NCBI GenBank assembly: GCA_002722565.1
Contig: PBMG01000001.1
Location: 124,001-188,000 of the forward strand
Origin: Acidimicrobiaceae bacterium
GTDB lineage: Bacteria; Actinomycetota; Acidimicrobiia; Acidimicrobiales; Poriferisodalaceae
DNA: 64,000 nt
Direction of reading: 5' to 3'
Part shown: one piece after another, positions 1 through 64,000 of the stretch
How positions within the stretch are numbered: the stretch's first letter is position 1
How the letters are laid out: each line of letters opens with the position of its first letter
Position numbers and translations under genes: made by a program
The notes under the pieces: model-generated
What the model was told of the DNA's origin: nothing
Databases searched by the model: none
The model's input: the letters and a program-made list of their open reading frames with translations, nothing else

Positions 1-1833
1 AATCTTGCCATCGGGAGTCTTGATCCGATCAAAGCTCGTCGAATATTCGCTGGTGCTAAACACCATGCCCGATTTGGCCTCGAGTAAAGCATCGAACAAG
101 TTGCTTGCTAATTCTAAGCCGTCACCTTTTACCCCAGCGGCTCTAATGGCATCTGGAAAGCGCATGGAGGCTTGCATCGCGGAACCAAACATTACGGCTG
201 CAGGACCCATTTCTCCAAGGCTCCGACCAAGCGAGCGGTATAAAGCCGTTGGAAGTTTGGCACCGAGATCAGGGTTCTCTGCAGATAGCCGTGTAAAGGT
301 TTCAACAAAAGCCTCGCGACTTTCCTCTGCGGCGTCTGTTAACTCCTGAACGCCTTCTGGTTCTCCACCCATTGCTTCCACTAGCCGAGCGTGGATTTCT
401 GCTTCGGGCAGCGTGTCACCTAAAGGTTCGAAGATCGGTTGCCTAATGTGGAAGTAGTTTGATGGCATCTCACCGGCAAAGAAAGTTGCCTCGGCCTTTT
501 CGTACTGTGAACATGCAGGCAGTACATAATCGGCCTGCCGGGCTGTTTCCGTCATTGCGACATCAATTACGACCAAGCAATCCAGCTTGGCAAAGGCCTC
601 TCGGAACCGCTTGGAGTCTGGCAAAGAGTGAATTGGATTGGAAGACTCAACGATCATGCCTCTAAAGCGGTCCGGATGCTCAGTGTCAATTGCATCAGGA
701 ATTGCCGCACACGCCACCAGTCCGCAAAGCAATGGGGTTCCAGTGACCGGTTCCGTCGCTCCGTCGGCGCTATGCCCACATATGGGAGCCAGCCGGTTAG
801 GGATATTCATGCCCCCTTCATTTCCAAAGTTACCGGTAAGCAGATAAAGCAGTCGTTGAAGCCAACTGTTCAGAGTGGAATGCGGCGCCATTTCGATTCC
901 CAGATCTTCTTCGGTCGCCATTGATCGGGCATTAGCCATTGTTCGAGCAGCTGCCCTTATCTGCTCTTCGTCGATTCCGCATTTGCGTGCGTAGTCAGAA
1001 ATATCAACTTCCTCAAGAAGGGGACGAAGCGCTTCCCAGCCCACGCACTGCTCTTTCAAAAACTTCTCATCGGTTAATCCCTCGTCAACCATTGTGGCCA
1101 ACACTGCGGCTAGGGCCCAGGCATCCGTCCCAGGTTTTACCCGGAGGTGGTGGTCTGAAATATTCGCGGTCTCCGACACCCGTGGATCAAAAACGACGAT
1201 CTTTCGGTCCTCATCATTTTTAATAGCGTTCAACACGTTTCGAGCCTCAGGGAAACCATGGCTATGCCAGGGATTTTTCCCGATGAAAACGGCACAGTCC
1301 GTGTGATGGAAGTCAGGCGATGCACCAATGTCTTGACGGCCAAAGAACTTTCCTTGCACCCAATACATGCCGGTTTTCTCCTGGGCTAAGGCATTACTTC
1401 TATATTGCACTCCTAGGGTCTGTAAAACGCTTCGGGCATAAGCGCCAGGGAAGTGATTGCCTTGGCCTCCACCTCCGTAGTACATAATTTTGTCGCCGCC
1501 GTAAGTGTCGCGGATGCCGACAAGTCGATCGGCTACTTCTTTGATCGCCTGATCCCAACTGATCTCTTGGAAGGTGCCGTCCTCCATCTTTTTCAGCGGG
1601 CCCGTCAGGCGATCGCGGCCATTCTGGTAGTGATTGACTCGAAGGCCCTTTTCGCAGGTATAACCCTTGCTGGCCGGGTGATCTTTATCCCCGCGGACAC
1701 GAGTGATTTCTCGCCCGTCGATTCGAACTTCAATTCCGCAGTTGGCGGAGCACAACACGCAGGCCGTTTTATGCCACTGCTTTGTCGGATCTAGCTCTTC
1801 AGTTGATAGTGCCTCTACCTCGGATTGGCTCAT
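1..1833 (-). CDS. Molybdopterin-dependent oxidoreductase, C-terminus cut by window edge
   Basis: The reading frame opens at an ATG at 1833 and stays open to base 1, giving 611 codons without a stop. An N-terminal iron-sulfur motif (C25, C28, C32, C60; starts CVLCSANC) binds one [4Fe-4S] cluster. It is followed by the usual bis-MGD fold (VRGDKDHPASKG, KGLRVNHYQ, GKNPWHSHGFPEA, SSNPIHSLPD, DYVLPACSQYEK). This is the formate dehydrogenase/nitrate reductase superfamily. Where formate dehydrogenases carry Cys or Sec followed by His as the metal ligand, this protein reads ALAQEKTG, so formate dehydrogenase is unlikely and the substrate is unknown. No Tat signal is visible, suggesting a cytoplasmic enzyme. 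The ferredoxin transcribed away from it may be its electron partner. MobA, which makes MGD-type cofactor, lies at 54.6 kb. Confidence 0.85.
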   Translation of the reverse strand, partial: MSQSEVEALSTEELDPTKQWHKTACVLCSANCGIEVRIDGREITRVRGDKDHPASKGYTCEKGLRVNHYQNGRDRLTGPLKKMEDGTFQEISWDQAIKEVADRLVGIRDTYGGDKIMYYGGGGQGNHFPGAYARSVLQTLGVQYRSNALAQEKTGMYWVQGKFFGRQDIGASPDFHHTDCAVFIGKNPWHSHGFPEARNVLNAIKNDEDRKIVVFDPRVSETANISDHHLRVKPGTDAWALAAVLATMVDEGLTDEKFLKEQCVGWEALRPLLEEVDISDYARKCGIDEEQIRAAARTMANARSMATEEDLGIEMAPHSTLNSWLQRLLYLLTGNFGNEGGMNIPNRLAPICGHSADGATEPVTGTPLLCGLVACAAIPDAIDTEHPDRFRGMIVESSNPIHSLPDSKRFREAFAKLDCLVVIDVAMTETARQADYVLPACSQYEKAEATFFAGEMPSNYFHIRQPIFEPLGDTLPEAEIHARLVEAMGGEPEGVQELTDAAEESREAFVETFTRLSAENPDLGAKLPTALYRSLGRSLGEMGPAAVMFGSAMQASMRFPDAIRAAGVKGDGLELASNLFDALLEAKSGMVFSTSEYSTSFDRIKTPDGKI

Positions 1834-1989
1834 TGCTGATCTCCTTCCCCTGCGAACATGTTAGATGGCTAACGGCTACGTAACCCATATAAGTGGAGGC
1901 TTGCACGCAAACTCCGCATCTCAACGAGAGTCTGCAACTAAATAGAGCTACCTTGGACCTATCAGTTGACGGGGTTAAGGGGAATTTGA

Positions 1990-2184
1990 ATGCGTGTGCG
2001 TGTCGATACTGAAAAATGTCAGGGACACAACCGGTGTTTCTCTCTCGCTGTTGAGCTATTTGATGTTGATGACTACGGATATGCAACAGAGCTAGATGAT
2101 GGCATCGTGCCCGACGACCTTGAAGACAAAGCTCGCCTTGCGGCAGCCAATTGCCCTGAGTTCGCGATTTCGATTGAAGAGTAA
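1990..2184 (+). CDS. Small ferredoxin, [3Fe-4S] type
   Basis: A 64-residue ferredoxin with cysteines at C10, C16 and C55 (CQGHNRC and NCPE). The second cluster ligand of a [4Fe-4S] ferredoxin is replaced by His13, giving the CxxHxxC...CP pattern of the one-cluster ferredoxins often paired with cytochromes P450 or dehydrogenases in actinobacteria. The start is the ATG preceded by the purine-rich stretch ggggttaagggg. It diverges from the molybdopterin oxidoreductase across about 155 nt, so that enzyme is the nearest candidate partner; no P450 is in the window. It converges with the carnitine dehydrogenase gene with only 3 nt between their stops. Confidence 0.9.
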   Translation: MRVRVDTEKCQGHNRCFSLAVELFDVDDYGYATELDDGIVPDDLEDKARLAAANCPEFAISIEE

Positions 2185-2187
2185 GAC

Positions 2188-3180
2188 CTAGTTCAGGTTC
2201 TCCCGGAGATCACGGATTGCTAGTCCGGCTCCCCAAGCATTGTTCTCAAGAGCGAGCATCATGTCGACCAAGTTCGTGTCTCGAATTCTTTCGAGCTCTC
2301 GAACTGAATACTCGCCTGACTGAGCATCTGATTGCTCAGCAATTCGGTTAACTAGCTCTTCGGTCATTTCTGGAGTGTCGGTCAATCTCGACCAGGGCCA
2401 GTCAAGAGATGGGCCAAATTGCCTAATGAAGTGCTCCATTCCTCCCCGGCCTCCAGCTATCCGGTAATTTTCGAATAGGCCCATCTGTGCCCACCGGAGG
2501 CCGAACCCGAACCGAATAACATCGTCAATTTCTTGTGTGGTCGCCACTCCGTCTTCAACAAGCCAAAGTGCTTCACGCCAGACAGATTCAAGGAGACGAT
2601 CGGCAATGAATGCATCTATCTCAACGCGAACATGCAAGGGCTTCATCCCAGCATGCGTGTAGAAGGACATGGCAGTCGAAATTGACTCAGCAGAAGTCTT
2701 CTCTCCGCCTACGACCTCCACCATCGGTATTAGATAAACCGGATTGAACGGGTGTCCGATTACGAGACGGTCTGGGTGCCGCATTTCGTCTTGAAGATTT
2801 GAAGGCAGGAGACCAGACGTTGAAGATGCAATCAAGGCGCTCTTGTCTGCCGAGATCTCTATTTCCCGCAGAATAGACTTTTTGATTTGCAGATCCTCGG
2901 GGGTGCTTTCTTGTATGAAATCAGCATTTCCCGCAGCTTCATCAATTGTTTTTGTGTATGTGAGAGAACCCTCACTCTTAGGTGATGTTCCCATCCTTTC
3001 CCACGCGTACCGGGCGTTTTCTAGGACCTCTGGAACTATCTGCAAAGCTTCGTCAGATGGGTCGTAGATCAATACATCACAGCCTCGAAGAAGCCAGCGA
3101 GCCGCCCAGGCAGCTCCGATAACCCCAGCTCCGATAATTGCGACTTGTCGAGGCGGTGAGATCTTTCTTACGGAGTCCAT
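2188..3180 (-). CDS. lcdH: L-carnitine dehydrogenase (3-hydroxyacyl-CoA dehydrogenase family)
   Basis: A 330-residue NAD-dependent dehydrogenase that would oxidise L-carnitine to 3-dehydrocarnitine. The N-terminal Rossmann motif is VAIIGAGVIGAAWAARW followed by an acidic residue in IYDP, and the catalytic His lies in VIGHPFNPVYLIPMVEVV, a pattern shared by carnitine 3-dehydrogenases. The C-terminal domain is helical (FGFGLRWAQMG). The start is the ATG at 3180. Although the frame stays open further upstream, that part lies inside the preceding gene and is not conserved-looking. The start overlaps the end of the BKACE gene by 13 nt, implying translational coupling. It is the last gene of the carnitine operon. 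Family assignment is strong; carnitine specificity rests partly on the neighbours. Confidence 0.85.
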   Translation of the reverse strand: MDSVRKISPPRQVAIIGAGVIGAAWAARWLLRGCDVLIYDPSDEALQIVPEVLENARYAWERMGTSPKSEGSLTYTKTIDEAAGNADFIQESTPEDLQIKKSILREIEISADKSALIASSTSGLLPSNLQDEMRHPDRLVIGHPFNPVYLIPMVEVVGGEKTSAESISTAMSFYTHAGMKPLHVRVEIDAFIADRLLESVWREALWLVEDGVATTQEIDDVIRFGFGLRWAQMGLFENYRIAGGRGGMEHFIRQFGPSLDWPWSRLTDTPEMTEELVNRIAEQSDAQSGEYSVRELERIRDTNLVDMMLALENNAWGAGLAIRDLRENLN

Positions 3181-4061
3181 TTCCTGAGTTCCAATTTTTC
3201 GCGCACCCGGTCTGGTCCTATTACGTCGAAATTCATGTCTTCCAAAATTTTCTTCGCCCTTGCTGTAAGGGTTTCGTTGGTAGCTAGCTCTCCGCGATCG
3301 AGGTAGAGATTGTCCTCTAAGCCAACTCGAGCATTTCCGCCAGCTATAGCTGCAAGGCCTACGTATGGCAGTTGATCTCTGCCTAAGGAGAAAGCAGAGA
3401 ATGTCCAATCTTGAGGAACGTTGTTCACCATGGCCATGAAAGTGTTTAGGTCATTGGGGGCACCCCATCTGACTCCCATGCAGAGCTGAACCATTACCGG
3501 AGCTTCAATCAGTCCTTGATCTACAAGTGCCTTCGCTTCCCATAGCTGTCCGGTATCGAAGACTTCAATTTCGGGCCGCACGCCGATGGCCTTAATTTGA
3601 CGGGCCATTTCAGAAAGAGTGTCGTGAGTGTTGGTAGCCACATAGTTCCCTTCACCGAAATTCATAGTCCCGCAATCAAGCGTGCAGATCTCAGGCCGCA
3701 ACAAGCGAACGTGATCAAGCCGCTCCGTGGCGCCCGCAAGGTCAGTCTCGTTGGGGTTGAGTGGGATCGGCGCCTCGACCGAGCCGATCACCAGATCACC
3801 ACCCATACCAGCGGTCAAGTTGATGACCACATCGGTATCAGAAGCTCGAACACGTTCTACGACCTCCTGGTAGTAGTCCACGGTCCGGTCTGGGTCTCCC
3901 GTTATTGGGTCCCTCACATGGATATGTGCGATTGCAGCGCCCGCTGCAGCAGCTGCAACCACGTCGCTAGCGATGGCTTCCGGAGTAAAGGGAACCTTGT
4001 CGGATTTTCCGACAGTGTCGCCAGCTCCTGTTACGGCGCAAGTGATGAAAACTTCAGGCAT
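3168..4061 (-). CDS. 3-dehydrocarnitine cleavage enzyme (BKACE family, DUF849)
   Basis: A 297-residue beta-keto acid cleavage enzyme. Members condense a beta-keto acid with acetyl-CoA and release acetoacetate plus a new acyl-CoA; the dehydrocarnitine subgroup yields betainyl-CoA. Visible features are the metal-binding IAHIHVRDPITG near residue 45, VINLTAGMGG, TLDCGTMNFG and the C-terminal VGLEDNLYLDRGELATN. These match the (beta/alpha)8 fold with a zinc site. The gene lies between a gamma-butyrobetaine-type dioxygenase (8-nt overlap upstream) and carnitine dehydrogenase (13-nt overlap downstream). That order fits the pathway carnitine to dehydrocarnitine to betainyl-CoA. No betainyl-CoA thioesterase is obvious nearby. 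Confidence 0.87.
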   Translation of the reverse strand: MPEVFITCAVTGAGDTVGKSDKVPFTPEAIASDVVAAAAAGAAIAHIHVRDPITGDPDRTVDYYQEVVERVRASDTDVVINLTAGMGGDLVIGSVEAPIPLNPNETDLAGATERLDHVRLLRPEICTLDCGTMNFGEGNYVATNTHDTLSEMARQIKAIGVRPEIEVFDTGQLWEAKALVDQGLIEAPVMVQLCMGVRWGAPNDLNTFMAMVNNVPQDWTFSAFSLGRDQLPYVGLAAIAGGNARVGLEDNLYLDRGELATNETLTARAKKILEDMNFDVIGPDRVREKLELRKWTP

Positions 4062-5298
4062 TGCAGTCCTTTCGTGCTGTGGGGAGACTTTTATTAGCGC
4101 TGGTCGTGGCTAAATATCGCCGTAGAACTCGGACCCGTGAGTAGACCTCGTCGCAGTCAAGGTATGTACCGCGCAATTTCCTGGTACCGGAAGTTGAATC
4201 AAACGCGGTTCGACCATGCAAAATACGTCGATTGTCGAAGGCGACTAGATCTCCGGGCAGGAAATCATATTGGATTTGGAAAGCGTCGCTATTAGCGACG
4301 TGTCCGAGCCGTTGCATGGCCAAATAGGCATTAGTTATATCTCTATATGGCATTGCTGGAAATCCACGAACTGGGTGGAACGCCCTGAAAGTCCAAGGCA
4401 CTCTTCCGTCGCCCTTGTCGATTATTGGACCGGTCCATCGATGATCTTCGCAACCATCCCGATTAGAAAACGTCCATTTCTTTGACGTAAGCAGTTCGAA
4501 TATTTCCGGCTCTTCATCTTCAAAGTATTTCGCTACCGCTAGGCCGTCAGTCATCGTTGAGCTACCCCCATGCACAGTATTTTTGAGGCAGTGCAACAAT
4601 TGGAAGCCGGGTGGGGTTTCTCGTGAAGGAAGGTCGCTATGGGCGGGCAAGCCCATGCTCGTGTTAGCGGTTGAATTCGGATTGAGATCTACGCTTACAT
4701 TCCACGTAGTGCCAAAATTTGTCTCTCGAAGGACGCCAATTCGATTGGCTACCGCCTGAACTGTATTTGTGGTGGTCGGTAGACCTGTCAGGCGCGCCAT
4801 ACCGTGAGTCAGGAGATCATCTAGCCATTGAGATAACACCTGGTCAGATTCCAAGACCGAAGACCCGTCATACGTCGGAGGCTCTTTAAAATCGGTGGCC
4901 TTCCAAAGCTGGGGTTCAGGCAACGACGCGAACGGCTGGTGTCCGCCTTCTGCGACATGTCGTAACCACCCAGGATGAAATGTGACGCTGCGCCCTTCGG
5001 GCTCAAATCGGACCACCAGCGCTCCATCCTCGATGTGAGCATTTGTAATCCGTGTTTCGAGGTTCAAATCGACGATATCAAGATCATTTTCCTTGGACTG
5101 CGGGTCGATGCCGCCCGGCCCGGGAGCATTTTCTCGGAGCCACAACGGGTGACATTCAAATTGCGTGCCGTCCTTCCAACTCACTACAACTCCACCGTCC
5201 GTAGAGCATGACACCGACTCCACGGCAGCCCACTCGTAGCTGTAGTAATCAGGGGTTAATGGTTGGTGCATCGTGGATACAGGAGCGTTCTTGGGCAT
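4054..5298 (-). CDS. Gamma-butyrobetaine dioxygenase-like enzyme (BBOX/TauD family)
   Basis: A 414-residue Fe(II)/2-oxoglutarate dioxygenase predicted to hydroxylate gamma-butyrobetaine to L-carnitine. The N-terminal DUF971-like domain (HPLWLREN, HPGWLRHV) is followed by a TauD domain with the iron-binding HxD in LPAHSDLPSRETPPG, the distal His in RRILHGRTAF and the 2-oxoglutarate-binding Arg in TRKLRGTYLD. Length and domain order match BBOX. The Cys-x-Cys-x2-Cys zinc knuckle usual just after WLRDN is absent: the sequence there is APGPGGIDP. First gene of the minus-strand carnitine operon, overlapping the next gene by 8 nt. Trimethyllysine dioxygenase is a related alternative, but the downstream genes favour butyrobetaine. 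Confidence 0.85.
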   Translation of the reverse strand: MPKNAPVSTMHQPLTPDYYSYEWAAVESVSCSTDGGVVVSWKDGTQFECHPLWLRENAPGPGGIDPQSKENDLDIVDLNLETRITNAHIEDGALVVRFEPEGRSVTFHPGWLRHVAEGGHQPFASLPEPQLWKATDFKEPPTYDGSSVLESDQVLSQWLDDLLTHGMARLTGLPTTTNTVQAVANRIGVLRETNFGTTWNVSVDLNPNSTANTSMGLPAHSDLPSRETPPGFQLLHCLKNTVHGGSSTMTDGLAVAKYFEDEEPEIFELLTSKKWTFSNRDGCEDHRWTGPIIDKGDGRVPWTFRAFHPVRGFPAMPYRDITNAYLAMQRLGHVANSDAFQIQYDFLPGDLVAFDNRRILHGRTAFDSTSGTRKLRGTYLDCDEVYSRVRVLRRYLATTSANKSLPTARKDCNA

Positions 5299-5423
5299 TC
5301 AGCCCTTGAAGTTAGACCTACGAATGGAAAAGCTTGACATGCAGTAACCGTAGTCAAGAAGAATCTGAGTACCTGACATGCTTAGCAAGTGACTACTGAG
5401 TCTCAATCTTCTAGGTTTAGTTA
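5299..5423. promoter_or_regulatory. Divergent promoter region with a TGACATGC direct repeat
   Basis: This 125-nt spacer separates the carnitine operon (minus) from the methyltransferase gene (plus). The octamer TGACATGC occurs twice, at 5335-5342 and 5374-5381, in the same orientation 39 nt apart. The first copy overlaps a TTGACA hexamer. Direct repeats in a divergent spacer can be operator sites, but no regulator gene is nearby and two copies of an 8-mer could be chance. Confidence 0.3.
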
Positions 5424-6233
5424 ATGGTCAAACGAGACGTATATACCCATGGGCATCAACCAGCGGCAGTGAATCAACATGCCAAGAGAACTGCCGAGAG
5501 TTGTGCTCAATTTGTTCGTCCCATGATCTCAGCGCAGTCGGAAATTTTGGATGTTGGGTGTGGTCCGGCGTCAATTACCGTTGGTCTTGCTAGATGGGCT
5601 GTGGACGGTTCTGTAGTCGGTATAGATGTTGGCGAAGAAATCCTTCAGACAGCGCAAAAAGCTGTAGACGATGCCGGGTGTTCAAATATTTCGCTGGAAC
5701 AGGCATCCGTTTATGAGCTTCCCTATCCTGATAACTCGTTTGACTTGACCTATGCCCACCAAGTTTTGCAGCACCTAGCGGACCCAGTTTTAGCGATAGT
5801 GGAAATGGCAAGAGTCACTCGCCCAGGAGGTCATGTGGCAGTCCGCGATGCGGACTATTACACGATGTCCTGCAGTCCAGAATCGGAAATGATTGATGAA
5901 TGGAGGCGTATTTACCATCTAGTTGCTCGACACAATGGGGCCGAACCAGATGCGGGCCGGCACCTTTTGGCCTGGTTTCATCAAGCTGGCTTGCACGAAG
6001 TTAAATGCTCTGCGACGGCTGGTGTTTATGCGACCAAAGAGGAAAGAGAAAACTGGGGCCTGTCATGGGCAGATCGCTGCCTTAGTACCAGCTTCCCTAC
6101 TCAGGCAATGGAGTACGGATACGCTACTTGGGAAGAGTTAGAAGCCATATCAGAAGGCTGGCGTGAATGGGCCGCACACCCAGATGGCTATTTTCAGTTC
6201 ATCAACGGCGAAGCAATTGCTGCTGTCCAATAA
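5424..6233 (+). CDS. Class I SAM-dependent methyltransferase (UbiE/Methyltransf_11 type)
   Basis: A 269-residue methyltransferase. Motif I is ILDVGCGPASITVGLAR near residue 42, followed by the acidic GIDVGEEIL that contacts the SAM ribose, then ASVYELPYPDNSFDLTYAHQ and the post-motif RVTRPGGHVAVRD. These define the Methyltransf_11 fold, but substrate cannot be read from sequence; such proteins methylate quinones, sterols or small molecules. It begins the plus-strand run divergent from the carnitine operon and lies 28 nt upstream of an acyl-CoA synthetase, with which it may be cotranscribed. No membrane segment or signal peptide is seen. Confidence 0.88.
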   Translation: MVKRDVYTHGHQPAAVNQHAKRTAESCAQFVRPMISAQSEILDVGCGPASITVGLARWAVDGSVVGIDVGEEILQTAQKAVDDAGCSNISLEQASVYELPYPDNSFDLTYAHQVLQHLADPVLAIVEMARVTRPGGHVAVRDADYYTMSCSPESEMIDEWRRIYHLVARHNGAEPDAGRHLLAWFHQAGLHEVKCSATAGVYATKEERENWGLSWADRCLSTSFPTQAMEYGYATWEELEAISEGWREWAAHPDGYFQFINGEAIAAVQ

Positions 6234-6261
6234 CTCTTAACCCAGGAAGAAAGAAGTAGAT

Positions 6262-7848
6262 ATGACGGCGCCAATTCCTGACAACTTCCCCGCTCTGGTG
6301 GACCGAGCGTCGAGAGAATTTGCTGCAACCGAAGCAATCTCCGATGGGGGTGTCAGTCTGAACTTTTCAGAGTTAGGGCAACAAATTAAGCAGGCAGCAG
6401 GTGCGCTAGTTGCTTCAGGTGTCAAACGAGGCGACCGAGTGGCTGTGTGGGCGCCTAACTCATGGGAATGGGTGGTCTCTGCAATGGCGGTGTTCCGAGT
6501 CGGAGCCGTCTTGGTGCCGGTGAATACAAGGTTCAAAGGGAGGGAAGCCGCCTTTGTTCTTGAGAAGGCACAAGTAAAGGTTCTGTTTACGGTCGTTGGT
6601 TTTTTAGGCAATGACTATGTCTCTGATCTCAGGGAATCTGGCGAACGGGTCGACTCCATTGAGGACATCGTCGTGCTGCGTGGTGACGTATTGGAAGGAA
6701 CGATCTCTTTCCAGGATTTCCTCGCTCGCAGTACTAGCGAGACTTTCGAGGAAGCCGAGGACCGAGCCGCAACCGTTTCTGGCTCCGATCTTGGGTTGAT
6801 TATGTTCACATCCGGAACCACCGGGGTGCCCAAAGGCGTAATGGTTGAACAAGGTCCTATCATTCGGGGTTTCAGCCACTACGCTCGAGAACTCGGAATG
6901 CGTCAGGGTGACCGGATGTTGATCGTCAATCCCTTCTTCCATGCATTCGGTTTCAATGGAGCCATTAATCCATGCTTCATTCATGGGGCAACGATGCTTC
7001 CCCACCCAGTGTTTGATGTCCCAAGCGTCCTTCAACGAATTGAGGATGACCAAGTCACAGTGTTCCCAGGACCCCCGGCAATCTTTCAAGGCCTAATTAA
7101 CCACAAAGATCTCGATGACTATGACACAAGCACGTTACGTTCCGCCCTAACAGGGGCCGCGAGTATCCCTGTGGAAACGGTCGTGGATATGAGAGATCGT
7201 CTGGGGTTCGAGACCGTAATCACTGCCTATGGCATGACCGAAACCCATGGCTTGGTGACGATCTGCTCTGCTGATGACCCCCCAGACGTTGTAGCGAACA
7301 CCAGTGGCAAGGCTTTACCCGGACTCGAAATAAAGCTTGTCGATGACGACAATAACGAAGTTGAGCTAGGGCAACCTGGAGAGCTATTGGTTAAGGGCTA
7401 CGCGGTAATGAGGGGCTACCTGGACGAACCAGAGCAAACAGCGGAGACAATTGACGAGCATGGCTGGATGAAAACCGGTGACATCTGCGTCATGGATGCA
7501 GACGGTTATATCGATATAACCGATCGCAAAAAAGACATGTTCATTAATGGGGGGTTCAATGCCTATCCAGCAGAAATTGAAAGCATGATGTTGGAACACC
7601 CTGAAGTTGGCCAGGTTTCGGTAATAGGGGTGCCAGATGAGCGCCTAGGGGAAGTTGGGGCCGCGTTCATAGTCGCAACTCCCGCTGGCCCACCTAACCT
7701 CAACGAGCTCGAGGCTTGGTGCAGAAAAGAGATGGCCAACTATAAAGTTCCCCGTCATTTCTGGATTATCGATGAGCTACCGTTGAACCCTTCTAACAAG
7801 GTCCTAAAGACAGAGCTGAGAGAAAAAGCCGCGGACTTACTTGCGTAG
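6262..7848 (+). CDS. Fatty-acid/aromatic-acid CoA ligase (AMP-binding, FadD-like)
   Basis: A 528-residue acyl-CoA synthetase of the adenylate-forming family that activates a carboxylic acid with ATP and CoA. The P-loop is IMFTSGTTGVPKGVM (around residue 178), A5 is TAYGMTETHG, A7 reads GWMKTGDICVMDADGYIDITDRKKDMFINGG (shown in parts: TGDICVMD, DRKKDMFI), and the C-terminal catalytic lysine lies in PLNPSNKVLKTEL. Full length, starting at ATG after aggaagaaag. Resemblance is to FadD3/CaiC-type ligases. A quaternary-amine acid such as butyrobetaine or crotonobetaine is a possible substrate given the neighbouring operon, but this is inference from context only. Confidence 0.9.
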   Translation: MTAPIPDNFPALVDRASREFAATEAISDGGVSLNFSELGQQIKQAAGALVASGVKRGDRVAVWAPNSWEWVVSAMAVFRVGAVLVPVNTRFKGREAAFVLEKAQVKVLFTVVGFLGNDYVSDLRESGERVDSIEDIVVLRGDVLEGTISFQDFLARSTSETFEEAEDRAATVSGSDLGLIMFTSGTTGVPKGVMVEQGPIIRGFSHYARELGMRQGDRMLIVNPFFHAFGFNGAINPCFIHGATMLPHPVFDVPSVLQRIEDDQVTVFPGPPAIFQGLINHKDLDDYDTSTLRSALTGAASIPVETVVDMRDRLGFETVITAYGMTETHGLVTICSADDPPDVVANTSGKALPGLEIKLVDDDNNEVELGQPGELLVKGYAVMRGYLDEPEQTAETIDEHGWMKTGDICVMDADGYIDITDRKKDMFINGGFNAYPAEIESMMLEHPEVGQVSVIGVPDERLGEVGAAFIVATPAGPPNLNELEAWCRKEMANYKVPRHFWIIDELPLNPSNKVLKTELREKAADLLA

Positions 7849-7886
7849 TCTGCACGCCCGAAGGCATCCGCAACCTAATCAGTGGC

Positions 7887-8675
7887 TTAGTTCAGAAAGT
7901 CGGGGTTTTCGGCGAGGATTTTGTCGTAAATCGGTTGATAACTAAACCACCCGGCAAGATGGCTCCCCACCTGGGCGGCAGTAGTTTTGGCGACTTCATC
8001 TCGTATGGGAATAGGGGTGCCAGCAGCTTCTGCCAAAAGTTGGCTTTGGCAGGTGCGTTCCATTGTGATGAACCACCAGGCGGCCTCGTCAACAGTGTGG
8101 CCGACTGTTAAAAGACCATGATTTTTTAGGATTACTGCCTTCTTGTCACCTAAGGCTTCACCGATCCGGTCCCCTTCGCCAGTATCCAAAACAACACCAG
8201 TAAAATCGTCGAATAGTGCATGGTCCTCGAAGAAGGCACAAGAATCTTGAGTTAGGGGATCAAGTAGGCGTCCCAGACTCGACCAACTCTTGCCATAAAG
8301 CGAATGAGTGTGAGCTGCAGCTATAACGTCTGGCCGAGCTTTATGCACCCGACTGTGAATGGCAAAGGCAGCTTGGTTTAGAGGGTGGCGACCTTCCACA
8401 ATATTTCCATCATGGTCGACTAGGAGTAGGTCGGAAGCCTTGATGTGTCCGAACGGAACCCCAAAAGGGTTCACCCAAAAATGGTCTTCCAACTCAGGGT
8501 CGCGAGCCGTTACGTGCCCTGCGAGTCCTTCCTCGAAACCGAACTTGGAGAAAACACGAAAAACCGAAGCAAGACGCTCCTTGCGGTGCTGCCTTTCTTG
8601 TTCGATGGAATCGAAAGTAGGAGCTGACGGAATCATCTGGTCGATAGTTTGAGTAGGTTCGGCGGTATCGGTCAT
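7887..8675 (-). CDS. Class II aldolase/adducin family protein
   Basis: A 262-residue protein of the fuculose-1-phosphate aldolase/adducin fold. The zinc-binding histidines appear in AAAHTHSLYG and LKNHGLLTVG. The catalytic-region acidic residue appears in FEEGLAGHVTAR. Many actinobacterial paralogs of this family work on non-sugar substrates and have no defined reaction, so the product is left general. The start ATG at 8675 faces the fused CoA-transferase gene across a 109-nt divergent spacer. It converges with the acyl-CoA ligase gene upstream. Confidence 0.87.
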   Translation of the reverse strand: MTDTAEPTQTIDQMIPSAPTFDSIEQERQHRKERLASVFRVFSKFGFEEGLAGHVTARDPELEDHFWVNPFGVPFGHIKASDLLLVDHDGNIVEGRHPLNQAAFAIHSRVHKARPDVIAAAHTHSLYGKSWSSLGRLLDPLTQDSCAFFEDHALFDDFTGVVLDTGEGDRIGEALGDKKAVILKNHGLLTVGHTVDEAAWWFITMERTCQSQLLAEAAGTPIPIRDEVAKTTAAQVGSHLAGWFSYQPIYDKILAENPDFLN

Positions 8676-8784
8676 AAATAAGAGCTTAGAACTTCACAAA
8701 AGAGAGCGCATCCCGTTAAGCCTGTTTCGCTCAGAGTTGAGTATCGTGAGACACCGAAGTCTGATGCAGAACTTGGGGGACTGA

Positions 8785-10812
8785 GTGGGGAACTTTGGTG
8801 CTTATAAAGGCATCCGGGTAGTCGAATTAACCGAAGGAATAGCCGGCCCTTACGCGACTCGCTTTATGGCTGATCAAGGCGCAGATGTTATTAAATCTGA
8901 AACGACAGTTGGCGATCACTATCGCAGCGACCCAGGTTTTCAAGTTCTGAATAGAAATAAGAGATCTGTGGTTTTGGCAGATGACACCAGTTTGTTGCGC
9001 TCGGCGGATGTGATCGTGGTGGACAGCTCTTCAGAAGCAACGCGTGCCCGAGCTCTCGCCCCCGGATCTGTGATTATTTCGATGCCGACGTGGGGCTCCA
9101 AGGGCCATCTCGCTGATCAGCGAGGTTCTTGGGAGCAAGTTGCTGCGGCGACAGGGATCTCATGGAATCAAGTGAGCTGGACTGAAGGACCGGTGCATGT
9201 GGTATTGCCTCTCGCTTCTTACGGTGCTGGGATGCTTGGGGCGCTTGCTATCGCAGCTGGCCTGTACACAAGAGAGGTTCATGGTTCGGCGCCCACCTAT
9301 GAAGTATCGGAGTTAGCCGGGTCTGGGGCGATGCAAATCGGTGACTTTTGGTCGCCTGGAACTCCTGAAGAAAGAGATGGCGCAAGTCCGCTGGGACCGG
9401 CGGGTAGGGCGCCTGTGTATCGCCCGTTCCAAGCGGCAGACGACCTTTGGCTCTTCGTGGCCTGTGGTACGCGACGCTTTTACGAAGCGATGTTAGAAGC
9501 AATCGATCGCCCAGACCTGCTAAACGACGCTGCTTTGGAGAACCCCCCGTGGGGCCTTATAGAACCCGAACCCTTGGCGTATATAACGCCTATTCTCGAA
9601 GAAAGGTTCCTCACTCGAAGTCGGGACGAATGGATAGACAAGCTTCGTGCTCATGACGTTCCCTGCCAACCAATCCAGACCCGCGAGGAATTTCTGCTTT
9701 CCGACCTAGCGAAGAGCAACTCGGTTATTGAAACCATTGAACATCCAGAACTGGGTCAGTTGTCCATGCCGACTCAGCCACTCCAACTTGGTGCATGTCC
9801 TGCCGCAAAGATTCTCCCGGCACCAGCACTAGGCGCTGATACTGACGAGGTAATGCAAGAGCAACACGTACCCGGCGGCGGCTCTGGTCAAGGGGGGTCG
9901 CCCTTAGATGGTGTCCGGGCAGTTGACCTGGCCTCATTTATTGCGGGACCGGTGATTACTCGCCATCTAGCGATGCTGGGGGCTGACGTCATAAAAGTTG
10001 AGCCGGATTCCGGTGACCCGTTCCGAACCTTCAGCCCCATGTTTAACGGATGGAATCAAGGTAAACGCGGAGTTGTGCTCGACCTGAAAGAGGAAGTTGG
10101 GCGAGAATTTCTATACAAAATGGTGGCGGCTTCTGATGTAGTAGTCGAGAATTTTCGGCCCGGTGTGGCTGAACGTCTCGGGTGTGCGCCGGATGACCTT
10201 AGATCTGTGAGCGACGACCTCATATTGGTAAAGAGTCCCGGCTACGGATTTGATGAGTCTCGCGCTGATCAACCAGCCTTTGACCCCCTTTTGCAAGCGC
10301 TAGGTGGAATGATGAGCACGCAGGGTGGAGATGGTGAACCTGTGTTCTTAACCGTCCCGGTCCACGACGCAGCAACGCCTATCATCGCGGCTTTTGGTGT
10401 CGTGACAGCTATGTATCATCGGACCCGCACTGGTGAGGCGCAAACTGTCTATACCTCACTTGCTCAGACCACTGCAGCGGCTCAAGCAGCAGAATTTGTC
10501 GATTATCCCGGCAGACCGAAAGTTGACCAAGGCGGTTTTGACTACAAAGGGCCCGATGAAGACCATTGTTATATTGAAGACGGTGGCAATTGGTTCTGGT
10601 CCGGACCCGAAGGGCCTATCCGCGTCGAAACTAAAGGATTTGTTGGAAGTGAGTTGGCCGCAGCGAACGATTTGATCTGCGAGCACGCGGATTCACCAGG
10701 CTGGGGGCCACTGATCCAAGTCGGCCAGCTAATTAGAGGCGCTGGTCCGCACCCTCAGCGAGCACCTTATTTTGATGAACACGCTGATGATCTGAGAGCT
10801 GAGTTCAGCTAG
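8785..10812 (+). CDS. Fused double-domain class III CoA-transferase (CaiB/BaiF family)
   Basis: A 675-residue protein made of two CaiB/BaiF domains, residues 1-360 and about 373-675, joined by a glycine/serine linker (PGGGSGQGGSPLDG). Each half opens with the family start (IRVVELTEGIAGPYATR; VRAVDLASFIAGPVITR). The C-terminal half keeps the catalytic aspartate, Asp500 in QPAFDPLLQALGG. In the N-terminal half the matching place reads RGSWEQVAAATG, with Glu117. The second half ends soon after its QTVYTSLAQT segment, so it is shorter than a free-standing family member. The start is a GTG at 8785 after cttggggga. Fused two-domain forms are known, for example DddD. The substrate is unknown; carnitine-type or bile-acid-type CoA transfer are options. 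Confidence 0.88.
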   Translation: MGNFGAYKGIRVVELTEGIAGPYATRFMADQGADVIKSETTVGDHYRSDPGFQVLNRNKRSVVLADDTSLLRSADVIVVDSSSEATRARALAPGSVIISMPTWGSKGHLADQRGSWEQVAAATGISWNQVSWTEGPVHVVLPLASYGAGMLGALAIAAGLYTREVHGSAPTYEVSELAGSGAMQIGDFWSPGTPEERDGASPLGPAGRAPVYRPFQAADDLWLFVACGTRRFYEAMLEAIDRPDLLNDAALENPPWGLIEPEPLAYITPILEERFLTRSRDEWIDKLRAHDVPCQPIQTREEFLLSDLAKSNSVIETIEHPELGQLSMPTQPLQLGACPAAKILPAPALGADTDEVMQEQHVPGGGSGQGGSPLDGVRAVDLASFIAGPVITRHLAMLGADVIKVEPDSGDPFRTFSPMFNGWNQGKRGVVLDLKEEVGREFLYKMVAASDVVVENFRPGVAERLGCAPDDLRSVSDDLILVKSPGYGFDESRADQPAFDPLLQALGGMMSTQGGDGEPVFLTVPVHDAATPIIAAFGVVTAMYHRTRTGEAQTVYTSLAQTTAAAQAAEFVDYPGRPKVDQGGFDYKGPDEDHCYIEDGGNWFWSGPEGPIRVETKGFVGSELAAANDLICEHADSPGWGPLIQVGQLIRGAGPHPQRAPYFDEHADDLRAEFS

Positions 10813-10833
10813 GCAGATCGACCCCGGTTAGGC

Positions 10834-11682
10834 CTATTCGACGCGAGTGACTTTGGGCGTCGGGGCATTCTCGACATTGACCCATCCTGACAACAGGCCC
10901 GAGGTGTAACCGCCATCTACCACAAGGTGATGTCCATTCACCCACGAAGAAGCACCAACTGCCAACCATTCTATTGCTTGTGCAATCTCATCAGGATTGG
11001 CAGCGCGCCCAGCATGACTTACCACCCAATCGATGCGATCGTCTCCAATTTGTTCTCGAAAGGTCGGTAGGAGAGGTGTATCGACGGGGCCAGGACTTAC
11101 GACATTGCATCTGATACCAGTTCCTTGCAACTCACCAGCATGAAGCATGCTCCAAACAATCGCAGCTTCTTTGGAAAAACTGTAAGGGTCGACATTGACC
11201 GACTTATTCCAGTCCCTCCACCAGGCTCGGGCCTCTCGATCGTCAAGTGCCAGTAGGGATTGATAAATCTCAAGGCGTTGCTGCCAACCATTTCCCGATA
11301 TGGAACCGACGTTTACGATCGTGCTACCTGACGAAAACTGGGATGCGATGATGCGGCTAAGTCGTCGAACTACGAGCAGGTTGACTTCAAGAACCTTGGA
11401 GGCAGCTTCAGTCCCGGGAACACCTGCCACGTTGATGAGGGAAGACGCGGTTGATAGGTCGAAATCTTTGGCTATGTCAGCTAATAACTGCAGAACACTG
11501 CCTTCGTCACCCAGATCACATACGTAGTGCCCTTCGACTTCTACTGATGGACCTTTTGGGTCAATATCGATACTGATTATTGGATTTCCCGATGCAGCTA
11601 GACGTTTACAGACAGCATTACCGATACCTGAAGACGCACCGGTCACTATTGCCGGACCGAGAAGACTGTTAGACGAGGTCAT
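10834..11682 (-). CDS. Short-chain dehydrogenase/reductase (SDR)
   Basis: A 282-residue classical SDR. The NAD(P)-binding motif is IVTGASSGIGNAVCKRL at the N-terminus, the NNAG-type motif is modified to NVAGVPG, Ser of NVGSISG and the YxxxK pair in DPYSFSKEAAI complete the active site, and VVSPGPVDTPLL follows. Asp in SIDIDP suggests NAD preference. I place the start at the ATG at 11682; an open stretch upstream is longer but not SDR-like. It is slightly longer than usual because of an insertion between the catalytic Ser and Tyr (around YQSLLALDDREARAWWRD). It resembles 3-alpha-hydroxysteroid dehydrogenase-type SDRs; substrate unknown. Divergent from metY. Confidence 0.85.
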   Translation of the reverse strand: MTSSNSLLGPAIVTGASSGIGNAVCKRLAASGNPIISIDIDPKGPSVEVEGHYVCDLGDEGSVLQLLADIAKDFDLSTASSLINVAGVPGTEAASKVLEVNLLVVRRLSRIIASQFSSGSTIVNVGSISGNGWQQRLEIYQSLLALDDREARAWWRDWNKSVNVDPYSFSKEAAIVWSMLHAGELQGTGIRCNVVSPGPVDTPLLPTFREQIGDDRIDWVVSHAGRAANPDEIAQAIEWLAVGASSWVNGHHLVVDGGYTSGLLSGWVNVENAPTPKVTRVE

Positions 11683-11836
11683 TAGGGTGACGCTAGCCCT
11701 GCCGAAGACAGAGGGGTAACCAAATGGATGTCCTGGTTGAAAAAGTCGAGCGACGTAACCAGCCAGCCTCACTGTCCTCGTTGAGGATCCGCCGATAGGG
11801 GCGTAGCATCCTTAGCTAACGACGAAGGATAAGAGC

Positions 11837-13132
11837 ATGGTTGAACCGGATTATCTGAAATTCGACACACTGTCACTTCACGCTGGTCAGGAACCCGATC
11901 CCACTACTGGTTCGCGGGGCGTTCCCATCTACCAGACCACATCGTACAGCTTTGTCGACACGGAACAGGCGGCGGGACTTTTCAACCTTGAGCAGCCGGG
12001 ACATATATATAGCCGGATTTCAAATCCCACCGTCGCCGTGTTGGAAGAGCGTCTAGCGGCTCTCGAAGGTGGGGTTGGGGCAGTATGCACAGCGAGCGGC
12101 ATGGCAGCTTTCCACCTTGCATGCGCGACGATAATGAGCGCTGGGAATCACGTTGTCGCTAGCCGAAATATTTATGGCGGTTCTCACAACATGTTGAACC
12201 TAACTATGCCGCGCTTTGGCATCAATACGACCTTTGTAGATCCTCGAGATCCGGATGCTTGGCGAGCAGCTATTACTGACGACACCAGGGTTCTGTTCGC
12301 TGAGACTTTAGGGAATCCAGGCATTGAAGTGCTCAACGTTCCCGTAATTGCGGAAATCGCGCATGAACATGGTCTGCCTCTGATGTTGGACGCCACCTTC
12401 ACCACCCCTTACCTTATGAAACCGATCGAATTAGGTGCAGACATAGTGATGCACTCAGTCACCAAGTTCCTTGGTGGGCATGGGATAGCTCTAGGTGGCG
12501 TCGTGGTCGATGGAGGGCGTTTCGATTGGGCTGCTAGCGACAAGTTTCCAACTTTGTCTGAGCCATACGACGGATACCATGGGATCAGCTTTGCTGAGGA
12601 ATACGGACATCAAGCTCTCTCAATGCGAGCTAGGGCAGAAGGGCTCCGAGACTTTGGTGCAGCCATGAGCCCCGCCAATGCATTTCACCTCCTGCAGGGA
12701 GTGGAGACCTTACCTTTGCGAATGAGACGTCACGTTGAGAACACCACAGCGGTAATAGAATTCCTTGAAGAAAATGAGGCCGTATCTTGGGTAAGTCATC
12801 CCTCTGTTAGCAGTCACCCAGACCATGAACTCGCTAAGGAGTTACTACCGAAGGGGGCGGGTGCCATCCTCTCGTTTGGGATTACGGGCGGCAGAGAGGC
12901 CGGACGAAGATTCATCGAAAACGTCCAGCTGGCGTCACATGTGGCGAATGTTGGTGATGCCAAAACGCTGGTCATACATCCAGCTTCAACCACTCACCAG
13001 CAATTAAGCGCCGAGGACCTTGCTGCTGCTGGAGTAGGTGAAGACTTGATCCGTCTATCAGTCGGCCTAGAAGACCCAGAAGACATAATCAACGATCTAG
13101 CTAGAGCTCTTAGGGCTTCGCAGAAGGGTTAA
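11837..13132 (+). CDS. metY: O-acetylhomoserine/O-succinylhomoserine sulfhydrylase
   Basis: A 431-residue PLP enzyme of the Cys/Met metabolism family. It would form homocysteine from O-acyl-homoserine and sulfide in methionine synthesis. Landmarks are SLHAGQEPDPTTGSRGVPIY at the N-terminus, YSRISNPT, the ASGMAAF phosphate loop and the PLP lysine in HSVTKFLGGHG. The length and the long N-terminal extension match MetY rather than MetB or MetC. The 154-nt spacer upstream shows no obvious SAM riboswitch. A hydrolase gene follows after 3 nt, suggesting an operon. Cystathionine gamma-synthase is the less likely alternative. Confidence 0.9.
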   Translation: MVEPDYLKFDTLSLHAGQEPDPTTGSRGVPIYQTTSYSFVDTEQAAGLFNLEQPGHIYSRISNPTVAVLEERLAALEGGVGAVCTASGMAAFHLACATIMSAGNHVVASRNIYGGSHNMLNLTMPRFGINTTFVDPRDPDAWRAAITDDTRVLFAETLGNPGIEVLNVPVIAEIAHEHGLPLMLDATFTTPYLMKPIELGADIVMHSVTKFLGGHGIALGGVVVDGGRFDWAASDKFPTLSEPYDGYHGISFAEEYGHQALSMRARAEGLRDFGAAMSPANAFHLLQGVETLPLRMRRHVENTTAVIEFLEENEAVSWVSHPSVSSHPDHELAKELLPKGAGAILSFGITGGREAGRRFIENVQLASHVANVGDAKTLVIHPASTTHQQLSAEDLAAAGVGEDLIRLSVGLEDPEDIINDLARALRASQKG

Positions 13133-13135
13133 GTT

Positions 13136-13924
13136 GTGGATCTCGAATTTCAAGGAACAACGGTAAATTTTGCAACCGGAGGGGTCGAAATCGATCACAG
13201 TCAACCCCCGGTTCTGATGGTCCACGGGGCTGGGATGGACCGAACGGTTTGGAGTCAGCAAACTCGTTACCTTGCGCATCACGGGTTTTCTGCGATGGCA
13301 GTTGATTTGCCGGGACATGGCGATTCGAGCGGAGAGCTTTTGTCGACCGTAGATGAAATGGCTGATTGGCTAGCTGGCCTTATTCGTGCTCTCGATCTTG
13401 GACCTGTTCGACTTGTCGGACATTCCATGGGATGCCTTATAGCTCTAGAAACAGCAGCCCGTCATGGCGATGTAACGGAACGCTTGGTCTTAATGGGAGC
13501 TGCTGCCGCTATGCCGGTTCACCCAGATTTACTTGGGGCAGCTAAGCGCAATGAAATTCTCGCACCACAACTGATGACGGCTTGGGCTCATGGAACACGG
13601 GCTCACATCGCTGGCAACCCAACGCCGGGTTTATGGATGCGAAGTGGTTGTCAAGCATTACTGGAACGAGCAGCTGATGGCGTGATCTATAACGATCTTT
13701 TTGCCTGTAGTTCTTACGAAGCCGGCGATATTGCTGGACAAGTGAAGTGTCCCATTACGGTAATCGTGGGTAGCGAGGACAAAATGACTCCACCTAAAGC
13801 GACCGCCCAACTCGTTGCCGGGTTTTCAGAAGTTGAGTTACTGCATTTGGAAGGGATTGGTCACATGATGATGCTTGAAGCCCCCGACCAGATTCGCGAG
13901 ATGATGTTGAAGGCTCTTCAGTAG
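13136..13924 (+). CDS. Alpha/beta-hydrolase
   Basis: A 262-residue hydrolase with the oxyanion strand VLMVHGAGMDRTVW, the nucleophile elbow LVGHSMGCL, the acid in VIVGSEDKMTP and the catalytic His in EGIGHMMMLEAP. All three catalytic residues are present. The start is a GTG at 13136, 3 nt after the metY stop, so the two are probably cotranscribed. Homoserine acetyltransferases share this fold and sit beside metY in many genomes, but this protein is too short for that family, so the esterase/thioesterase type is preferred. No signal peptide. Confidence 0.85.
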   Translation: MDLEFQGTTVNFATGGVEIDHSQPPVLMVHGAGMDRTVWSQQTRYLAHHGFSAMAVDLPGHGDSSGELLSTVDEMADWLAGLIRALDLGPVRLVGHSMGCLIALETAARHGDVTERLVLMGAAAAMPVHPDLLGAAKRNEILAPQLMTAWAHGTRAHIAGNPTPGLWMRSGCQALLERAADGVIYNDLFACSSYEAGDIAGQVKCPITVIVGSEDKMTPPKATAQLVAGFSEVELLHLEGIGHMMMLEAPDQIREMMLKALQ

Positions 13925-13991
13925 GTCGAGGCGACAAGGTCCGCTAAAGATGTCATGATCAAGTAAGTCCTACTGAAGAAAAGGGGAGAGC

Positions 13992-14513
13992 ATGGCAGTC
14001 GAACGGTTCCCAGTTGAGGCCTCGCACATCTTGATGTTCGCTAGGTCAATCGGTGACAGCAACCCGATCTACTCAGACGAGTCACACGCAGCCGACACAG
14101 AGGCGGGGTCAATAATCGCTCCGCCTACTTTTGCTCAAGCAAGCGCACAGTTCGATCCTGACTATTTCCTGCGTCCAAAAGATGGCCAGAAGTGGTTTGG
14201 TAGTGGAGGAACCGCATCGGGCACTTTGGCAAAAAAGCAGGACGAGGATGATTCCAAATCAGATGATGAAAAATCAGGTTCCTCGGCCGGAGGGCTCCAT
14301 GCCGAGCAGCATTTCACTTATCACAGACACTTGAAGCCGGGCGACGTCCTAAGCGCAGAAACCAAGCCAGGCGAAAGTTGGGAAAAGGAATCTAAGAGAG
14401 CTGGTGTGCTGAAATTCAGCGAAAGTATTACCGAATACCGCGACCAAGATGGCGAGCTAGTTGTGACCGCCCGCAGTGTCGGTGTTGTGACAGAAAAAGT
14501 CATCGAGCAGTAG
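13992..14513 (+). CDS. MaoC-type dehydratase subunit (FAS1-like, HadA/HadC type)
   Basis: A 173-residue hot-dog-fold protein matching the N-terminal MaoC-like dehydratase half that partners with a catalytic MaoC subunit. It contains MFARSIGDSNPIYSDE and the hot-dog segment HAEQHFTYHRHLKPGDVL. The start ATG follows a clear ggggag ribosome site. Between these segments lies an acidic serine-rich low-complexity stretch (KKQDEDDSKSDDEKSGSSAGG, about residues 81-101), unusual in this compact fold and probably a surface loop. The gene lies 10 nt before the second MaoC gene, giving a HadA-HadB type heterodimer for 3-hydroxyacyl-thioester dehydration or enoyl-CoA hydration. Confidence 0.82.
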   Translation: MAVERFPVEASHILMFARSIGDSNPIYSDESHAADTEAGSIIAPPTFAQASAQFDPDYFLRPKDGQKWFGSGGTASGTLAKKQDEDDSKSDDEKSGSSAGGLHAEQHFTYHRHLKPGDVLSAETKPGESWEKESKRAGVLKFSESITEYRDQDGELVVTARSVGVVTEKVIEQ

Positions 14514-14523
14514 GAGAAATGCA

Positions 14524-14943
14524 ATGGGATTAAAAGCAGATGAACTCAATGTCGGCGATTCATACTCTGAAGTGATTGTTGAGGACCTAACTCGGACTCA
14601 AATAGTGCAATACGCAGGGGCCTCCGGCGATTACAACCCAGTGCACAGTGACGAAAAATTCGTTACAGAGGTAGCGGGATACCCGACGGTATTTGCTCAT
14701 GGGATGCTGACGATGGGAATGACAGGGCGAATGGTGACTAACTATGTCGGTGATGGACGCCTTACCTACTACGGCGTGCGTTTCGTTAACCAAGTTTGGC
14801 CAGGCGACACTTTGACAGCGCGAGCGGAGGTAGCCGAAGTTCGAGAAGAGAATGGTCAGACACTTGTTGATTTGACTATTTCAACGACAAACCAAGATGA
14901 AAAGTTCGTGTTGACAGGTAACGCCACAGCTCGAGTCGATTAA
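14524..14943 (+). CDS. MaoC-type (R)-enoyl-CoA hydratase/dehydratase subunit (HadB type)
   Basis: A 139-residue hot-dog-fold hydratase. The catalytic hydratase-2 motif is YAGASGDYNPVHSDEKF, with the Asp and His expected to activate water, followed by VFAHGMLTMGMTGR. Its partner gene ends 10 nt upstream, and the pair resembles the HadAB dehydratase of actinobacterial fatty acid metabolism. In this acyl-CoA-rich region a role in beta-oxidation of unusual acyl chains is equally likely. The ATG follows gtaggagaaatgca, a good ribosome site. It converges with the next acyl-CoA dehydrogenase gene. Confidence 0.88.
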   Translation: MGLKADELNVGDSYSEVIVEDLTRTQIVQYAGASGDYNPVHSDEKFVTEVAGYPTVFAHGMLTMGMTGRMVTNYVGDGRLTYYGVRFVNQVWPGDTLTARAEVAEVREENGQTLVDLTISTTNQDEKFVLTGNATARVD

Positions 14944-14976
14944 AGCTACGCCGGCCGCCGTTGCAGGCCGCTTCTA

Positions 14977-16233
14977 TCAACCTTTAGCGCGTCCCGCATA
15001 GCCGAACAGTTTGCCCGCTACTTTGCGAATCTGGATCTCCTCAGCGCCCTCTGTTATGCGGTAGCGCCGATGATGTCGGTAGATGTGTTCGAAAGGCATT
15101 TTACGGCCATATCCGATGCCGCCGCAGCTTTGCATTGCACGATCAGCGGCATCGCAACAGAATCGGTTTCCGCGGTAGTTGCACATGGCGACGCGATCCG
15201 TGATCTCCATATGGTCAACGCCTTCATCCATTTCCCAAGCTGTTTTCCAGATCAGTGCCCTAATCATTTCCGCTTCGGTGTATAACTCTGCTAGCGGAAA
15301 TTGGATTGCTTGATTCTGGGAGAGCGGCTTCCCGAAGGTTGTCCTGTTATTCACATAGTCAACTGCAAGATCGATGCAATGAAGTCCAGCGCCGACAGAT
15401 GATGCTGCCTGGCGAATCCGGTTCTCATGGACAAATAATTGAGCTGTTTGGAGACCCCGCCCTTCTTCTCCGAGGATGTCGTCGTTATGCACTCGAACCT
15501 CACTTAGGCGCACGTGAGCGTGGTCCGTTGGCATATTGAAAGTCCACATGAATTCCTCGACACTGAATCCTGGAGAGTCGACCGGAACGATAAAGCAAGT
15601 GATGCCGTGGCCTTCCCCAGGGGAGCCCGATGTCCTCGCAAAGATGTAGTCATGTGTTGCATGGTGCAAACCTGTGTTCCAGTATTTTTCCCCACTGATG
15701 ACCCACTCGTCTCCGTCGCGAACGGCGGTGGTTTCCATCCAGGTTGCATCGGAGCCATGAAGAGGTTCAGTTAAACCAAAACCAATTCGGGCTGTCCCTT
15801 CCAGCATCTTGGGTATCCAATATTCTTGCTGTTGTGCCGATCCGTACTTCTCCATCATCAGAACAGTTGGGAAGTTACCGATGATCGAATTTTCGTTTTG
15901 TAGATCGTTGTGGAGACCTAATCCTCGTCGAGCTAAATGCTCTCGCACGATGGCCATACCGAGGTTTGTACCTTCTTGGCCTCCGAAGCGTTTAGGGAGA
16001 TGCCACCTCAAAAAGCCAGCATCGTCTGCTTCGCGTCGCATCCGACCGAGCAATGCCTCCCATTCAGCGTTTGGTAGACCGTCGCGTTCCCAGTCGGTTC
16101 TGGAATCTTCTCGGCGGTGGTCGAAAAACCTAATGTTGTCATCTTCATTTTCGATTGGCTTGATCACGTCTTCAATAAAACCGTCGAGATCGCCTATTAA
16201 TTTTTGAATGTCAGTGGGAATAACGAAGTCCAT
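14977..16233 (-). CDS. Acyl-CoA dehydrogenase
   Basis: A 418-residue flavoprotein dehydrogenase. FAD- and substrate-binding segments include FGLTEPLHGSDATWMET and EKYWNTGLHHATHDYIFART; the C-terminal part has RTTFGKPLSQNQAIQF, CGGIGYGRKMPFEHIYR and the catalytic glutamate in YRITEGAEEIQIRKVAG. The start is the ATG at 16233 (MDFVIPTD); the longer open frame upstream would run across the start of the divergent selenoprotein gene. The spacing to that gene is only 28 nt, so both promoters are compressed or overlapping. The chain-length class cannot be fixed from sequence. Confidence 0.9.
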   Translation of the reverse strand: MDFVIPTDIQKLIGDLDGFIEDVIKPIENEDDNIRFFDHRREDSRTDWERDGLPNAEWEALLGRMRREADDAGFLRWHLPKRFGGQEGTNLGMAIVREHLARRGLGLHNDLQNENSIIGNFPTVLMMEKYGSAQQQEYWIPKMLEGTARIGFGLTEPLHGSDATWMETTAVRDGDEWVISGEKYWNTGLHHATHDYIFARTSGSPGEGHGITCFIVPVDSPGFSVEEFMWTFNMPTDHAHVRLSEVRVHNDDILGEEGRGLQTAQLFVHENRIRQAASSVGAGLHCIDLAVDYVNNRTTFGKPLSQNQAIQFPLAELYTEAEMIRALIWKTAWEMDEGVDHMEITDRVAMCNYRGNRFCCDAADRAMQSCGGIGYGRKMPFEHIYRHHRRYRITEGAEEIQIRKVAGKLFGYAGRAKG

Positions 16234-16261
16234 ACTGTGCGAACGTATACCGTCGTTGCGT

Positions 16262-16867
16262 ATGGCGCTGCCAATTATCGTCTGGTCCGACTTTCTTTGA
16301 CCTTGGTGCCATCTGGCGCGGGCCCGGGCGGCCCGTTTAAATGAGCGGCAGGACGTCGACATTTCGTGGCTTCCGTACGAACTTCACCCTGAGATTCCTG
16401 CTGGTGGTAGCCCAAATGAGCGAAAGTTTTCGGCATTGCGGCCGATTGCTGATGAGCTCGGCGTAGTCATGAATCCGCCAAGCCGGTTTCAGCCAACTAA
16501 GAAAGCGCACCAAGCAGCTCTGGTTGTGGAACATATCTCGCCCGAAGCTATAGAGACCTATCATGACCGTCTTTTCGCAGCCATATGGGTGGAAGAACGA
16601 GATATCGAAGACCCTGGGTTTTTGTCAACCCTGGCGCGGGACCTCGATGTACCCCCTGAATTAATCGAAAGAGTGGTCACCAATAATGAATTGTGGCCAG
16701 CAGTGGTTTCTTCGATGGAACGTGCGCATGCATGGGGAGCGACTGGAACTCCGAGTTGGGTCATTGATAACAAACTCATGGTGCCGGGCCTGCAGGATGA
16801 CGAGTTTTTTGACCGAGTAATTGAGAAAATGTCGATGGCTAACGGTGATGAAGAGCCATTGAAATGA
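16262..16867 (+). CDS. DsbA/FrnE-like selenoprotein with U-P-W-C active site (in-frame TGA)
   Basis: Read from the ATG at 16262, the frame encodes MALPIIVWSDFL, then TGA (16298-16300), then PWCHLARARAARLNE and on without a stop to 16867. With TGA as selenocysteine the product is 201 residues with a U13-P14-W15-C16 active site. The rest fits the DsbA/FrnE thioredoxin fold: VDISWLPYELHPEIP after the active site, a helical insert, and the cis-proline loop in WGATGTPSWVID. Without the region before the TGA the protein would lack its first strand and redox centre. A hairpin at 16318-16336 is positioned like a SECIS. It would be a cytoplasmic thiol oxidoreductase, as no signal peptide is seen. A nonsense mutation is the alternative, but conservation of everything around it argues against this. 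Confidence 0.88.
16318..16336 (+). promoter_or_regulatory. Putative SECIS hairpin for the DsbA-like selenoprotein
   Basis: Downstream of the TGA at 16298-16300, GGGCC (16320-16324) pairs with GGCCC (16330-16334). The stem is extended by C16319-G16335 and a G16318-U16336 wobble. The loop is CGGGC (16325-16329), with a G at its second position. The loop starts 25 nt after the TGA. Bacterial SECIS elements lie within the coding region just after UGA and bind SelB through such a short apical loop. The same loop form and spacing recur at 25834. Confidence 0.75.
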
Positions 16868-16901
16868 TCATCTGATCGTTGATGGCTGTACTGTCCTGGG
16901 T

Positions 16902-18152
16902 ATGGAGCCGACGTATTCCGAAGAAGCAGAGTCCTATCGCGACAAGATACAAAAGTTTATAAGCGAAAACCTTCCTGCTAATTGGCAGGGCATCGGGTCT
17001 TTGACCGGTGACGCTAAAGCAGAATTCGTGGGTGAGTGGCGTCGGATTTTGAGCGATAACGAGTTGTTAGCAACTATGTGGCCCAAAGATTACGGAGGCC
17101 CTGGTTTGTCTGCGAATGAAAACGTCATTATCGCTGAAGAATTCACTAAGGCGGGCCTACCGACGGGCGGTTCCAATGATGGATTCGGTATTGGCATGGT
17201 CGGAAATACATTGATCGAATGGGGTACTGAGGAACAGAAGAAGCATTACTTACCGCGTATCCTTGACGGCGACGATCTTTGGTGTCAGGGATACTCCGAA
17301 CCCGGCGCTGGATCTGACTTGGCAAATCTAGGTTGCAAGGCTGAGTTGGATGGCGACGAATGGGTCCTCAACGGACAGAAGATTTGGACCTCTAGTGGGC
17401 ATTTAGCAAACTGGATCTTTGTGCTGGGCCGCACCGCTCCCGAAGACGCTAAACATCAAGGCATCACTTTTTTTCTTTGCCCAATGGACCAAGCCGGGAT
17501 TGAAGTCCGACCCATTGTGAATATCGCTGGGCACAGCCACTTTAACGAAGTGTTCTTTTCTGATGCTCGAGTTCCAAAAGAAAATGTCATCGGGCAAGTC
17601 AACGGTGGTTGGGCGGTTGCTATGACGCTTCTTGGGTATGAGCGGGGCTTTGGGGCTACAACTACTTATTTTCGTTATCGCTCCGAGTTGGACCGTCTAG
17701 TTGAGATGGCGCAAGCTAAGGGTCGGACCGAAGATCAAAGCATTAGGCAACGCCTGGCATGGTGCCATAGCAAAGTTGAAATAATGCGTTGGTTAGGGCA
17801 ACAAGTTTTGACTTCATTTTTGAACGGAGAAGCACCGGGCCCGAAGAGCTCCATCGGCAAACTGAATTGGAGCGAATATCACAGAACAGTGACTGAACTC
17901 TCACTGGACATCCTCGGCGCGGATGCCATGGTCATGGAGGGTGACACCGCGTATGCGGCTGGGCTAGGCGCTGCCGATGCAGGAACTCCCAATACCACTT
18001 CCGCTTGGATAAATAGTTTTTTGGCGGCACGGTCAGGGACTATTTACGCAGGGACCAGTCAAGTCCAACGAAACATCATCGGAGAACGCGTCTTAGGTTT
18101 ACCAAAAGAGCCGCGAGCGGACGAAGGCCCTTGGAACGAAACCTTGCGTTGA
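16902..18152 (+). CDS. Acyl-CoA dehydrogenase (FadE type)
   Basis: A 416-residue acyl-CoA dehydrogenase. Characteristic segments are WCQGYSEPGAGSDLANL, WVLNGQKIWTSSGHLANW and the C-terminal GTIYAGTSQVQRNIIGERVLGLP. The position that carries the catalytic glutamate in the common YEGT motif is alanine here (YAGT). Some family members place the base on another helix, so activity is not excluded. The segment ERGFGATTTYFRYR matches the FadE-type subunits of actinobacterial steroid side-chain dehydrogenases, some of which form heteromers. The gene follows the selenoprotein by 34 nt and precedes uridine kinase by 1 nt. Confidence 0.88.
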   Translation: MEPTYSEEAESYRDKIQKFISENLPANWQGIGSLTGDAKAEFVGEWRRILSDNELLATMWPKDYGGPGLSANENVIIAEEFTKAGLPTGGSNDGFGIGMVGNTLIEWGTEEQKKHYLPRILDGDDLWCQGYSEPGAGSDLANLGCKAELDGDEWVLNGQKIWTSSGHLANWIFVLGRTAPEDAKHQGITFFLCPMDQAGIEVRPIVNIAGHSHFNEVFFSDARVPKENVIGQVNGGWAVAMTLLGYERGFGATTTYFRYRSELDRLVEMAQAKGRTEDQSIRQRLAWCHSKVEIMRWLGQQVLTSFLNGEAPGPKSSIGKLNWSEYHRTVTELSLDILGADAMVMEGDTAYAAGLGAADAGTPNTTSAWINSFLAARSGTIYAGTSQVQRNIIGERVLGLPKEPRADEGPWNETLR

Positions 18153-18153
18153 A

Positions 18154-18747
18154 GTGCTGATCGGATTTAGTGGCGGATCTTGCTCAGGTAAAACAACACT
18201 GGCGAAGGCCGTTCTGCAGATAAGTGGCCCAGCAACGTTGCTTGCCTTCGACGACTATTACAGCGACCTTTCACACATGGCGCCTTCAGAGCGAGCAGCG
18301 ATTAATTACGATCACCCTGATGCATTAGATGTTGAACTATTCATCGCTCACATGGACGATCTTGCTGCGGGGAACTCTGTCAAAGTCCCCAAATATGACA
18401 TGGCTACCCACACGCGACCCGGTGGCAACTATCAACTGGACCCTGCGCCCCTCGTGATTGTCGACGGTATTTTGTTGATGGCAGTGGAGGAATGTCGTGA
18501 AAGATTAGACCTCAAGGTATTTGTCGACGCCCCTAGAGAGGTGAGGCTGGCTCGCCGTCTGGTTAGAGATGTCGAAGAGCGCGGCAGAGACCCTCACAGC
18601 GTGGAAGAGCAGTTCATGACCTCAGTGGAACCAATGCATCAGTCACTGGTTCTGCCAAGTTCACAGTATGCAGACCTGAAGTTTGAACATCCTTTTGACC
18701 CAGCCGCCGCCGCGCAGATAGTTGTAAGAGAAGTCAACTCAACTTAG
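18154..18747 (+). CDS. udk: Uridine kinase-like P-loop kinase
   Basis: A 197-residue kinase. The Walker A motif is GFSGGSCSGKTTL near the N-terminus. It is followed by FDDYYSDL, NYDHPDALD, VPKYDMATHTR, VIVDGILLM and ARRLVRDVEERGRD, the ordered landmarks of the uridine kinase/phosphoribulokinase family. It would phosphorylate uridine or cytidine in pyrimidine salvage. The start is a GTG 1 nt after the preceding stop, so expression is coupled to the acyl-CoA dehydrogenase despite the unrelated function. Nicotinamide riboside kinase is a related alternative. Confidence 0.8.
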   Translation: MLIGFSGGSCSGKTTLAKAVLQISGPATLLAFDDYYSDLSHMAPSERAAINYDHPDALDVELFIAHMDDLAAGNSVKVPKYDMATHTRPGGNYQLDPAPLVIVDGILLMAVEECRERLDLKVFVDAPREVRLARRLVRDVEERGRDPHSVEEQFMTSVEPMHQSLVLPSSQYADLKFEHPFDPAAAAQIVVREVNST

Positions 18748-18764
18748 TTAAGGCCAGCCAGGCT

Positions 18765-19169
18765 CTATTTTTCTATAAATTCCACCCAATTACCGTCGGG
18801 GTCCTCAACCATTCCCACTACGACGCCTGGGCGGGCTTCTCGACGGTCCCAGATAATTGGAGCACCGACCTCCTTGCAAGAATCCAGTGCCGCCTGCACA
18901 TCACTTACCGAAAGTGTGAAATAACGCATGCCGGTTGCGCCCATCATTCCGCCGCCGATTCCAGGATCAACCTCTTTGGTAGGAACGACGATCTTTAGCA
19001 GGCTTTCGTTGGCCCATAAGCGGTGCATCGCAGCGACACCCAGAGCCTCCATGTTGATGGTTGCCTCGAACTCCATTCCTATTACGTCTCGATAGAAAGC
19101 AAGCATCTGGTCACCGTTAGAAGTAACCATTCCTAGGTCAAAACCAGACTTGGTGAACTTGTTGGCCAT
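18765..19169 (-). CDS. VOC (glyoxalase/dioxygenase fold) protein
   Basis: A 134-residue single-domain VOC protein. It starts KSGFDLGMVTSNGDQMLAFYRDVIGM, has the middle strand MRYFTLSVSDVQAAL, and ends GVVVGMVEDPDGNWVEFIEK, the usual C-terminal metal-site motif with an acidic residue. The first metal ligand, usually His in the N-terminal strand, is not clear. It may be a lactoylglutathione lyase-like or epimerase-like enzyme, and function is unassigned. It shares the minus strand with the DUF169 gene 27 nt upstream and is probably cotranscribed with it. Confidence 0.82.
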   Translation of the reverse strand: MANKFTKSGFDLGMVTSNGDQMLAFYRDVIGMEFEATINMEALGVAAMHRLWANESLLKIVVPTKEVDPGIGGGMMGATGMRYFTLSVSDVQAALDSCKEVGAPIIWDRREARPGVVVGMVEDPDGNWVEFIEK

Positions 19170-19196
19170 TGGCCCTCCCTGAGGTCGTCGTATTGC

Positions 19197-19997
19197 TCAG
19201 TCGTAGCTAGCGCCGAGTCCAGCTCGAGCATCACTTTGGATACCGTAATTCGGTATTGGGTAACGGAGGCCATTCCGCGCTAAATATTCCATTCCTTCAA
19301 CGGCAACTAGCAGATCTTCGGGGGTTAAGGCCATCAAGAGTTCGTCTTCCATGACTCCGCCATACCGTCGTTCAGCAAAACAAGGAATTGACAGGCTGGG
19401 CTCTCCAGTTTTTAGAGCGCGACCCCAACTATCAGCACAGGCAGACTCTCCGACGCAGCCCCACTCGAGTTTCTTGTAGCCACGCCACTGGAGTCCGTTG
19501 ATCAAAATAATCATCTGGGCTGGAGTGGCGTAAATCATGCAAATGTCAGGAGGATCGAGACGCTTGGCAGACAGCGGGGAAACTGCCATTGCAGAGAAAG
19601 ACCCAAAGGGGACACAGTCCATGGCTTCCTGATGGGCTGAGCTGTCTTCGAGGGTCTCGAACCAGACCCCTTTCATGCGGTGGCCTGATAACCATTCGTC
19701 GTCTTGGGGGTGAAGGCCGATCACCGCGCCGCATTGATCACCAACCAAGTCGTCGCGAGTTATGCCAACAGTCCAATTCAGTCGGCTAGCCATACCCACC
19801 ACTTGGTCCGTCGTATGGATGGCATTTGGCCTCCGAATACGAGGCACTGATTCCATCTCTTCCACTGTCGTAAACATTTTCATGCCGATCGGCGTGGTCC
19901 TGATGCGTAAAAGTGCTTGAAGCCTGCTCAGTAAGTCATCCCAATCTAGGTGGGCGGTCCGCAAATGAACCTGTTGCTCGTCGTTCTCATCCATCAC
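19197..19997 (-). CDS. DUF169 family protein
   Basis: A 266-residue protein matching DUF169 (uncharacterised ArCR-like family). Recognisable parts are LRIRTTPIGMKMF, DQCGAVIGLHP, YATPAQMIILINGLQWRGYKKLEWGCVG (seen in segments) and SLSIPCFAERRYGGVMEDELLMALTPEDL. Several cysteines (DQCGAV, WGCVGESAC, SIPCFAE) are placed as in the family and might bind a metal or cluster. The function of DUF169 is not established. It is likely cotranscribed with the VOC gene downstream. Confidence 0.82.
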   Translation of the reverse strand: MMDENDEQQVHLRTAHLDWDDLLSRLQALLRIRTTPIGMKMFTTVEEMESVPRIRRPNAIHTTDQVVGMASRLNWTVGITRDDLVGDQCGAVIGLHPQDDEWLSGHRMKGVWFETLEDSSAHQEAMDCVPFGSFSAMAVSPLSAKRLDPPDICMIYATPAQMIILINGLQWRGYKKLEWGCVGESACADSWGRALKTGEPSLSIPCFAERRYGGVMEDELLMALTPEDLLVAVEGMEYLARNGLRYPIPNYGIQSDARAGLGASYD

Positions 19998-20159
19998 ATC
20001 CCCTAACGTGCTGTCGCCAACTTACCCGTATGTGGCGCATGTTCAGGATGAATAGCCATTTCCTCGAGGGTTCGCTCGCTCGTGGCTTTAACTCGGCGTT
20101 GGATTAGGGTGGCCTTGAGCGCTCGAAAGAGTACTTCGAATTCATCCGAGGAGAACCCA

Positions 20160-20942
20160 ATGGCTGACGGCCTTCGAGTCGAAATTCACGGCAATGTAGG
20201 AGCAGTGATCATGGATCGCCCGCCTCATAATTTCTTGAATTTCAAACAGATACACGACATCGCTGACGCACTCGATGCAATGCAAAACGACATGTCGATC
20301 CGCTGCGCGGTTCTAGCAGCAGATGGGCGATCATTTTGCGCCGGAGCTGATTTTGCAGGAGATGGAGTGGGAGGCGGAGACGATGAAGTTGTTGGAGGTG
20401 ACGCAACGCTTGCCCTATATCAAGGGTCTGGCCGGCTGTTTGACGTCACGATCCCAATTGTTGGCGCTATCCATGGTCCTGCTGTTGGTGGCGGACTTGG
20501 ACTGGCAATGGTGCCAGACATAAGGATCACGTGCCCAGACGCTAGGTTCTCTGCGAACTTTGCGTCACTCGGTATCCACCAGGGTTTCGGGATGAGCGTC
20601 ACACTCCCGCGCTTGCTCGGTCCATCAAAGGCGGCTCAAGTTCTATATAGCGCTAAGCGATACAAGGGAGAGGAAGCCGTAGGAATCGGCCTTGCTGATG
20701 AGTGCGTGCCGAACGAAGAAGTCCGCAATAGGGCCTTTGAAGTTGCTCAAGAGATCGCCAATAACGCTCCGTTAGCGTTGCGAGCGATCAAGTCGACACT
20801 TCGGCAGGGCCTTGGTGACGAGGTAAGAGAAATAACGCAACGAGAGGCTCGCATCCAGGCGGAACTCTCTGTGACGGACGACGCCAAAGAAGGAATTGCT
20901 TCAGTAGGCGAACGACGTCCAGGCAACTTCACTGGTAAGTAA
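20160..20942 (+). CDS. Enoyl-CoA hydratase/isomerase family protein
   Basis: A 260-residue crotonase-fold protein. The oxyanion hole segments are LAADGRSFCAGADFAG and GAIHGPAVGGGLGLAMVPDIR. A downstream helix (GIHQGFGMSVTLPRLLGPSKAAQVLYSAKR, seen in parts) carries Gln-Gly where crotonases often have catalytic Glu residues. The ATG at 20160 sits 7 nt after gaggaga, so it is preferred over upstream in-frame starts. It may hydrate an enoyl-CoA, but isomerase or hydrolase activity is possible in this superfamily. Confidence 0.87.
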   Translation: MADGLRVEIHGNVGAVIMDRPPHNFLNFKQIHDIADALDAMQNDMSIRCAVLAADGRSFCAGADFAGDGVGGGDDEVVGGDATLALYQGSGRLFDVTIPIVGAIHGPAVGGGLGLAMVPDIRITCPDARFSANFASLGIHQGFGMSVTLPRLLGPSKAAQVLYSAKRYKGEEAVGIGLADECVPNEEVRNRAFEVAQEIANNAPLALRAIKSTLRQGLGDEVREITQREARIQAELSVTDDAKEGIASVGERRPGNFTGK

Positions 20943-20989
20943 TAGAGCTATCACCCATCCGTTCCCAACTAAAGAAAAACGCTGTCTAA

Positions 20990-21862
20990 ATGAATGTTCT
21001 AATCACTGGTGTCACGGGCCTTATCGGATCTGAGTTGGCGACCGCACTACGAAGTCGGGGAGACAACGTAATAGGTGTTTCTCGAACACCCATAGATGAT
21101 CAAGTTTCGTGGGAGGACGTTACGCCCTCCTTGCTTGATGAAGTCGATGCGGTTGTAAACCTTGCTGGTGAATCAATTGCCGGACGATGGACCAAATCGA
21201 AAAAGGACCGGATCTTAGCTAGCCGAGTTGAGGCGACTTCTTTGCTTGCCGCGGCAATTACCAGCGCTGATAATCCGCCGAAGGTATTGGTTCAAGCTTC
21301 AGCTTCGGGACTCTACGGGGATATGGGTGACGTGATTCTTAATGAAAGCGCTGCTGCCGGCAAAGGATTTCTATCTGACGTGTGTCAGCAATGGGAAGCT
21401 GCTGCACAACCCGTGGCCGATCTGGGTATTCGGACAGTTGTTCCCCGCTTTTCAATAGTGCTCGCTGACGGGCCTGGTGCATTAGGGCGACTGGCTTTAG
21501 TGACCAAACTCTGCATAGGGGGACCACTCGGCAATGGACGTCAATGGTGGAGTTGGATCTCGATTAATGACACTGTGCGTGCACTGCTTCATTTGCTTGA
21601 CCACGACATTTCGGGACCTGTGAACATTGCAACGCCCAATCCTGAACTTCAGCGAACATTCGCGAAGAAGTTAGGGAATGTGCTGAGGCGCCCTTCTTTC
21701 GTACCCACTCCAGGTTTTGCGATCAGGCTGGTTTTGGGAGAAATGGGTAAGAACCTTCTGCTTGAATCTTTCCGCCTTGACCCCGGCGCGCTCGTAGAGA
21801 GCGATTTTGAGTTCGACGATCCGGAACTTGAAGGTGCTTTGAGGGGAATCTTGTCGAACTGA
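20990..21862 (+). CDS. TIGR01777-type NAD(P)-dependent epimerase (YfcH/SDR39U1)
   Basis: A 290-residue extended SDR. The Rossmann motif is VLITGVTGLIGSELATAL, followed by VVNLAGESIAGRWTKSKK, VQASASGLYGD and the C-terminal VPTPGFAIRLVLGEMGKNLLLES (seen in segments), all hallmarks of the TIGR01777 family. The catalytic Tyr lies in SGLYGD. The biochemical role of this family is uncertain; it is often annotated as a nucleoside-diphosphate-sugar epimerase. It lies 47 nt after the enoyl-CoA hydratase gene. Confidence 0.87.
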   Translation: MNVLITGVTGLIGSELATALRSRGDNVIGVSRTPIDDQVSWEDVTPSLLDEVDAVVNLAGESIAGRWTKSKKDRILASRVEATSLLAAAITSADNPPKVLVQASASGLYGDMGDVILNESAAAGKGFLSDVCQQWEAAAQPVADLGIRTVVPRFSIVLADGPGALGRLALVTKLCIGGPLGNGRQWWSWISINDTVRALLHLLDHDISGPVNIATPNPELQRTFAKKLGNVLRRPSFVPTPGFAIRLVLGEMGKNLLLESFRLDPGALVESDFEFDDPELEGALRGILSN

Positions 21863-21899
21863 GTCACCATAAGCAACGACGGCCAATACAGTTTCGACC

Positions 21900-22844
21900 A
21901 TGACACTTCAACCCGACACCAAAGCCTTCGTAGAAATGGTCGAACTCGCTCGAGTCGAGGGACCCGCTGTCTCAGAACAGACACCTGAATTTGCTAGAGA
22001 TCGCTATCAAGCAATGGCGCATATTCTGGGCAGCGGCCCCGATCTGCCTGGCGGCGTAACCGACTCGGAAATCCCAGGACCCAGTGGCGCAATCCCCATA
22101 AGGATCTATCGTCCGGTGGGCCAAGGACCACATCCAGCGTTAATTTTTTATCACGGTGGCGGGTTCGTCATCGGAGACCTTGAAACCCACGATAAAGAGT
22201 GCCGATTGCTCTGCGCCGAAGCTAACTGCATCGTGGTAGCGGTTGATTACCGGCTGGCGCCAGAAGCGCCCTTCCCCGCCGCTGTCGACGATGCGTGGGC
22301 TGCACTGAAGTGGATCGCAGCCGAAGGTTCGACATTGCAGATCGATACCGACCGGCTTGCCGTTGGGGGAGACTCAGCGGGCGGCAATCTGTCTGCGGTT
22401 ATGGCGCTCATGGCGAGAGATGCAGGGATAGACCTCAGGCTTCAGATGTTGGTTTATCCAGCAACAGATGCCTCCAAGCATTACGAGTCCTTCACAGAGA
22501 ATGCGGAAGGCCCATTGTTGACGGTGGAAGTGATCGAATGGTTTTGGGGTCACTACTTAGGGACCGCTTCGAGCGAAGAAGTTCGAAACGACTGGCGTTT
22601 CTCTCCGGCAAAGGCACCATCACATAGCAACCTCGCACCCGCATATGTCGCCACCTGCTCCGCTGACCCATTACGTGACGAAGGTAACGCCTACGCTGCG
22701 CAGCTCGCTGAAGCTGATGTCATGGTTAAGCATTCGCTCTTCGAGGGCCAGCCACACGTTTTGTTTCAACTCTTCAATGTTTGTGAAGGTGCTAAGGATT
22801 TGATTCGCGAATGCGCTGCTGCGCTCAGCGAGGCTTTTGAGTGA
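21900..22844 (+). CDS. HSL-family alpha/beta-hydrolase (esterase/lipase)
   Basis: A 314-residue hydrolase of the hormone-sensitive lipase family. The oxyanion motif is YHGGGFVIGD, VDYRLAPEAPFPAAVDD follows, the nucleophile is in VGGDSAGGNLSAV, the acid lies in CSADPLRDEGNAY, and the His in FEGQPHVLFQ. All catalytic residues are present and length is typical. The stop overlaps the start of the penicillin-acylase homologue by 4 nt (GTGA), implying coupled translation and possibly sequential ester and amide hydrolysis. Cytoplasmic, with no signal peptide. Confidence 0.9.
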   Translation: MTLQPDTKAFVEMVELARVEGPAVSEQTPEFARDRYQAMAHILGSGPDLPGGVTDSEIPGPSGAIPIRIYRPVGQGPHPALIFYHGGGFVIGDLETHDKECRLLCAEANCIVVAVDYRLAPEAPFPAAVDDAWAALKWIAAEGSTLQIDTDRLAVGGDSAGGNLSAVMALMARDAGIDLRLQMLVYPATDASKHYESFTENAEGPLLTVEVIEWFWGHYLGTASSEEVRNDWRFSPAKAPSHSNLAPAYVATCSADPLRDEGNAYAAQLAEADVMVKHSLFEGQPHVLFQLFNVCEGAKDLIRECAAALSEAFE

Positions 22845-25051
22845 CGATAGAGATAAGTAGGGATAGGTGGGGCATATCCCATGTGAAAGCACCGGATCGC
22901 CAAGCCGCCTTTGAAGCTCAAGGCTGGGTAGCAGCTCACGACCGGATCTGGCAGATGGACGCCGACCGCATCAAAGCTCAAGGGCGTTGGGCGGAAATAG
23001 TTGGTGCGAAAGGAGCCAAAGAAGACGCGTTTTTTAGACGTATGCGATTGTCAGAGAAATGCATGATCGACTGGTCTTTTTTGGCGCCTGATACGAAAGA
23101 AATGACAGAGGCCTACGCCAATGGGGTCAATCGGTGGCTAGAGGCGAATAATGACCAGCTTCCTGGAGAGTACGACTACCACGATTTGCGTCCGGAGACT
23201 TGGGAGCCGTGGCATTGCTTGGCTGTCTACAAAATCCGACACGTCTTTATGGGAACACTTCACCGCAAACTTTGGCGTGGGCATCTCTTGGCTACTTGCG
23301 GACCTGAGTTAGTCAAAGCAATGCAAGGCAATATCAACGATGATTCAGTCATCGCTTCGTTCGATAAGCCGACCCTAGATCTGCTAGGAGGATTACCTGA
23401 AATTCTTGAGGCGAATTCAGAACTACTTGAAGCATTGGTAGATGTGGATGGAGGCTCTAATTCCTGGGCTGTTCATGGATCGCGAACCGTCTCAGGTATG
23501 CCGCTCTTGGCGGGTGACCCCCACCGCGGTATCGAGTTCCCCAATGTGTACCACCAGTTCCATATGAGATGTCCTGAGTTCAATGCAATAGGGCTTGCGT
23601 TTCCAGGAGTACCTGGATTCCCTCATTTCGGACACAACGAAGAGACGGCTTGGTGTATCACCCACGGAATGGCCGATGACACAGATCTGTTTGTAGAAGG
23701 TAAAGATCTGGATCAAGTCGAATGGGAAATTGAAACGTTGAAGGTGCGCGGTGAGGGTGAGTTTGAGGTCTATTGCGGTTCAACAGAACGCGGCCCGGTC
23801 GTCATCGGAGACCCTACGGACAAGATTGCCCTATCCCTAGCCTGGACCGGGCTCGTAGGCAGAGACACCACCTTCGACTCCTTAATCCCAATGCTGAAGG
23901 CCTCGAACTGTAATGAACTTGAAGATGCCGTTGAACCGTGGGTCATACCCGTAAACAACATGCTTAGCGCAGATACTCAGGGCCATATTTCATTCAAGAT
24001 TAGAGGGCGAGTTATTGAACGAGCCGCCGCAAATCGGTGGATTCCAGTGCCCGGCGCGGCAGCTACTCCTTGGACGGAACTGGAGCCGGTGACCTTTGAC
24101 GAACTGCCCGGAATAACTGACCCGCCTGAGGGGTACCTAGTAACGGCCAATAACCGAACTTCAAATAGTGGTCCATATATATCTCTCGATTTCGCAGGAC
24201 CCGCCAGGTACGACCGGATCTCGGAACTCTTAGCACCCCTTACAGCGGCGTCGATGTCGGATATGGAGAGAATTCATAGCGATGTTGTCTCGCTGCGAGC
24301 ACCCGAAATCATAGAGTCCGTCATAAATCATGCATCTAAATTCACTCACCCTTGGGGCGACTGGCTGATCGATTCACTGGCGAATTGGAACTATGAACTT
24401 TCGGAAAGTTCTGTTGAAGCCTCTATGTATGCGATCATCCGACGCCGCTGGTGTGAAAGTGTCGGAGAACGGCTTGGTGTATCTACCCCCAACTTTGGAG
24501 CTCCAGGCTGGCCATCTGCGGAGGCCGCTAGTCGAATGCTGGCAGATGCCGCTGTTGTCCTGCTGGCGGACAACAAACAAGGACTCATTCCGGGTCTGGA
24601 ACTAGACGAAGACTTAGACCATGCGCTCTCAGCGTGCGTCGACGAAACTTTGACAGAACTGCAGCTCAGGTTTGGCGATAATAGAGATTCATGGACATGG
24701 GGACGCCTTCATCGAATGATTTCCCCTCATTTGATGGCTTCGGTGATTCAAGAAGCCCAGCATCTACACCCCCCAGTGGATGGCTGTCCCGGAGATAGCG
24801 ACACGGTCCGATGTGGAACCGTGATACCAGAACGGGGAGAGAGGGCACATGCGGCTTCGGTAGCTCGCTACGGTTTCGACCTTAGCGATTGGGATAAGTC
24901 AGGCTGGGTAGTGCCGCATGGGGTGTCAGGTATCCGAGGCTCAGGTCATGATTTAGACCAGCGGCAGGCATGGCTGGCATGTGAGTTAATCCCGATGGTG
25001 TTTAGCGACGACCTCGTTAAAGAGACTGAAGTTGGCTATTTCGAATTATGA
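22841..25051 (+). CDS. Penicillin acylase family Ntn-hydrolase, apparently cytoplasmic
   Basis: A 736-residue N-terminal-nucleophile amidase. The precursor would self-cleave before Ser206 in DGGSNSWAVHGSR to give alpha (about 205 residues) and beta chains. Family segments include RDRWGISHVKAPDRQAAF, GWVAAHDRIWQMDADR, GDPHRGIEFPNVYHQF, PGVPGFPHFGHNEETAW and the late YLVTANNRT. It starts directly with the first family strand at a GTG overlapping the hydrolase stop, so there is no signal peptide, unlike most penicillin or acyl-homoserine-lactone acylases, which are exported. Substrate could be N-acyl amino acids, amides or acyl-homoserine lactones. Confidence 0.88.
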   Translation: MTIEISRDRWGISHVKAPDRQAAFEAQGWVAAHDRIWQMDADRIKAQGRWAEIVGAKGAKEDAFFRRMRLSEKCMIDWSFLAPDTKEMTEAYANGVNRWLEANNDQLPGEYDYHDLRPETWEPWHCLAVYKIRHVFMGTLHRKLWRGHLLATCGPELVKAMQGNINDDSVIASFDKPTLDLLGGLPEILEANSELLEALVDVDGGSNSWAVHGSRTVSGMPLLAGDPHRGIEFPNVYHQFHMRCPEFNAIGLAFPGVPGFPHFGHNEETAWCITHGMADDTDLFVEGKDLDQVEWEIETLKVRGEGEFEVYCGSTERGPVVIGDPTDKIALSLAWTGLVGRDTTFDSLIPMLKASNCNELEDAVEPWVIPVNNMLSADTQGHISFKIRGRVIERAAANRWIPVPGAAATPWTELEPVTFDELPGITDPPEGYLVTANNRTSNSGPYISLDFAGPARYDRISELLAPLTAASMSDMERIHSDVVSLRAPEIIESVINHASKFTHPWGDWLIDSLANWNYELSESSVEASMYAIIRRRWCESVGERLGVSTPNFGAPGWPSAEAASRMLADAAVVLLADNKQGLIPGLELDEDLDHALSACVDETLTELQLRFGDNRDSWTWGRLHRMISPHLMASVIQEAQHLHPPVDGCPGDSDTVRCGTVIPERGERAHAASVARYGFDLSDWDKSGWVVPHGVSGIRGSGHDLDQRQAWLACELIPMVFSDDLVKETEVGYFEL

Positions 25052-25116
25052 AGGCTGTCGGCGCGTTCTTTCAACGGGCTTGACAGCACCATCACATGTG
25101 CGACTAGTTTCCATTT

Positions 25117-26211
25117 ATGACCCTGACTAATACTGGCGCTGCTGTCGAACTGATTGATTCGTTTGCGGTAGGCCACGACAAGTTATGGCAAGGGCTTGGT
25201 GAATGCGGCACTTGGTGGTCAGGGCCGGATCGGGTAGCTGCGATAGCGGAGGGACGGCAAGCCCTTTGCTGCGAGTTGTGCAGAACCAGATCTGAAGTAC
25301 TTAGCCCGATGATGGTGCCAGGTGAGCATGACTCCATTTCACAGCTGTCTGCACCAGCAATTGACCTAATTCACAGATTGGGAACAGATCCAGGCAGATT
25401 GTCAAAGAGCTGGGCTTCGCAAATCATTGACGCCATGACAGAAGAAGCCTATGTGGAGCTTGTCACTGTGAACTGCATTCAATATGTGATCGATAGCTTT
25501 AGTCGTTGTTTGGGTCTACCGCTACGAGAATTGCCACAAGCAGGCGAAGGAATCCCAACTCGGATAAGGCCAGATGGGGTAGGTGACGTAGGAGCCTGGG
25601 TCAGTCAAAGCTTGGATAAATCGCTTGCGAACGTTTCACGGGCGGCATCATTAGTGCCAGATACCGAAAGCTTGTGGCGTGAACTAGTTCAGATGCACTA
25701 CAGCCGTGGTCCGGAGTTTGCCGATCTCGTATGGGATCGTGCATTGTCTCGACCTCAAGTAGAGCTCTTAGCTTCAACGGTGTCAGCCTTAAATGAATGT
25801 TTTTACTGAACAGCTGCACATGTATCGTTGCTCCGTGCGAGCAGCGAAGCGCTTAGCTCCGAGGTAAACATCGACCGACTAGAAGCAGGAGCTCAGGTGA
25901 CCAACGGTGACTTACTCGTCCGCTACGCTGAGTCGGCTGTCAGAGGCGACAGCGACCTACCTAGCGTGCGGAAAGAAGTTGAGCTTGCGGTGGGAACACA
26001 TGGCCTTATCGAAGCAGCGGCCACCGTCTCGGCGTTTGAGGGACTCAATCGGCTAGCGGATGCCACAGGAATTCAACTTGACGCCGGGCTCGCTGATGAA
26101 TCTGCGGACTTTAGAACAGCTCTTGGGTTAGACAGCTACTCGGGAGCCGCCAGCACCACCTCTCAAGGTAGTCCCGGGCGCGCAGCGGACGTTATGGGTA
26201 TTTTTAGATAG
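25117..26211 (+). CDS. AhpD-like selenoprotein with C-F-Y-U motif (in-frame TGA)
   Basis: The frame runs from the ATG at 25117 to 26211, interrupted only by TGA at 25807-25809. Both halves are in the same frame and belong to one protein of 364 residues. The N-terminal half has LGECGTWWSGPDRVAAIAE, a Cys pair in ALCCELCRTR, and PAIDLIHRLGTDPGRLSKSW. The junction reads LNECFY-U-TAAHVSLLRA, which is the CxxC...H redox site of AhpD/carboxymuconolactone decarboxylase proteins with the second Cys replaced by Sec231. The C-terminal half has FEGLNRLADATGIQLD, typical of this family. A hairpin at 25826-25846 fits a SECIS. AhpD-related proteins that swap Cys and Sec are known. Likely role: peroxide or thiol redox chemistry. 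Confidence 0.9.
25826..25846 (+). promoter_or_regulatory. Putative SECIS hairpin for the AhpD-like selenoprotein
   Basis: An eight-pair stem forms between CGTTGCTC (25826-25833) and GAGCAGCG (25839-25846), including one G-U pair. The loop is CGTGC (25834-25838), with G at the second position. It begins 25 nt after the TGA at 25807-25809, exactly as in the DsbA-like gene. The spacing and small loop fit bacterial SECIS elements. Confidence 0.78.
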
Positions 26212-26250
26212 GGAATTGAAGCAGGCAATTAAAACTCGCCAGAGGAACAT

Positions 26251-27375
26251 CTACTCGTCTATCTGAGGCTCCCGGGGTAACCCAAGAATTCGTTCCCCAA
26301 TTATGTTTCGTTGGATTTCGCTTGAGCCTCCCGCTATCGACATGCCCGGTGAATAAAGCAAGTTGTCGGTCGACCTAGAGTTCAACATCGATGCTGCACC
26401 CTGGAGAGAAGAATCTAACTGCGTTTCGTCGTAGCCAAGTTCGCTATTCATTAACTTTGCGACCGGTGCAATCAAAGGATCTCCTCCTCGTCGCTCCATG
26501 AGCGATTGAAGGGCTTTTCCTCGGTTGAGAATACGGGTCATCTCATCGGCTTTGACGCTGTCAAGCGAGCTAGATCCATCCAGCATTGCCTCTAATCTCT
26601 TCCTCAAGCTTATGACGCCCGCCGCTCCTGCCCCGCCCCGTTCATCTTGAAGTACTCCCATGGCGATACCCCAGCCGTTATTCACTTCTCCAAGAATGGA
26701 CTTGGCAGGCAACGACACATCAGTGAAGAAAACTTCGCAGAACTCGCTATCGCCAGTCATTTGCTTGATCGGTCGTACCTCGACCCCCGCAAGTTTCATG
26801 TCAAGTAAGAAAAAGGTTATGCCCTTGTGCTTGGGCTTTTCGCCGTCGGTGCGAGCCATCAGAATTCCATACTGAGCAAATTGAGCGTTCGAAGACCACA
26901 CTTTTTGTCCATTTAGGACGAAGGAATCACCATCCCTGATGGCTGAAGTTTGCAGCCCAGCCAAGTCGGATCCCGCACCCGGTTCGCTGAAGAGCTGGCA
27001 CCAAAGAATTTCGTTACTCAGCGTTGACCGGAGAAAATAGTCACGCTGCTCTTGGGTGCCGGATCTAAGGATCGCTTCTCCTGCAAGCACAATTCCTTGA
27101 AGGTTCAGATAGGGAGCGACTTCGGCCTTTGCGCACTCTTCGTGCCACACCACGTTGTGGTCAACGCTTAATCCCATGCCTCCATGGTCAACTGGCCAAT
27201 GGACTCCAGCCCAACCGGAATCGAAGCAGAATCGCTGCCAATGCATTGCGCGGTGATGCAGGTGCGGCGGCAAGATTGCACCGTAAGCGGGGCAGGCGTC
27301 ACCAGATACGACGGCTGCATTGATAAATTCCGCCGCATCCCCCCGGAATGCGTTAGTTGAGAGATCCTCGGCCAT
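26251..27375 (-). CDS. Acyl-CoA dehydrogenase (FadE type)
   Basis: A 374-residue acyl-CoA dehydrogenase, similar to the one at 16.9 kb. Landmarks are WCQLFSEPGAGSDLAGL, FVLNGQKVWSSNAQFAQYG and the C-terminal SIAGGSSEIQRNIIGERILGLPREPQ. The usual catalytic glutamate position (YEGT) is Gly in IAGGSS. The N-terminal helical domain is rather short. It faces the M20 peptidase gene across about 59 nt. Possibly an inactive or alternative-base subunit of a heteromeric dehydrogenase; this is inference from the motif only. Confidence 0.88.
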   Translation of the reverse strand: MAEDLSTNAFRGDAAEFINAAVVSGDACPAYGAILPPHLHHRAMHWQRFCFDSGWAGVHWPVDHGGMGLSVDHNVVWHEECAKAEVAPYLNLQGIVLAGEAILRSGTQEQRDYFLRSTLSNEILWCQLFSEPGAGSDLAGLQTSAIRDGDSFVLNGQKVWSSNAQFAQYGILMARTDGEKPKHKGITFFLLDMKLAGVEVRPIKQMTGDSEFCEVFFTDVSLPAKSILGEVNNGWGIAMGVLQDERGGAGAAGVISLRKRLEAMLDGSSSLDSVKADEMTRILNRGKALQSLMERRGGDPLIAPVAKLMNSELGYDETQLDSSLQGAASMLNSRSTDNLLYSPGMSIAGGSSEIQRNIIGERILGLPREPQIDE

Positions 27376-27434
27376 GGACAGAAGGTAGTACCGAGGCGTG
27401 CTGGCTGCATAGTCGGTTAGGTAGCATCTCGGCT

Positions 27435-28799
27435 ATGAGTGACCTCAGTCATACAAACGAGCAACTGACTAACCAAACTATTGAGCTGCTCCAACAGATG
27501 ATCCGCCACGAATGCGTCAACACTGGACAAAGCGATTCTGGTGAGGAAGTCCGAAACAGTGACGTTCTAGAAAATTTCTTAGAAGGACCTGGAGTAGATG
27601 TTGAGCGGTTCGACTGTCTGCCAGGCCGCCGCTCTATGGTGGCCCGGATAGAAGGGACCGACCCGACGGCACCATCGCTATGTCTGATGGGTCACACCGA
27701 TGTCGTTCCGGTTAGTCCTGAAGGATGGAGTCGCGACCCGTTCGGCGGCGAACTCATCGATGGAGAAGTGTGGGGACGCGGCGCGGTCGACATGTTGAAT
27801 CTGACTTCCTCGATGGCCGTCGCTTTTCGTCATTTGGCCCGAAGCGACTTTCGACCCAAGGGAGATCTGGTCTATTTCGGAGTAGCAGATGAAGAGGCAG
27901 GTGGCACCTATGGGGCAAAGTGGATGGCCGAAAACCATTGGGATGCGATGGCAGCAGACTATGTCTTAACTGAATTCGGGGGCCTGCCAACGGAAACTCC
28001 AGACGGTAGGAAGCTCACACTTGCTGCCGGCGAAAAAGGCCTTGGCTGGCGACGACTAACTGTCAAAGGAACACCCGGGCATGGGTCTATGCCATTTGGC
28101 TCCGATAACGCGGTGCTAAAAGCAGCGGAAATTATTCGAAGGTTGGGCGAGTATCGGCCTGCTGCCAAATTGACCGAGATGTGGCAACATCAGATTTCGA
28201 CCCTTGAACTCGGTAATGAGGTCAAGGACGCTCTTCTTCATCCGGAAACCGTGTGGGATGCAATCTCAAAATTGGATTCACCCGGTTTGGCCCGTCACCT
28301 TCACGCCTGCAGCCATACAACGTTTTCACCGAACGTAGTCCACGGAGGGGTCAAAACGAATGTAATCCCTGATTCGGTTGAAATAGACGTTGATATTCGA
28401 ACAGCGCCCGGCGACAGCGATGCGGTTGATCGACATCTCCGTGAAGCATTAGGAGAGCTTTTCGATGACGTCGAAGTCCGGGCGATTCACGATGACCCCG
28501 CCACATTCTCCTCCACTGACACTCCAATGTGGAACCTGTTAGAAGAGATGATGCAGAAGGCTCACCCAGGCGCACCACTAATCCCGTCACTAATCGTTGG
28601 AGCAACAGATGCCCGCTTCTACCGCGACAGGGGCGCGGTAGCTTATGGTGCGGGTTTGTTCAGCGACCGTGTTAACTCATCCGACTTCATGAGCCGCTTC
28701 CACGGCCACGACGAACGAGTCGACGTGGATTCGCTAGCTTTGACCACCCAACTGTGGATTGACGTCGCCACGAATTTCTGGGACAGGGTCAACGGCTGA
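27435..28799 (+). CDS. M20 family metallopeptidase (ArgE/DapE type)
   Basis: A 454-residue zinc-dependent amidohydrolase/peptidase. The metal site is outlined by LMGHTDVVPV, GRGAVDMLN, ADEEAGGTYGAKW and the late SRFHGHDERVDV; the dimerisation domain begins after GLGWRRLTVKGTPGHGSMPF. I start it at the ATG at 27435 (MSDLSHTN), since earlier in-frame codons overlap the divergent dehydrogenase gene. Substrates of this family include N-acyl amino acids and dipeptides, which fits the amide-cleaving genes nearby. Cytoplasmic. Confidence 0.9.
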   Translation: MSDLSHTNEQLTNQTIELLQQMIRHECVNTGQSDSGEEVRNSDVLENFLEGPGVDVERFDCLPGRRSMVARIEGTDPTAPSLCLMGHTDVVPVSPEGWSRDPFGGELIDGEVWGRGAVDMLNLTSSMAVAFRHLARSDFRPKGDLVYFGVADEEAGGTYGAKWMAENHWDAMAADYVLTEFGGLPTETPDGRKLTLAAGEKGLGWRRLTVKGTPGHGSMPFGSDNAVLKAAEIIRRLGEYRPAAKLTEMWQHQISTLELGNEVKDALLHPETVWDAISKLDSPGLARHLHACSHTTFSPNVVHGGVKTNVIPDSVEIDVDIRTAPGDSDAVDRHLREALGELFDDVEVRAIHDDPATFSSTDTPMWNLLEEMMQKAHPGAPLIPSLIVGATDARFYRDRGAVAYGAGLFSDRVNSSDFMSRFHGHDERVDVDSLALTTQLWIDVATNFWDRVNG

Positions 28800-28807
28800 G
28801 CAAATGA

Positions 28808-29497
28808 TCAACTAGCCGAGCAACCAATCTTTGGTGTTACATCTGAAGTCCTACCAACCCGAAGTGAAGTTACGACACCTGACGCATCTAGTTCCCAGAT
28901 GACCCGCATTAGGCTGTCACCGTCAGTTACAGGGACGAAAGTCAGGGAGTCACTCGTAGAGGATTCTTGGATCTTGCTACCGAAAGCTGCCTTGATCTCG
29001 TCCTTTGTTGATCCAATTCCGTATCCGGATTTTGTGGTGATGGGACCACTAGAAATATCGACGCGCACTACCTCTCCGTTGACGACCATAAAGGATGCTC
29101 CAGTAGCTCCGGCCGCTGGCGTGTAGTACTGGCATTTCTCGCTACCGGTTGATGCGGCGTTAAAGGTGACTCCCGCAGCTTCCTGGGCTTCGTCTAGCGT
29201 CTGGCCGATACGCACGGGTCCCAAACCTGCAGTTGTGATGGTGTCAGCGTTGGTCAAAGTAGGTGGAGCCGTTGTCTCTGTCTCTGTTCCATATCTCTCA
29301 GCTGCACTCTGAACCCCTGATGAAGTTGATGCTGAGCTATCAGCTGCTGCGGTATCGGTAGATGAGGGCGTTGTAACGCTAGGAAGGGTCGTAGTTGTGT
29401 CACTAGCAGTGCTGCTTAGTGAGCAGCCGGAGGCCACAAGAGCCAAGGCGCATGCAAGGCCAAGGAATTTCTTTGTGTCAATCGTTCTGTGTGTCAT
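28808..29497 (-). CDS. Predicted secreted lipoprotein
   Basis: A 229-residue protein with a lipoprotein signal: a basic start, the hydrophobic segment LGLACALALVASGC and a lipobox cysteine at about residue 25. A long Ser/Thr-rich linker follows (about residues 26-75). The C-terminal domain contains ITTAGLGPVRIGQTLDEAQEA and later GYGIGSTKDEIKAAFG, two related segments that suggest an internal duplication. It would be anchored on the outer face of the membrane. No enzymatic motif is seen and the function is unknown. The start is the ATG at 29497; an upstream in-frame ATG at 29530 would put a hydrophilic stretch before the signal. Confidence 0.82.
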   Translation of the reverse strand: MTHRTIDTKKFLGLACALALVASGCSLSSTASDTTTTLPSVTTPSSTDTAAADSSASTSSGVQSAAERYGTETETTAPPTLTNADTITTAGLGPVRIGQTLDEAQEAAGVTFNAASTGSEKCQYYTPAAGATGASFMVVNGEVVRVDISSGPITTKSGYGIGSTKDEIKAAFGSKIQESSTSDSLTFVPVTDGDSLMRVIWELDASGVVTSLRVGRTSDVTPKIGCSAS

Positions 29498-29682
29498 CTT
29501 CGCTTCGTCACCTCTTGAAGTAGCTCTCATGGTGGAAAGCTATCGAACCTAACTTGTGTAGATGAGGGTACATCTGTTGAGCTCAACGTGTCGCTTTGGT
29601 TCAGCGGTTAGTCTTGAAGAAGAATTATGCACGACTGTTAGTAGCTGGTAGTTGCGGCTGCAAGAACTGAATGGAGACCCTC

Positions 29683-31407
29683 ATGTCTAACGCTGAGTTT
29701 GACATTGTGATTCGAGGCGGAGAAGTTGTTGATGGCACTGGGGCTGCGGCCCAAAAGGCCGACGTCGCTATTGACGGCGACCGGATTGTGGCCGTGGGCC
29801 AAATAGACGGTCGGGGTGTCCGGGAAATTGATGCAACGGGAAAAATCGTCACACCTGGATTTGTTGATATTCACACCCATTTAGATGCTCAGCTGGCCTG
29901 GGATCCAATTGGCTCTAGTTCCTGTTGGCATGGGATCACTTCAGTAGTTATGGGCAATTGTGGAGTTACCTTCGCGCCGGTTAAAACAGAAGACATCTCT
30001 CATCTCGCAGAAATGATGGAGTCAGTCGAAGATATTCCCCGAGAGGCGATACTTCAGGGGTTGCCCTGGGACTGGCGGAGCTACGGCGAATATCTCTCCT
30101 TCCTTGACGGATTGCCTAAGGGCATAAACGTCGGAGGGATGGTTGGTCACGTCGCCGTGAGGTGGAACGTGATGGGAGAAGATAGCTTGGACGAAGAGCC
30201 AGCTAGCGCTGAACAAGTCGCACAAATGTGTGATTTGGTGGACGAAGCAATAGGTGCCGGCGCATTAGGATTCTCAACGTCACGAACCTTGCTCCATAGA
30301 ACCCCTGACGGTCGACCGATACCGGGCACATTCGCTGATGACGATGAACTATTTGCGTTTGCTGACGTTCTTGGCCGCCACGGCAAAGGCGTGTTCGAAT
30401 CAGCTCCAAGATTTGAAAAAGCAGGCGCCGACTGGGGTGGACTAAAGCATGAGATAAGAACACTTGGCGAAATCACTCGTCGGAGTGGTCGACCATCAAC
30501 GTTTGGTTTGGTCTACAACGCTGTGAGGCCAGATATGAGCGACGTAGCGCTCGCCGAGGTGGCTGCCGAGAACATGAACGGGGCTGACCTCCGACCGCAA
30601 ACGACTTGCCGCCCGATCGGAGTCGTTCTTGGGATCCAGCACCGCACGCCATGGGCTCGCGCTGGAGCGACATGGAAGTCGATGCAAGGTATGACCCTAG
30701 ACGAGCGGCTAGCCCTCATTCGAAACGAAGACACACGTCGGATCCTCATCGACGAAGCAAATAATCCTGAGCAAGTCCATGGTGGAGGTAGCGCCATGGT
30801 TGACCTCAGTCGCTTGTACCTGCTTGACGCAGAGGATCCTGACTACCGCGTTGGGCCAGAGGGAACGCTTGAGGCTAAAGCCGCAGAGGCTGGTGTGACG
30901 CCTGTTGAGTATTTCCTCGCTGAGACGGACCGGTCGGATGGTTCCGTCATGCTTTCTCTGCCGATTCTTAACCAAGACTACGAAGCGATCGAGACGATGA
31001 TGGCAGATGAATCGATCGTCATGGGTTTAGCGGACGCGGGAGCGCACGTAGGGCAAATCATGGATTCAAGTCAACCCACTTACTTCCTTAGTCACTGGGT
31101 TAGAGACACCGCCTTTTTCAGCCTTGAAGAGGGAGTACGAAGGATTACATCGGATACAGCAGATCTATTCGGCCTGGTAGATAGAGGTCGCATAGTTGAG
31201 GGTGCTTATGCCGACATAAACGTGATCGATTTCGAAGAGTTGTCTTTGAGTGGTCCTGAATATGTTCATGATTTCCCGGGTGGAGCGGGTCGTTATATCC
31301 AACGAGGTACCGGTTACGACGCGACAATCGTTAATGGCAAGGTGTTCATGGAGCAGGGTCAACACACCGGAGAATTGGCCGGGGTTACCCTCAGGTGCAC
31401 TGACTAA
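29683..31407 (+). CDS. N-acyl-D-amino-acid deacylase family amidohydrolase
   Basis: A 574-residue amidohydrolase of the D-aminoacylase type. It has the N-terminal beta-sandwich start FDIVIRGGEVVDGTG, the metal-binding FVDIHTHLDAQLAWDP, GVTFAPVK, GHVAVRW and the late GLADAGAHVGQIMDSS. The C-terminus returns to the beta-sandwich with YADINVIDFEEL. The ATG at 29683 follows tggagaccctc, a fair ribosome site, so it is preferred over the ATG 12 nt upstream. Likely cleaves N-acylated amino acids or related amides in the cytoplasm. Followed 33 nt later by a cyclophilin gene. Confidence 0.88.
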   Translation: MSNAEFDIVIRGGEVVDGTGAAAQKADVAIDGDRIVAVGQIDGRGVREIDATGKIVTPGFVDIHTHLDAQLAWDPIGSSSCWHGITSVVMGNCGVTFAPVKTEDISHLAEMMESVEDIPREAILQGLPWDWRSYGEYLSFLDGLPKGINVGGMVGHVAVRWNVMGEDSLDEEPASAEQVAQMCDLVDEAIGAGALGFSTSRTLLHRTPDGRPIPGTFADDDELFAFADVLGRHGKGVFESAPRFEKAGADWGGLKHEIRTLGEITRRSGRPSTFGLVYNAVRPDMSDVALAEVAAENMNGADLRPQTTCRPIGVVLGIQHRTPWARAGATWKSMQGMTLDERLALIRNEDTRRILIDEANNPEQVHGGGSAMVDLSRLYLLDAEDPDYRVGPEGTLEAKAAEAGVTPVEYFLAETDRSDGSVMLSLPILNQDYEAIETMMADESIVMGLADAGAHVGQIMDSSQPTYFLSHWVRDTAFFSLEEGVRRITSDTADLFGLVDRGRIVEGAYADINVIDFEELSLSGPEYVHDFPGGAGRYIQRGTGYDATIVNGKVFMEQGQHTGELAGVTLRCTD

Positions 31408-31440
31408 CGACTTCGGGTGTTCTAACGGTAGGGTGCTGAA

Positions 31441-31917
31441 ATGGCTTCAGTACCTGAAATGAACATTGATGAACAAACGATCTACCGTGTGACCCTGGAA
31501 ACCAATAAGGGCACGATCGTTATGGACCTTGACCCTAAGTTGGCGCCGAATACTGTCAACAACTTTATTAATCTTGCGCGCGATGGGTATTACACCGGTT
31601 TGACGTTTCACCGTGTTGTCCCTGACTTCGTCGTGCAGGGCGGTTGTCCCGAAGGAACTGGTACAGGTGGACCTGGGTACCGCTTCGATGATGAACCAGT
31701 CACGGGAGAATACACATTGGGTGCCGTTGCGATGGCAAACGCAGGACCTAACACAAATGGAAGCCAATTCTTCATCTGTATCGATGACTGCCGTTCAAAG
31801 CTTGCGCCTGCGTACAACTTGTTTGGATTTGTGACAACCGGCATGGATGTAGCCCTAAACATCGAGGTTGGGGACGTAATGCAAACGGTTCAAATCGAAG
31901 AGATCACTGGATCTTAA
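31441..31917 (+). CDS. Cyclophilin-type peptidyl-prolyl cis-trans isomerase
   Basis: A 158-residue single-domain cyclophilin. Active-site segments are GLTFHRVVPDFVVQGGCPEGTGTGGPGY (in parts: FHRVV, VVQGG), NTNGSQFFI and the final GFVTTGMDVALNIE. The catalytic Arg in FHR and the Gln and Phe residues are present. There is no signal peptide, so it is probably a cytoplasmic folding helper. The position of the cyclosporin-binding Trp or His is Tyr (PAYNLFG). Confidence 0.92.
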   Translation: MASVPEMNIDEQTIYRVTLETNKGTIVMDLDPKLAPNTVNNFINLARDGYYTGLTFHRVVPDFVVQGGCPEGTGTGGPGYRFDDEPVTGEYTLGAVAMANAGPNTNGSQFFICIDDCRSKLAPAYNLFGFVTTGMDVALNIEVGDVMQTVQIEEITGS

Positions 31918-31980
31918 ATCCCGCTGAAGGGAAGTCCTGTAAAAGGGTATGGTGTGGGCTCTAGCCAAAGGGGTCCTGAA

Positions 31981-32775
31981 ATGAGTGATGTAGTCCTTTA
32001 CGAAGAGATTGATGGTGTGGCTCTCGTCACGCTTAATCGACCTGAACGTCTGAACTCCTGGACGGGTGAACTTGGGTCAGCATATTTCGATGCCCTAGAC
32101 CGAGCATCAGGTTCGGGGGATGTGAAATCAGTCGTCGTTACAGGTGCCGGACGAGGTTTCTGTTCCGGAGCAGACATGGACATGCTCCAAGGAATCGGTG
32201 CGCGTGACGGCGAAGAAGAGTCGGCACCCAGACTCCGAAATGAACGCCACGACTATGCACTCAGCATCCCTAAGCCTGTTGTGGCTGCTATCAATGGCGC
32301 ATGCGCGGGCTTAGGTTTCGTGCACGCCATGATGTGCGATATCCGCTTCGCAGCGGAAGGAGCAAAGTTTACGAGCGCGTTTGCCCGACGTGGCTTAATT
32401 GCTGAGCATGGCGTTTCCTACATGTTGCCGCGCGTGGTTGGACCATCGAATGCCCTTGACATCCTTATGTCCGGTCGCGTTTTCTTGGCAGAAGAAGCCA
32501 AAGAAATGGGTGTAGTTAGTCGTGTCTTGCCCCCTGATGAACTTCTCGAGTCGACAATTCAATACGCGAGCGAGTTGGGTCGTTACAGCGCTCCCTGGTC
32601 AATGGCTCAAATGAAAAATCAAATTTGGAGTCAATTGGACATGGCCCGAACCGAGTCCTTAGAGGAATCCAATCGTGTGATGGCCCAGTCGCTTAAGAGG
32701 CCAGACTTCAAAGAAGGCGTGGCGAGCTTCGTTGAAAAGCGGGATCCCTCATTTGAGCCAGTGACCGGATCTTAA
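31981..32775 (+). CDS. Enoyl-CoA hydratase/isomerase family protein
   Basis: A 264-residue crotonase-fold protein. The segments VVVTGAGRGFCSGADMDML and AAINGACAGLGFVHAMMCDIR form the oxyanion hole. ARRGLIAEHGVSYMLPRVVG contains a glutamate at the catalytic helix position (AEHG). The ATG at 31981 is preferred because homologous sequence begins there; an upstream GTG frame adds only nine residues. It ends SFVEKRDPSFE, typical of the family. It lies 63 nt after the cyclophilin gene. Confidence 0.87.
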   Translation: MSDVVLYEEIDGVALVTLNRPERLNSWTGELGSAYFDALDRASGSGDVKSVVVTGAGRGFCSGADMDMLQGIGARDGEEESAPRLRNERHDYALSIPKPVVAAINGACAGLGFVHAMMCDIRFAAEGAKFTSAFARRGLIAEHGVSYMLPRVVGPSNALDILMSGRVFLAEEAKEMGVVSRVLPPDELLESTIQYASELGRYSAPWSMAQMKNQIWSQLDMARTESLEESNRVMAQSLKRPDFKEGVASFVEKRDPSFEPVTGS

Positions 32776-32827
32776 ATTTTACTATTAAACCTTCGCAGGA
32801 AGCGGCCCTCGCAGTAGCGTCCCTGGC

Positions 32828-34438
32828 ATGACGGAGACCTTGGGAGCTTTTGCGGTTCTAGCTTGGTTGGCCTATTTGGCCAGTCGGCTTTTAGCGCGCC
32901 GCCACCTACCAGAACTAGTTGGTTTCTTGATAGTGGGTGCGCTGTTAGGGCCATCTGGAATTGAGTTAGTAAGTGAGCATGAGTTGGCGTCCCTACGTCC
33001 GTTGACTGAAGTGGCGCTAGCAATCCTGATGTTTGTAATTGGTGAGCGCGTGTCAACGCGTGCGCTACGCGCAGCGAAATGGACGTTGACAACAGGAGCA
33101 ACCCAATACGCGTTGAGTGCAGTGTTGGTTTTTTGGGCTACGAGGGCTGTCGGAGCTGATAGATCGGTCGCCTTAGTGCTAGCGGCGCTCGCAGGTGCTG
33201 GGGCTCCCATGACGATCGCTCACATTGTTAGTTCAGTGAAGGCTAAGGGCGACTACGCAACCGGAGTGGTTGGTACTCACGCTGTTTCTGATGCCTTAGC
33301 GACAACTACATTTGCCGCGGTATTGCCAATAGCGACAATCTTGGCGGACCAGGATGCCGATATTTCGGCGGCAGTAGTTGATTTCGTTCAACTCGGAATC
33401 GGCGGCGCTGTCCTTGGCTTGCTGGGTGGTTGGTTCATCTCCCGTCTCGGATTCCAGATTGAGACTTCCGGTGAACTGCTCCTGTTCGTGCTTGTCCACA
33501 TCTTGCTGGGATGGGCTGTGGCCGATTGGCTAGAGATTTCGTTACCGCTTGCGGCGTTAATGGCTGGGGCAACTGCGGCCTCTGTCTCACCAGAAGCGTT
33601 TTCTCTGCGGTTGTTTCGCACTGTTAAAAGTATTGAACAGCCACTCTATTTGCTCTTTTTCGCACTCGCCGGAGCCTCCATCCACCTCGATGACCTTGGG
33701 GGAGTCGGGGTCGTAGGACTTGTTTATATAACCGTCAGAGTGGTCGCAAAGATAGTGGGCGGCCTGATCGGAGGCTTATTCGGTGGCCTGGGTTGGAAGA
33801 CTGCGCTCAGACTTGGGGTCAACCTAACTCCACAAGCCGGTGTTGCAGTCGGGCTGGCGGTCCTAGCAAGTGAAGTCCTGGGGAGCCCTGGAGCAGAGGC
33901 TGCGACTGTGGTTTTAGGGTCGGTAGTGCTGTTCGAGCTTGTCGGCCCCCTCCTGGTAGCGAAGGACCTTCAAGGCTCAAGTAACGTAACTGAGAATGGC
34001 TCGGCGGAATCAACCCAATTGGAGCTTCCAGCTAAAGTTTTGATTGCCTCTTCGATGCCTACAGAAATTCCAGAATGGTTGATAGATCTCGCTGCGCGTT
34101 GGCGTTCAAAATTGGTGGTGTATCAGCCCAAAGAACCAGAATCAGATTCGATTCAAGAGCTTTTGGCCCTCTGTGCCAGCAAGGACGTAGAGGTCCAGTT
34201 TCTGCCATTGCGAACCGAGAGTTTCACGGGTGCGGTTGTGAGGACGACTTCAGAAGTCCAGGCCGACATGGTTGTGTTGTTTGCCGAACGACCTCAGGGA
34301 GCGACCTCGCGACTGGTTCTGTTCCCTTCGGAACGAGTGGCCAGAGAGTTGACAGTACCTGTCCTTACTTTCCCTATAGCGATGCAAGGTCCGCCGGAGC
34401 CGCTGCAAAAGGCTCGACGCTGGCCTTGGTTAAGTTAA
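32828..34438 (+). CDS. CPA2-type cation:proton antiporter with C-terminal universal-stress-like domain
   Basis: A 536-residue membrane protein. Residues 1 to about 380 carry around 12 hydrophobic segments typical of Na+(K+)/H+ exchangers (LPELVGFLIVGALLGPSGIE, LTEVALAILMFVIGERV), with an ion-site aspartate in THAVSDALATT. From about residue 400 a soluble domain (KVLIASSMPTEIPEWLIDLA, ADMVVLFAERP) resembles a universal stress protein/UspA-like regulatory tail, though without a clear ATP-binding GxxGS motif. It probably exports Na+ or K+ in exchange for protons. No ribosome site is obvious before its ATG. Confidence 0.85.
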   Translation: MTETLGAFAVLAWLAYLASRLLARRHLPELVGFLIVGALLGPSGIELVSEHELASLRPLTEVALAILMFVIGERVSTRALRAAKWTLTTGATQYALSAVLVFWATRAVGADRSVALVLAALAGAGAPMTIAHIVSSVKAKGDYATGVVGTHAVSDALATTTFAAVLPIATILADQDADISAAVVDFVQLGIGGAVLGLLGGWFISRLGFQIETSGELLLFVLVHILLGWAVADWLEISLPLAALMAGATAASVSPEAFSLRLFRTVKSIEQPLYLLFFALAGASIHLDDLGGVGVVGLVYITVRVVAKIVGGLIGGLFGGLGWKTALRLGVNLTPQAGVAVGLAVLASEVLGSPGAEAATVVLGSVVLFELVGPLLVAKDLQGSSNVTENGSAESTQLELPAKVLIASSMPTEIPEWLIDLAARWRSKLVVYQPKEPESDSIQELLALCASKDVEVQFLPLRTESFTGAVVRTTSEVQADMVVLFAERPQGATSRLVLFPSERVARELTVPVLTFPIAMQGPPEPLQKARRWPWLS

Positions 34439-34505
34439 CTTCGTTTAACAATTGATCCGATGAGGTCTCAGTGGGCAAACTGTTGTGACCTACCGAAGGG
34501 AAGCG

Positions 34506-35306
34506 ATGTCTGAGCGTGTGTTAGTCGAAGTGCAAGACGGAGTAGCGGACGTGCGTTTGAACCGTCCAGAAAAACTAAATGCTCTGGACAATCAAATGTT
34601 CAGGGCCATTGTGGACGCGGGCGAAGGTCTAAAAAATCGCGATGATGTGAGGGCAGTGGTCCTCAGCGGTGAAGGCAGGTCATTCTGTGCTGGCCTGGAC
34701 TTTTCGTCCTTCCAAGCAATGGGAAATGAGCGAGAGGAGAATAAAGCGGAGCCTACGGTTGACCACCTTGAGGGCCGTATGACCCACATTGGACAGCAGG
34801 CTGCTTGGGTATGGCAAGAATTAGAAGTGCCCGTAATTGGGGCTATAGAAGGGCATGCTCTTGGGGGTGGCTTTCAGATAGCTATGGGGCCCGACATCAG
34901 AATCGTTCACCCCGACACAAAAATGTCAATTTTGGAAATCCGGTGGGGCTTGGTGCCCGACATGGGGGCCTCGGTGACACTTCCTTCGATGGTCGGCCTC
35001 GATGTTATGAAAGAAATGTACTTCACTGGGAAAATGGTTTCTGGAGTGGAAGCGGTCGAATTAGGCATTGCAACACGATTGGATGACGACCCATATGGGG
35101 CAGCCATGGAATTGGCCAGCGAGATAGCTGGGAAGAACCCGGAAGCTATTCGACGAATGAAAAGCATTCTGAATGGGCTTTCCGACCGCACTATGGCAGA
35201 ACGTTTCGCCGCCGAGCGAGAACATATTGGTGCCTTGATTGGCTCACCGAACCAGAAAGAGGCCGTAGCCGCTTTCTTTGAAAAGCGTCCACCCAACTTT
35301 TCGTGA
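34506..35306 (+). CDS. Enoyl-CoA hydratase/isomerase family protein
   Basis: A 266-residue crotonase-fold protein. Oxyanion segments are VVLSGEGRSFCAGLDFSSF and GAIEGHALGGGFQIAMGPDIR; the catalytic helix reads EIRWGLVPDMGASVTLP, where Asp replaces one of the usual Glu residues. The ATG at 34506 follows gaaggg with good spacing. It resembles the crotonase/enoyl-CoA isomerase proteins of actinobacterial lipid degradation. The next gene begins 28 nt downstream. Confidence 0.88.
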   Translation: MSERVLVEVQDGVADVRLNRPEKLNALDNQMFRAIVDAGEGLKNRDDVRAVVLSGEGRSFCAGLDFSSFQAMGNEREENKAEPTVDHLEGRMTHIGQQAAWVWQELEVPVIGAIEGHALGGGFQIAMGPDIRIVHPDTKMSILEIRWGLVPDMGASVTLPSMVGLDVMKEMYFTGKMVSGVEAVELGIATRLDDDPYGAAMELASEIAGKNPEAIRRMKSILNGLSDRTMAERFAAEREHIGALIGSPNQKEAVAAFFEKRPPNFS

Positions 35307-35334
35307 AGAACGACGAACTCTAGGGCTGCAACCT

Positions 35335-36117
35335 GTGACTGTTTCTACTGAAGGACTATTGGCTGAAGCCACAGAACTAGCTCAGGCAGCTGGCTCTTTA
35401 ACTCTAGATTGGTTTCGCCGTTCGGGCTTAGAAATCGAGTCCAAGGTCGATGGGTCTGAAGTAACTGATGCTGATCGCGCGGCGGAGCGTTTTGTTCGCG
35501 AGGAAGTGAAGAGACGTCACCCAAATCATGTGGTCCTCGGTGAGGAAGAGGGAGGGTCTTTTGATTCAGGGAACCTGACCTGGGTTGTTGACCCCATTGA
35601 TGGGACCAGAGGATTCGTGCGAGGAGTGCCTCTGTACACAACTCTCCTTGCGGTCATTGACGACTCTGGGCCTTTGGTGGGCGTGATCTATGTCCCCGCG
35701 CTTAACTCGACTGTTTCTGCAGCGCGAGATATGGGTTGCTGGCATGACGGTCAACGGTGCGCAGTTAGCGGAAAGAGAACACTTGACGGAGCCTTAGTGA
35801 ACACGAGTAGTTTCGATACCTTTTCTGATGGGGCGCTCTTGGCACTGAAGGCTTCGAAGGCCCTTATGAAAACTTGGGGGGATGCATTTGGCTACTACAT
35901 GGTGGCTACGGGGCAAGCAGAGGCAATGATCGACCCAGTTTGCTCACCATGGGATCTTGCGCCGATGCCCGTGATCTTGCAAGAGGCCGGGGGAACTTTT
36001 ACCGACATCAATGGGGGAAAGACCCTCGATCTCAGTGGAGGTCCTGATTCGATAAGTGGCGTCGCATCTAATGGGTACCTGCACGAAGAACTCATAGCGA
36101 TTATGGGTTCATTATGA
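35335..36117 (+). CDS. hisN: Inositol-monophosphatase-type histidinol-phosphatase (HisN-like)
   Basis: A 260-residue Mg-dependent phosphatase of the inositol monophosphatase superfamily. Metal-site motifs are VLGEEEGG, VVDPIDGTRGFVRGVPLYTT and SPWDLAPMPVILQEAGG. The GT-(K/R)-xF-(V/I)-RG-P pattern is the one seen in actinobacterial histidinol-phosphate phosphatases. The start is a GTG at 35335 after aggg; the frame is open into the previous gene but that part is not family-like. The stop overlaps the next start (ATGA). Fructose-bisphosphatase or PAP phosphatase activity are alternatives. Confidence 0.8.
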   Translation: MTVSTEGLLAEATELAQAAGSLTLDWFRRSGLEIESKVDGSEVTDADRAAERFVREEVKRRHPNHVVLGEEEGGSFDSGNLTWVVDPIDGTRGFVRGVPLYTTLLAVIDDSGPLVGVIYVPALNSTVSAARDMGCWHDGQRCAVSGKRTLDGALVNTSSFDTFSDGALLALKASKALMKTWGDAFGYYMVATGQAEAMIDPVCSPWDLAPMPVILQEAGGTFTDINGGKTLDLSGGPDSISGVASNGYLHEELIAIMGSL

Positions 36118-37211
36118 GCGAAGGAGTAGAGAAGATGCCTAAATGGGTGCCGCGCGCCATAGTCGTGTTTCTTTTGGGGGCAGCACTTTTGGTGGCTATT
36201 GCGTGGATGCTTTTTCGCGTCCGGTCTCTGATCATTGTGATTTTGGTCTCTCTGTTTCTCTCGTTTGCGATTGAGCCGGCAGTCAACTGGCTTGCGCGTA
36301 GAGGGTGGCGTCGCGGACCGGCAACGCTGTCGATGTTTGCTTTGATACTTCTGGCTATCGGCGGCTTTTTGTATGCGATGGGCGCGGTCCTTGCCGAGCA
36401 AATCACGAAGTTGACAGCTGAAGCACCCGGGTACATACGCGAGATCGAACATTGGCTGGAAGCCAGATTCGGCATTGTTCTTGAGACAGATGCCCTGGTT
36501 GCCGAGTTCTCAACTGGTGGTAGCGCAGCACGCTTAGCTTCCAATGTCGCTGGAGACCTAGTTTCCATCGGAACGGCGCTTATGTCTCTGATCTTCCAGA
36601 CCCTTACTGTCTTGCTGTTCACCTTCTACCTCGTTGCAGACGGACCTAAACTCCGGCGCCTTCTCTGCTCAGCGTTGTCGCCGAAACGCCAAGCGTTGAT
36701 GTTGAAAGGCTGGGAAATAGCCATCGATAAAACAGGTGCATACATTTATTCCAGGACTCTTTTGGGTTTAGCGGCGTTTCTTGTTCACTGGCTAATCTTC
36801 GCTCTTCTCGAGGTGCCGTCCCCAGTGCCGCTCGCGTTGTGGGTCGGAATTATGTCTCAATTCGTTCCTGTCGCCGGGACTTATCTGGCGGGTCTTCTTC
36901 CGATTTTGATAGCTCTGCTGCATGAACCAATAACAGCGTTATGGGTGTTGCTGGCTATAGCCATCTATCAACAACTAGAGAATTACCTTTTCGCTCCTCG
37001 TATTACTTCCCAAACAATGAATATTCACCCAGCGGTTGCATTCGGAACGGTGATCTTGGGTGCTTCATTACTTGGAGTTGTGGGAACGCTCCTAGCTGTT
37101 CCGGTGGCTGCAACCATTCAGGCGTTCGTATCAACCTATATACGGCGCCATGAGCTAATTGATTCTGACTTGTTAGATGATGAGGGCGCCGAATCTGAGG
37201 TGCAGGAGTAG
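36114..37211 (+). CDS. AI-2E family transporter (PerM-like permease)
   Basis: A 365-residue membrane protein with paired N-terminal hydrophobic helices (VFLLGAALLVAIAWMLF; IIVILVSLFLSFAIEPAVNW), a periplasmic-type loop, and a C-terminal block of helices with the family motif NYLFAPRITSQTMNIHPAVAF. It is the AI-2E/UPF0118 family. Members include AI-2 exporters and Na+(Li+)/H+ antiporters, so the substrate is not fixed. It overlaps the phosphatase stop by 4 nt and so is probably translated with it. Confidence 0.88.
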   Translation: MSEGVEKMPKWVPRAIVVFLLGAALLVAIAWMLFRVRSLIIVILVSLFLSFAIEPAVNWLARRGWRRGPATLSMFALILLAIGGFLYAMGAVLAEQITKLTAEAPGYIREIEHWLEARFGIVLETDALVAEFSTGGSAARLASNVAGDLVSIGTALMSLIFQTLTVLLFTFYLVADGPKLRRLLCSALSPKRQALMLKGWEIAIDKTGAYIYSRTLLGLAAFLVHWLIFALLEVPSPVPLALWVGIMSQFVPVAGTYLAGLLPILIALLHEPITALWVLLAIAIYQQLENYLFAPRITSQTMNIHPAVAFGTVILGASLLGVVGTLLAVPVAATIQAFVSTYIRRHELIDSDLLDDEGAESEVQE

Positions 37212-37235
37212 CGCTCAGCGTCAATGCGATTTTGG

Positions 37236-37787
37236 TTAACAGTCTCCGATAATCAATTCGACCACCCTTGAGTCTCCTGCCTGACTATCAACGAATAGAT
37301 CAAGATCTCTTGAGTCAAGAAACGGGCGGTCTTTGAGATCTAACACTATGGCGGAAGCCTCGAAACGTTCGACCATTAGTGCACCGAGAACCTCTAACTG
37401 AGGTCCACCTGACGTCAGTGTGCGGTGGAACCGGGCGCGATGACCGTGGGAACTCACGTCATTGGAAAGCATAGTGAGTAAACCAGAAAGTGCTTGGGGC
37501 CCTTTCGACTCGTAGATGACATTCCAAGGGGCTCTGCTACCTCGATGTCTGAGTCCCGCATCACGCAGCCTGCGCACTAATTCGCGACTATCAACTTGGG
37601 TTGCGCCTGCTTCAACCGCTAGCTGATGTTCATCCTCGTTTACGTCGTAATGATCACCTTGGAACCCAATTCGACGTTTACCTATTTGCTGGGCAAACGT
37701 ATGAAGCTCGTGCAATGAGGCATCGGAGACCAGGTGGCCCCAGAGCTGGCCCTTCCATGACCAGCGTGGGGTATCTACGAGAATCAT
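37236..37787 (-). CDS. DUF4031 domain protein
   Basis: A 183-residue protein whose first 90 residues match DUF4031 (MILVDTPRWSWKGQLWGHLVSD, seen in parts; IGFQGDHYDVN; GATQVDSRELVRRLRDAGLR). The second half is a separate domain with VFERFEASAIVLDL-like acidic segments and no recognised motif. The conserved pairs W-G-H-L-V-S and G-D-H-Y-D look like an active or metal-binding site, but function is unknown. The ATG overlaps the glycosyltransferase stop by 1 nt (TAATG), so the two are coupled and may act on the same substrate. Confidence 0.83.
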   Translation of the reverse strand: MILVDTPRWSWKGQLWGHLVSDASLHELHTFAQQIGKRRIGFQGDHYDVNEDEHQLAVEAGATQVDSRELVRRLRDAGLRHRGSRAPWNVIYESKGPQALSGLLTMLSNDVSSHGHRARFHRTLTSGGPQLEVLGALMVERFEASAIVLDLKDRPFLDSRDLDLFVDSQAGDSRVVELIIGDC

Positions 37788-38872
37788 TAGGCAGTTGCCA
37801 GTAAATCGTCGAGCACCGAGTCGTACTTGGGGGCCACCGTTTCCCAACCAAAGGTGGATATGTGGTCTCGGGTCTCTTGTCGGTGCATGTGTAACTGGTC
37901 TCGGGGCTTCGACAAGACTCTCCGAAGAGCTCCTTCGAGTGGCCCGCGATAGAGAAACTCAGAGGACAAGTTTCCCGGGACTATTTCTGGATACGCAAGC
38001 CGGTCTGGGAGCAATGGCCTTGCTCCGGCGCCAATTGCCTCGGCAATAGCTACGCCAAAGAATTCATGATTTGTGGTCGAGACCACGACATCGCTGTGGC
38101 ACAAAATCTGGCGGTACGCATCACTTTTTTGAACGCCTGATATCAGAATCCGGTCCGAAAGCTGATCTTTAAGTCGTTGGTACGCCTTTTCACCTGCACG
38201 TTCAACCTCTCCCAGAGCGTAGAGTTCAAATTCGTACTCTTCAGCTGCTAGAAGCGCGATTGCGTGCACGAATTCTCCGGGGTTTTTGTCATGAGACCAT
38301 CTGTGATTCCACAAAACCCGAGTCGGTCCGCTAAGGGGAGCAGGGTGGAGACCGGACAGATCTATTCCTATGGGTAAAACGTGCAGATTATCTAAAGTGG
38401 TCTGCACGTTGTTTCCCGAGCCCTCAACGAGCTCCTCGGCGAAGGCCGGCATCTTATTTCTCAAGAGATCAGCGTGGTATTGAGTGGCAACAGCAACGTT
38501 GTCGGCGCTCATTACTGAGTTCAAGTCAGCCACCATTGCTCGGTAGGGTTGTCCGCCCTTCGGGCCTGGGGGATAACCAATCTGGCTTTCATGCATGTAC
38601 AGGAGAGTGGGTGGACGACGGGTCGACCTATCTATCAGCCCGAGCACAGTTGCAAGATCTATAGGGGTGCTAGCGACCAGCAGGTCAATTGGTTCCGTTG
38701 TTTCATCGATCGCCTGCGCAAAACGAGCAGGCGCTGTTACGAGAGAGCGACGCCAACCAGAGTCGTTCCCGGCCACCACCCGAATGGCATGCCTGCTGTG
38801 TAACTGCCACCCCTCTATCCAACTTCGATGGGAACCTCGATACCAAGGTTCGAGCACAAGAACATTCGCCAC
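37787..38872 (-). CDS. DUF3524 glycosyltransferase, tRNA-queuosine mannosyltransferase-like
   Basis: A 361-residue GT-B glycosyltransferase. The N-terminal DUF3524 segment is VLVLEPWYRGSHRSWIEGW followed by LYMHESQIGYPPGP; the C-terminal Rossmann domain carries RVLWNHRWSHDKNPGEF and the donor-site TTNHEFFGVAIAEAIGAG. DUF3524 proteins include the GTDC1/QTMAN enzyme that adds mannose to queuosine in tRNA-Asp. Assignment to that reaction here is by family only. The start is taken as GTG at 38872 because the open frame upstream overlaps the divergent M23 gene. It is coupled to a DUF4031 gene downstream. Confidence 0.82.
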   Translation of the reverse strand: MANVLVLEPWYRGSHRSWIEGWQLHSRHAIRVVAGNDSGWRRSLVTAPARFAQAIDETTEPIDLLVASTPIDLATVLGLIDRSTRRPPTLLYMHESQIGYPPGPKGGQPYRAMVADLNSVMSADNVAVATQYHADLLRNKMPAFAEELVEGSGNNVQTTLDNLHVLPIGIDLSGLHPAPLSGPTRVLWNHRWSHDKNPGEFVHAIALLAAEEYEFELYALGEVERAGEKAYQRLKDQLSDRILISGVQKSDAYRQILCHSDVVVSTTNHEFFGVAIAEAIGAGARPLLPDRLAYPEIVPGNLSSEFLYRGPLEGALRRVLSKPRDQLHMHRQETRDHISTFGWETVAPKYDSVLDDLLATA

Positions 38873-38931
38873 GGTGACGAAACTACATGGGTACTTCACA
38901 TCAGGGGAATAACCCGGCAAACTAACCCTTC

Positions 38932-40260
38932 GTGTCGAAGAAGTTAAGTGCCGCTGCCTTATCAACACTGCTACTGCTGATTGCAGCTCCGCTCGCCGCG
39001 GCTCAAGTAGAAACGGCTGGTGACGCAGTGATTTACGGCCAGCCTGATCAAGCGTCAATAGCTACCGGGGTAGCAGCGATGACTTCTCGTTCGGACGGAA
39101 AAGGTTATTGGATAGCGACCTCGGATGGTGCTGTCCTTAACTTCGGCGCTGCCGGTCACTTTGGCGACATGAGTGCGATAGCGCTCAATCAGCCGGTCGT
39201 AGGCATGGCGCCAACTAAAACCGGTGACGGTTATTGGTTAGTGGCTAGCGATGGCGGAATCTTTTCGTTCGGAGATGCAGCGTTCTATGGATCTGCGGGC
39301 GCGCTGGTTCTCAATAGCCCAATCGTAGGTATGGCTGCCACCAGGAGTGGCCGCGGATACTGGCTCGTTGCTGCCGACGGAGGCGTGTTCTCCTATGGTG
39401 ACGCTGTCTTTTACGGATCAACAGGTGCCCTAGCCCTCAATCGACCAATAGTGGGTCTACTTTCGACCAAGACAAGTGCCGGATACTGGTTGTTAGCGGA
39501 TGACGGGGGGATCTTCACTTTTGGGGATGCCGGGTTCTACGGTTCTGGACCTGGAAGGGGCTTTGTTGACTCCTTCGCTGGCATGATTCCCGCTGGTGAT
39601 GGCAATGGCTACTCGTTAGTGCACTCAAACGGTCGTATTACCGCTTTTGGAGGCTCGATCCTTACGAATGACCCTGCCTGTGACCTCCGGCCAGTTAGGG
39701 ATATGTCAGTCTCGGCCGGGGGCGCGGTGCTTCTGCGTACGGCGGCAAAAGTGCCAACTAGCGCACCCTCGAAGAACTCCGCATCCCTTGACGCTGACTA
39801 TATAGAGACACTCATTACTCATTCGCAAGCCTGCCAGATGGATCGAGTCCCAAACCTAGGTTCTCTGGGATCTCCGCTACTGGAGCCGGTACAAACCTCC
39901 GGTTACGGCTGGCGCCGGCATCCGATATGGGGAGACCTTTCAATCCATAGAGGCGTGGATTTCATAGGACCCAACAGGACTTCAGGCGGTGCCGCGCTAG
40001 CTGTGCGGAGCGGAGTTGTTCTAGCGATTGTTGACCTAACTGCCTACGGCACCACTGTCATCGTCGACCATGGGGAACAGGTGGCGACTGTGTACGGACA
40101 TCTAGCGAAAGTATTGGTTGATGTCGGTCAAGAAGTGAAGGAGGGAAACGGCCTCGGTTTGGTCGGGTCTACTGGCTTGTCGACAGGGGCCCATCTGCAT
40201 TTCGAACTTTGGGTAGATGGTCAAACTGTTAACCCTCTTCCATACTTAGCTCTGCCTTAA
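38932..40260 (+). CDS. Secreted M23 (LytM) peptidase with GYWLV-type 42-residue repeats
   Basis: A 442-residue exported protein. An N-terminal signal peptide (SAAALSTLLLLIAAPLAAA, cleavage after about residue 24) is followed by 42-residue repeats from residue 56 to about 240, then a linker, then an M23 domain. The peptidase motifs are GYGWRRHPIWGDLSIHRGVDF, with His and Asp zinc ligands, and GAHLHFELWVDG. The repeats (GYWLVASDGGIFSFGDAAFYGS type) resemble beta-propeller blades found in many Acidimicrobiia exported proteins and may bind cell-wall glycans. It would trim or cross-bind peptidoglycan. The start is GTG at 38932. Confidence 0.88.
   Translation: MSKKLSAAALSTLLLLIAAPLAAAQVETAGDAVIYGQPDQASIATGVAAMTSRSDGKGYWIATSDGAVLNFGAAGHFGDMSAIALNQPVVGMAPTKTGDGYWLVASDGGIFSFGDAAFYGSAGALVLNSPIVGMAATRSGRGYWLVAADGGVFSYGDAVFYGSTGALALNRPIVGLLSTKTSAGYWLLADDGGIFTFGDAGFYGSGPGRGFVDSFAGMIPAGDGNGYSLVHSNGRITAFGGSILTNDPACDLRPVRDMSVSAGGAVLLRTAAKVPTSAPSKNSASLDADYIETLITHSQACQMDRVPNLGSLGSPLLEPVQTSGYGWRRHPIWGDLSIHRGVDFIGPNRTSGGAALAVRSGVVLAIVDLTAYGTTVIVDHGEQVATVYGHLAKVLVDVGQEVKEGNGLGLVGSTGLSTGAHLHFELWVDGQTVNPLPYLALP
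39097..39655 (+). repeat. Tandem 126-nt coding repeats (42-residue blades) in the M23 peptidase
   Basis: Four full units lie at 39097-39222, 39223-39348, 39349-39474 and 39475-39600, and a degenerate fifth begins at 39601. Each unit encodes G-x-G-Y-W-x-x, then D-G-G-I/V-F-x-F/Y-G-D-A and F-Y-G-S, ending in P-I-V-G-M. Spacing is exact, which suggests duplication within the gene. Middle units are the most alike; the first and fourth have diverged. Confidence 0.85.
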
Positions 40261-40290
40261 AACCGTTTTGGGTCTCAAAAAATGCGAAGA

Positions 40291-40968
40291 TCAAAACACC
40301 TCTAGGTGTTCTAGGACAGCGTCGATAAACCCGAAGTTCTTTGGTGTGGCGAAGTGATCGCATCCACGCAATTCGCTGTAGGTGGAGTCAGCTAGTGCAT
40401 CCAGCAGCGGGGTGGCCGGTCCAGCAAAATCCTCTGTTCCGAGTACCACGCTCACGGGATGATTGATCTTGGCGAATTGGGCTTCTCCAAGCGGGTAGTG
40501 CTTTCTTCGCATGAAGGCTGCTAACGCCAAACCATCTTGGTTTGGTTCTGAGGCGTAACGAGCGAAGGTTTGAGCGTGAACATCGCTGTCATCTGCGTCC
40601 CCTTGCACACCTCTCGCGATTCGCTCTGCCTGTGCTTCGTCGCGTTCGAAAAGATTTCTACCTACTCCTGCGACCACAAGTCTCCCGAATTTTTCTGGTG
40701 CAATGGCAGCCATACACAGAAGAGTCCGGGCACCCATTGAGAATCCAACTCCATCCACCTGGCCTTCGGGTAATTGGGCAACCAATTGTTCTTCCATATC
40801 TGCGTATGCGTCTGGATCATGGTGCTTATCCGCTAAACCATGGCCAGGTAGATCCCATGCGATCACCTCACGCCCAGCATCGGTCAATAGCTCAATGATT
40901 CCAGTAGGGACCCAGGTGGACTCCACTGAACCGGTGAACCCGTGTAGAAGTAGAACAGGATTAGGCAT
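40291..40968 (-). CDS. Alpha/beta-hydrolase (MenH-like)
   Basis: A 225-residue small hydrolase with VLLLHGFTGSVESTW, IAWDLPGHGLAD, the nucleophile GVGFSMGARTLLCM, an acidic residue in VVLGTEDFAGPA and His in LRGCDHFATPKNFG. The catalytic set is complete. Its small size and short cap resemble MenH or 2-succinyl-6-hydroxy-2,4-cyclohexadiene-carboxylate synthase-like proteins, but no menaquinone gene is adjacent, so the reaction is not assigned. It converges with the M23 gene and diverges from the AtuA-like gene. Confidence 0.82.
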   Translation of the reverse strand: MPNPVLLLHGFTGSVESTWVPTGIIELLTDAGREVIAWDLPGHGLADKHHDPDAYADMEEQLVAQLPEGQVDGVGFSMGARTLLCMAAIAPEKFGRLVVAGVGRNLFERDEAQAERIARGVQGDADDSDVHAQTFARYASEPNQDGLALAAFMRRKHYPLGEAQFAKINHPVSVVLGTEDFAGPATPLLDALADSTYSELRGCDHFATPKNFGFIDAVLEHLEVF

Positions 40969-41077
40969 GCGATCATTCTGTCAGACCTATGGCAGTCGCG
41001 GTGCAGGCCGGCCCACTTAGGAGCACGATCTCGAATTGCATTACCGTAAGGAAGACTCAGCTACGAGAAGAGGAAAG

Positions 41078-42850
41078 ATGTCAGCCTCCAGTGAACAGCC
41101 AATAAGAATCGCCAACTGCAGTGGATTCTTCGGCGACCGTTTATCGGCAGCCAAGGAAATGGTTTATGGCGGACCCATCGACGCCTTAACAGGAGACTGG
41201 TTAGCCGAGTTAACAATGCTGATTCTGTCGCGAATCCAGGCGAAAGCACCAGGGGGAGGGTACGCCCGCACTTTTGTGACCCAAATGGAAGATGTCATGG
41301 GGGAGTGCCTCGATCGTCAAATCAAAGTTGTGACAAATGCTGGGGGTTTAAATCCGGAAGGTTGTGCTGATGCGGTCCAGGAGTTGGCAGACCGCTTAGG
41401 TCTGAATCCGAGCATTGCATATGTCGCAGGCGATGATTTAGCTCCACGGTTGGCTGATTTGATGCAGTCGGGCCATGACCTTGCACATCTCGATACCGGT
41501 GAACCGCTAGGCGAACTAGCGGACCGGATCGTGACAGCGAACGCATATATCGGGTGTTGGGGCATTGTTGAAGCCCTTAACCAGGGAGCAGACATCGTCA
41601 TTACAGGTAGAGCTACAGACGCTGCTGTGGTTGCGGGGCCCGCTGCATGGCATCACGGCTGGCAACGAGACGATTGGAATGCATTGGCCGGGGCCATCGT
41701 CGCTGGTCACGTAATTGAGTGTGGTGGGCAAGCTACTGGTGGAAATTATTCTTTCTTTACTGAAATCGAGGATTTGACCTACCCGGGATTTCCTTGGGCT
41801 GAAGTTTTTGCTGATGGGAGCTCAATCATTGGTAAACACGACGGAACCGGAGGTGAGGTGTCCGTTGGCACAGTTACCTCCCAACTTCTTTATGAGATTC
41901 AAAGCGACCGGTATTTCAACCCGGATGTTGTCAGCCGTTTCGACACCATAAAAGTTGAAGAGGTAGATAGGGACCGCGTAAAAATATCGGGGACGCAAGG
42001 AGAACCAGCACCACGTCAACTCAAGGTAGCTATGAATTATCACGGCGGTTTTCGGAATCAGATTTCCATTGGGTTGACGGGATTAGACATTGAGGCAAAG
42101 GCGGAGCTAATCGAAAGACAGTTCTGGAATAGTTGCCCGTATGGGCCCGAAGACTACGAAACAGTCGTGCGTAAGTTTTTGCCCACTCATAAAGAGAACC
42201 CGGGGACCAACGAAGAGGCAGTTGCCGTCTACAAGATCATCGTCAAAGACCCCGACGAGAGGAAAGTGGGAAGAGCCTTTTCGAATGCCGGAACCGAAAT
42301 TGGGCTCTGCTCTATCCCGGGCATGTTTGGAACCGGCGGAGGCCCAGGCCCTGGGCAGCCATTCGGTGTTTATTGGCCGGCCTTAGTCGATTCAGATTTA
42401 GTTCCAATGGAGGTAGTCGTGGACGGGAAGCTGACCGTAGTGGATGGCACCCCGCCGTTGGACGGACCAGAGATCCTCGCCGAGCCCCCTGATCTGCCGG
42501 CTGTCCCGAAAGGCCCCACTCGGTTAGTGCCTCTAGGCGCATTATTCGGCACTCGTTCTGGAGACAAGGGCCCCAACGCCAATCTGGGCATATTTGCTCG
42601 GTCTGAGGAAGCCTACGTGTGGCTAGCGGAATATTTATCTATTGGTATGTTGAAGGCGCTGATGCCTGAAGCTGCGGAAAGAAACATCGACCGCTACGAG
42701 CTACCAAACTTGCTGAGTTTGAACTTCATCTTCCATGGGCTGTTAGAAGAAGGGGTCGCTGCATCAACTAGGCAAGACCCTCAAGCAAAGGCTTTAGGTG
42801 AATACTTGAGAGCGAAACTTGCTGAAGTTCCCAAAGTTCTACTTGGCTAA
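41078..42850 (+). CDS. AtuA-like acyclic terpene utilisation protein (DUF1446)
   Basis: A 590-residue protein of the AtuA family. The N-terminal DUF1446 domain has IANCSGFFGDRLSAAKEMV, VVTNAGGLNPEGCADAVQ, NAYIGCWGIVEAL and DIVITGRATDAAVVAGP. The C-terminal AtuA domain, from about residue 490, begins VPLGALFGTRSGDKGPNANLG and ends in NFIFHGLLEEG. AtuA proteins occur with acyclic isoprenoid (citronellol/geraniol) catabolism genes, but their own reaction is not settled. Here the nearest acyl-CoA genes could supply the rest of such a pathway; the biotin carboxylase geranyl-CoA genes are not in the window. The ATG follows aagaggaaag. Confidence 0.87.
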   Translation: MSASSEQPIRIANCSGFFGDRLSAAKEMVYGGPIDALTGDWLAELTMLILSRIQAKAPGGGYARTFVTQMEDVMGECLDRQIKVVTNAGGLNPEGCADAVQELADRLGLNPSIAYVAGDDLAPRLADLMQSGHDLAHLDTGEPLGELADRIVTANAYIGCWGIVEALNQGADIVITGRATDAAVVAGPAAWHHGWQRDDWNALAGAIVAGHVIECGGQATGGNYSFFTEIEDLTYPGFPWAEVFADGSSIIGKHDGTGGEVSVGTVTSQLLYEIQSDRYFNPDVVSRFDTIKVEEVDRDRVKISGTQGEPAPRQLKVAMNYHGGFRNQISIGLTGLDIEAKAELIERQFWNSCPYGPEDYETVVRKFLPTHKENPGTNEEAVAVYKIIVKDPDERKVGRAFSNAGTEIGLCSIPGMFGTGGGPGPGQPFGVYWPALVDSDLVPMEVVVDGKLTVVDGTPPLDGPEILAEPPDLPAVPKGPTRLVPLGALFGTRSGDKGPNANLGIFARSEEAYVWLAEYLSIGMLKALMPEAAERNIDRYELPNLLSLNFIFHGLLEEGVAASTRQDPQAKALGEYLRAKLAEVPKVLLG

Positions 42851-42853
42851 ATT

Positions 42854-43696
42854 CTAAATCAGCTGAGTGTCGGGTTCAGCTACAACTGGATTAGTTAGTG
42901 TCCCGATCCCTTCAATTGTGATCGACACTTCGTCGCCCTCGGCCAGCATCTTTGGGGGATCCCAATAAACCCCTACGCCGGCCGGGGTTCCCGTAGCAAT
43001 CACGGTGCCCGCTTCGAGAGTGAACGCTGATGAAAGGTGATGGACGATATCGAAACAATCAAAAATAAGATCGTCGGTATTTGAGTCCTGACGTATTTCG
43101 TTGTTCACGCGTGTCGTCAACCGCAGTTTGTGGGGGTCAACCTCGTCACTGGTAGCCATCCAGGGACCAATTGGGCCGTGAGTGTCCCACGACTTTCCCA
43201 TCAACATCGTAGGGCTAGCTTTTTGCCAATCTCTGACGCTTACGTCGTTCATTATCGTGTAACCAGCAATCACCTCTTGGGCACTGTCTCTTGGCACGTG
43301 TCGGCAACGTCGACCAATTACGATCGCTAATTCACCCTCGTAATCAACCTTGTCCGGAGCGATGGTGGGAATGTGGATACCATCCCCGGGCCCGATTATG
43401 CAGTTGTGGTGCTTCGTGAATATCACTGGAGTGGTGGGTACGTCCCGACCACCTTCTTCAGCATGCGCTCGATAGTTAAGACCAACAGCAAGAATCGCCG
43501 GAGGAGCGCCGACTGGAGCTAACAGGTGAGCCTCAGAAAGATTAGTGCGGTCCCCAGTAGCTAAGTTCTGAAGGTCAACACCGCTGTCTAATAAGGCTGG
43601 AAGATCATCGTGGTCGGTGTCGAGATCAACTAATTCTTCGTTAAGGACTAAAGCAACGCGGACCGTGCCGTCGCGTAGGTGTCTGGCAATAAGCAT
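42854..43696 (-). CDS. Fumarylacetoacetate hydrolase family protein
   Basis: A 280-residue FAH-fold enzyme. The motifs are AVGLNYRAHAEE, DYEGELAIVIGRRC, NDVSVRDWQKASPTML, SWDTHGPIGPWM and IATGTPAGVGVYWDPP. Metal ligands in the Glu-x-Glu and Asp pattern are present. It probably hydrolyses or hydrates a ring-cleavage product or 2-oxo acid. The start is the ATG at 43696 (MLIARHLR); the upstream extension of the frame is arginine- and serine-rich non-family sequence overlapping the GGDEF gene. It converges with the AtuA gene, stops 3 nt apart. Confidence 0.88.
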   Translation of the reverse strand: MLIARHLRDGTVRVALVLNEELVDLDTDHDDLPALLDSGVDLQNLATGDRTNLSEAHLLAPVGAPPAILAVGLNYRAHAEEGGRDVPTTPVIFTKHHNCIIGPGDGIHIPTIAPDKVDYEGELAIVIGRRCRHVPRDSAQEVIAGYTIMNDVSVRDWQKASPTMLMGKSWDTHGPIGPWMATSDEVDPHKLRLTTRVNNEIRQDSNTDDLIFDCFDIVHHLSSAFTLEAGTVIATGTPAGVGVYWDPPKMLAEGDEVSITIEGIGTLTNPVVAEPDTQLI

Positions 43697-43850
43697 GTAG
43701 GGACCATAGTCCCGAGATGGAGATAAGGAGAGCCTCGACCAGGAAATCCTGCAAGTCTCGACGTTTGCCTCTTGTTCTTCTGGGCATGCTCTGGCACCCT
43801 TGCCTTTCACGTCCTTTGTCACTTGATGTGAAACGAGAGATTTAGATCCA

Positions 43851-44357
43851 ATGCGTGGACCCGAAGCAAGCGTCGACTCAATAACCGATTCCGTGACCGG
43901 GTTGCCAGACGGCCGCGTTTTCTCGGTGGTGTTGGATCGGAAAATAGCTTTAGCCAGGCGAACGCTGAAACCGGTATCGATCATTTATTTTGAGTTAGAT
44001 GAATTTGCATCCTTTGCGCCGTATGTGCGCGAGCACGCGATGCGTTCGACATCCCGGGTGATTACCAACACAGTTCGTGACTCAGACACGATCTGCGATC
44101 TGGGACACGGGGTCCTCGTGGCCTTATTGGACGACACCTCGGAAGCGGGTGCGGTATGGGCTGCTGACCGCGTCAGGAATGCATACACCGATTCGCCCTC
44201 GCGCGACATTGTGACGCTTTCGGCAGGAGTAGCGTGTTATCCCTCTCACGCCATGGACCCTCAGGATCTACTCGACGCCGCACAAGCTGCATGCTGTAGC
44301 GCGAAAAATCACGGACCTGGCAGAATTGAAGTTGCCATCGAGGGCGATACCTTCTGA
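43851..44357 (+). CDS. Degenerate stand-alone GGDEF-domain protein
   Basis: A 168-residue protein aligned along the whole of a diguanylate cyclase GGDEF domain: DSVTGLPDGRVFSVVLDRKIALARR, IIYFELDEF, VRDSDTICDLGHGVLVALLDD, and TLSAGVACYPSHAMDPQDLLDAA. The signature GG(D/E)EF loop is replaced by LGHGVLVALL, so catalysis is not expected. There is no sensor domain, transmembrane segment or response-regulator partner. It may bind a nucleotide or simply be a vestigial protein. It is flanked by a divergent FAH gene (154 nt upstream) and an enoyl-CoA hydratase gene (50 nt downstream). Confidence 0.78.
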   Translation: MRGPEASVDSITDSVTGLPDGRVFSVVLDRKIALARRTLKPVSIIYFELDEFASFAPYVREHAMRSTSRVITNTVRDSDTICDLGHGVLVALLDDTSEAGAVWAADRVRNAYTDSPSRDIVTLSAGVACYPSHAMDPQDLLDAAQAACCSAKNHGPGRIEVAIEGDTF

Positions 44358-44407
44358 AATATTTGTAATTCGAGCTATTCTCCTGTTTCTCTTACGAAGG
44401 CGCAGCG

Positions 44408-45223
44408 ATGATAGACGAGTACGAAAACTTGGTGATTGATTTCCCTGAAGAGGAGATCGCACGCATTACTCTCAACAGGCCTGAACGTCTCAACGCGATG
44501 ACGCACGGGCTCGTAACAGACTTACATGAAGCACTTGATTTCTTTGACAGTAACCATTCCGTTCGAGTCCTGATTCTCACCGGAGCTGGCCGCGGTTTTT
44601 GTGCAGGCCTCGACCTCACAGGTTTCGGAAAAATCCCAGGAACCGAAGGCTTTGGAGAACAGCAGCAAGGGATGGCTGTCCAGCAACATATAGCTGAACT
44701 CGTTCACCATATGCGTGACGTGAGACAACCGATTATTGCCGCAGTAAATGGTGCCGCAGCTGGGGGTGGATTTGCTTTAGCGTGTGCATCGGATGTCCGT
44801 TATTGCGGGACCTCGGCGAAGTTTGGTACGGCTTTTGTTCGTCTCGGCATATCTGGTTGCGATATCGGGGTCAGTTGGATGCTGCCGCGTCTTATCGGCG
44901 CGTCCAGAGCGTGGGAACTTATGCTCACAGGTCGGGTAATCGACGCAGAGGAAGCCAACCGGATCGGGCTGGTTAGCAACGTGGTAAGTGACGCTGACTT
45001 ACAAGACAAATGTCTGACAGTTGCTAAGGAGATATCGCGCAACAGTCCGTTCGGAGTTTGGATGACGAAGGAAGTGATGTGGTCGAACCTCGAAATCCCG
45101 AGCCTTCGTGCGGGTATAGATCTGGAGAACCGAACCCAAATTCTCGCTGCGGGCACCGAGGACAGTAAGACGGCGATGAGTTCTTTTCTGACAAATGGTG
45201 AAGCGGACTGGAAAAACCGCTGA
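44408..45223 (+). CDS. Enoyl-CoA hydratase/isomerase family protein
   Basis: A 271-residue crotonase-fold protein. The oxyanion segments are LILTGAGRGFCAGLDLTGF and AAVNGAAAGGGFALACASDVR. The catalytic-helix region is RLGISGCDIGVSWMLPRLIG, with Gly-Cys-Asp rather than the paired Glu of classical hydratases, pointing to isomerase or other crotonase chemistry. The ATG follows acgaaggcgcagcg. It is similar in form to the crotonases at 32 and 34.5 kb. Confidence 0.87.
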   Translation: MIDEYENLVIDFPEEEIARITLNRPERLNAMTHGLVTDLHEALDFFDSNHSVRVLILTGAGRGFCAGLDLTGFGKIPGTEGFGEQQQGMAVQQHIAELVHHMRDVRQPIIAAVNGAAAGGGFALACASDVRYCGTSAKFGTAFVRLGISGCDIGVSWMLPRLIGASRAWELMLTGRVIDAEEANRIGLVSNVVSDADLQDKCLTVAKEISRNSPFGVWMTKEVMWSNLEIPSLRAGIDLENRTQILAAGTEDSKTAMSSFLTNGEADWKNR

Positions 45224-45304
45224 TCGCGAGTTCCGTCCCTCAGTGGCATTGTTGAACTCAACTTTTAGGACGTGAAACGTTAGAAACCTTTCGCGTTACT
45301 CGAT

Positions 45305-46897
45305 TTAATAGGCGGCAGTGCCGGAAACGCTAACTCGAGGTTCAGCTGCACCGGATAAGAGTCCTCCCTCTGTGGAGATGATATGTGCATGACCGAAAGC
45401 ACTGCTATTGGCCGGTAGGGAGCTGAGAGTGTGGCCTAGGCGCGTGAGTTGAGTGCTGAGTTCCGGATGGTCACCTTCAAGCTCGAGTCTGACATCTTCA
45501 GGATTCGCCCACGTGTTGAAGCCATTTGACGAAGACCCGCTAAAACGCCAGCGCGGTGACGCGAGTGCAGTACCTGGGTCTTGGCCAGCGACAAACAATC
45601 GAGCCAACAACTGGAGAACGATTTGTGGTTGAGAATCACCGCCCATTGTGCCTACTAGAGCGCGGAGTGAGCCATCAAGGTTCTGGATTAGAGTTGGAGC
45701 CAGCGTATGTGGGGGGCGCCGTTTTGGTCCGTAGGCGGCAACGCTGTTTGGGTCAGTGGAAAAGCCGATTCCCCTGTTGTGCAGTGAAATCTTGCTCTCG
45801 GGTAGAAAGACTAAAGCGCCCCACCCCGACGCGTTGGACTGAATTAGCGACACGCCCATCCGGTCGGCGTCTACGGCGTTCAAATAGATTGTGTCGCCAT
45901 CGTTGACTCCACTTGGCAGGGTTGAGGCTTGTTCTGTACTAATGGCAGAAGCTCGAGGTTGCAGACGTTCTGAAGCCAATAATGCTTCACCGTCGGCATC
46001 TTGGTGGAGTACTTCTGGTCGATCAAATGCGGCTTGAAGTGCCGCTTCGGCGAGGAGATGCCAGAAGAGAGGGTCCGAAGGGTCCGTGGGGAGGCCGAGT
46101 TGATCAGCAATCCATGCTGATGCAAGACAGATATAGCCTTGGGAGTTCGGCGGGAGACTCCAAATTTTTTGCCCAAATGCTTCGACGGAAAGGGGCTCTA
46201 CCCAATCTGCCTGGCTTGTCAACAAGTCATCAGGTGAATACTCGCCAGCACCAAACGAAACCAGGTCTTCGCCGAATTTGCCCAGATAAAATGACTCTCG
46301 ACCCCCACGTACGAGTTCTTGAAGGGTCTTTCCTAGTTTGGTTCGCCGAATGAGTTGACCTACTTGGGGTGGGCCGCTGGCGAAATAGTCTTGGGTGTTG
46401 TCTACTTCTTTCAACAGCTTGGTGGCTAGAGCGCATTCGGCACTAATCGGAAAGCCTTCTATGGCTAGGTCAATAGCGTCACCCAAGACGTCCTGTAATG
46501 GGAGTCGCCCAAATCGTTGGTGCAAGGTCAACCACCCATCGACACACCCCGGAATAGGGATACTCCTTGGATCTTGGTGAAAGGGCATATCGGCCAGGCC
46601 GTCCCTGTGCAGGCTGCTTATCTCAGCGCCACTGCCGCTATGTCCACTTGCGTTTAACGCGAATGGTTTTGGTTCACCGGGGACATGTACTAATGCCCAA
46701 AGGTCGCCGCCAACTCCGCACATGTGCTGACTTGTTACCGCCAGTACAGCAGAGGCCGCGATCGCTGCATCGGCAGCGGACCCACCCTTACGAAGGACTG
46801 AGACGCCGGCCCCGCTCGCCAAGTGATCTATTGAGCAAACCATGCCATTTCGCGCAGAGCGAGGTTTGAAAGGCACGAGGGGAGATTCAGCGGTCAT
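45305..46897 (-). CDS. Gamma-glutamyltransferase family protein
   Basis: A 530-residue N-terminal-nucleophile enzyme. Landmarks are NGMVCSIDHLASGAGV, GGSAADAAIAASAVLAVT, MCGVGGDLWALV, the catalytic threonine in GDTIYLNAVDADRMGVSLI, and GGDSQPQIVLQLLARL. The residues between Thr and the end give the small subunit after self-cleavage. There is no signal peptide, so it is cytoplasmic. It may be a cephalosporin-acylase-like or glutathione hydrolase-like enzyme. It overlaps the upstream FAD oxidase gene by 4 nt (ATGA), placing both in one operon with the GDPD gene. Confidence 0.87.
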   Translation of the reverse strand: MTAESPLVPFKPRSARNGMVCSIDHLASGAGVSVLRKGGSAADAAIAASAVLAVTSQHMCGVGGDLWALVHVPGEPKPFALNASGHSGSGAEISSLHRDGLADMPFHQDPRSIPIPGCVDGWLTLHQRFGRLPLQDVLGDAIDLAIEGFPISAECALATKLLKEVDNTQDYFASGPPQVGQLIRRTKLGKTLQELVRGGRESFYLGKFGEDLVSFGAGEYSPDDLLTSQADWVEPLSVEAFGQKIWSLPPNSQGYICLASAWIADQLGLPTDPSDPLFWHLLAEAALQAAFDRPEVLHQDADGEALLASERLQPRASAISTEQASTLPSGVNDGDTIYLNAVDADRMGVSLIQSNASGWGALVFLPESKISLHNRGIGFSTDPNSVAAYGPKRRPPHTLAPTLIQNLDGSLRALVGTMGGDSQPQIVLQLLARLFVAGQDPGTALASPRWRFSGSSSNGFNTWANPEDVRLELEGDHPELSTQLTRLGHTLSSLPANSSAFGHAHIISTEGGLLSGAAEPRVSVSGTAAY

Positions 46898-48282
46898 GGT
46901 GACTCAGGTGGTAAGAGTACGTTGGGGTTGAGAATTCCGTTCGGGTCAAGAGCCTTTTTGATCGCTCGAAACGCAGCTAATTCGGACGAAGACCGGTTCA
47001 GGTGAAGGAATTCCCTTTTTGCGCTACCGATTCCATGTTCGGCGGAAATACTTCCGCCGAGTTTCGCCACATAAAGGAGCACGGCCTCATCGACTCCTTC
47101 ATCGGGTTCAGCGCCCGCTGGTCCGAGGATGTTGACGTGCACGTTGCCGTCCCCGAGATGGCCGAACATCAGAGCCGTTGCACTTCTATCTACCTCCGAA
47201 ATCACTTGAGGGACCCGGTTTACGAATTCAGCGAGCCGAGATGCACCAATCGTGACGTCGAGCTTGTGAGGAGTGCCCTGGGTTGAGATGGCTTCGGTGA
47301 TTTTCTCGCGGTACTGCCAAAGATTGGCCCGAGTTCCCGTATCCATCCCTACTGCTACCTCCACAGGTAGTGAACCAAGCCCGTCGATGGCCTTTGCTAA
47401 TTCCTCAGTCGGGTCGATAGATGCCGCTACCTCAACAATTACCCAAGCGTGCGCGTCGTGTCCTACCGGAATTGACGATCCGATGTGTTGTGAAACCAAA
47501 TGCATTGCTTCTGCAAAGATGACTTCGACTGCATGTAATGAGGGCAGTGTCCGCCGCAGCTGAGCAGTCGCGGCTACAGCGTCATCAACATTGTTGAAGG
47601 CGATCATTGCTGAGCATCGCTCCTCCAAGCGGGGGTGCAGTCGTAAACGGGCTTTCGTGATGATGCCTAAGGTACCTTCGCTGCCAGCCAACAAACCCGG
47701 GAGGCTGTATCCCGTATTATCTTTCTCCAACCCTTCGAGATGGCTAATGATCGAACCATCGGACAGCACAGCCTCGACTCCTAATATTTGGTCTCGCATA
47801 GCTCCATAGCGGACAACGTTGATTCCACCTGCGTTCGTTGCGATCATTCCGCCGACTGTGCAGCTATCACGTGCGGCGAGATCGACTCCCATATCCAACT
47901 CACGTTGAGAGGCATGCGACTGCAGTGCTGCGAGGGTGACCCCTGCTCCGACTGTAACTTGTTGAGCTAGCACATCAATCGGCTCGCATTGATTGAGACG
48001 TAGCGTCGAAATGATGATCTCTTGATTGAGTGGAACGCTTCCACCAACCAAGCCGGTATTTCCTCCCTGAGGCACGATGCTGATTTCAGCGGCTGCCGCA
48101 ACCTTGACTAGTTCGGCAACCTGCGCAGTATCGGCAGGTCGCAGGACCACAGGAGACTGACCCTCGAACCTTCCAGTCCAATCGGTGGTGTAGCTAGCCG
48201 TTAGGTCCGGCTCTTGTAAGGCGTGATTAGCGCCGACAATTCTTTCGAATTCTCTAATTACCGATTGATCGAGCTCTCTCAT
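46894..48282 (-). CDS. FAD-linked 2-hydroxyacid dehydrogenase (GlcD/D-lactate dehydrogenase type)
   Basis: A 462-residue flavoprotein. The FAD-binding PCMH domain has VVLRPADTAQVAELV, SIVPQGGNTGLVGGSVP and GGMIATNAGGINVVRYGAMRD. The C-terminal domain has MFGHLGDGNVHVNILGP and GSISAEHGIGSAKREFL, typical of the D-lactate/2-hydroxyglutarate/glycolate dehydrogenase family. The ATG at 48282 is preferred over an adjacent TTG. It is 5 nt after the GDPD gene and coupled to the glutamyltransferase gene. Unlike the GlcD at 57.9 kb it has no GlcE or GlcF partners, suggesting a self-contained dehydrogenase. Confidence 0.88.
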   Translation of the reverse strand: MRELDQSVIREFERIVGANHALQEPDLTASYTTDWTGRFEGQSPVVLRPADTAQVAELVKVAAAAEISIVPQGGNTGLVGGSVPLNQEIIISTLRLNQCEPIDVLAQQVTVGAGVTLAALQSHASQRELDMGVDLAARDSCTVGGMIATNAGGINVVRYGAMRDQILGVEAVLSDGSIISHLEGLEKDNTGYSLPGLLAGSEGTLGIITKARLRLHPRLEERCSAMIAFNNVDDAVAATAQLRRTLPSLHAVEVIFAEAMHLVSQHIGSSIPVGHDAHAWVIVEVAASIDPTEELAKAIDGLGSLPVEVAVGMDTGTRANLWQYREKITEAISTQGTPHKLDVTIGASRLAEFVNRVPQVISEVDRSATALMFGHLGDGNVHVNILGPAGAEPDEGVDEAVLLYVAKLGGSISAEHGIGSAKREFLHLNRSSSELAAFRAIKKALDPNGILNPNVLLPPESP

Positions 48283-48287
48283 CAAGT

Positions 48288-49055
48288 TCAGCTTCCATTC
48301 GGCCAGAAGCCGCGCTCTCGGAAGACTTCGAGAAGAGTTACTGGGTCGTCCGTCATGATTGCGTCGACGCCAAGATCCAACAGCCGGTTCATGTCCGCGA
48401 CCTCGTCAATAGTCCACACATGGACAGCGATATCGAGTGAGTGCATTCGGTCGATGAATCGCTGGTCGACAATCGGTATTGGTCCTTGGCGGATTGGGAC
48501 TTGAGCAGCCCGAGCTCGAAATTTCCGTTTAGGGAATCCCCACGAGGAGAGACGTGCCTTTACGACCTCAATGGGTCCCATACTCAAACAGATGTCCTCA
48601 CCGAACTCGTCATAAAACTTTCCCAATCTTGAGTCCGAGAATGCACCGACACAGACCCTTTCAAGGGCGTCTAGTTCCTTGAGTTCTCGAATCAAGGGAT
48701 TCACTGCGTTATCTAGCTTTGGGTCAATGTTGACTCTCAGGTCAGGGAAAGTCTTCATGAGCTCCGAAAAGCGAGGTATAGGCTCTTTCCCGTCTACTAA
48801 CGCGTGTTGTACGTCGCTCCACAGAAGTTCTGAGATTTTGCCAGTTTTGTCGGTGACTCGGTCTAATCGTGAGTCATGGAAGGCCACAAGCACACCATCA
48901 GCGGTTGCATGAACGTCTGTTTCCACATATTTGAAGCCGAGATCGACAGCTCCCTGAAAAGCCGGCATTGTGTTTTCGGGCCACGCGCCAGCACCGCCGC
49001 GGTGAGCAATCGGTATAGGAACTGTTGTATCAAGGTAAGGGTGGGAGGATGTCAT
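48288..49055 (-). CDS. Glycerophosphodiester phosphodiesterase (GDPD)
   Basis: A 255-residue TIM-barrel phosphodiesterase. The motifs are PIAHRGGAGAWPENTMPAF, KYVETDVHATADGVLVAFHD, and the late VHVWTIDEVADMNRLLDLGVDAIMTDDP. The His-Arg pair, the Glu-x-Asp metal ligands and the second His are present. It hydrolyses glycerophosphodiesters to glycerol-3-phosphate and an alcohol. There is no signal peptide. It is the first gene of the GDPD, FAD oxidase, glutamyltransferase operon. Confidence 0.9.
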   Translation of the reverse strand: MTSSHPYLDTTVPIPIAHRGGAGAWPENTMPAFQGAVDLGFKYVETDVHATADGVLVAFHDSRLDRVTDKTGKISELLWSDVQHALVDGKEPIPRFSELMKTFPDLRVNIDPKLDNAVNPLIRELKELDALERVCVGAFSDSRLGKFYDEFGEDICLSMGPIEVVKARLSSWGFPKRKFRARAAQVPIRQGPIPIVDQRFIDRMHSLDIAVHVWTIDEVADMNRLLDLGVDAIMTDDPVTLLEVFRERGFWPNGS

Positions 49056-49113
49056 AGCTTGTGACCTTTCGGTGCACCGTTCACGTTGCTCGCCAAGCTA
49101 CTCTCCGGATCTA

Positions 49114-49905
49114 GTGACTTCCTCGCCTCTTTCGGATTTGGACCGTTTCAGGGCCTTGCTATTGAAAATTCCTGTCCCGCTTGATGTGTCAGCTTTCTTG
49201 CTAAGCGGGCATTGTCAAGGTCGGACGCTTGATGTTGAAGGGGAGCTGTCGAAACTTGACCGTTTGGCGGAACGCGTTCCAGCGAACACTTTGTCCGGTG
49301 TAGTCGAATGTCTCTTTGGTGAACTGGGTTTCGCCGGAGATGAAGTTAGCTACCTTGCTCCGGAAAATAGCTATCTGGACAAGGTGATCGAAAGAAAGCG
49401 GGGGATACCCATTTCCCTTGCCGTTCTGATCATAGAAGTTGCTCGGCGTTGTTCTGTGCAGGCCTATGGAGTGGGTATGCCAGGCCATTTCCTTGTTGGG
49501 GACCCAGAGAAGCCCGAGACCTTCGTAGACCCCTTTCGGGGCAAGGTGCTGACGCAAGCTGAGGCAGAAGGACTATTTCGGCGTATGCATCCGTCTGCGG
49601 AATTCAACATCCAATACCTATCTATGGTGAGCACGCAAGCGATCTTGACTCGAATGTTGAACAACCTGCGGATCATTAGGATGAAGAGTCGATCTCCTAA
49701 AGCATTACTACCAATTCTCGAATTGGCTTTATGTTTTGGTCAACCTTCGCTTCCTGAAGCGAAACAATTAGCCTCGACGCTTGAGGCGCTCGGTAGAACT
49801 GACGAAGCCGCTCGGCGGATGGAACAGATAGCGGAGCGCAGCAGCCAAGGCGAAGCAACAGAGTTGAGAGCATTGGCAACGCGTCTTTGGAGTCAATTAA
49901 ATTGA
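49114..49905 (+). CDS. Transglutaminase-like SirB1 family protein
   Basis: A 263-residue protein with the SirB1/transglutaminase-like N-terminal domain (FRALLLKIPVPLDVSAFLLSGH; NSYLDKVIERKRGIPISLAVLIIEVARR; GVGMPGHFLVGDP, shown in parts) and a tetratricopeptide-like C-terminal tail (LPILELALCFGQPSLPEAKQLASTL). The catalytic Cys position of transglutaminases is not preserved; a Cys occurs elsewhere (RRCSVQAYG). The family is widespread and of unclear function. I choose GTG at 49114, since the alternative GTG at 49072 adds a basic stretch not seen in the family; this choice is uncertain. Confidence 0.78.
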   Translation: MTSSPLSDLDRFRALLLKIPVPLDVSAFLLSGHCQGRTLDVEGELSKLDRLAERVPANTLSGVVECLFGELGFAGDEVSYLAPENSYLDKVIERKRGIPISLAVLIIEVARRCSVQAYGVGMPGHFLVGDPEKPETFVDPFRGKVLTQAEAEGLFRRMHPSAEFNIQYLSMVSTQAILTRMLNNLRIIRMKSRSPKALLPILELALCFGQPSLPEAKQLASTLEALGRTDEAARRMEQIAERSSQGEATELRALATRLWSQLN

Positions 49906-50035
49906 TCAATTTAGATGGCAGTGTCGGCACGTGTCGCGAGTCGAGGTTGGATTTAAATATTTTCGAACTAGTTTCGCAATGTTGTCGAGCGCGATGCAGA
50001 CTGTGTGCCTACTAGATGTCGTGTTCGGAGGATAA

Positions 50036-51223
50036 ATGAGTTCTGATACTGCGGAAAAGCACCTTGATTCTTTGGTGCAGCAGCTACTACGCGATCACGA
50101 TCCGGCAGGTTCAAGGGTGGAATTTCTGGGCGCGCAATACGACTTAGGTCTTGCATGGGTTCACTTTGATGAGGGATTTGGTGGCCTAGGCATCGCCCCG
50201 AAGCTTCAGGGTCAAGTCAACGCTGCGCTCGCTGAAGCCGGCGCACCGATGTGCTGGCCTCGCAATCCCATTGGATATGGCATGTGTGGACCGACTGTGT
50301 ACACGCACGGAAGCGAGCAACAAAAACAACGATATCTGCGGCCTCTTTTTAGTACCGAAGAAGTTTGGTGTCAGTTGTTCTCAGAGCCGTCTGCCGGAAG
50401 CGATGTCGCTGGTCTAACCAGTCGTGCAGTGCAAGATGGGGACGAATGGGTCGTCAACGGGCAGAAAGTTTGGACCACGCTTGCGCACGTCTCTCGATGG
50501 GGTTGCTTAGTAACCCGTACCGACCCCGATGCTCCTAAACATAAAGGATTGTCTTACTTCGTCGTTGATATGGAACAACCAGGAGTGGAGGTTCGGCCGT
50601 TACGTCAGATGACAGGAGACGCTGAATTTAACGAGGTCTACTTTACTGACGCTCGAATCCCGGACTCGGAGCGGTTGGGGGATACAGGGGATGGGTGGAG
50701 AGTTGCGTTGACCACTCTGATGAACGAGCGAGTAGCTATAGGAGGGGGTCAAGCTCCGCGCGGATCGGGAGCCATTGCGGATTCAGTTCGCTTATGGGCT
50801 GACATGGACGAAAGTCGGAAAACGCCAGCCGTTCGGGATCGCCTAATGGCGCTGTGGTCCAAATCTGAAGTCGCGCGATTGACCAATATAAGAGCGAGTC
50901 AGAATCGAGCCAAGGGAGTTCCAGGCCCCGAGGGCTCGACAGGGAAATTAGCTTTCGCGGAAAATAACAAAGATATTCACGAGTTCAACATGGAACTGCT
51001 TGGTCCACAGGCAATGTTGTATGACACCTATTCGATTGAGCGCTCAGCGACAGCTATGGGTAACTCGAGTGCCCAACAACAATTCTTGCGTTCTCGAGCG
51101 AACTCAATTGAAGGTGGCACGTCCGAAGTGATGCGAAACATATTGGGGGAACGAGTGCTGGGGCTGCCCGGCGATGTTCGGACCGACAAAGAGCTCCCGT
51201 TCTCCGAGGTGCCAAGTAACTAG
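50036..51223 (+). CDS. Acyl-CoA dehydrogenase
   Basis: A 395-residue acyl-CoA dehydrogenase. Segments are WCQLFSEPSAGSDVAGL, WVVNGQKVWTTLAHVSRWG, and a C-terminal SIEGGTSEVMRNILGERVLGLP with the catalytic glutamate in place. The start ATG follows a perfect ggaggataa ribosome site at the right distance. The N-terminal helical domain is short (residues 1 to about 100). It has the glutamate that the dehydrogenases at 16.9 kb and 26.3 kb lack, so it may work as an active monomer type. Confidence 0.9.
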   Translation: MSSDTAEKHLDSLVQQLLRDHDPAGSRVEFLGAQYDLGLAWVHFDEGFGGLGIAPKLQGQVNAALAEAGAPMCWPRNPIGYGMCGPTVYTHGSEQQKQRYLRPLFSTEEVWCQLFSEPSAGSDVAGLTSRAVQDGDEWVVNGQKVWTTLAHVSRWGCLVTRTDPDAPKHKGLSYFVVDMEQPGVEVRPLRQMTGDAEFNEVYFTDARIPDSERLGDTGDGWRVALTTLMNERVAIGGGQAPRGSGAIADSVRLWADMDESRKTPAVRDRLMALWSKSEVARLTNIRASQNRAKGVPGPEGSTGKLAFAENNKDIHEFNMELLGPQAMLYDTYSIERSATAMGNSSAQQQFLRSRANSIEGGTSEVMRNILGERVLGLPGDVRTDKELPFSEVPSN

Positions 51224-51239
51224 CTTTGGACTCGCCGGT

Positions 51240-51857
51240 CTACCTAACTACTAAATGAGGCTGGTTGCGAAAGTGGGTTGTCTCGTTTATCGACTTGACG
51301 CTTCGGTGTCCGGCAGCCGACGCCAACACTCGAGTAACTGATGTGTAGTCGACATCGAACCTCATGAAATTCTCAACCTTGAATTCCAGACAAAGGGAAA
51401 GATAGGCATTGATCACGCCGCCATGGCACACGACAACAACTCGTTGGCCACCGTGATCCTTAACGATCTGTTCGAGTTGGCTTAAAGCATTCGAATACCA
51501 GGTGGAAAGCTTGCCAGGAGCTCCGCTCATGGAACCAGAGGCCATACGCTCCCAGGCTTGGCGATTAGTTTCCTTTAAGACCTCCATGGGGACGTACGCG
51601 CTGGCGTCTCTATCGAACTCACTGATGTCGTCGCGGACGAGAGCGGTAAGTCCAAGTGCCGCTTCTATAGGTTCCGCCGTCTCTCGGGCACGCATCATCG
51701 GGCTCGAATAGATCTGGTCAATCGGTTCTTCGCTCAGCCACGACGCGACAGCCGACGCTTGAGAGTGACCGATCTCCGCTAGTGGTGGATCGGCTGGAGT
51801 GCCATCGCGTTTTTGAACGTGTTCTGGTCTGCCGTGTCGAACGAAAATCAATTCCAT
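51240..51857 (-). CDS. Histidine phosphatase family protein
   Basis: A 205-residue phosphoglycerate-mutase-like protein. The catalytic LIFVRHGRPEHV contains the phosphorylated His. It is followed by IYSSPMMRARETAEPIEA and the late VVVVCHGGVINAYLSL. The start ATG at 51857 fits directly before the catalytic strand. It is a broad phosphatase family, and the substrate is not predicted. It converges with the acyl-CoA dehydrogenase gene and diverges from pyruvate kinase. Confidence 0.87.
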   Translation of the reverse strand: MELIFVRHGRPEHVQKRDGTPADPPLAEIGHSQASAVASWLSEEPIDQIYSSPMMRARETAEPIEAALGLTALVRDDISEFDRDASAYVPMEVLKETNRQAWERMASGSMSGAPGKLSTWYSNALSQLEQIVKDHGGQRVVVVCHGGVINAYLSLCLEFKVENFMRFDVDYTSVTRVLASAAGHRSVKSINETTHFRNQPHLVVR

Positions 51858-51972
51858 TGATGTTGACCATAGAGGCTTAGGCTGCGGAGCTGCCATTTCG
51901 ACTTATTGACGATCGGATGAACAGTAGAAATTCTTTCTGGTCTTTTTCGCGAGCCTCGGTACCGTAGAGGTC

Positions 51973-53406
51973 ATGGCAAGGCGCACGAAGATCATCGCAA
52001 CTATCGGTCCCGCTTCGGAAGACGAAGGGACTCTTCGAGGAATGATCGAAGCAGGAATGGACGTCGCCCGTATCGGGTTGGCTCACGGAAGTCTCGATGA
52101 GCAAGTCCAAAAGTTTCAGATGGTACGCAAAGTTTCATCTGATCTGGGAAAGCACGTCGGGATTGTTGTTGATTTACCCGGCCCAAAGGTTAGATGTGCG
52201 CCATTTGATGAGGGAGGGATTGACCTCACCGAAGGCTCCCAGATCTCCTTAGGCGTTGAAGGAAGCGAGAGTTCATCTGACTTCATTAACGTCGATTACC
52301 CAAACCTCCTTCAAGACGTCCAACTCGGAGACAGCCTCTCATTCGGCGATGGCCAAGTGGTCGTAATCGTAGAAGAGCGCGAAGGAGACCGTTTAAAGGC
52401 TCGAGTTGTGCATGGCGGACGCCTAGATGGTCGACCAGGACTTCATGTGCCTTCCGATCGCCTTAGGCTCAGCTCACCGACTGACCATGATCTAACGCTG
52501 TTGGATACCTTCGTTGAATTAGGAACGGACATGGTGGCGGTATCGTTCGTGCGTTCGGCACACGACATTAGACGGCTAGGGGTGGAACCAGCTCCTCGAG
52601 GTCCGATGATCATTGCCAAGATCGAGACAAAGGCTGCTGTGGCGAACCTAGAAGGAATTATCGAGGCATCGGGCGCTGTGATGGTGGCGCGCGGTGATTT
52701 AGGATCCGAGGCAGACATCGAAGAGCTGCCTCACCTACAGAAACACATCATTCAAGAATGCATCGCTCTTGGGCGTCCTGCTATCACAGCTACTCAGATG
52801 CTTGAGTCAATGGTCTCGGCTCCGACGCCAACTCGGGCCGAAGCCTCTGACATAGCGAACGCTGTCTTTGACGGGACGTCTGCCGTGATGCTTAGCGGCG
52901 AAACAGCGATCGGGCGAGACCCTGTGAACGCCGTGCGGACCATGGCGCGGATAACAGCCAGAGCCGATGAGAAATTCAACTATGAAAGTTGGGCTGAACA
53001 TATACGAGCGATTCGACGACGATCAAAGTCCGATGCCGCATATCTTCGTGTCACAGATGCTCTAACGATGGCCGCTTCGCGGACGGCGACCGACACAGAT
53101 GCCGAAGCCATTATTTGTTTGAGTCGGTCCGGTTTCACCGTTCGAAGTGTTGCTCGATTTCGTCCAACCGTCCCATTGTTTGGTATGACCTTTGACGACC
53201 GCACCGCTAACCAGCTCTCACTCTCCTGGGGAACGCGACCGCTCATTTTCAATGAACAAGCAACCCCAGCAGCAACTGCGGAAGAAGCCGTAGCGACAGC
53301 GGCTCGGGTGGGCGTAGTCCGCAGCGGTGACACTGTTGTTGTTGTGTCGGGCTCAAGTGCTGCGACTCATGCAACGGACACTCTTAGGGTGTTGCGAGTT
53401 CCCTGA
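51973..53406 (+). CDS. pyk: Pyruvate kinase
   Basis: A 477-residue pyruvate kinase. The fold and core motifs are clear: TKIIATIGPAS at the start, MIIAKIETKAAVANLEGI, VMVARGDLGSE, ITATQMLESMV and GTSAVMLSGETAIG. It catalyses PEP and ADP to pyruvate and ATP in the last glycolytic step. In the K+-binding segment the usual R-x-N-F-S-H-G is R33-I-G-L-A-H-G, losing the Asn and Ser that bind K+, and DLPGPKVR replaces the D-x-K/Q-G-P-E/K-I-R site. This hints at a K+-independent or divergent enzyme. It is followed by a hydrolase gene after 3 nt. Confidence 0.9.
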   Translation: MARRTKIIATIGPASEDEGTLRGMIEAGMDVARIGLAHGSLDEQVQKFQMVRKVSSDLGKHVGIVVDLPGPKVRCAPFDEGGIDLTEGSQISLGVEGSESSSDFINVDYPNLLQDVQLGDSLSFGDGQVVVIVEEREGDRLKARVVHGGRLDGRPGLHVPSDRLRLSSPTDHDLTLLDTFVELGTDMVAVSFVRSAHDIRRLGVEPAPRGPMIIAKIETKAAVANLEGIIEASGAVMVARGDLGSEADIEELPHLQKHIIQECIALGRPAITATQMLESMVSAPTPTRAEASDIANAVFDGTSAVMLSGETAIGRDPVNAVRTMARITARADEKFNYESWAEHIRAIRRRSKSDAAYLRVTDALTMAASRTATDTDAEAIICLSRSGFTVRSVARFRPTVPLFGMTFDDRTANQLSLSWGTRPLIFNEQATPAATAEEAVATAARVGVVRSGDTVVVVSGSSAATHATDTLRVLRVP

Positions 53407-53409
53407 TCA

Positions 53410-54168
53410 GTGGCCGCTTTTCAGGAAAATACCCAAGGCCTAGCTGTCTATCGCAGTGCTTCGGTGAACTCGCCACTACAGGTGGTGTTGGTTCACGGGG
53501 CAGTGGATCGCGCCGCTGGGATGATTAGGGTCGCGAGGAAGATTGATAACTGTGAAGTAGTCCGTTACGACCGTCGTGGATACGGCCGGTCTGCATCCTT
53601 AGGCGCTCCCTTTACCTTCGAAGAACACATTGAGGACTTGGAGTTAGTCATAGGTGACCGCCCTTCAGTGCTTTTCGGTCACAGCTATGGAGGCAGCATT
53701 GCACTAGCTGTCGCTAGCCGCGGCAACTCCTTCGTACATGCAGCAGTGTCGTACGAAGCTCCGCGTACTTGGGAAACATGGTGGCCGCCGCCTCCCGGTA
53801 CCGACATTGACCCTGCTGACGCTGCTGAACATTTCGTCAAACGCATGATCGGTCAAGAGCGTTGGCAAACTCTGCCCGCTAGCAGTCGTTTGAATCTGCG
53901 TCGCCAGGGAGTGCTCATGGTTCATGAGTTGAATACCCAAACAACACAGCGCTATCGAGTCGAAGAGGCCGAGGTCCCCTTAATCCTAGGAGTTGGCGAT
54001 TTTTCGGGGGAGCATGCACAAAGAGCAGCAACGATGTTCGGCGAAGAAGCGAAGATGGGACGAGTTGTTCGCTTGTTAGGTGCCAAACACGACGCGCCGA
54101 TGTCTCACCCCGAACAGATAGCCGACCTCATAGGTGCAGCTGTTCGGCAGATCTCTAAACTGCTGTGA
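53410..54168 (+). CDS. Alpha/beta-hydrolase
   Basis: A 252-residue hydrolase with VVLVHGAVDRAAGMI, VRYDRRGYGRS, the nucleophile VLFGHSYGGSIAL, an acidic residue in GVGDFSGEH, and His in LGAKHDAPMSHP. The catalytic set is complete. The GTG start is 3 nt after the pyruvate kinase stop, so they are cotranscribed. The cap region is short. Function is not assigned. Confidence 0.85.
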   Translation: MAAFQENTQGLAVYRSASVNSPLQVVLVHGAVDRAAGMIRVARKIDNCEVVRYDRRGYGRSASLGAPFTFEEHIEDLELVIGDRPSVLFGHSYGGSIALAVASRGNSFVHAAVSYEAPRTWETWWPPPPGTDIDPADAAEHFVKRMIGQERWQTLPASSRLNLRRQGVLMVHELNTQTTQRYRVEEAEVPLILGVGDFSGEHAQRAATMFGEEAKMGRVVRLLGAKHDAPMSHPEQIADLIGAAVRQISKLL

Positions 54169-54191
54169 ATCACTACTAGTAGAATCATCGT

Positions 54192-54632
54192 ATGCCTGAG
54201 ACGCCAATTAACTTAACGACGGGTGGCCTACCTGAAACTGTTATCCCCAGTTACGATACGGAAGCAGTCTCGGCTTTAGCAGAGGCTCTTGCGTCGCCCC
54301 CCTCAGACCAGAAAGCGATGGTCGCTGCTGTCGCCGCTAGATGGCCACGGTATTTGGACCCTTGGGTTGCCTTAGGCGCCCTCAGTACCGACACCATAGA
54401 GGCCTACGCCTATTTTCGAGTCGGATATCACCGAGGGCTCGACACCCTTCGAGCATCTGGTTGGCGAGGTAGCGGCTATGTCAGATGGACTCACGGCACC
54501 AATCATGGCTTTTTGCGGGCGCTCCTCGGGCTTCACCGCTCGGCGCAGGCTATTGGAGAACTGGATGAGGCCGAGCGCTGCGCTCAGTTCCTGATGCAAC
54601 TTGACCCTTCAGGAGTGCCAGAGTCGGAATGA
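54192..54632 (+). CDS. DUF3151 family protein
   Basis: A 146-residue protein matching the actinobacterial DUF3151 family: WPRYLDPWVALGALS, IEAYAYFRVGYHRGLDTLRASGWRGSGYV (in parts) and GFLRALLGLHRSAQAIGELDEAERCAQFLMQLDP. The highly conserved AYAYFRVGYHRGLD segment suggests an all-helical core. Function is unknown. The stop overlaps the MobA start by 4 nt (ATGA type), so the two are likely cotranslated; this links DUF3151 to MobA only by context. Confidence 0.88.
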   Translation: MPETPINLTTGGLPETVIPSYDTEAVSALAEALASPPSDQKAMVAAVAARWPRYLDPWVALGALSTDTIEAYAYFRVGYHRGLDTLRASGWRGSGYVRWTHGTNHGFLRALLGLHRSAQAIGELDEAERCAQFLMQLDPSGVPESE

Positions 54633-55195
54633 CAACCATAGGAGCTGTTCTTTGTGGCGGTAGATCTAGTCGTATGGGAGAAGACAAGGCTTCGCTGCAG
54701 TTAGAGGGACGCCCAATGGTGGAGTGGGTTGCTGGTTCGATGAGGGAAGCCGGCTTGGAGTCGATAGTTGCATTGGGAGGTAATGCTTCCATTAGCTTGC
54801 CGATCATCCCCGATGAGCTGGAACAAGAAGGTCCCTTGCACGTGTTGATCAAAGCCATCGAGCGGCTAGGGGACATATTGGTCTGTCCGTGTGACGTTCC
54901 TCTGGTATCCGCGAGACTATTGCGTGAAATCTTGGCTGCGGGTGCGACATCCACCGAACCGGTGGTCTTAGCCAGAAGCGATCAACTCCAGCCCCTGATA
55001 GGCCTCTATAAGGAATCAGCAGCGAGCCTCCTAAGCGCTGGTTTCGCTAGGGGAGAGCGTGGCCCTAAGTTTGTGTTGGAGGAAGGTGACTTCGCAGTGG
55101 TGGAAGCCAAAGCCGCGGAGACCCAAAACATCAATACCCCAACCCAATTCGAAGCGTTGGTCGTTGACCTCTCATCCAGTAATGGCGGAAGGTAG
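54629..55195 (+). CDS. mobA: Molybdenum cofactor guanylyltransferase
   Basis: A 188-residue nucleotidyltransferase that joins GMP from GTP to molybdopterin to make MGD. The GTP-binding start is GAVLCGGRSSRMGEDKASLQ, followed by GRPMVEWVAG and the Mg-site VCPCDVPLVSARLL. The cofactor would serve the molybdopterin oxidoreductase at the left edge. The start overlaps DUF3151 and is followed by a rhodanese gene 28 nt downstream, a possible sulfur-handling link. Confidence 0.88.
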   Translation: MTTIGAVLCGGRSSRMGEDKASLQLEGRPMVEWVAGSMREAGLESIVALGGNASISLPIIPDELEQEGPLHVLIKAIERLGDILVCPCDVPLVSARLLREILAAGATSTEPVVLARSDQLQPLIGLYKESAASLLSAGFARGERGPKFVLEEGDFAVVEAKAAETQNINTPTQFEALVVDLSSSNGGR

Positions 55196-55223
55196 GGGTA
55201 TCCTCAAAAGACGAGGCAGATAA

Positions 55224-55541
55224 ATGAACGTTCCTACGATTTCCGTTGACAACTTGGCAGACCAGATTGCTGGAGGAGCACTAGTCGTTGACGTCCGTGA
55301 GACGGAAGAGTGGGAACAAGGACGAATAAGGGGCGCCACGCTCATACCCCTTGGCGAAGTGGTCGCCCGTTTCGATGAATTTCCCTCCGATAACCCTGTC
55401 TATGTGATGTGTCGGAGTGGGGTCCGAAGCGCTGACGCCTGCGAATACCTGAGGAGTCGAGGCATCGACGCAATTAATGTTGCCGGTGGAATTCTTGCTT
55501 GGGTCGATTCTGACCGCGAAATTGAACGTGGGGCTAGGTGA
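55224..55541 (+). CDS. Rhodanese-like domain protein
   Basis: A 105-residue single-domain sulfurtransferase fold. It has LVVDVRETEEWEQGRIRGATLIPLGEV (in parts) and the active-site loop VMCRSGVRSADACEYL with the catalytic Cys. It carries persulfide sulfur or acts as a signalling domain; being free-standing and near MobA, a role in cofactor sulfur supply is possible. The stop overlaps the RNase D start by 4 nt (GTGA). Confidence 0.9.
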   Translation: MNVPTISVDNLADQIAGGALVVDVRETEEWEQGRIRGATLIPLGEVVARFDEFPSDNPVYVMCRSGVRSADACEYLRSRGIDAINVAGGILAWVDSDREIERGAR

Positions 55542-56797
55542 CCCGCCTTCGCCGCTTAACGACACCTGCTGAATCGGCGAACGTTGATTCCGGTTTGAGC
55601 CAGGACGCATCGTATGTTTGGGTGCAGACTCAAGAAGCGTTCGAAGAGCTCGTTTCCAGGGCGCTTACAGCTGAACGCGTGGCGGTTGATACTGAATTCC
55701 ACCGGGAACGAACCTACTGGCCCAAAGTAGCGTTGCTTCAGATAAGAGTTGCTAATGACACCTTCCTCGTCGATCCACTCAAAGTTGACTTAGCTCCATT
55801 TGCAGAAGTGTTGAAAAGCGATGTGGTTTTCGTGATGCACGCAGCTTCGCAAGACATTGAGGTGTTACAACGGTCTTGTGGAGTTGGACCTCAGAGTCTG
55901 TTCGACACTCAGTTGGTCGCAGGGTTCACTGGTATGAGTACCCCATCTCTTTCCGCACTGGTGGAAAGGTATGTCGGAGTTCGCTTGCCTAAGGGAGACC
56001 GCTTAACAGATTGGTTCGAGCGTCCTCTGCGAAAAAATCAACAAGAGTATGCAGCGAACGATGTGAGGTATCTGTTTGAAGTCCATGATCAGCTGGTTTC
56101 CGAGCTGCAATCCCTGGGACGCTTGGAATGGGCGTTGGGCGAGTGTCGCCTGCTGCAAGAAAAGGTAAAACCAAATATTTCACCTGACCTGGCCTGGACA
56201 CGAATAAAGGAAGCGCGCCATTTGAAAGGTAAGGCACGTTGCGTGGTTTCGGTATTAGCGCGTTGGCGAGAAACCACGGCGCAACGAAAAGACGTTCCGA
56301 TTCGATTCGTCCTTTCTGACTTAGCTTTGGTTGGGATAGCTCAACGCTCGCCCACCAGGCTTAACGAACTTAAATCGATTAGAGGTCTCGATAGTCGTTC
56401 GTTGAAGGACTCACTCGCTGAAGAACTCCTGAGCTTGGTCAGTGAAGGGATGAAGATGAGCGGAGATGAAGTAGCGACCCTTGAGGTAGATGAAGGGCCG
56501 AAGTTAGGAAACGAGATGAGAGCCGCAGTGTCGTTGGTCTCGGCATGGATCTCGCAAGTCGCCAAAGACGAATCCCTTGACCCAACGTTGCTAGCCACTC
56601 GATCTGATATCAACGATCTTTTACGGGGGGCCGAAAATCCTCGACTGGCCAATGGTTGGCGAGCCGATCTAGTCGGTACACGAATTCGCGATTTAGTGGA
56701 AGGTCGGGCTTCGCTGGCCTTTAACCCTCAAGGAGGGTTGCTTCTAGAACCCCGCTCTGGTTTTGTTGATGAAAATAAAGGCAATTTCGACAGGTAA
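55538..56797 (+). CDS. rnd: Ribonuclease D (3'-5' exoribonuclease with HRDC domain)
   Basis: A 419-residue DEDD exonuclease. The active-site motifs are RVAVDTEFHRERTYWPKVALLQI (in parts: VDTEFHRE), FVMHAASQDIEVLQ, LFDTQLVAGFTG and YAANDVRYLFEV with the final acidic residues. An HRDC-type helical domain follows, with PTRLNELKSIRGLDSRSLKD. It trims RNA 3' ends, as in tRNA maturation. The start is the GTG at 55538, overlapping the rhodanese gene. Confidence 0.9.
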   Translation: MTRLRRLTTPAESANVDSGLSQDASYVWVQTQEAFEELVSRALTAERVAVDTEFHRERTYWPKVALLQIRVANDTFLVDPLKVDLAPFAEVLKSDVVFVMHAASQDIEVLQRSCGVGPQSLFDTQLVAGFTGMSTPSLSALVERYVGVRLPKGDRLTDWFERPLRKNQQEYAANDVRYLFEVHDQLVSELQSLGRLEWALGECRLLQEKVKPNISPDLAWTRIKEARHLKGKARCVVSVLARWRETTAQRKDVPIRFVLSDLALVGIAQRSPTRLNELKSIRGLDSRSLKDSLAEELLSLVSEGMKMSGDEVATLEVDEGPKLGNEMRAAVSLVSAWISQVAKDESLDPTLLATRSDINDLLRGAENPRLANGWRADLVGTRIRDLVEGRASLAFNPQGGLLLEPRSGFVDENKGNFDR

Positions 56798-56911
56798 CGA
56801 CCCAATTTTTGTGTCAGATATCTGCTAGAAATGATGTCGTCCCGGTGAGCTGTTCCACCGAGTGGGCAGTCGGGATTTAGCTGTAGGCGGTTTGGAGACG
56901 AGGAGCCATCC

Positions 56912-57142
56912 GTGAAGAAGGGTCGTCATCGCCGATACGAAGAGGCGCGAAAATTTCAGAGGGAGAACGCTGCCGCGTTCTCAGTTGAAGACTTTGAATT
57001 CGATGAGCCTGATTTGTTCTCGAAGGAAGAAGAGGACGCGCCAGACGATCAGTACGGAGATCTTGCAGACAAGTACGACGACTACTCAGAACTTGCCGAC
57101 AAATATGCTGATTTTGACGACACAGAAGAGGAAAAGTCTTAA
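56912..57142 (+). CDS. Small acidic protein with ADKY repeats, unknown function
   Basis: A 76-residue protein. A basic N-terminus (MKKGRHRRYEEARKFQREN) is followed by a strongly acidic tail containing near-repeats DLADKYDDYSELADKYADF. The GTG start follows acgaggag at a good distance. It is not similar to anything I recognise. The charge pattern suggests a nucleic-acid or protein-binding region with a disordered acidic tail. It lies 114 nt after RNase D and converges with the cysteine-rich gene. It could be a spurious call, but the ribosome site and composition support it. Confidence 0.7.
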   Translation: MKKGRHRRYEEARKFQRENAAAFSVEDFEFDEPDLFSKEEEDAPDDQYGDLADKYDDYSELADKYADFDDTEEEKS

Positions 57143-57152
57143 CTATCTCTTC

Positions 57153-57899
57153 TCACGTCCGTCTAACAGTTGGATGCGGAAGAAGAGCAGAGTCCGCCTT
57201 TCTGCGATCTAGCTCTGAGCGTAGCCATCCATAGACTGTGGGACCACAGATAGCAGTCAATTCAGCTTTCATCTGCTCGTAGACAGGAGCAGCTCCAACA
57301 TGAGCTAAGGGGTCTGATGTGCACCACCACCAGATATCCGTTTCCTCTCCACCCCAATCCCGGCGCTCCCACTCGCGCACCATTGTGTATATGTGCCCGG
57401 TGACGGTCTCGTGGTCCTCACGACGTATAGGAGCTTGCCAGCAGATTTCAGGTTTGAGATCCATGGGCTTGTCGCCGGTTGACAGGGCTAAGTGATGAAA
57501 TGCACAGCCTGCACCATTGGGGTGATCGGGGCGATTCTGAAAGATGCAAGCACCGTCAACAACCCTTGTGCGCCACCATCCTTCGTCGTCTTGCCATAAA
57601 CCGCCACCTACATCTTCGGCGTGTTCCTTATGCTGCCAAAGCTGCGGAGTGAGGCGTTCGGTTTGTTCGCGAACGTGTTTGAGGTCTTCTTCGTCGGAGA
57701 TATAGGCGCCGTGAGTGCAACAGCCAAGCTCTTTTTCTGGTGCTGGTTCAGGCTCAACTCCGGGACAGCCGGCTCCATAGATGCAAGTCCATGCGCTAGA
57801 TAAGAAGGTCATGTCAAAGAGCCAAGTTCGATGTTCGCTTGGATCCTCGAAAGATAACCACTCTCGATCCGGATTAGATCCCGTTAAGGGCTTCGCCAC
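57153..57899 (-). CDS. Cysteine-rich protein, possible zinc/iron-chelating domain
   Basis: A 248-residue protein with many cysteines: TCIYGAGCPG, ELGCCTHGAY, VDGACIFQNR, GAGCAFHHLAL, EICWQAPIR, WWCTSDPLAH. The pattern C-x5-C, CC, C-x-F, GC-x-FH resembles YkgJ-type metal-chelating or DUF3109-like proteins. It may hold zinc or an iron-sulfur cluster. Function is unknown. The GTG start at 57899 is 25 nt from the divergent GlcD start. Tryptophan is also unusually common (WWW, WW). Confidence 0.8.
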   Translation of the reverse strand: MAKPLTGSNPDREWLSFEDPSEHRTWLFDMTFLSSAWTCIYGAGCPGVEPEPAPEKELGCCTHGAYISDEEDLKHVREQTERLTPQLWQHKEHAEDVGGGLWQDDEGWWRTRVVDGACIFQNRPDHPNGAGCAFHHLALSTGDKPMDLKPEICWQAPIRREDHETVTGHIYTMVREWERRDWGGEETDIWWWCTSDPLAHVGAAPVYEQMKAELTAICGPTVYGWLRSELDRRKADSALLPHPTVRRT

Positions 57900-57924
57900 A
57901 CCCCCATCCTACGGTACGTTCGTC

Positions 57925-59364
57925 ATGGTGCAGATCTCTACTGATGCGAAGCTTTTTGAAGACTTAGAGGCCGTTTTGGGTGACAGAGCGCGCTCGGGCG
58001 ATTTCGAACTCGGCCTTTACGGCAAAGATGGCTCTGTGTTGCAAGGCAAACCGGCAATTGTCTGTTTGCCCTTAGACACAGAGGAAGTTAGGCAGATTGT
58101 CTCTATTTGCCGCGCCCATGATCGCCCGTTTCTTGCCAGGGGTTCGGGCACCGGGCTTGCAGGTGGAGCGGTTCCAGTTGGTGATCCCGTCATAATTGCG
58201 ACGGCAAAAATGAATAAGATTCTTGAGGTTGACCTAGATGATCGCATCGCCTGGGTTGAACCGGGAGTACTCAACTTAGATTTGAGTAAAGAGTTATCGC
58301 CCCTGGGTTTCCATTTTGCCCCAGACCCATCAAGTCAACAGGTGTGCTCAATCGGAGGAAACGTCGCGAATAACAGCGGAGGACCTCACTGTTTGGCCTA
58401 TGGGGTCACGAGCGCCCACGTTGTGGCTATCGAGGTGGTGTTGCCTGATGGCAATCTCGCCTTGTTAGGGGACCTAACGGCGGAACCACGCGGATATGAC
58501 CTGCGAGGACTTTTTGTGGGCTCCGAAGGAACAATGGGTGTCGCCACCAAAGTTGCGGTTCGGCTCACCCCGAATCCTCCAGCTGTTCGAACCCTCCTGC
58601 TTGATTTTGCCGATGTCCGTGACGGAGCAGCAACTGTTTCGGCGATCATCGCCGCTGGGCTCATACCGGCTGCCCTGGAAATGATGGACAAACGGGCTAT
58701 CGAAATCGTAGAGGCCTTTGTTAATGCTGGGTACCCAACCGAAGCTGACGCAGTGTTACTTGTGGAGCTCGACGGCCTACCGGGCGGAGTTGAACATGGA
58801 GTCGACGTAGTTCGAACAGTGGCAGCCCGCCACGAAGTAGGCAATATTCGAGTAGCTGCTGACAATGCTGAACGAGAGTTGCTGTGGAAGGGCCGAAAGA
58901 ATGCTTTCGGTGCAGTGGCAAGAATCAAACCCGACTATTACCTCCACGACACCGTGGTTCCGCGAGGGAAACTCGTCGAGGTGCTGGAAAAGGTGTACAA
59001 CATCGCCGATGCATACGATCTGATCGCCGTCAACGTGTTCCATGCCGGTGACGGAAATCTCCATCCCATTTTGGCCTACGACAGCAATGAGCCGGGGGTG
59101 TTGGAGAGGGTTCATGCGGCTGGCCGGGCAATTGTGACAGCGTCGATTGAGGCAGGTGGAGTCCTGAGTGGGGAGCATGGTATTGGGCTTGAAAAGCGCG
59201 ATTACATGGGGATGTTGTTCAGTGCACATGACATGGCTACCCAAGATTTGATCCGCGAGGCATTCGACCCACAAGGGTTCGCGAACCCGTTAAAGGTCTT
59301 GCCTTCGGGATCGCGATGCAGCGACTCTTTTCATCAACACGTCCCAGAGGGGGCATGGGTGTGA
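57925..59364 (+). CDS. glcD: Glycolate oxidase FAD-binding subunit GlcD
   Basis: A 479-residue FAD-linked subunit of glycolate oxidase, oxidising glycolate to glyoxylate. Key motifs are PFLARGSGTGLAGGAVPVGDP, GGNVANNSGGPHCLAYGVTS, VNVFHAGDGNLHPILAYD and GGVLSGEHGIGLEKRDYM. The ATG at 57925 is chosen; the longer open frame overlaps the divergent cysteine-rich gene. It overlaps GlcE by 10 nt. Together with GlcE and GlcF it forms a complete membrane-associated complex set. Confidence 0.9.
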   Translation: MVQISTDAKLFEDLEAVLGDRARSGDFELGLYGKDGSVLQGKPAIVCLPLDTEEVRQIVSICRAHDRPFLARGSGTGLAGGAVPVGDPVIIATAKMNKILEVDLDDRIAWVEPGVLNLDLSKELSPLGFHFAPDPSSQQVCSIGGNVANNSGGPHCLAYGVTSAHVVAIEVVLPDGNLALLGDLTAEPRGYDLRGLFVGSEGTMGVATKVAVRLTPNPPAVRTLLLDFADVRDGAATVSAIIAAGLIPAALEMMDKRAIEIVEAFVNAGYPTEADAVLLVELDGLPGGVEHGVDVVRTVAARHEVGNIRVAADNAERELLWKGRKNAFGAVARIKPDYYLHDTVVPRGKLVEVLEKVYNIADAYDLIAVNVFHAGDGNLHPILAYDSNEPGVLERVHAAGRAIVTASIEAGGVLSGEHGIGLEKRDYMGMLFSAHDMATQDLIREAFDPQGFANPLKVLPSGSRCSDSFHQHVPEGAWV

Positions 59365-60275
59365 GTCCCGAGGAGCAGGTTTCACCAGAACTGAGTGAGT
59401 TTGCATCGCAGATCGGGCGCAGCGGGCCAGTCACAGTAGTCGGTGGCCGCACTCAGTGGGAAGTGGGAGGACTCCCCGATTCCGAAGCGCGGGAGATCTT
59501 CGCGCCATCCGGTGTTTGGTCCCATGAACCCGAAGAAATGACGGTTAGGTGCGGAGCCGGTACGAGCCTGCTGGAGCTATCTGAGCAGCTTGCAAAGCAT
59601 CGACAGATGGTGCCCTTAGACATGGACCCCAAAGCAACAGTCGGGGGAGTCCTAGCGGTTGGCAGAAGCGGAATCCGCCGGCTTAGGTATGGTCACGTGC
59701 GAGACCTAGTTCTGCAAATTCGGCATGTTGACCACGAAGGTAAACTTGTCACTTCAGGTGGGCCAACAGTTAAGAACGTTTCGGGGTACGACTTATGCCG
59801 GTTGCTTGTCGGCTCCTTAGGTAAATTTGGGTGTATCGGTGAAGTGATCCTCCGGTGTCTGCCAGTCCCCGAGACCACTAGATGGCTCTCGGGCACAGAT
59901 GATCCCTTTGAGGTTTATTCGAAACTGTATCGACCCTCATCGATTCTTTGGAATGGCGAGCAGGTTTGGGTGTGTTTAGAGGGCGTCGCATCTGATGTCG
60001 ACGCTGAAGCCTCTCTTTTGGGCTTTGAGGAAGTCAACGGCCCACCTGTCCTTCCTGCCGGGAGGAGAATTTCGATTCAACCCAAGTCCCTCAAGGAACT
60101 CGTTGTGAATGACACAAATTGGGTGGCCGAGATAGGAGTTGGGATTGTCCATACCGATACTGCCGAAACGGATTGGCAAGTACCTGAACCAAGCCGGTCG
60201 TTGATGCTCGATCTAGAACATAGGCTGGATCCGACAGGCAGACTGAATCCCGGCCGACAGGTCGTAGAAGGATGA
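59355..60275 (+). CDS. glcE: Glycolate oxidase subunit GlcE
   Basis: A 306-residue FAD-binding PCMH protein, the second flavin subunit of glycolate oxidase. Motifs are VTVVGGRTQWEVGG, VRCGAGTSLLELSEQL, ATVGGVLAVGRSGIRRLRYG and GGPTVKNVSGYDLCRLLVGS. It is shorter than GlcD, as in the family, with the catalytic C-terminal part truncated. The ATG at 59355 follows gagggggc; it overlaps the GlcD end by 10 nt and the GlcF start by 4 nt. Confidence 0.9.
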   Translation: MGVSPEEQVSPELSEFASQIGRSGPVTVVGGRTQWEVGGLPDSEAREIFAPSGVWSHEPEEMTVRCGAGTSLLELSEQLAKHRQMVPLDMDPKATVGGVLAVGRSGIRRLRYGHVRDLVLQIRHVDHEGKLVTSGGPTVKNVSGYDLCRLLVGSLGKFGCIGEVILRCLPVPETTRWLSGTDDPFEVYSKLYRPSSILWNGEQVWVCLEGVASDVDAEASLLGFEEVNGPPVLPAGRRISIQPKSLKELVVNDTNWVAEIGVGIVHTDTAETDWQVPEPSRSLMLDLEHRLDPTGRLNPGRQVVEG

Positions 60276-61432
60276 TGAAGACGAAACTTGACCTTGGAAT
60301 TCCGCACAGCGACCTCGCATCATGTGTGTCATGTGGGCTCTGCTTGCCGCACTGCCCCACTTACCGGGTAACCCAAGAAGAGTCAGCTTCACCGCGCGGA
60401 CGTATCGCCCTAATGAAGCATGCTGCTGATACGGGATTTATTGACGAGGAGTTCGTCGAGTTCATGGACGCTTGCATTCAGTGCCGGGGTTGTGAAACCG
60501 CATGCCCAGCTGGTGTCGAGTTTGGGTCGATGATGGAGACAACTCGTGAGGCGCTAGCAACCCAAACTTCTTATCAGCGTTGGTGGCGACGCGTGGGTTA
60601 CAGGACCTTAGGGTGGCCCAATTTCTTGGCATTTGGGTCCAGAGTCCTGTCAGTCCTCCAGTTGGTTAGGGTCTTGCCGAAGAAATTGGGATTACCGCAG
60701 ATACCGCTCGTTCAGAGAAAGCTGTTGTCGAGTGGTAATGACGTTTTTCTGTTTACTGGCTGCATCATGGATGCTTGGATGAGAGAAACCCATCGAGCAG
60801 TACAGCGAGTCGTCGAAGCAACTGGAAACGGTGTTCAATTTCCTAGTAAGGCGGCAGCTTGCTGCGGAGCTCTGCATGTTCACGCCGGTCTTGGGGACGA
60901 GGCTCGACGCTTAGCACAAAGGACGATGGCGGCCTTTCCGGGTGAAGCCCCAATTCTTGTCGACTCGGCGGGCTGCGGGGCTCAACTTAAGAGTTACGGT
61001 CACCTCCTTGAAACTAAGGAGGCCAAACAATTTGCTGAACGGGTACTCGACGTTCACGAATGGTTGGCAGACCACATAAATGAGTTACCGCAGAAGCCTG
61101 AAAAGAGCGGCCGTGTCGCTGTTCAGGACCCGTGTCACCTGCGACACGTGCAAAAATCACATCAATCGGTATACGAAGTTTTGGGTCGCTACATAGAAGC
61201 GGTGCCACTCGATGATGAAGGTCTGTGTTGTGGAGCCGGCGGAGCCTACTCAGCCTTTCATCCAGACACAGCTGCAGATGTTCGGGATAGAAAGCTGGCA
61301 TCGATAGAGCGCACAGGGGCGCCTGTGGTGGCTAGTGCCAACCCGGGTTGTCTCTTGCATCTGCGATCGGCTGGCCTAGAAGTCAGGCACCCCCTGGAAA
61401 TAGTCGACTCTCTTATTGCGAAAGATGTTTGA
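60272..61432 (+). CDS. glcF: Glycolate oxidase iron-sulfur subunit GlcF
   Basis: A 386-residue iron-sulfur protein. Two [4Fe-4S] motifs at the N-terminus are CVSCGLCLPHCPTY and CIQCRGCETACPAG; two CCG domains follow (ACCGALHVHAG with DSAGCGAQL; DPCHLRHV with LCCGAGGAYSAF), which bind non-cubane clusters in heterodisulfide-reductase-like proteins. It passes electrons from GlcDE to the quinone pool. It overlaps GlcE by 4 nt and the next small gene by 8 nt. Confidence 0.9.
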   Translation: MMKTKLDLGIPHSDLASCVSCGLCLPHCPTYRVTQEESASPRGRIALMKHAADTGFIDEEFVEFMDACIQCRGCETACPAGVEFGSMMETTREALATQTSYQRWWRRVGYRTLGWPNFLAFGSRVLSVLQLVRVLPKKLGLPQIPLVQRKLLSSGNDVFLFTGCIMDAWMRETHRAVQRVVEATGNGVQFPSKAAACCGALHVHAGLGDEARRLAQRTMAAFPGEAPILVDSAGCGAQLKSYGHLLETKEAKQFAERVLDVHEWLADHINELPQKPEKSGRVAVQDPCHLRHVQKSHQSVYEVLGRYIEAVPLDDEGLCCGAGGAYSAFHPDTAADVRDRKLASIERTGAPVVASANPGCLLHLRSAGLEVRHPLEIVDSLIAKDV

Positions 61433-61646
61433 GGTGGAAGAAGAACTTGAGGACATTAGGTCGCGCTTAAACGCCATCTCCGAAGAGCTCGCTTCGCTAG
61501 GGATTTCTGTCTTGCAAGCGGCGCTTGACGCAGATGGAGGAGACGCAAAACGGCCAGATTTAGAAAAACGTCTTTCGAGGGCGCGAAGGGCTGTCGATAA
61601 AGCCGCTGCCATTGTCGGCCAGACCCCCGAATCTACGTTGATCTAA
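61425..61646 (+). CDS. Small coiled-coil protein downstream of glcF, unknown function
   Basis: A 73-residue protein starting at the ATG at 61425, inside the end of glcF (8-nt overlap). The N-terminus is heptad-like (FEVEEELEDIRSRLNAISEEL), followed by a helical basic segment (KRLSRARRAVDKAAAIVG). It looks like an all-helical coiled coil with no catalytic motif. Overlap with glcF suggests co-translation, perhaps an assembly or scaffold factor; this is inference. It could also be an unrelated last gene of the operon. Confidence 0.7.
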   Translation: MFEVEEELEDIRSRLNAISEELASLGISVLQAALDADGGDAKRPDLEKRLSRARRAVDKAAAIVGQTPESTLI

Positions 61647-61676
61647 GGGGCGTCCTGAGGTCTCTTCCTAGTCTTC

Positions 61677-64000
61677 TCAGATCTGGTCACCGAGTGAAGT
61701 AACAGGAATTAATTTCTTGTCGGTTGGGTTGTCTGCGCTCATGGTGACGGTTTTGATTACAGGCGGCTTTCCGTCTGCTTCACCATAGGAAGTCGTCCGC
61801 TGTCGGATCGTTCGACCAAGCGGCTGAACAAGGCCTCTGAAATCTTCTTCTATGAGCCCTTGGCCATGTTGGGCACCTGCGGCTCGACTGATATTTTCGT
61901 CCATCAAAGTGCCTCCCAGGTCGTTGGCTCCCGCCTTGAGGATTTGTTGAGCGCCCTCTATCCCGATCTTCACCCATGAGACCTGAACGTTGTCTATTAA
62001 GCCGTGATAGGCAATTCTGCCGACACTGTGCATTAGAAGGTTTTCTCTGAAAGTCGGACCTCGCCGCGCCTGCTTCTGAAGATAGATAGGGCTTGCCATG
62101 TGTACGAAGGGCAACGGAATCCATTCGGTAAACCCGCCAGTCCTCTTTTGTAAGTTTCTGGTTCTGACTATGTGGTTAGCCCAGTGGCGTGGCTCTTCGA
62201 TAGATCCAAACATGATGGTGATATTTGAATGAAGACCAACGGCGTGTGCTGCTTCGTGGCAATCGAGCCACTCGTCGGTTGAAATCTTGTCGGGACACAG
62301 AATTTGGCGAACCTCGTCATCTAGGACCTCGGCAGCGGTACCGGGAAGAGATTTAAGACCAGCTTCTTTTAGTCGCGTAAGGTATTCAACCAGCGACTCA
62401 TCAAGCCTCTTAGCGCCTTCGATCACTTCAAGGGCGGTGAACCCGTGTAGGTGCATGTCTGGGACGACATCTTGAATCGCTTTACACACATCTATGTAGT
62501 AGTCCCCATCGAAACTGGGATGGATTCCACCTTGAAGGGTGACCTCAGTCGCTCCAAGTTGTGCTGCCTCAATAACCCTTTCCTGGATATCCCCAAGAGT
62601 GAGCATGTAAGGCTTTCCACGAAGATTCAACGACAGGGGGCCTTTCGAAAAGCCGCAGAAGCGACATTTAAAAGTGCAGACATTTGTGTAGTTGATGTTT
62701 CGATTGTGAACCCATGTCACTCGATCCCCAACCGCCTCTTGACGCAACTGGTCGGCCACTTCGGCGACGGCTACAACTTCTGGTCCTCGAGCGTTGAACA
62801 ACGCAATAATTTGGTCTGCCTCGACTTCTTGCCCTTGGAGAACACCATCTAGTGCCTCTTTGACAGCCCCACTTGAATAGGAATTGCCTGGCAGGATTCT
62901 GCGCGGTGAATGAGCAGCCCCACCGGAATACCATTGCGTGCTGTTCTCATCAGCGACGAGGACATCTGCCCCGGAACCGGCATCTCGGTTCTCCATGGTC
63001 GACTCTGGCATTTGGGAGCCAGGGTCATCCCGTCCCAACCCTTCAGAATCGCTGCGGTCTAGTACTGGAAACCGGTTATCCGGGTCTAGCCACTCTGAGG
63101 GGTTAAGTGCGTAGCTTGGATGAACAGTTAAACGGGGTGCGAGAGCAAAGTGTCGGGCTTCGGTGACGTCATTGAGGCGCTCTAAATCAGGCCAGGGTCG
63201 CTCAGGATTTACATGGTCAGCTGTAACGGGAGAGACGCCACCCCAGTCGTCAATTCCGGCATCGATGAGTCCACCAAAATCGTCGGACAAATTAGGTGGT
63301 GCTTGAAGGTGTATCTCAGGAGGCAGGATGATCCGGGCTATAGCAATTGCTTGGAGGTATTCATCGGGCGGGCACGGTGGGCTTTTGTGCATTGCCGTTC
63401 CGAGCTTTGGAAGGAAGTTTTGAACTATTACTTCCTGGATATGACCGTATCGTGAGTGGATACTGCTGATCGCCTGCAACGCTTCGATTCGGTCTTCCAG
63501 TGATTCACCAATACCGATAAGCAGGCCGGTCGTAAAGGGGATCTGAAGCTCTCCCGCAGCCTCTAAGGTCGCCAAGCGGCGAGCAGGTTCTTTGTCGGGG
63601 CAACCGCGATGACAGAGAAGCTCTTCGTTGAGTGTCTCCAACATCATTCCTTGACTTGGGCTAACTGTCCTTAGCTCCGCCAATTCCTCCTTGAAAAGTG
63701 CACCAGGGTTGGCGTGAGGGAGAAGCCCTGTTTCGTCACGAACTAGCCGACACATCTCGACCAGATAATGGATTGTGCTGTCGTAACTGTTGTCGGCGAG
63801 CCACTGCTTGGCAACCGGGTATCGCAGTTCTGGTCGCTCGCCCAACGTGAAGAGTGCTTCATGGCAACCCTGAGTGGCTCCATGGCGAGCAAGTTCTAGT
63901 ACCTCATCCGGCTCCAAGTAAGGGTGGTCTAGTCGAGCCGGAGGTTGGGCAAAAGTACAGTAACCGCACTTATCCCTGCAAAGCATCGTCAAAGGTATGA
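61677..64000 (-). CDS. fbiC: F420 biosynthesis FO synthase, fused CofG-CofH (FbiC), N-terminus off window
   Basis: A bifunctional radical SAM enzyme that builds the deazaflavin (FO) precursor of F420. The CofG half begins IPLTMLCRDKCGYCTFAQ at the right edge, with the radical-SAM CxxxCxxC; the CofH half has NINYTNVCTFKCRFCGFSKG around the middle. Late motifs are TGGFTEWIPLPFVHM and DNVQVSWVKIGIEGAQQIL. The frame continues past base 64000, so the true start lies outside. A linker (residues about 310-390 of the visible part) joins the halves and is acidic and low complexity. It converges with the coiled-coil gene. Fusion is typical of actinobacteria. Confidence 0.93.
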   Translation of the reverse strand, partial: IPLTMLCRDKCGYCTFAQPPARLDHPYLEPDEVLELARHGATQGCHEALFTLGERPELRYPVAKQWLADNSYDSTIHYLVEMCRLVRDETGLLPHANPGALFKEELAELRTVSPSQGMMLETLNEELLCHRGCPDKEPARRLATLEAAGELQIPFTTGLLIGIGESLEDRIEALQAISSIHSRYGHIQEVIVQNFLPKLGTAMHKSPPCPPDEYLQAIAIARIILPPEIHLQAPPNLSDDFGGLIDAGIDDWGGVSPVTADHVNPERPWPDLERLNDVTEARHFALAPRLTVHPSYALNPSEWLDPDNRFPVLDRSDSEGLGRDDPGSQMPESTMENRDAGSGADVLVADENSTQWYSGGAAHSPRRILPGNSYSSGAVKEALDGVLQGQEVEADQIIALFNARGPEVVAVAEVADQLRQEAVGDRVTWVHNRNINYTNVCTFKCRFCGFSKGPLSLNLRGKPYMLTLGDIQERVIEAAQLGATEVTLQGGIHPSFDGDYYIDVCKAIQDVVPDMHLHGFTALEVIEGAKRLDESLVEYLTRLKEAGLKSLPGTAAEVLDDEVRQILCPDKISTDEWLDCHEAAHAVGLHSNITIMFGSIEEPRHWANHIVRTRNLQKRTGGFTEWIPLPFVHMASPIYLQKQARRGPTFRENLLMHSVGRIAYHGLIDNVQVSWVKIGIEGAQQILKAGANDLGGTLMDENISRAAGAQHGQGLIEEDFRGLVQPLGRTIRQRTTSYGEADGKPPVIKTVTMSADNPTDKKLIPVTSLGDQI

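Follow-up and report, generated by a model that had tools for sequence, protein, structure and literature searches.

A TGA-interrupted gene between two acyl-CoA dehydrogenase genes of marine Acidimicrobiales very probably encodes a DsbA/FrnE-like selenoprotein

Does the TGA that interrupts a thioredoxin-fold reading frame in an uncultured marine actinobacterium end a protein, or does it specify selenocysteine (Sec) at the active site of an enzyme? The frame lies in the window, by which is meant the whole 64,000-nucleotide stretch analysed (Acidimicrobiaceae bacterium, assembly GCA_002722565.1, contig PBMG01000001.1, positions 124,001 to 188,000). It reads MALPIIVWSDFL-TGA-PWCHLARARAARLN... from an ATG at 16262, the next in-frame stop being a second TGA at 16865–16867; features are listed in Table 1. 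An earlier, sequence-only reading had proposed this frame, and its coordinates and sequence proved exact. It had also predicted that standard calling would begin at a TTG and drop the active site, which is what the mechanical open reading frame list for the window does, containing only TTG 16436–16867. The FrnE-like domain it had recognised is there as well: Pfam DSBA (PF01323) spans residues 5–187 (89.6 bits, cut-off 25.6), and the best fold match is Deinococcus FrnE. No NCBIfam model scored above cut-off for this protein or for a second UPWC protein of the genome (weak partial matches only), and in the window an Rfam scan gave no family above gathering score and no tRNA was found. A TGA with 180 or more open codons behind it is nothing unusual in the window (19 cases), so the frame alone proves nothing. 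The evidence for the gene is instead its conservation, from which it is clear that the UPWC gene is real and is missed by standard gene calling, which truncates it at the cost of its active site.

Table 1. Coordinates of the UPWC gene, its neighbours and related selenoprotein genes. Positions are those of the window unless preceded by G000, which denotes the same genome.
Feature	Position	Strand	Basis
Putative UPWC DsbA/FrnE-like selenoprotein gene, 201 residues	16262..16867 (including stop)	+	Frame, Pfam, orthologues, AlphaFold
TGA very probably read as Sec13, first position of UPWC active site	16298..16300	+	Homologue alignment, family conservation
TGC, Cys16, second (presumed resolving) UPWC residue, the product's only cysteine	16307..16309	+	Invariant in orthologues
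SECIS-like hairpin, 6-bp stem 16319-16324/16330-16335, loop CGGGC 16325-16329	16319..16335	+	Pairing, synonymous constraint
Thr163-Pro164, expected cis-proline loop opposite active site	16748..16753	+	Alignments
Acyl-CoA dehydrogenase, divergent neighbour	14977..16233	-	Pfam
GTATAC palindrome, candidate shared promoter element	16245..16250	.	Invariant in 9/9 aligned genomes
Acyl-CoA dehydrogenase, 34 bp downstream, same strand	16902..18152	+	Pfam
SelD, motif GAGUACK, TGA at classical Sec site	G000:C1:65406-66341		
Formate-dehydrogenase-like protein (FdhA-like), motif RTUHAP, TGA at classical Sec site	G000:C1:242545-244410		
Second UPWC DsbA-like putative selenoprotein (L064)	G000:C21:143235-143819	-	TGA at same column

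When 61 related whole genomes were searched, 29 from the window's own family proved to carry the orthologue, each copy with a single in-frame TGA; identities, leaving aside the window itself, ran from 49 to 98%. Wherever a locus was inspected nucleotide by nucleotide, the TGA was always residue 13 and the cysteine always residue 16, and U13-P-W-C16 was invariant across the orthologues. The sequence-only reading had placed the TGA where the first cysteine of a CPWC motif belongs, and this position indeed aligned only with TGA or a cysteine codon: among 68 homologues from named genomes, a set that overlaps with the 61-genome search, 38 had TGA, 30 had TGT or TGC and none had any other codon, and TAA or TAG was seen in 0 of the homologues checked there. 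All three of the nearest homologues without TGA had TGT or TGC in the Sec column. UPWC was thus found at the same locus elsewhere, as had been suggested, and the fear that close relatives would expose the TGA as a lone error is dispelled, since they keep it. A sequencing error at this codon was considered separately and is untenable, 29 separately assembled genomes sharing the TGA. In Nei-Gojobori comparisons of the window with its relatives, dN/dS was well below 1 both ahead of the TGA and beyond it: the 82% relative shows dN 0.09 and dS 1.5 past the codon and no amino-acid change ahead of it. The 12 codons 5′ of the TGA are conserved as protein.

Homologues bearing TGA came from Acidimicrobiia and other Actinomycetota, from Chloroflexota and from one Sedimentibacter, the nearest named relatives being marine acidimicrobial metagenome-assembled genomes, including MedAcidi-G3. 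Those bearing TGT or TGC belong to other genera, and represent the Cys counterpart expected for a selenoprotein family. A tree of 46 homologues needed six changes between Sec and Cys, of which well-supported branches dictate four or more, and the two residues have therefore been exchanged repeatedly. A plasmid search recovered just distant DsbA-family proteins (<60% identity). Five homologues (L124, L127, L129, L130 and L152) have CPFA or CPWA and so lack the second active-site cysteine, which means that single-Cys forms exist in the family too.

The AlphaFold model (28 sequences; pLDDT 95.1) places residue 13 after strand 1 and just before helix 1, with no leader ahead of strand 1. Its best PDB matches were Deinococcus radiodurans FrnE (TM 0.78–0.81), and further structure matches included SCO1869 as well as GST kappa and 2-hydroxychromene-2-carboxylate (HCCA) isomerases (TM 0.71–0.80 for the last two). 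T163 and P164 are invariant among the orthologues, P164 also across the wider alignment, and by analogy with the family the Thr163-Pro164 bond would be expected to have cis geometry. Overall, the apparent stop codon is very probably translated as Sec in the catalytic centre of an enzyme that handles disulfides.

The conserved locus lies among genes for acyl-CoA dehydrogenases, MaoC and enoyl-CoA hydratase. At every UGA orthologue locus inspected, the divergent acyl-CoA dehydrogenase is the gene's neighbour, and the downstream one, which is probably co-transcribed with the UPWC gene, is kept at most of these loci; gene order is conserved in genera g1, g4, g6 and g7, while in genus g5 only the divergent neighbour is retained. 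In two sister genera the Cys orthologues (L063 and L082) likewise have the downstream acyl-CoA dehydrogenase behind them, together with the kinase. The divergent genes are separated by 28 bp (16234–16261), in which GTATAC stands at a similar distance from both starts. The palindrome looks like a single promoter element serving both directions, with nearly leaderless transcripts.

Such surroundings, together with the GST kappa and HCCA isomerase structure matches, would suit a different enzyme: the same selenoprotein, but of GST-kappa or HCCA-isomerase type, whose substrate would be a small molecule or CoA thioester from the acyl-CoA degradation cluster around it. Both GST kappa and HCCA isomerase have a catalytic serine and no CxxC, unlike the window protein with its invariant UxxC and T-P loop, and the top fold match is a disulfide oxidoreductase, FrnE, rather than either of them, making this assignment rather unlikely. 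Similarly doubtful is the broader proposal that, in this family of marine Acidimicrobiales, a Sec redox enzyme is tied to one acyl-CoA dehydrogenase locus with a function dedicated to acyl-CoA metabolism. If true, certain enzymes or CoA-linked thiols would be kept reduced, a function not known for any DsbA/FrnE protein.

The sequence-only reading depended on the presence of Sec machinery, and the genome encodes SelA, SelB, tRNA-Sec (anticodon UCA), a Sec-containing SelD and an FdhA-like protein. The SelD and FdhA-like genes share the window's own contig. The contig carrying selA, selB and tRNA-Sec resembles the window in GC content (0.516–0.518 vs 0.529) and in tetranucleotide composition (r 0.89–0.90, vs 0.50–0.66 for two other genomes). 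SelA was found in 38/38 genomes of the 61-genome set that have a UGA homologue, such a homologue was found in 0/12 genomes without full SelA, and in a phylum sample SelA accompanied the UGA homologue in 19/20 listed genomes (the exception, G416, is 77% complete and SelA was not found in it), although these co-occurrence tests are confounded, and inflated, by the relatedness of the genomes.

The machinery also bears on whether UGA could be reassigned (Trp being one conceivable meaning) or translated as Cys through an atypical tRNA. Decoding as Cys would look alike in the alignments, cysteine being the homologues' aligned residue. However, TGA is the commonest stop in the window and terminates 24/48 large open reading frames, so recoding is local and TGA is not generally reassigned; moreover, tRNA-Sec(UCA), selA, selB and selD are all present, and SelD and the FdhA-like protein have TGA at classical Sec sites, leaving both variants very improbable. 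That the TGA is a true stop, giving a truncated 143-residue protein from the TTG at 16436 (the mechanical caller's output) or a decaying gene, is scarcely credible, because the 12 codons before it are protein-conserved, dN/dS is low on both sides, it is kept over 29 genomes and never swapped for TAA or TAG in the homologues checked, and the truncated form would lack strand 1, the active site and helix 1 of the predicted structure. A reassigned code and a premature stop were accordingly rejected on the grounds of TGA stop usage, machinery and conservation across the TGA.

The published model of the bacterial SECIS (bSECIS) has a loop of 3–9 nt with G in its first two positions and a spacing of 16–37 nt (PMC13188914), and an energy at or below −7.5 was applied here in addition. 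The window hairpin lies within all these limits, its 5-nt loop, with G second, beginning 24 nt after the UGA, at −11.1 kcal/mol. Stem cells were paired in 97% of instances over 23 sequences, compared with 28–48% when the partner strand was slid; G occupied the second loop position in 19/19 orthologues, and in all Sec members of both UPWC groups G was within the first two. Over the 14 codons that follow the TGA (+1 to +14), four-fold degenerate sites varied less than in the rest of the gene (0.36 vs 0.67, permutation p ~0.0002). On the other side, the short hairpin by itself falls short of −7.5 in some orthologues, single-sequence folding found the stability ordinary for the GC content (z −0.61), main-group covariation was weak (144/500 shuffles reached the observed count of cells changed on both sides), and of three GC-rich Cys homologues two can also form a model-like hairpin. 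The bSECIS-like hairpin is therefore regarded as supportive, not diagnostic. The Cys orthologue L082 (G009), from a sister genus, has a perfect CGAGCC-AGGC-GGCTCG hairpin ~30 nt past its Cys codon, which could be a fossil SECIS or could have arisen by chance in GC-rich DNA.

Frame, conservation, machinery, Sec/Cys exchange and fold were computed, and it is from these that we infer Sec incorporation. The product is very probably a cytosolic UPWC oxidoreductase of the DsbA/FrnE family, whose UGA is decoded as Sec by SelB, Sec-tRNA(UCA) and the hairpin. In this scheme SelB, bearing Sec-tRNA(UCA), would decode the UGA at 16298–16300 under the direction of the hairpin 24 nt downstream, TGA elsewhere serving as an ordinary stop. 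Sec13, at the N-terminus of the first helix, would then attack a substrate disulfide (or oxidised thiol), and Cys16 would resolve the mixed selenenylsulfide; by analogy with FrnE, the enzyme may run in the reductase rather than the oxidase direction. The C-terminal CxxxxC of FrnE is absent from the 201-residue product, in which Cys16 is the sole cysteine. Because this second cysteine pair is absent, an outside reductant would be needed to recharge the oxidised enzyme, for which thioredoxin or a low-molecular thiol may serve, and the enzyme may be tied in some way to the neighbouring acyl-CoA dehydrogenases.

The second UPWC protein of the genome (L064) is ~28% identical to the window protein. 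Counterparts with one TGA were found in 26/61 genomes, two of them belonging to other families within the order, and the hairpin of this group has an 8-bp stem with its loop at 20 nt, 95% paired, with one pair changed on both sides. Its neighbours we take to be SPFH/NfeD and DUF2237-like genes.

Literature searches that paired UPWC or FrnE with selenocysteine turned up nothing relevant, those joining MedAcidi with a selenoprotein gave no paper, and the literature searched yielded no description of the acidimicrobial orthologue group, its locus or its gene neighbourhood. The claim that this protein and its context are new stands only in part. DsbA-like UxxC selenoproteins are already a listed family, known from ocean metagenomes since 2005, when nine such sequences (COG2761) were reported from the Sargasso Sea (PMC1088965); the GOS metagenome followed in 2008, with DsbA 1 (63) and DsbA 2 (18) (PMC2398784), and a 2026 catalogue lists ‘DsbA-like protein form 1’ (PMC13188914). 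What appears undescribed is the acidimicrobial orthologue group, its conserved locus, flanked by two acyl-CoA dehydrogenase genes, and the second UPWC paralogue. UxxC DsbA-like selenoproteins, known mostly from ocean fragments, can now be assigned to defined uncultured marine actinobacteria and, with machinery, locus and same-place Cys counterparts known, the rationale for Sec rather than Cys becomes testable on matched orthologues.

The window protein resembles the DsbA-like UxxC family (PF01323/COG2761) in its PF01323 domain, Sec in the first active-site position, marine origin, Cys homologues and bSECIS-like hairpin, a comparison made by description, the published members being metagenome fragments or accession-only. 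The catalogue's ‘DsbA-like protein form 2’ (motif DxxUP, PF01323, alias crotonase/enoyl-CoA hydratase family; PMC13188914) was likewise compared by description only, and the window protein, with D10-F-L-U13-P14, also fits its D-x-x-U-P motif. GST kappa and HCCA isomerase share the fold, but there the chemistry is that of serine and glutathione, and here of UxxC. With D. radiodurans FrnE (PDB 5co3, 5cnw and 5xwh) the window protein has in common a cytosolic DsbA fold and an active site of the CP(W/F)C type, UPWC standing for FrnE's CPWC; it differs in having Sec for the first cysteine, in being shorter, and in its want of the C-terminal CxxxxC, which D. radiodurans FrnE uses as a regenerating motif and which S. 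roseofulvus FrnE also lacks (PMC8945050).
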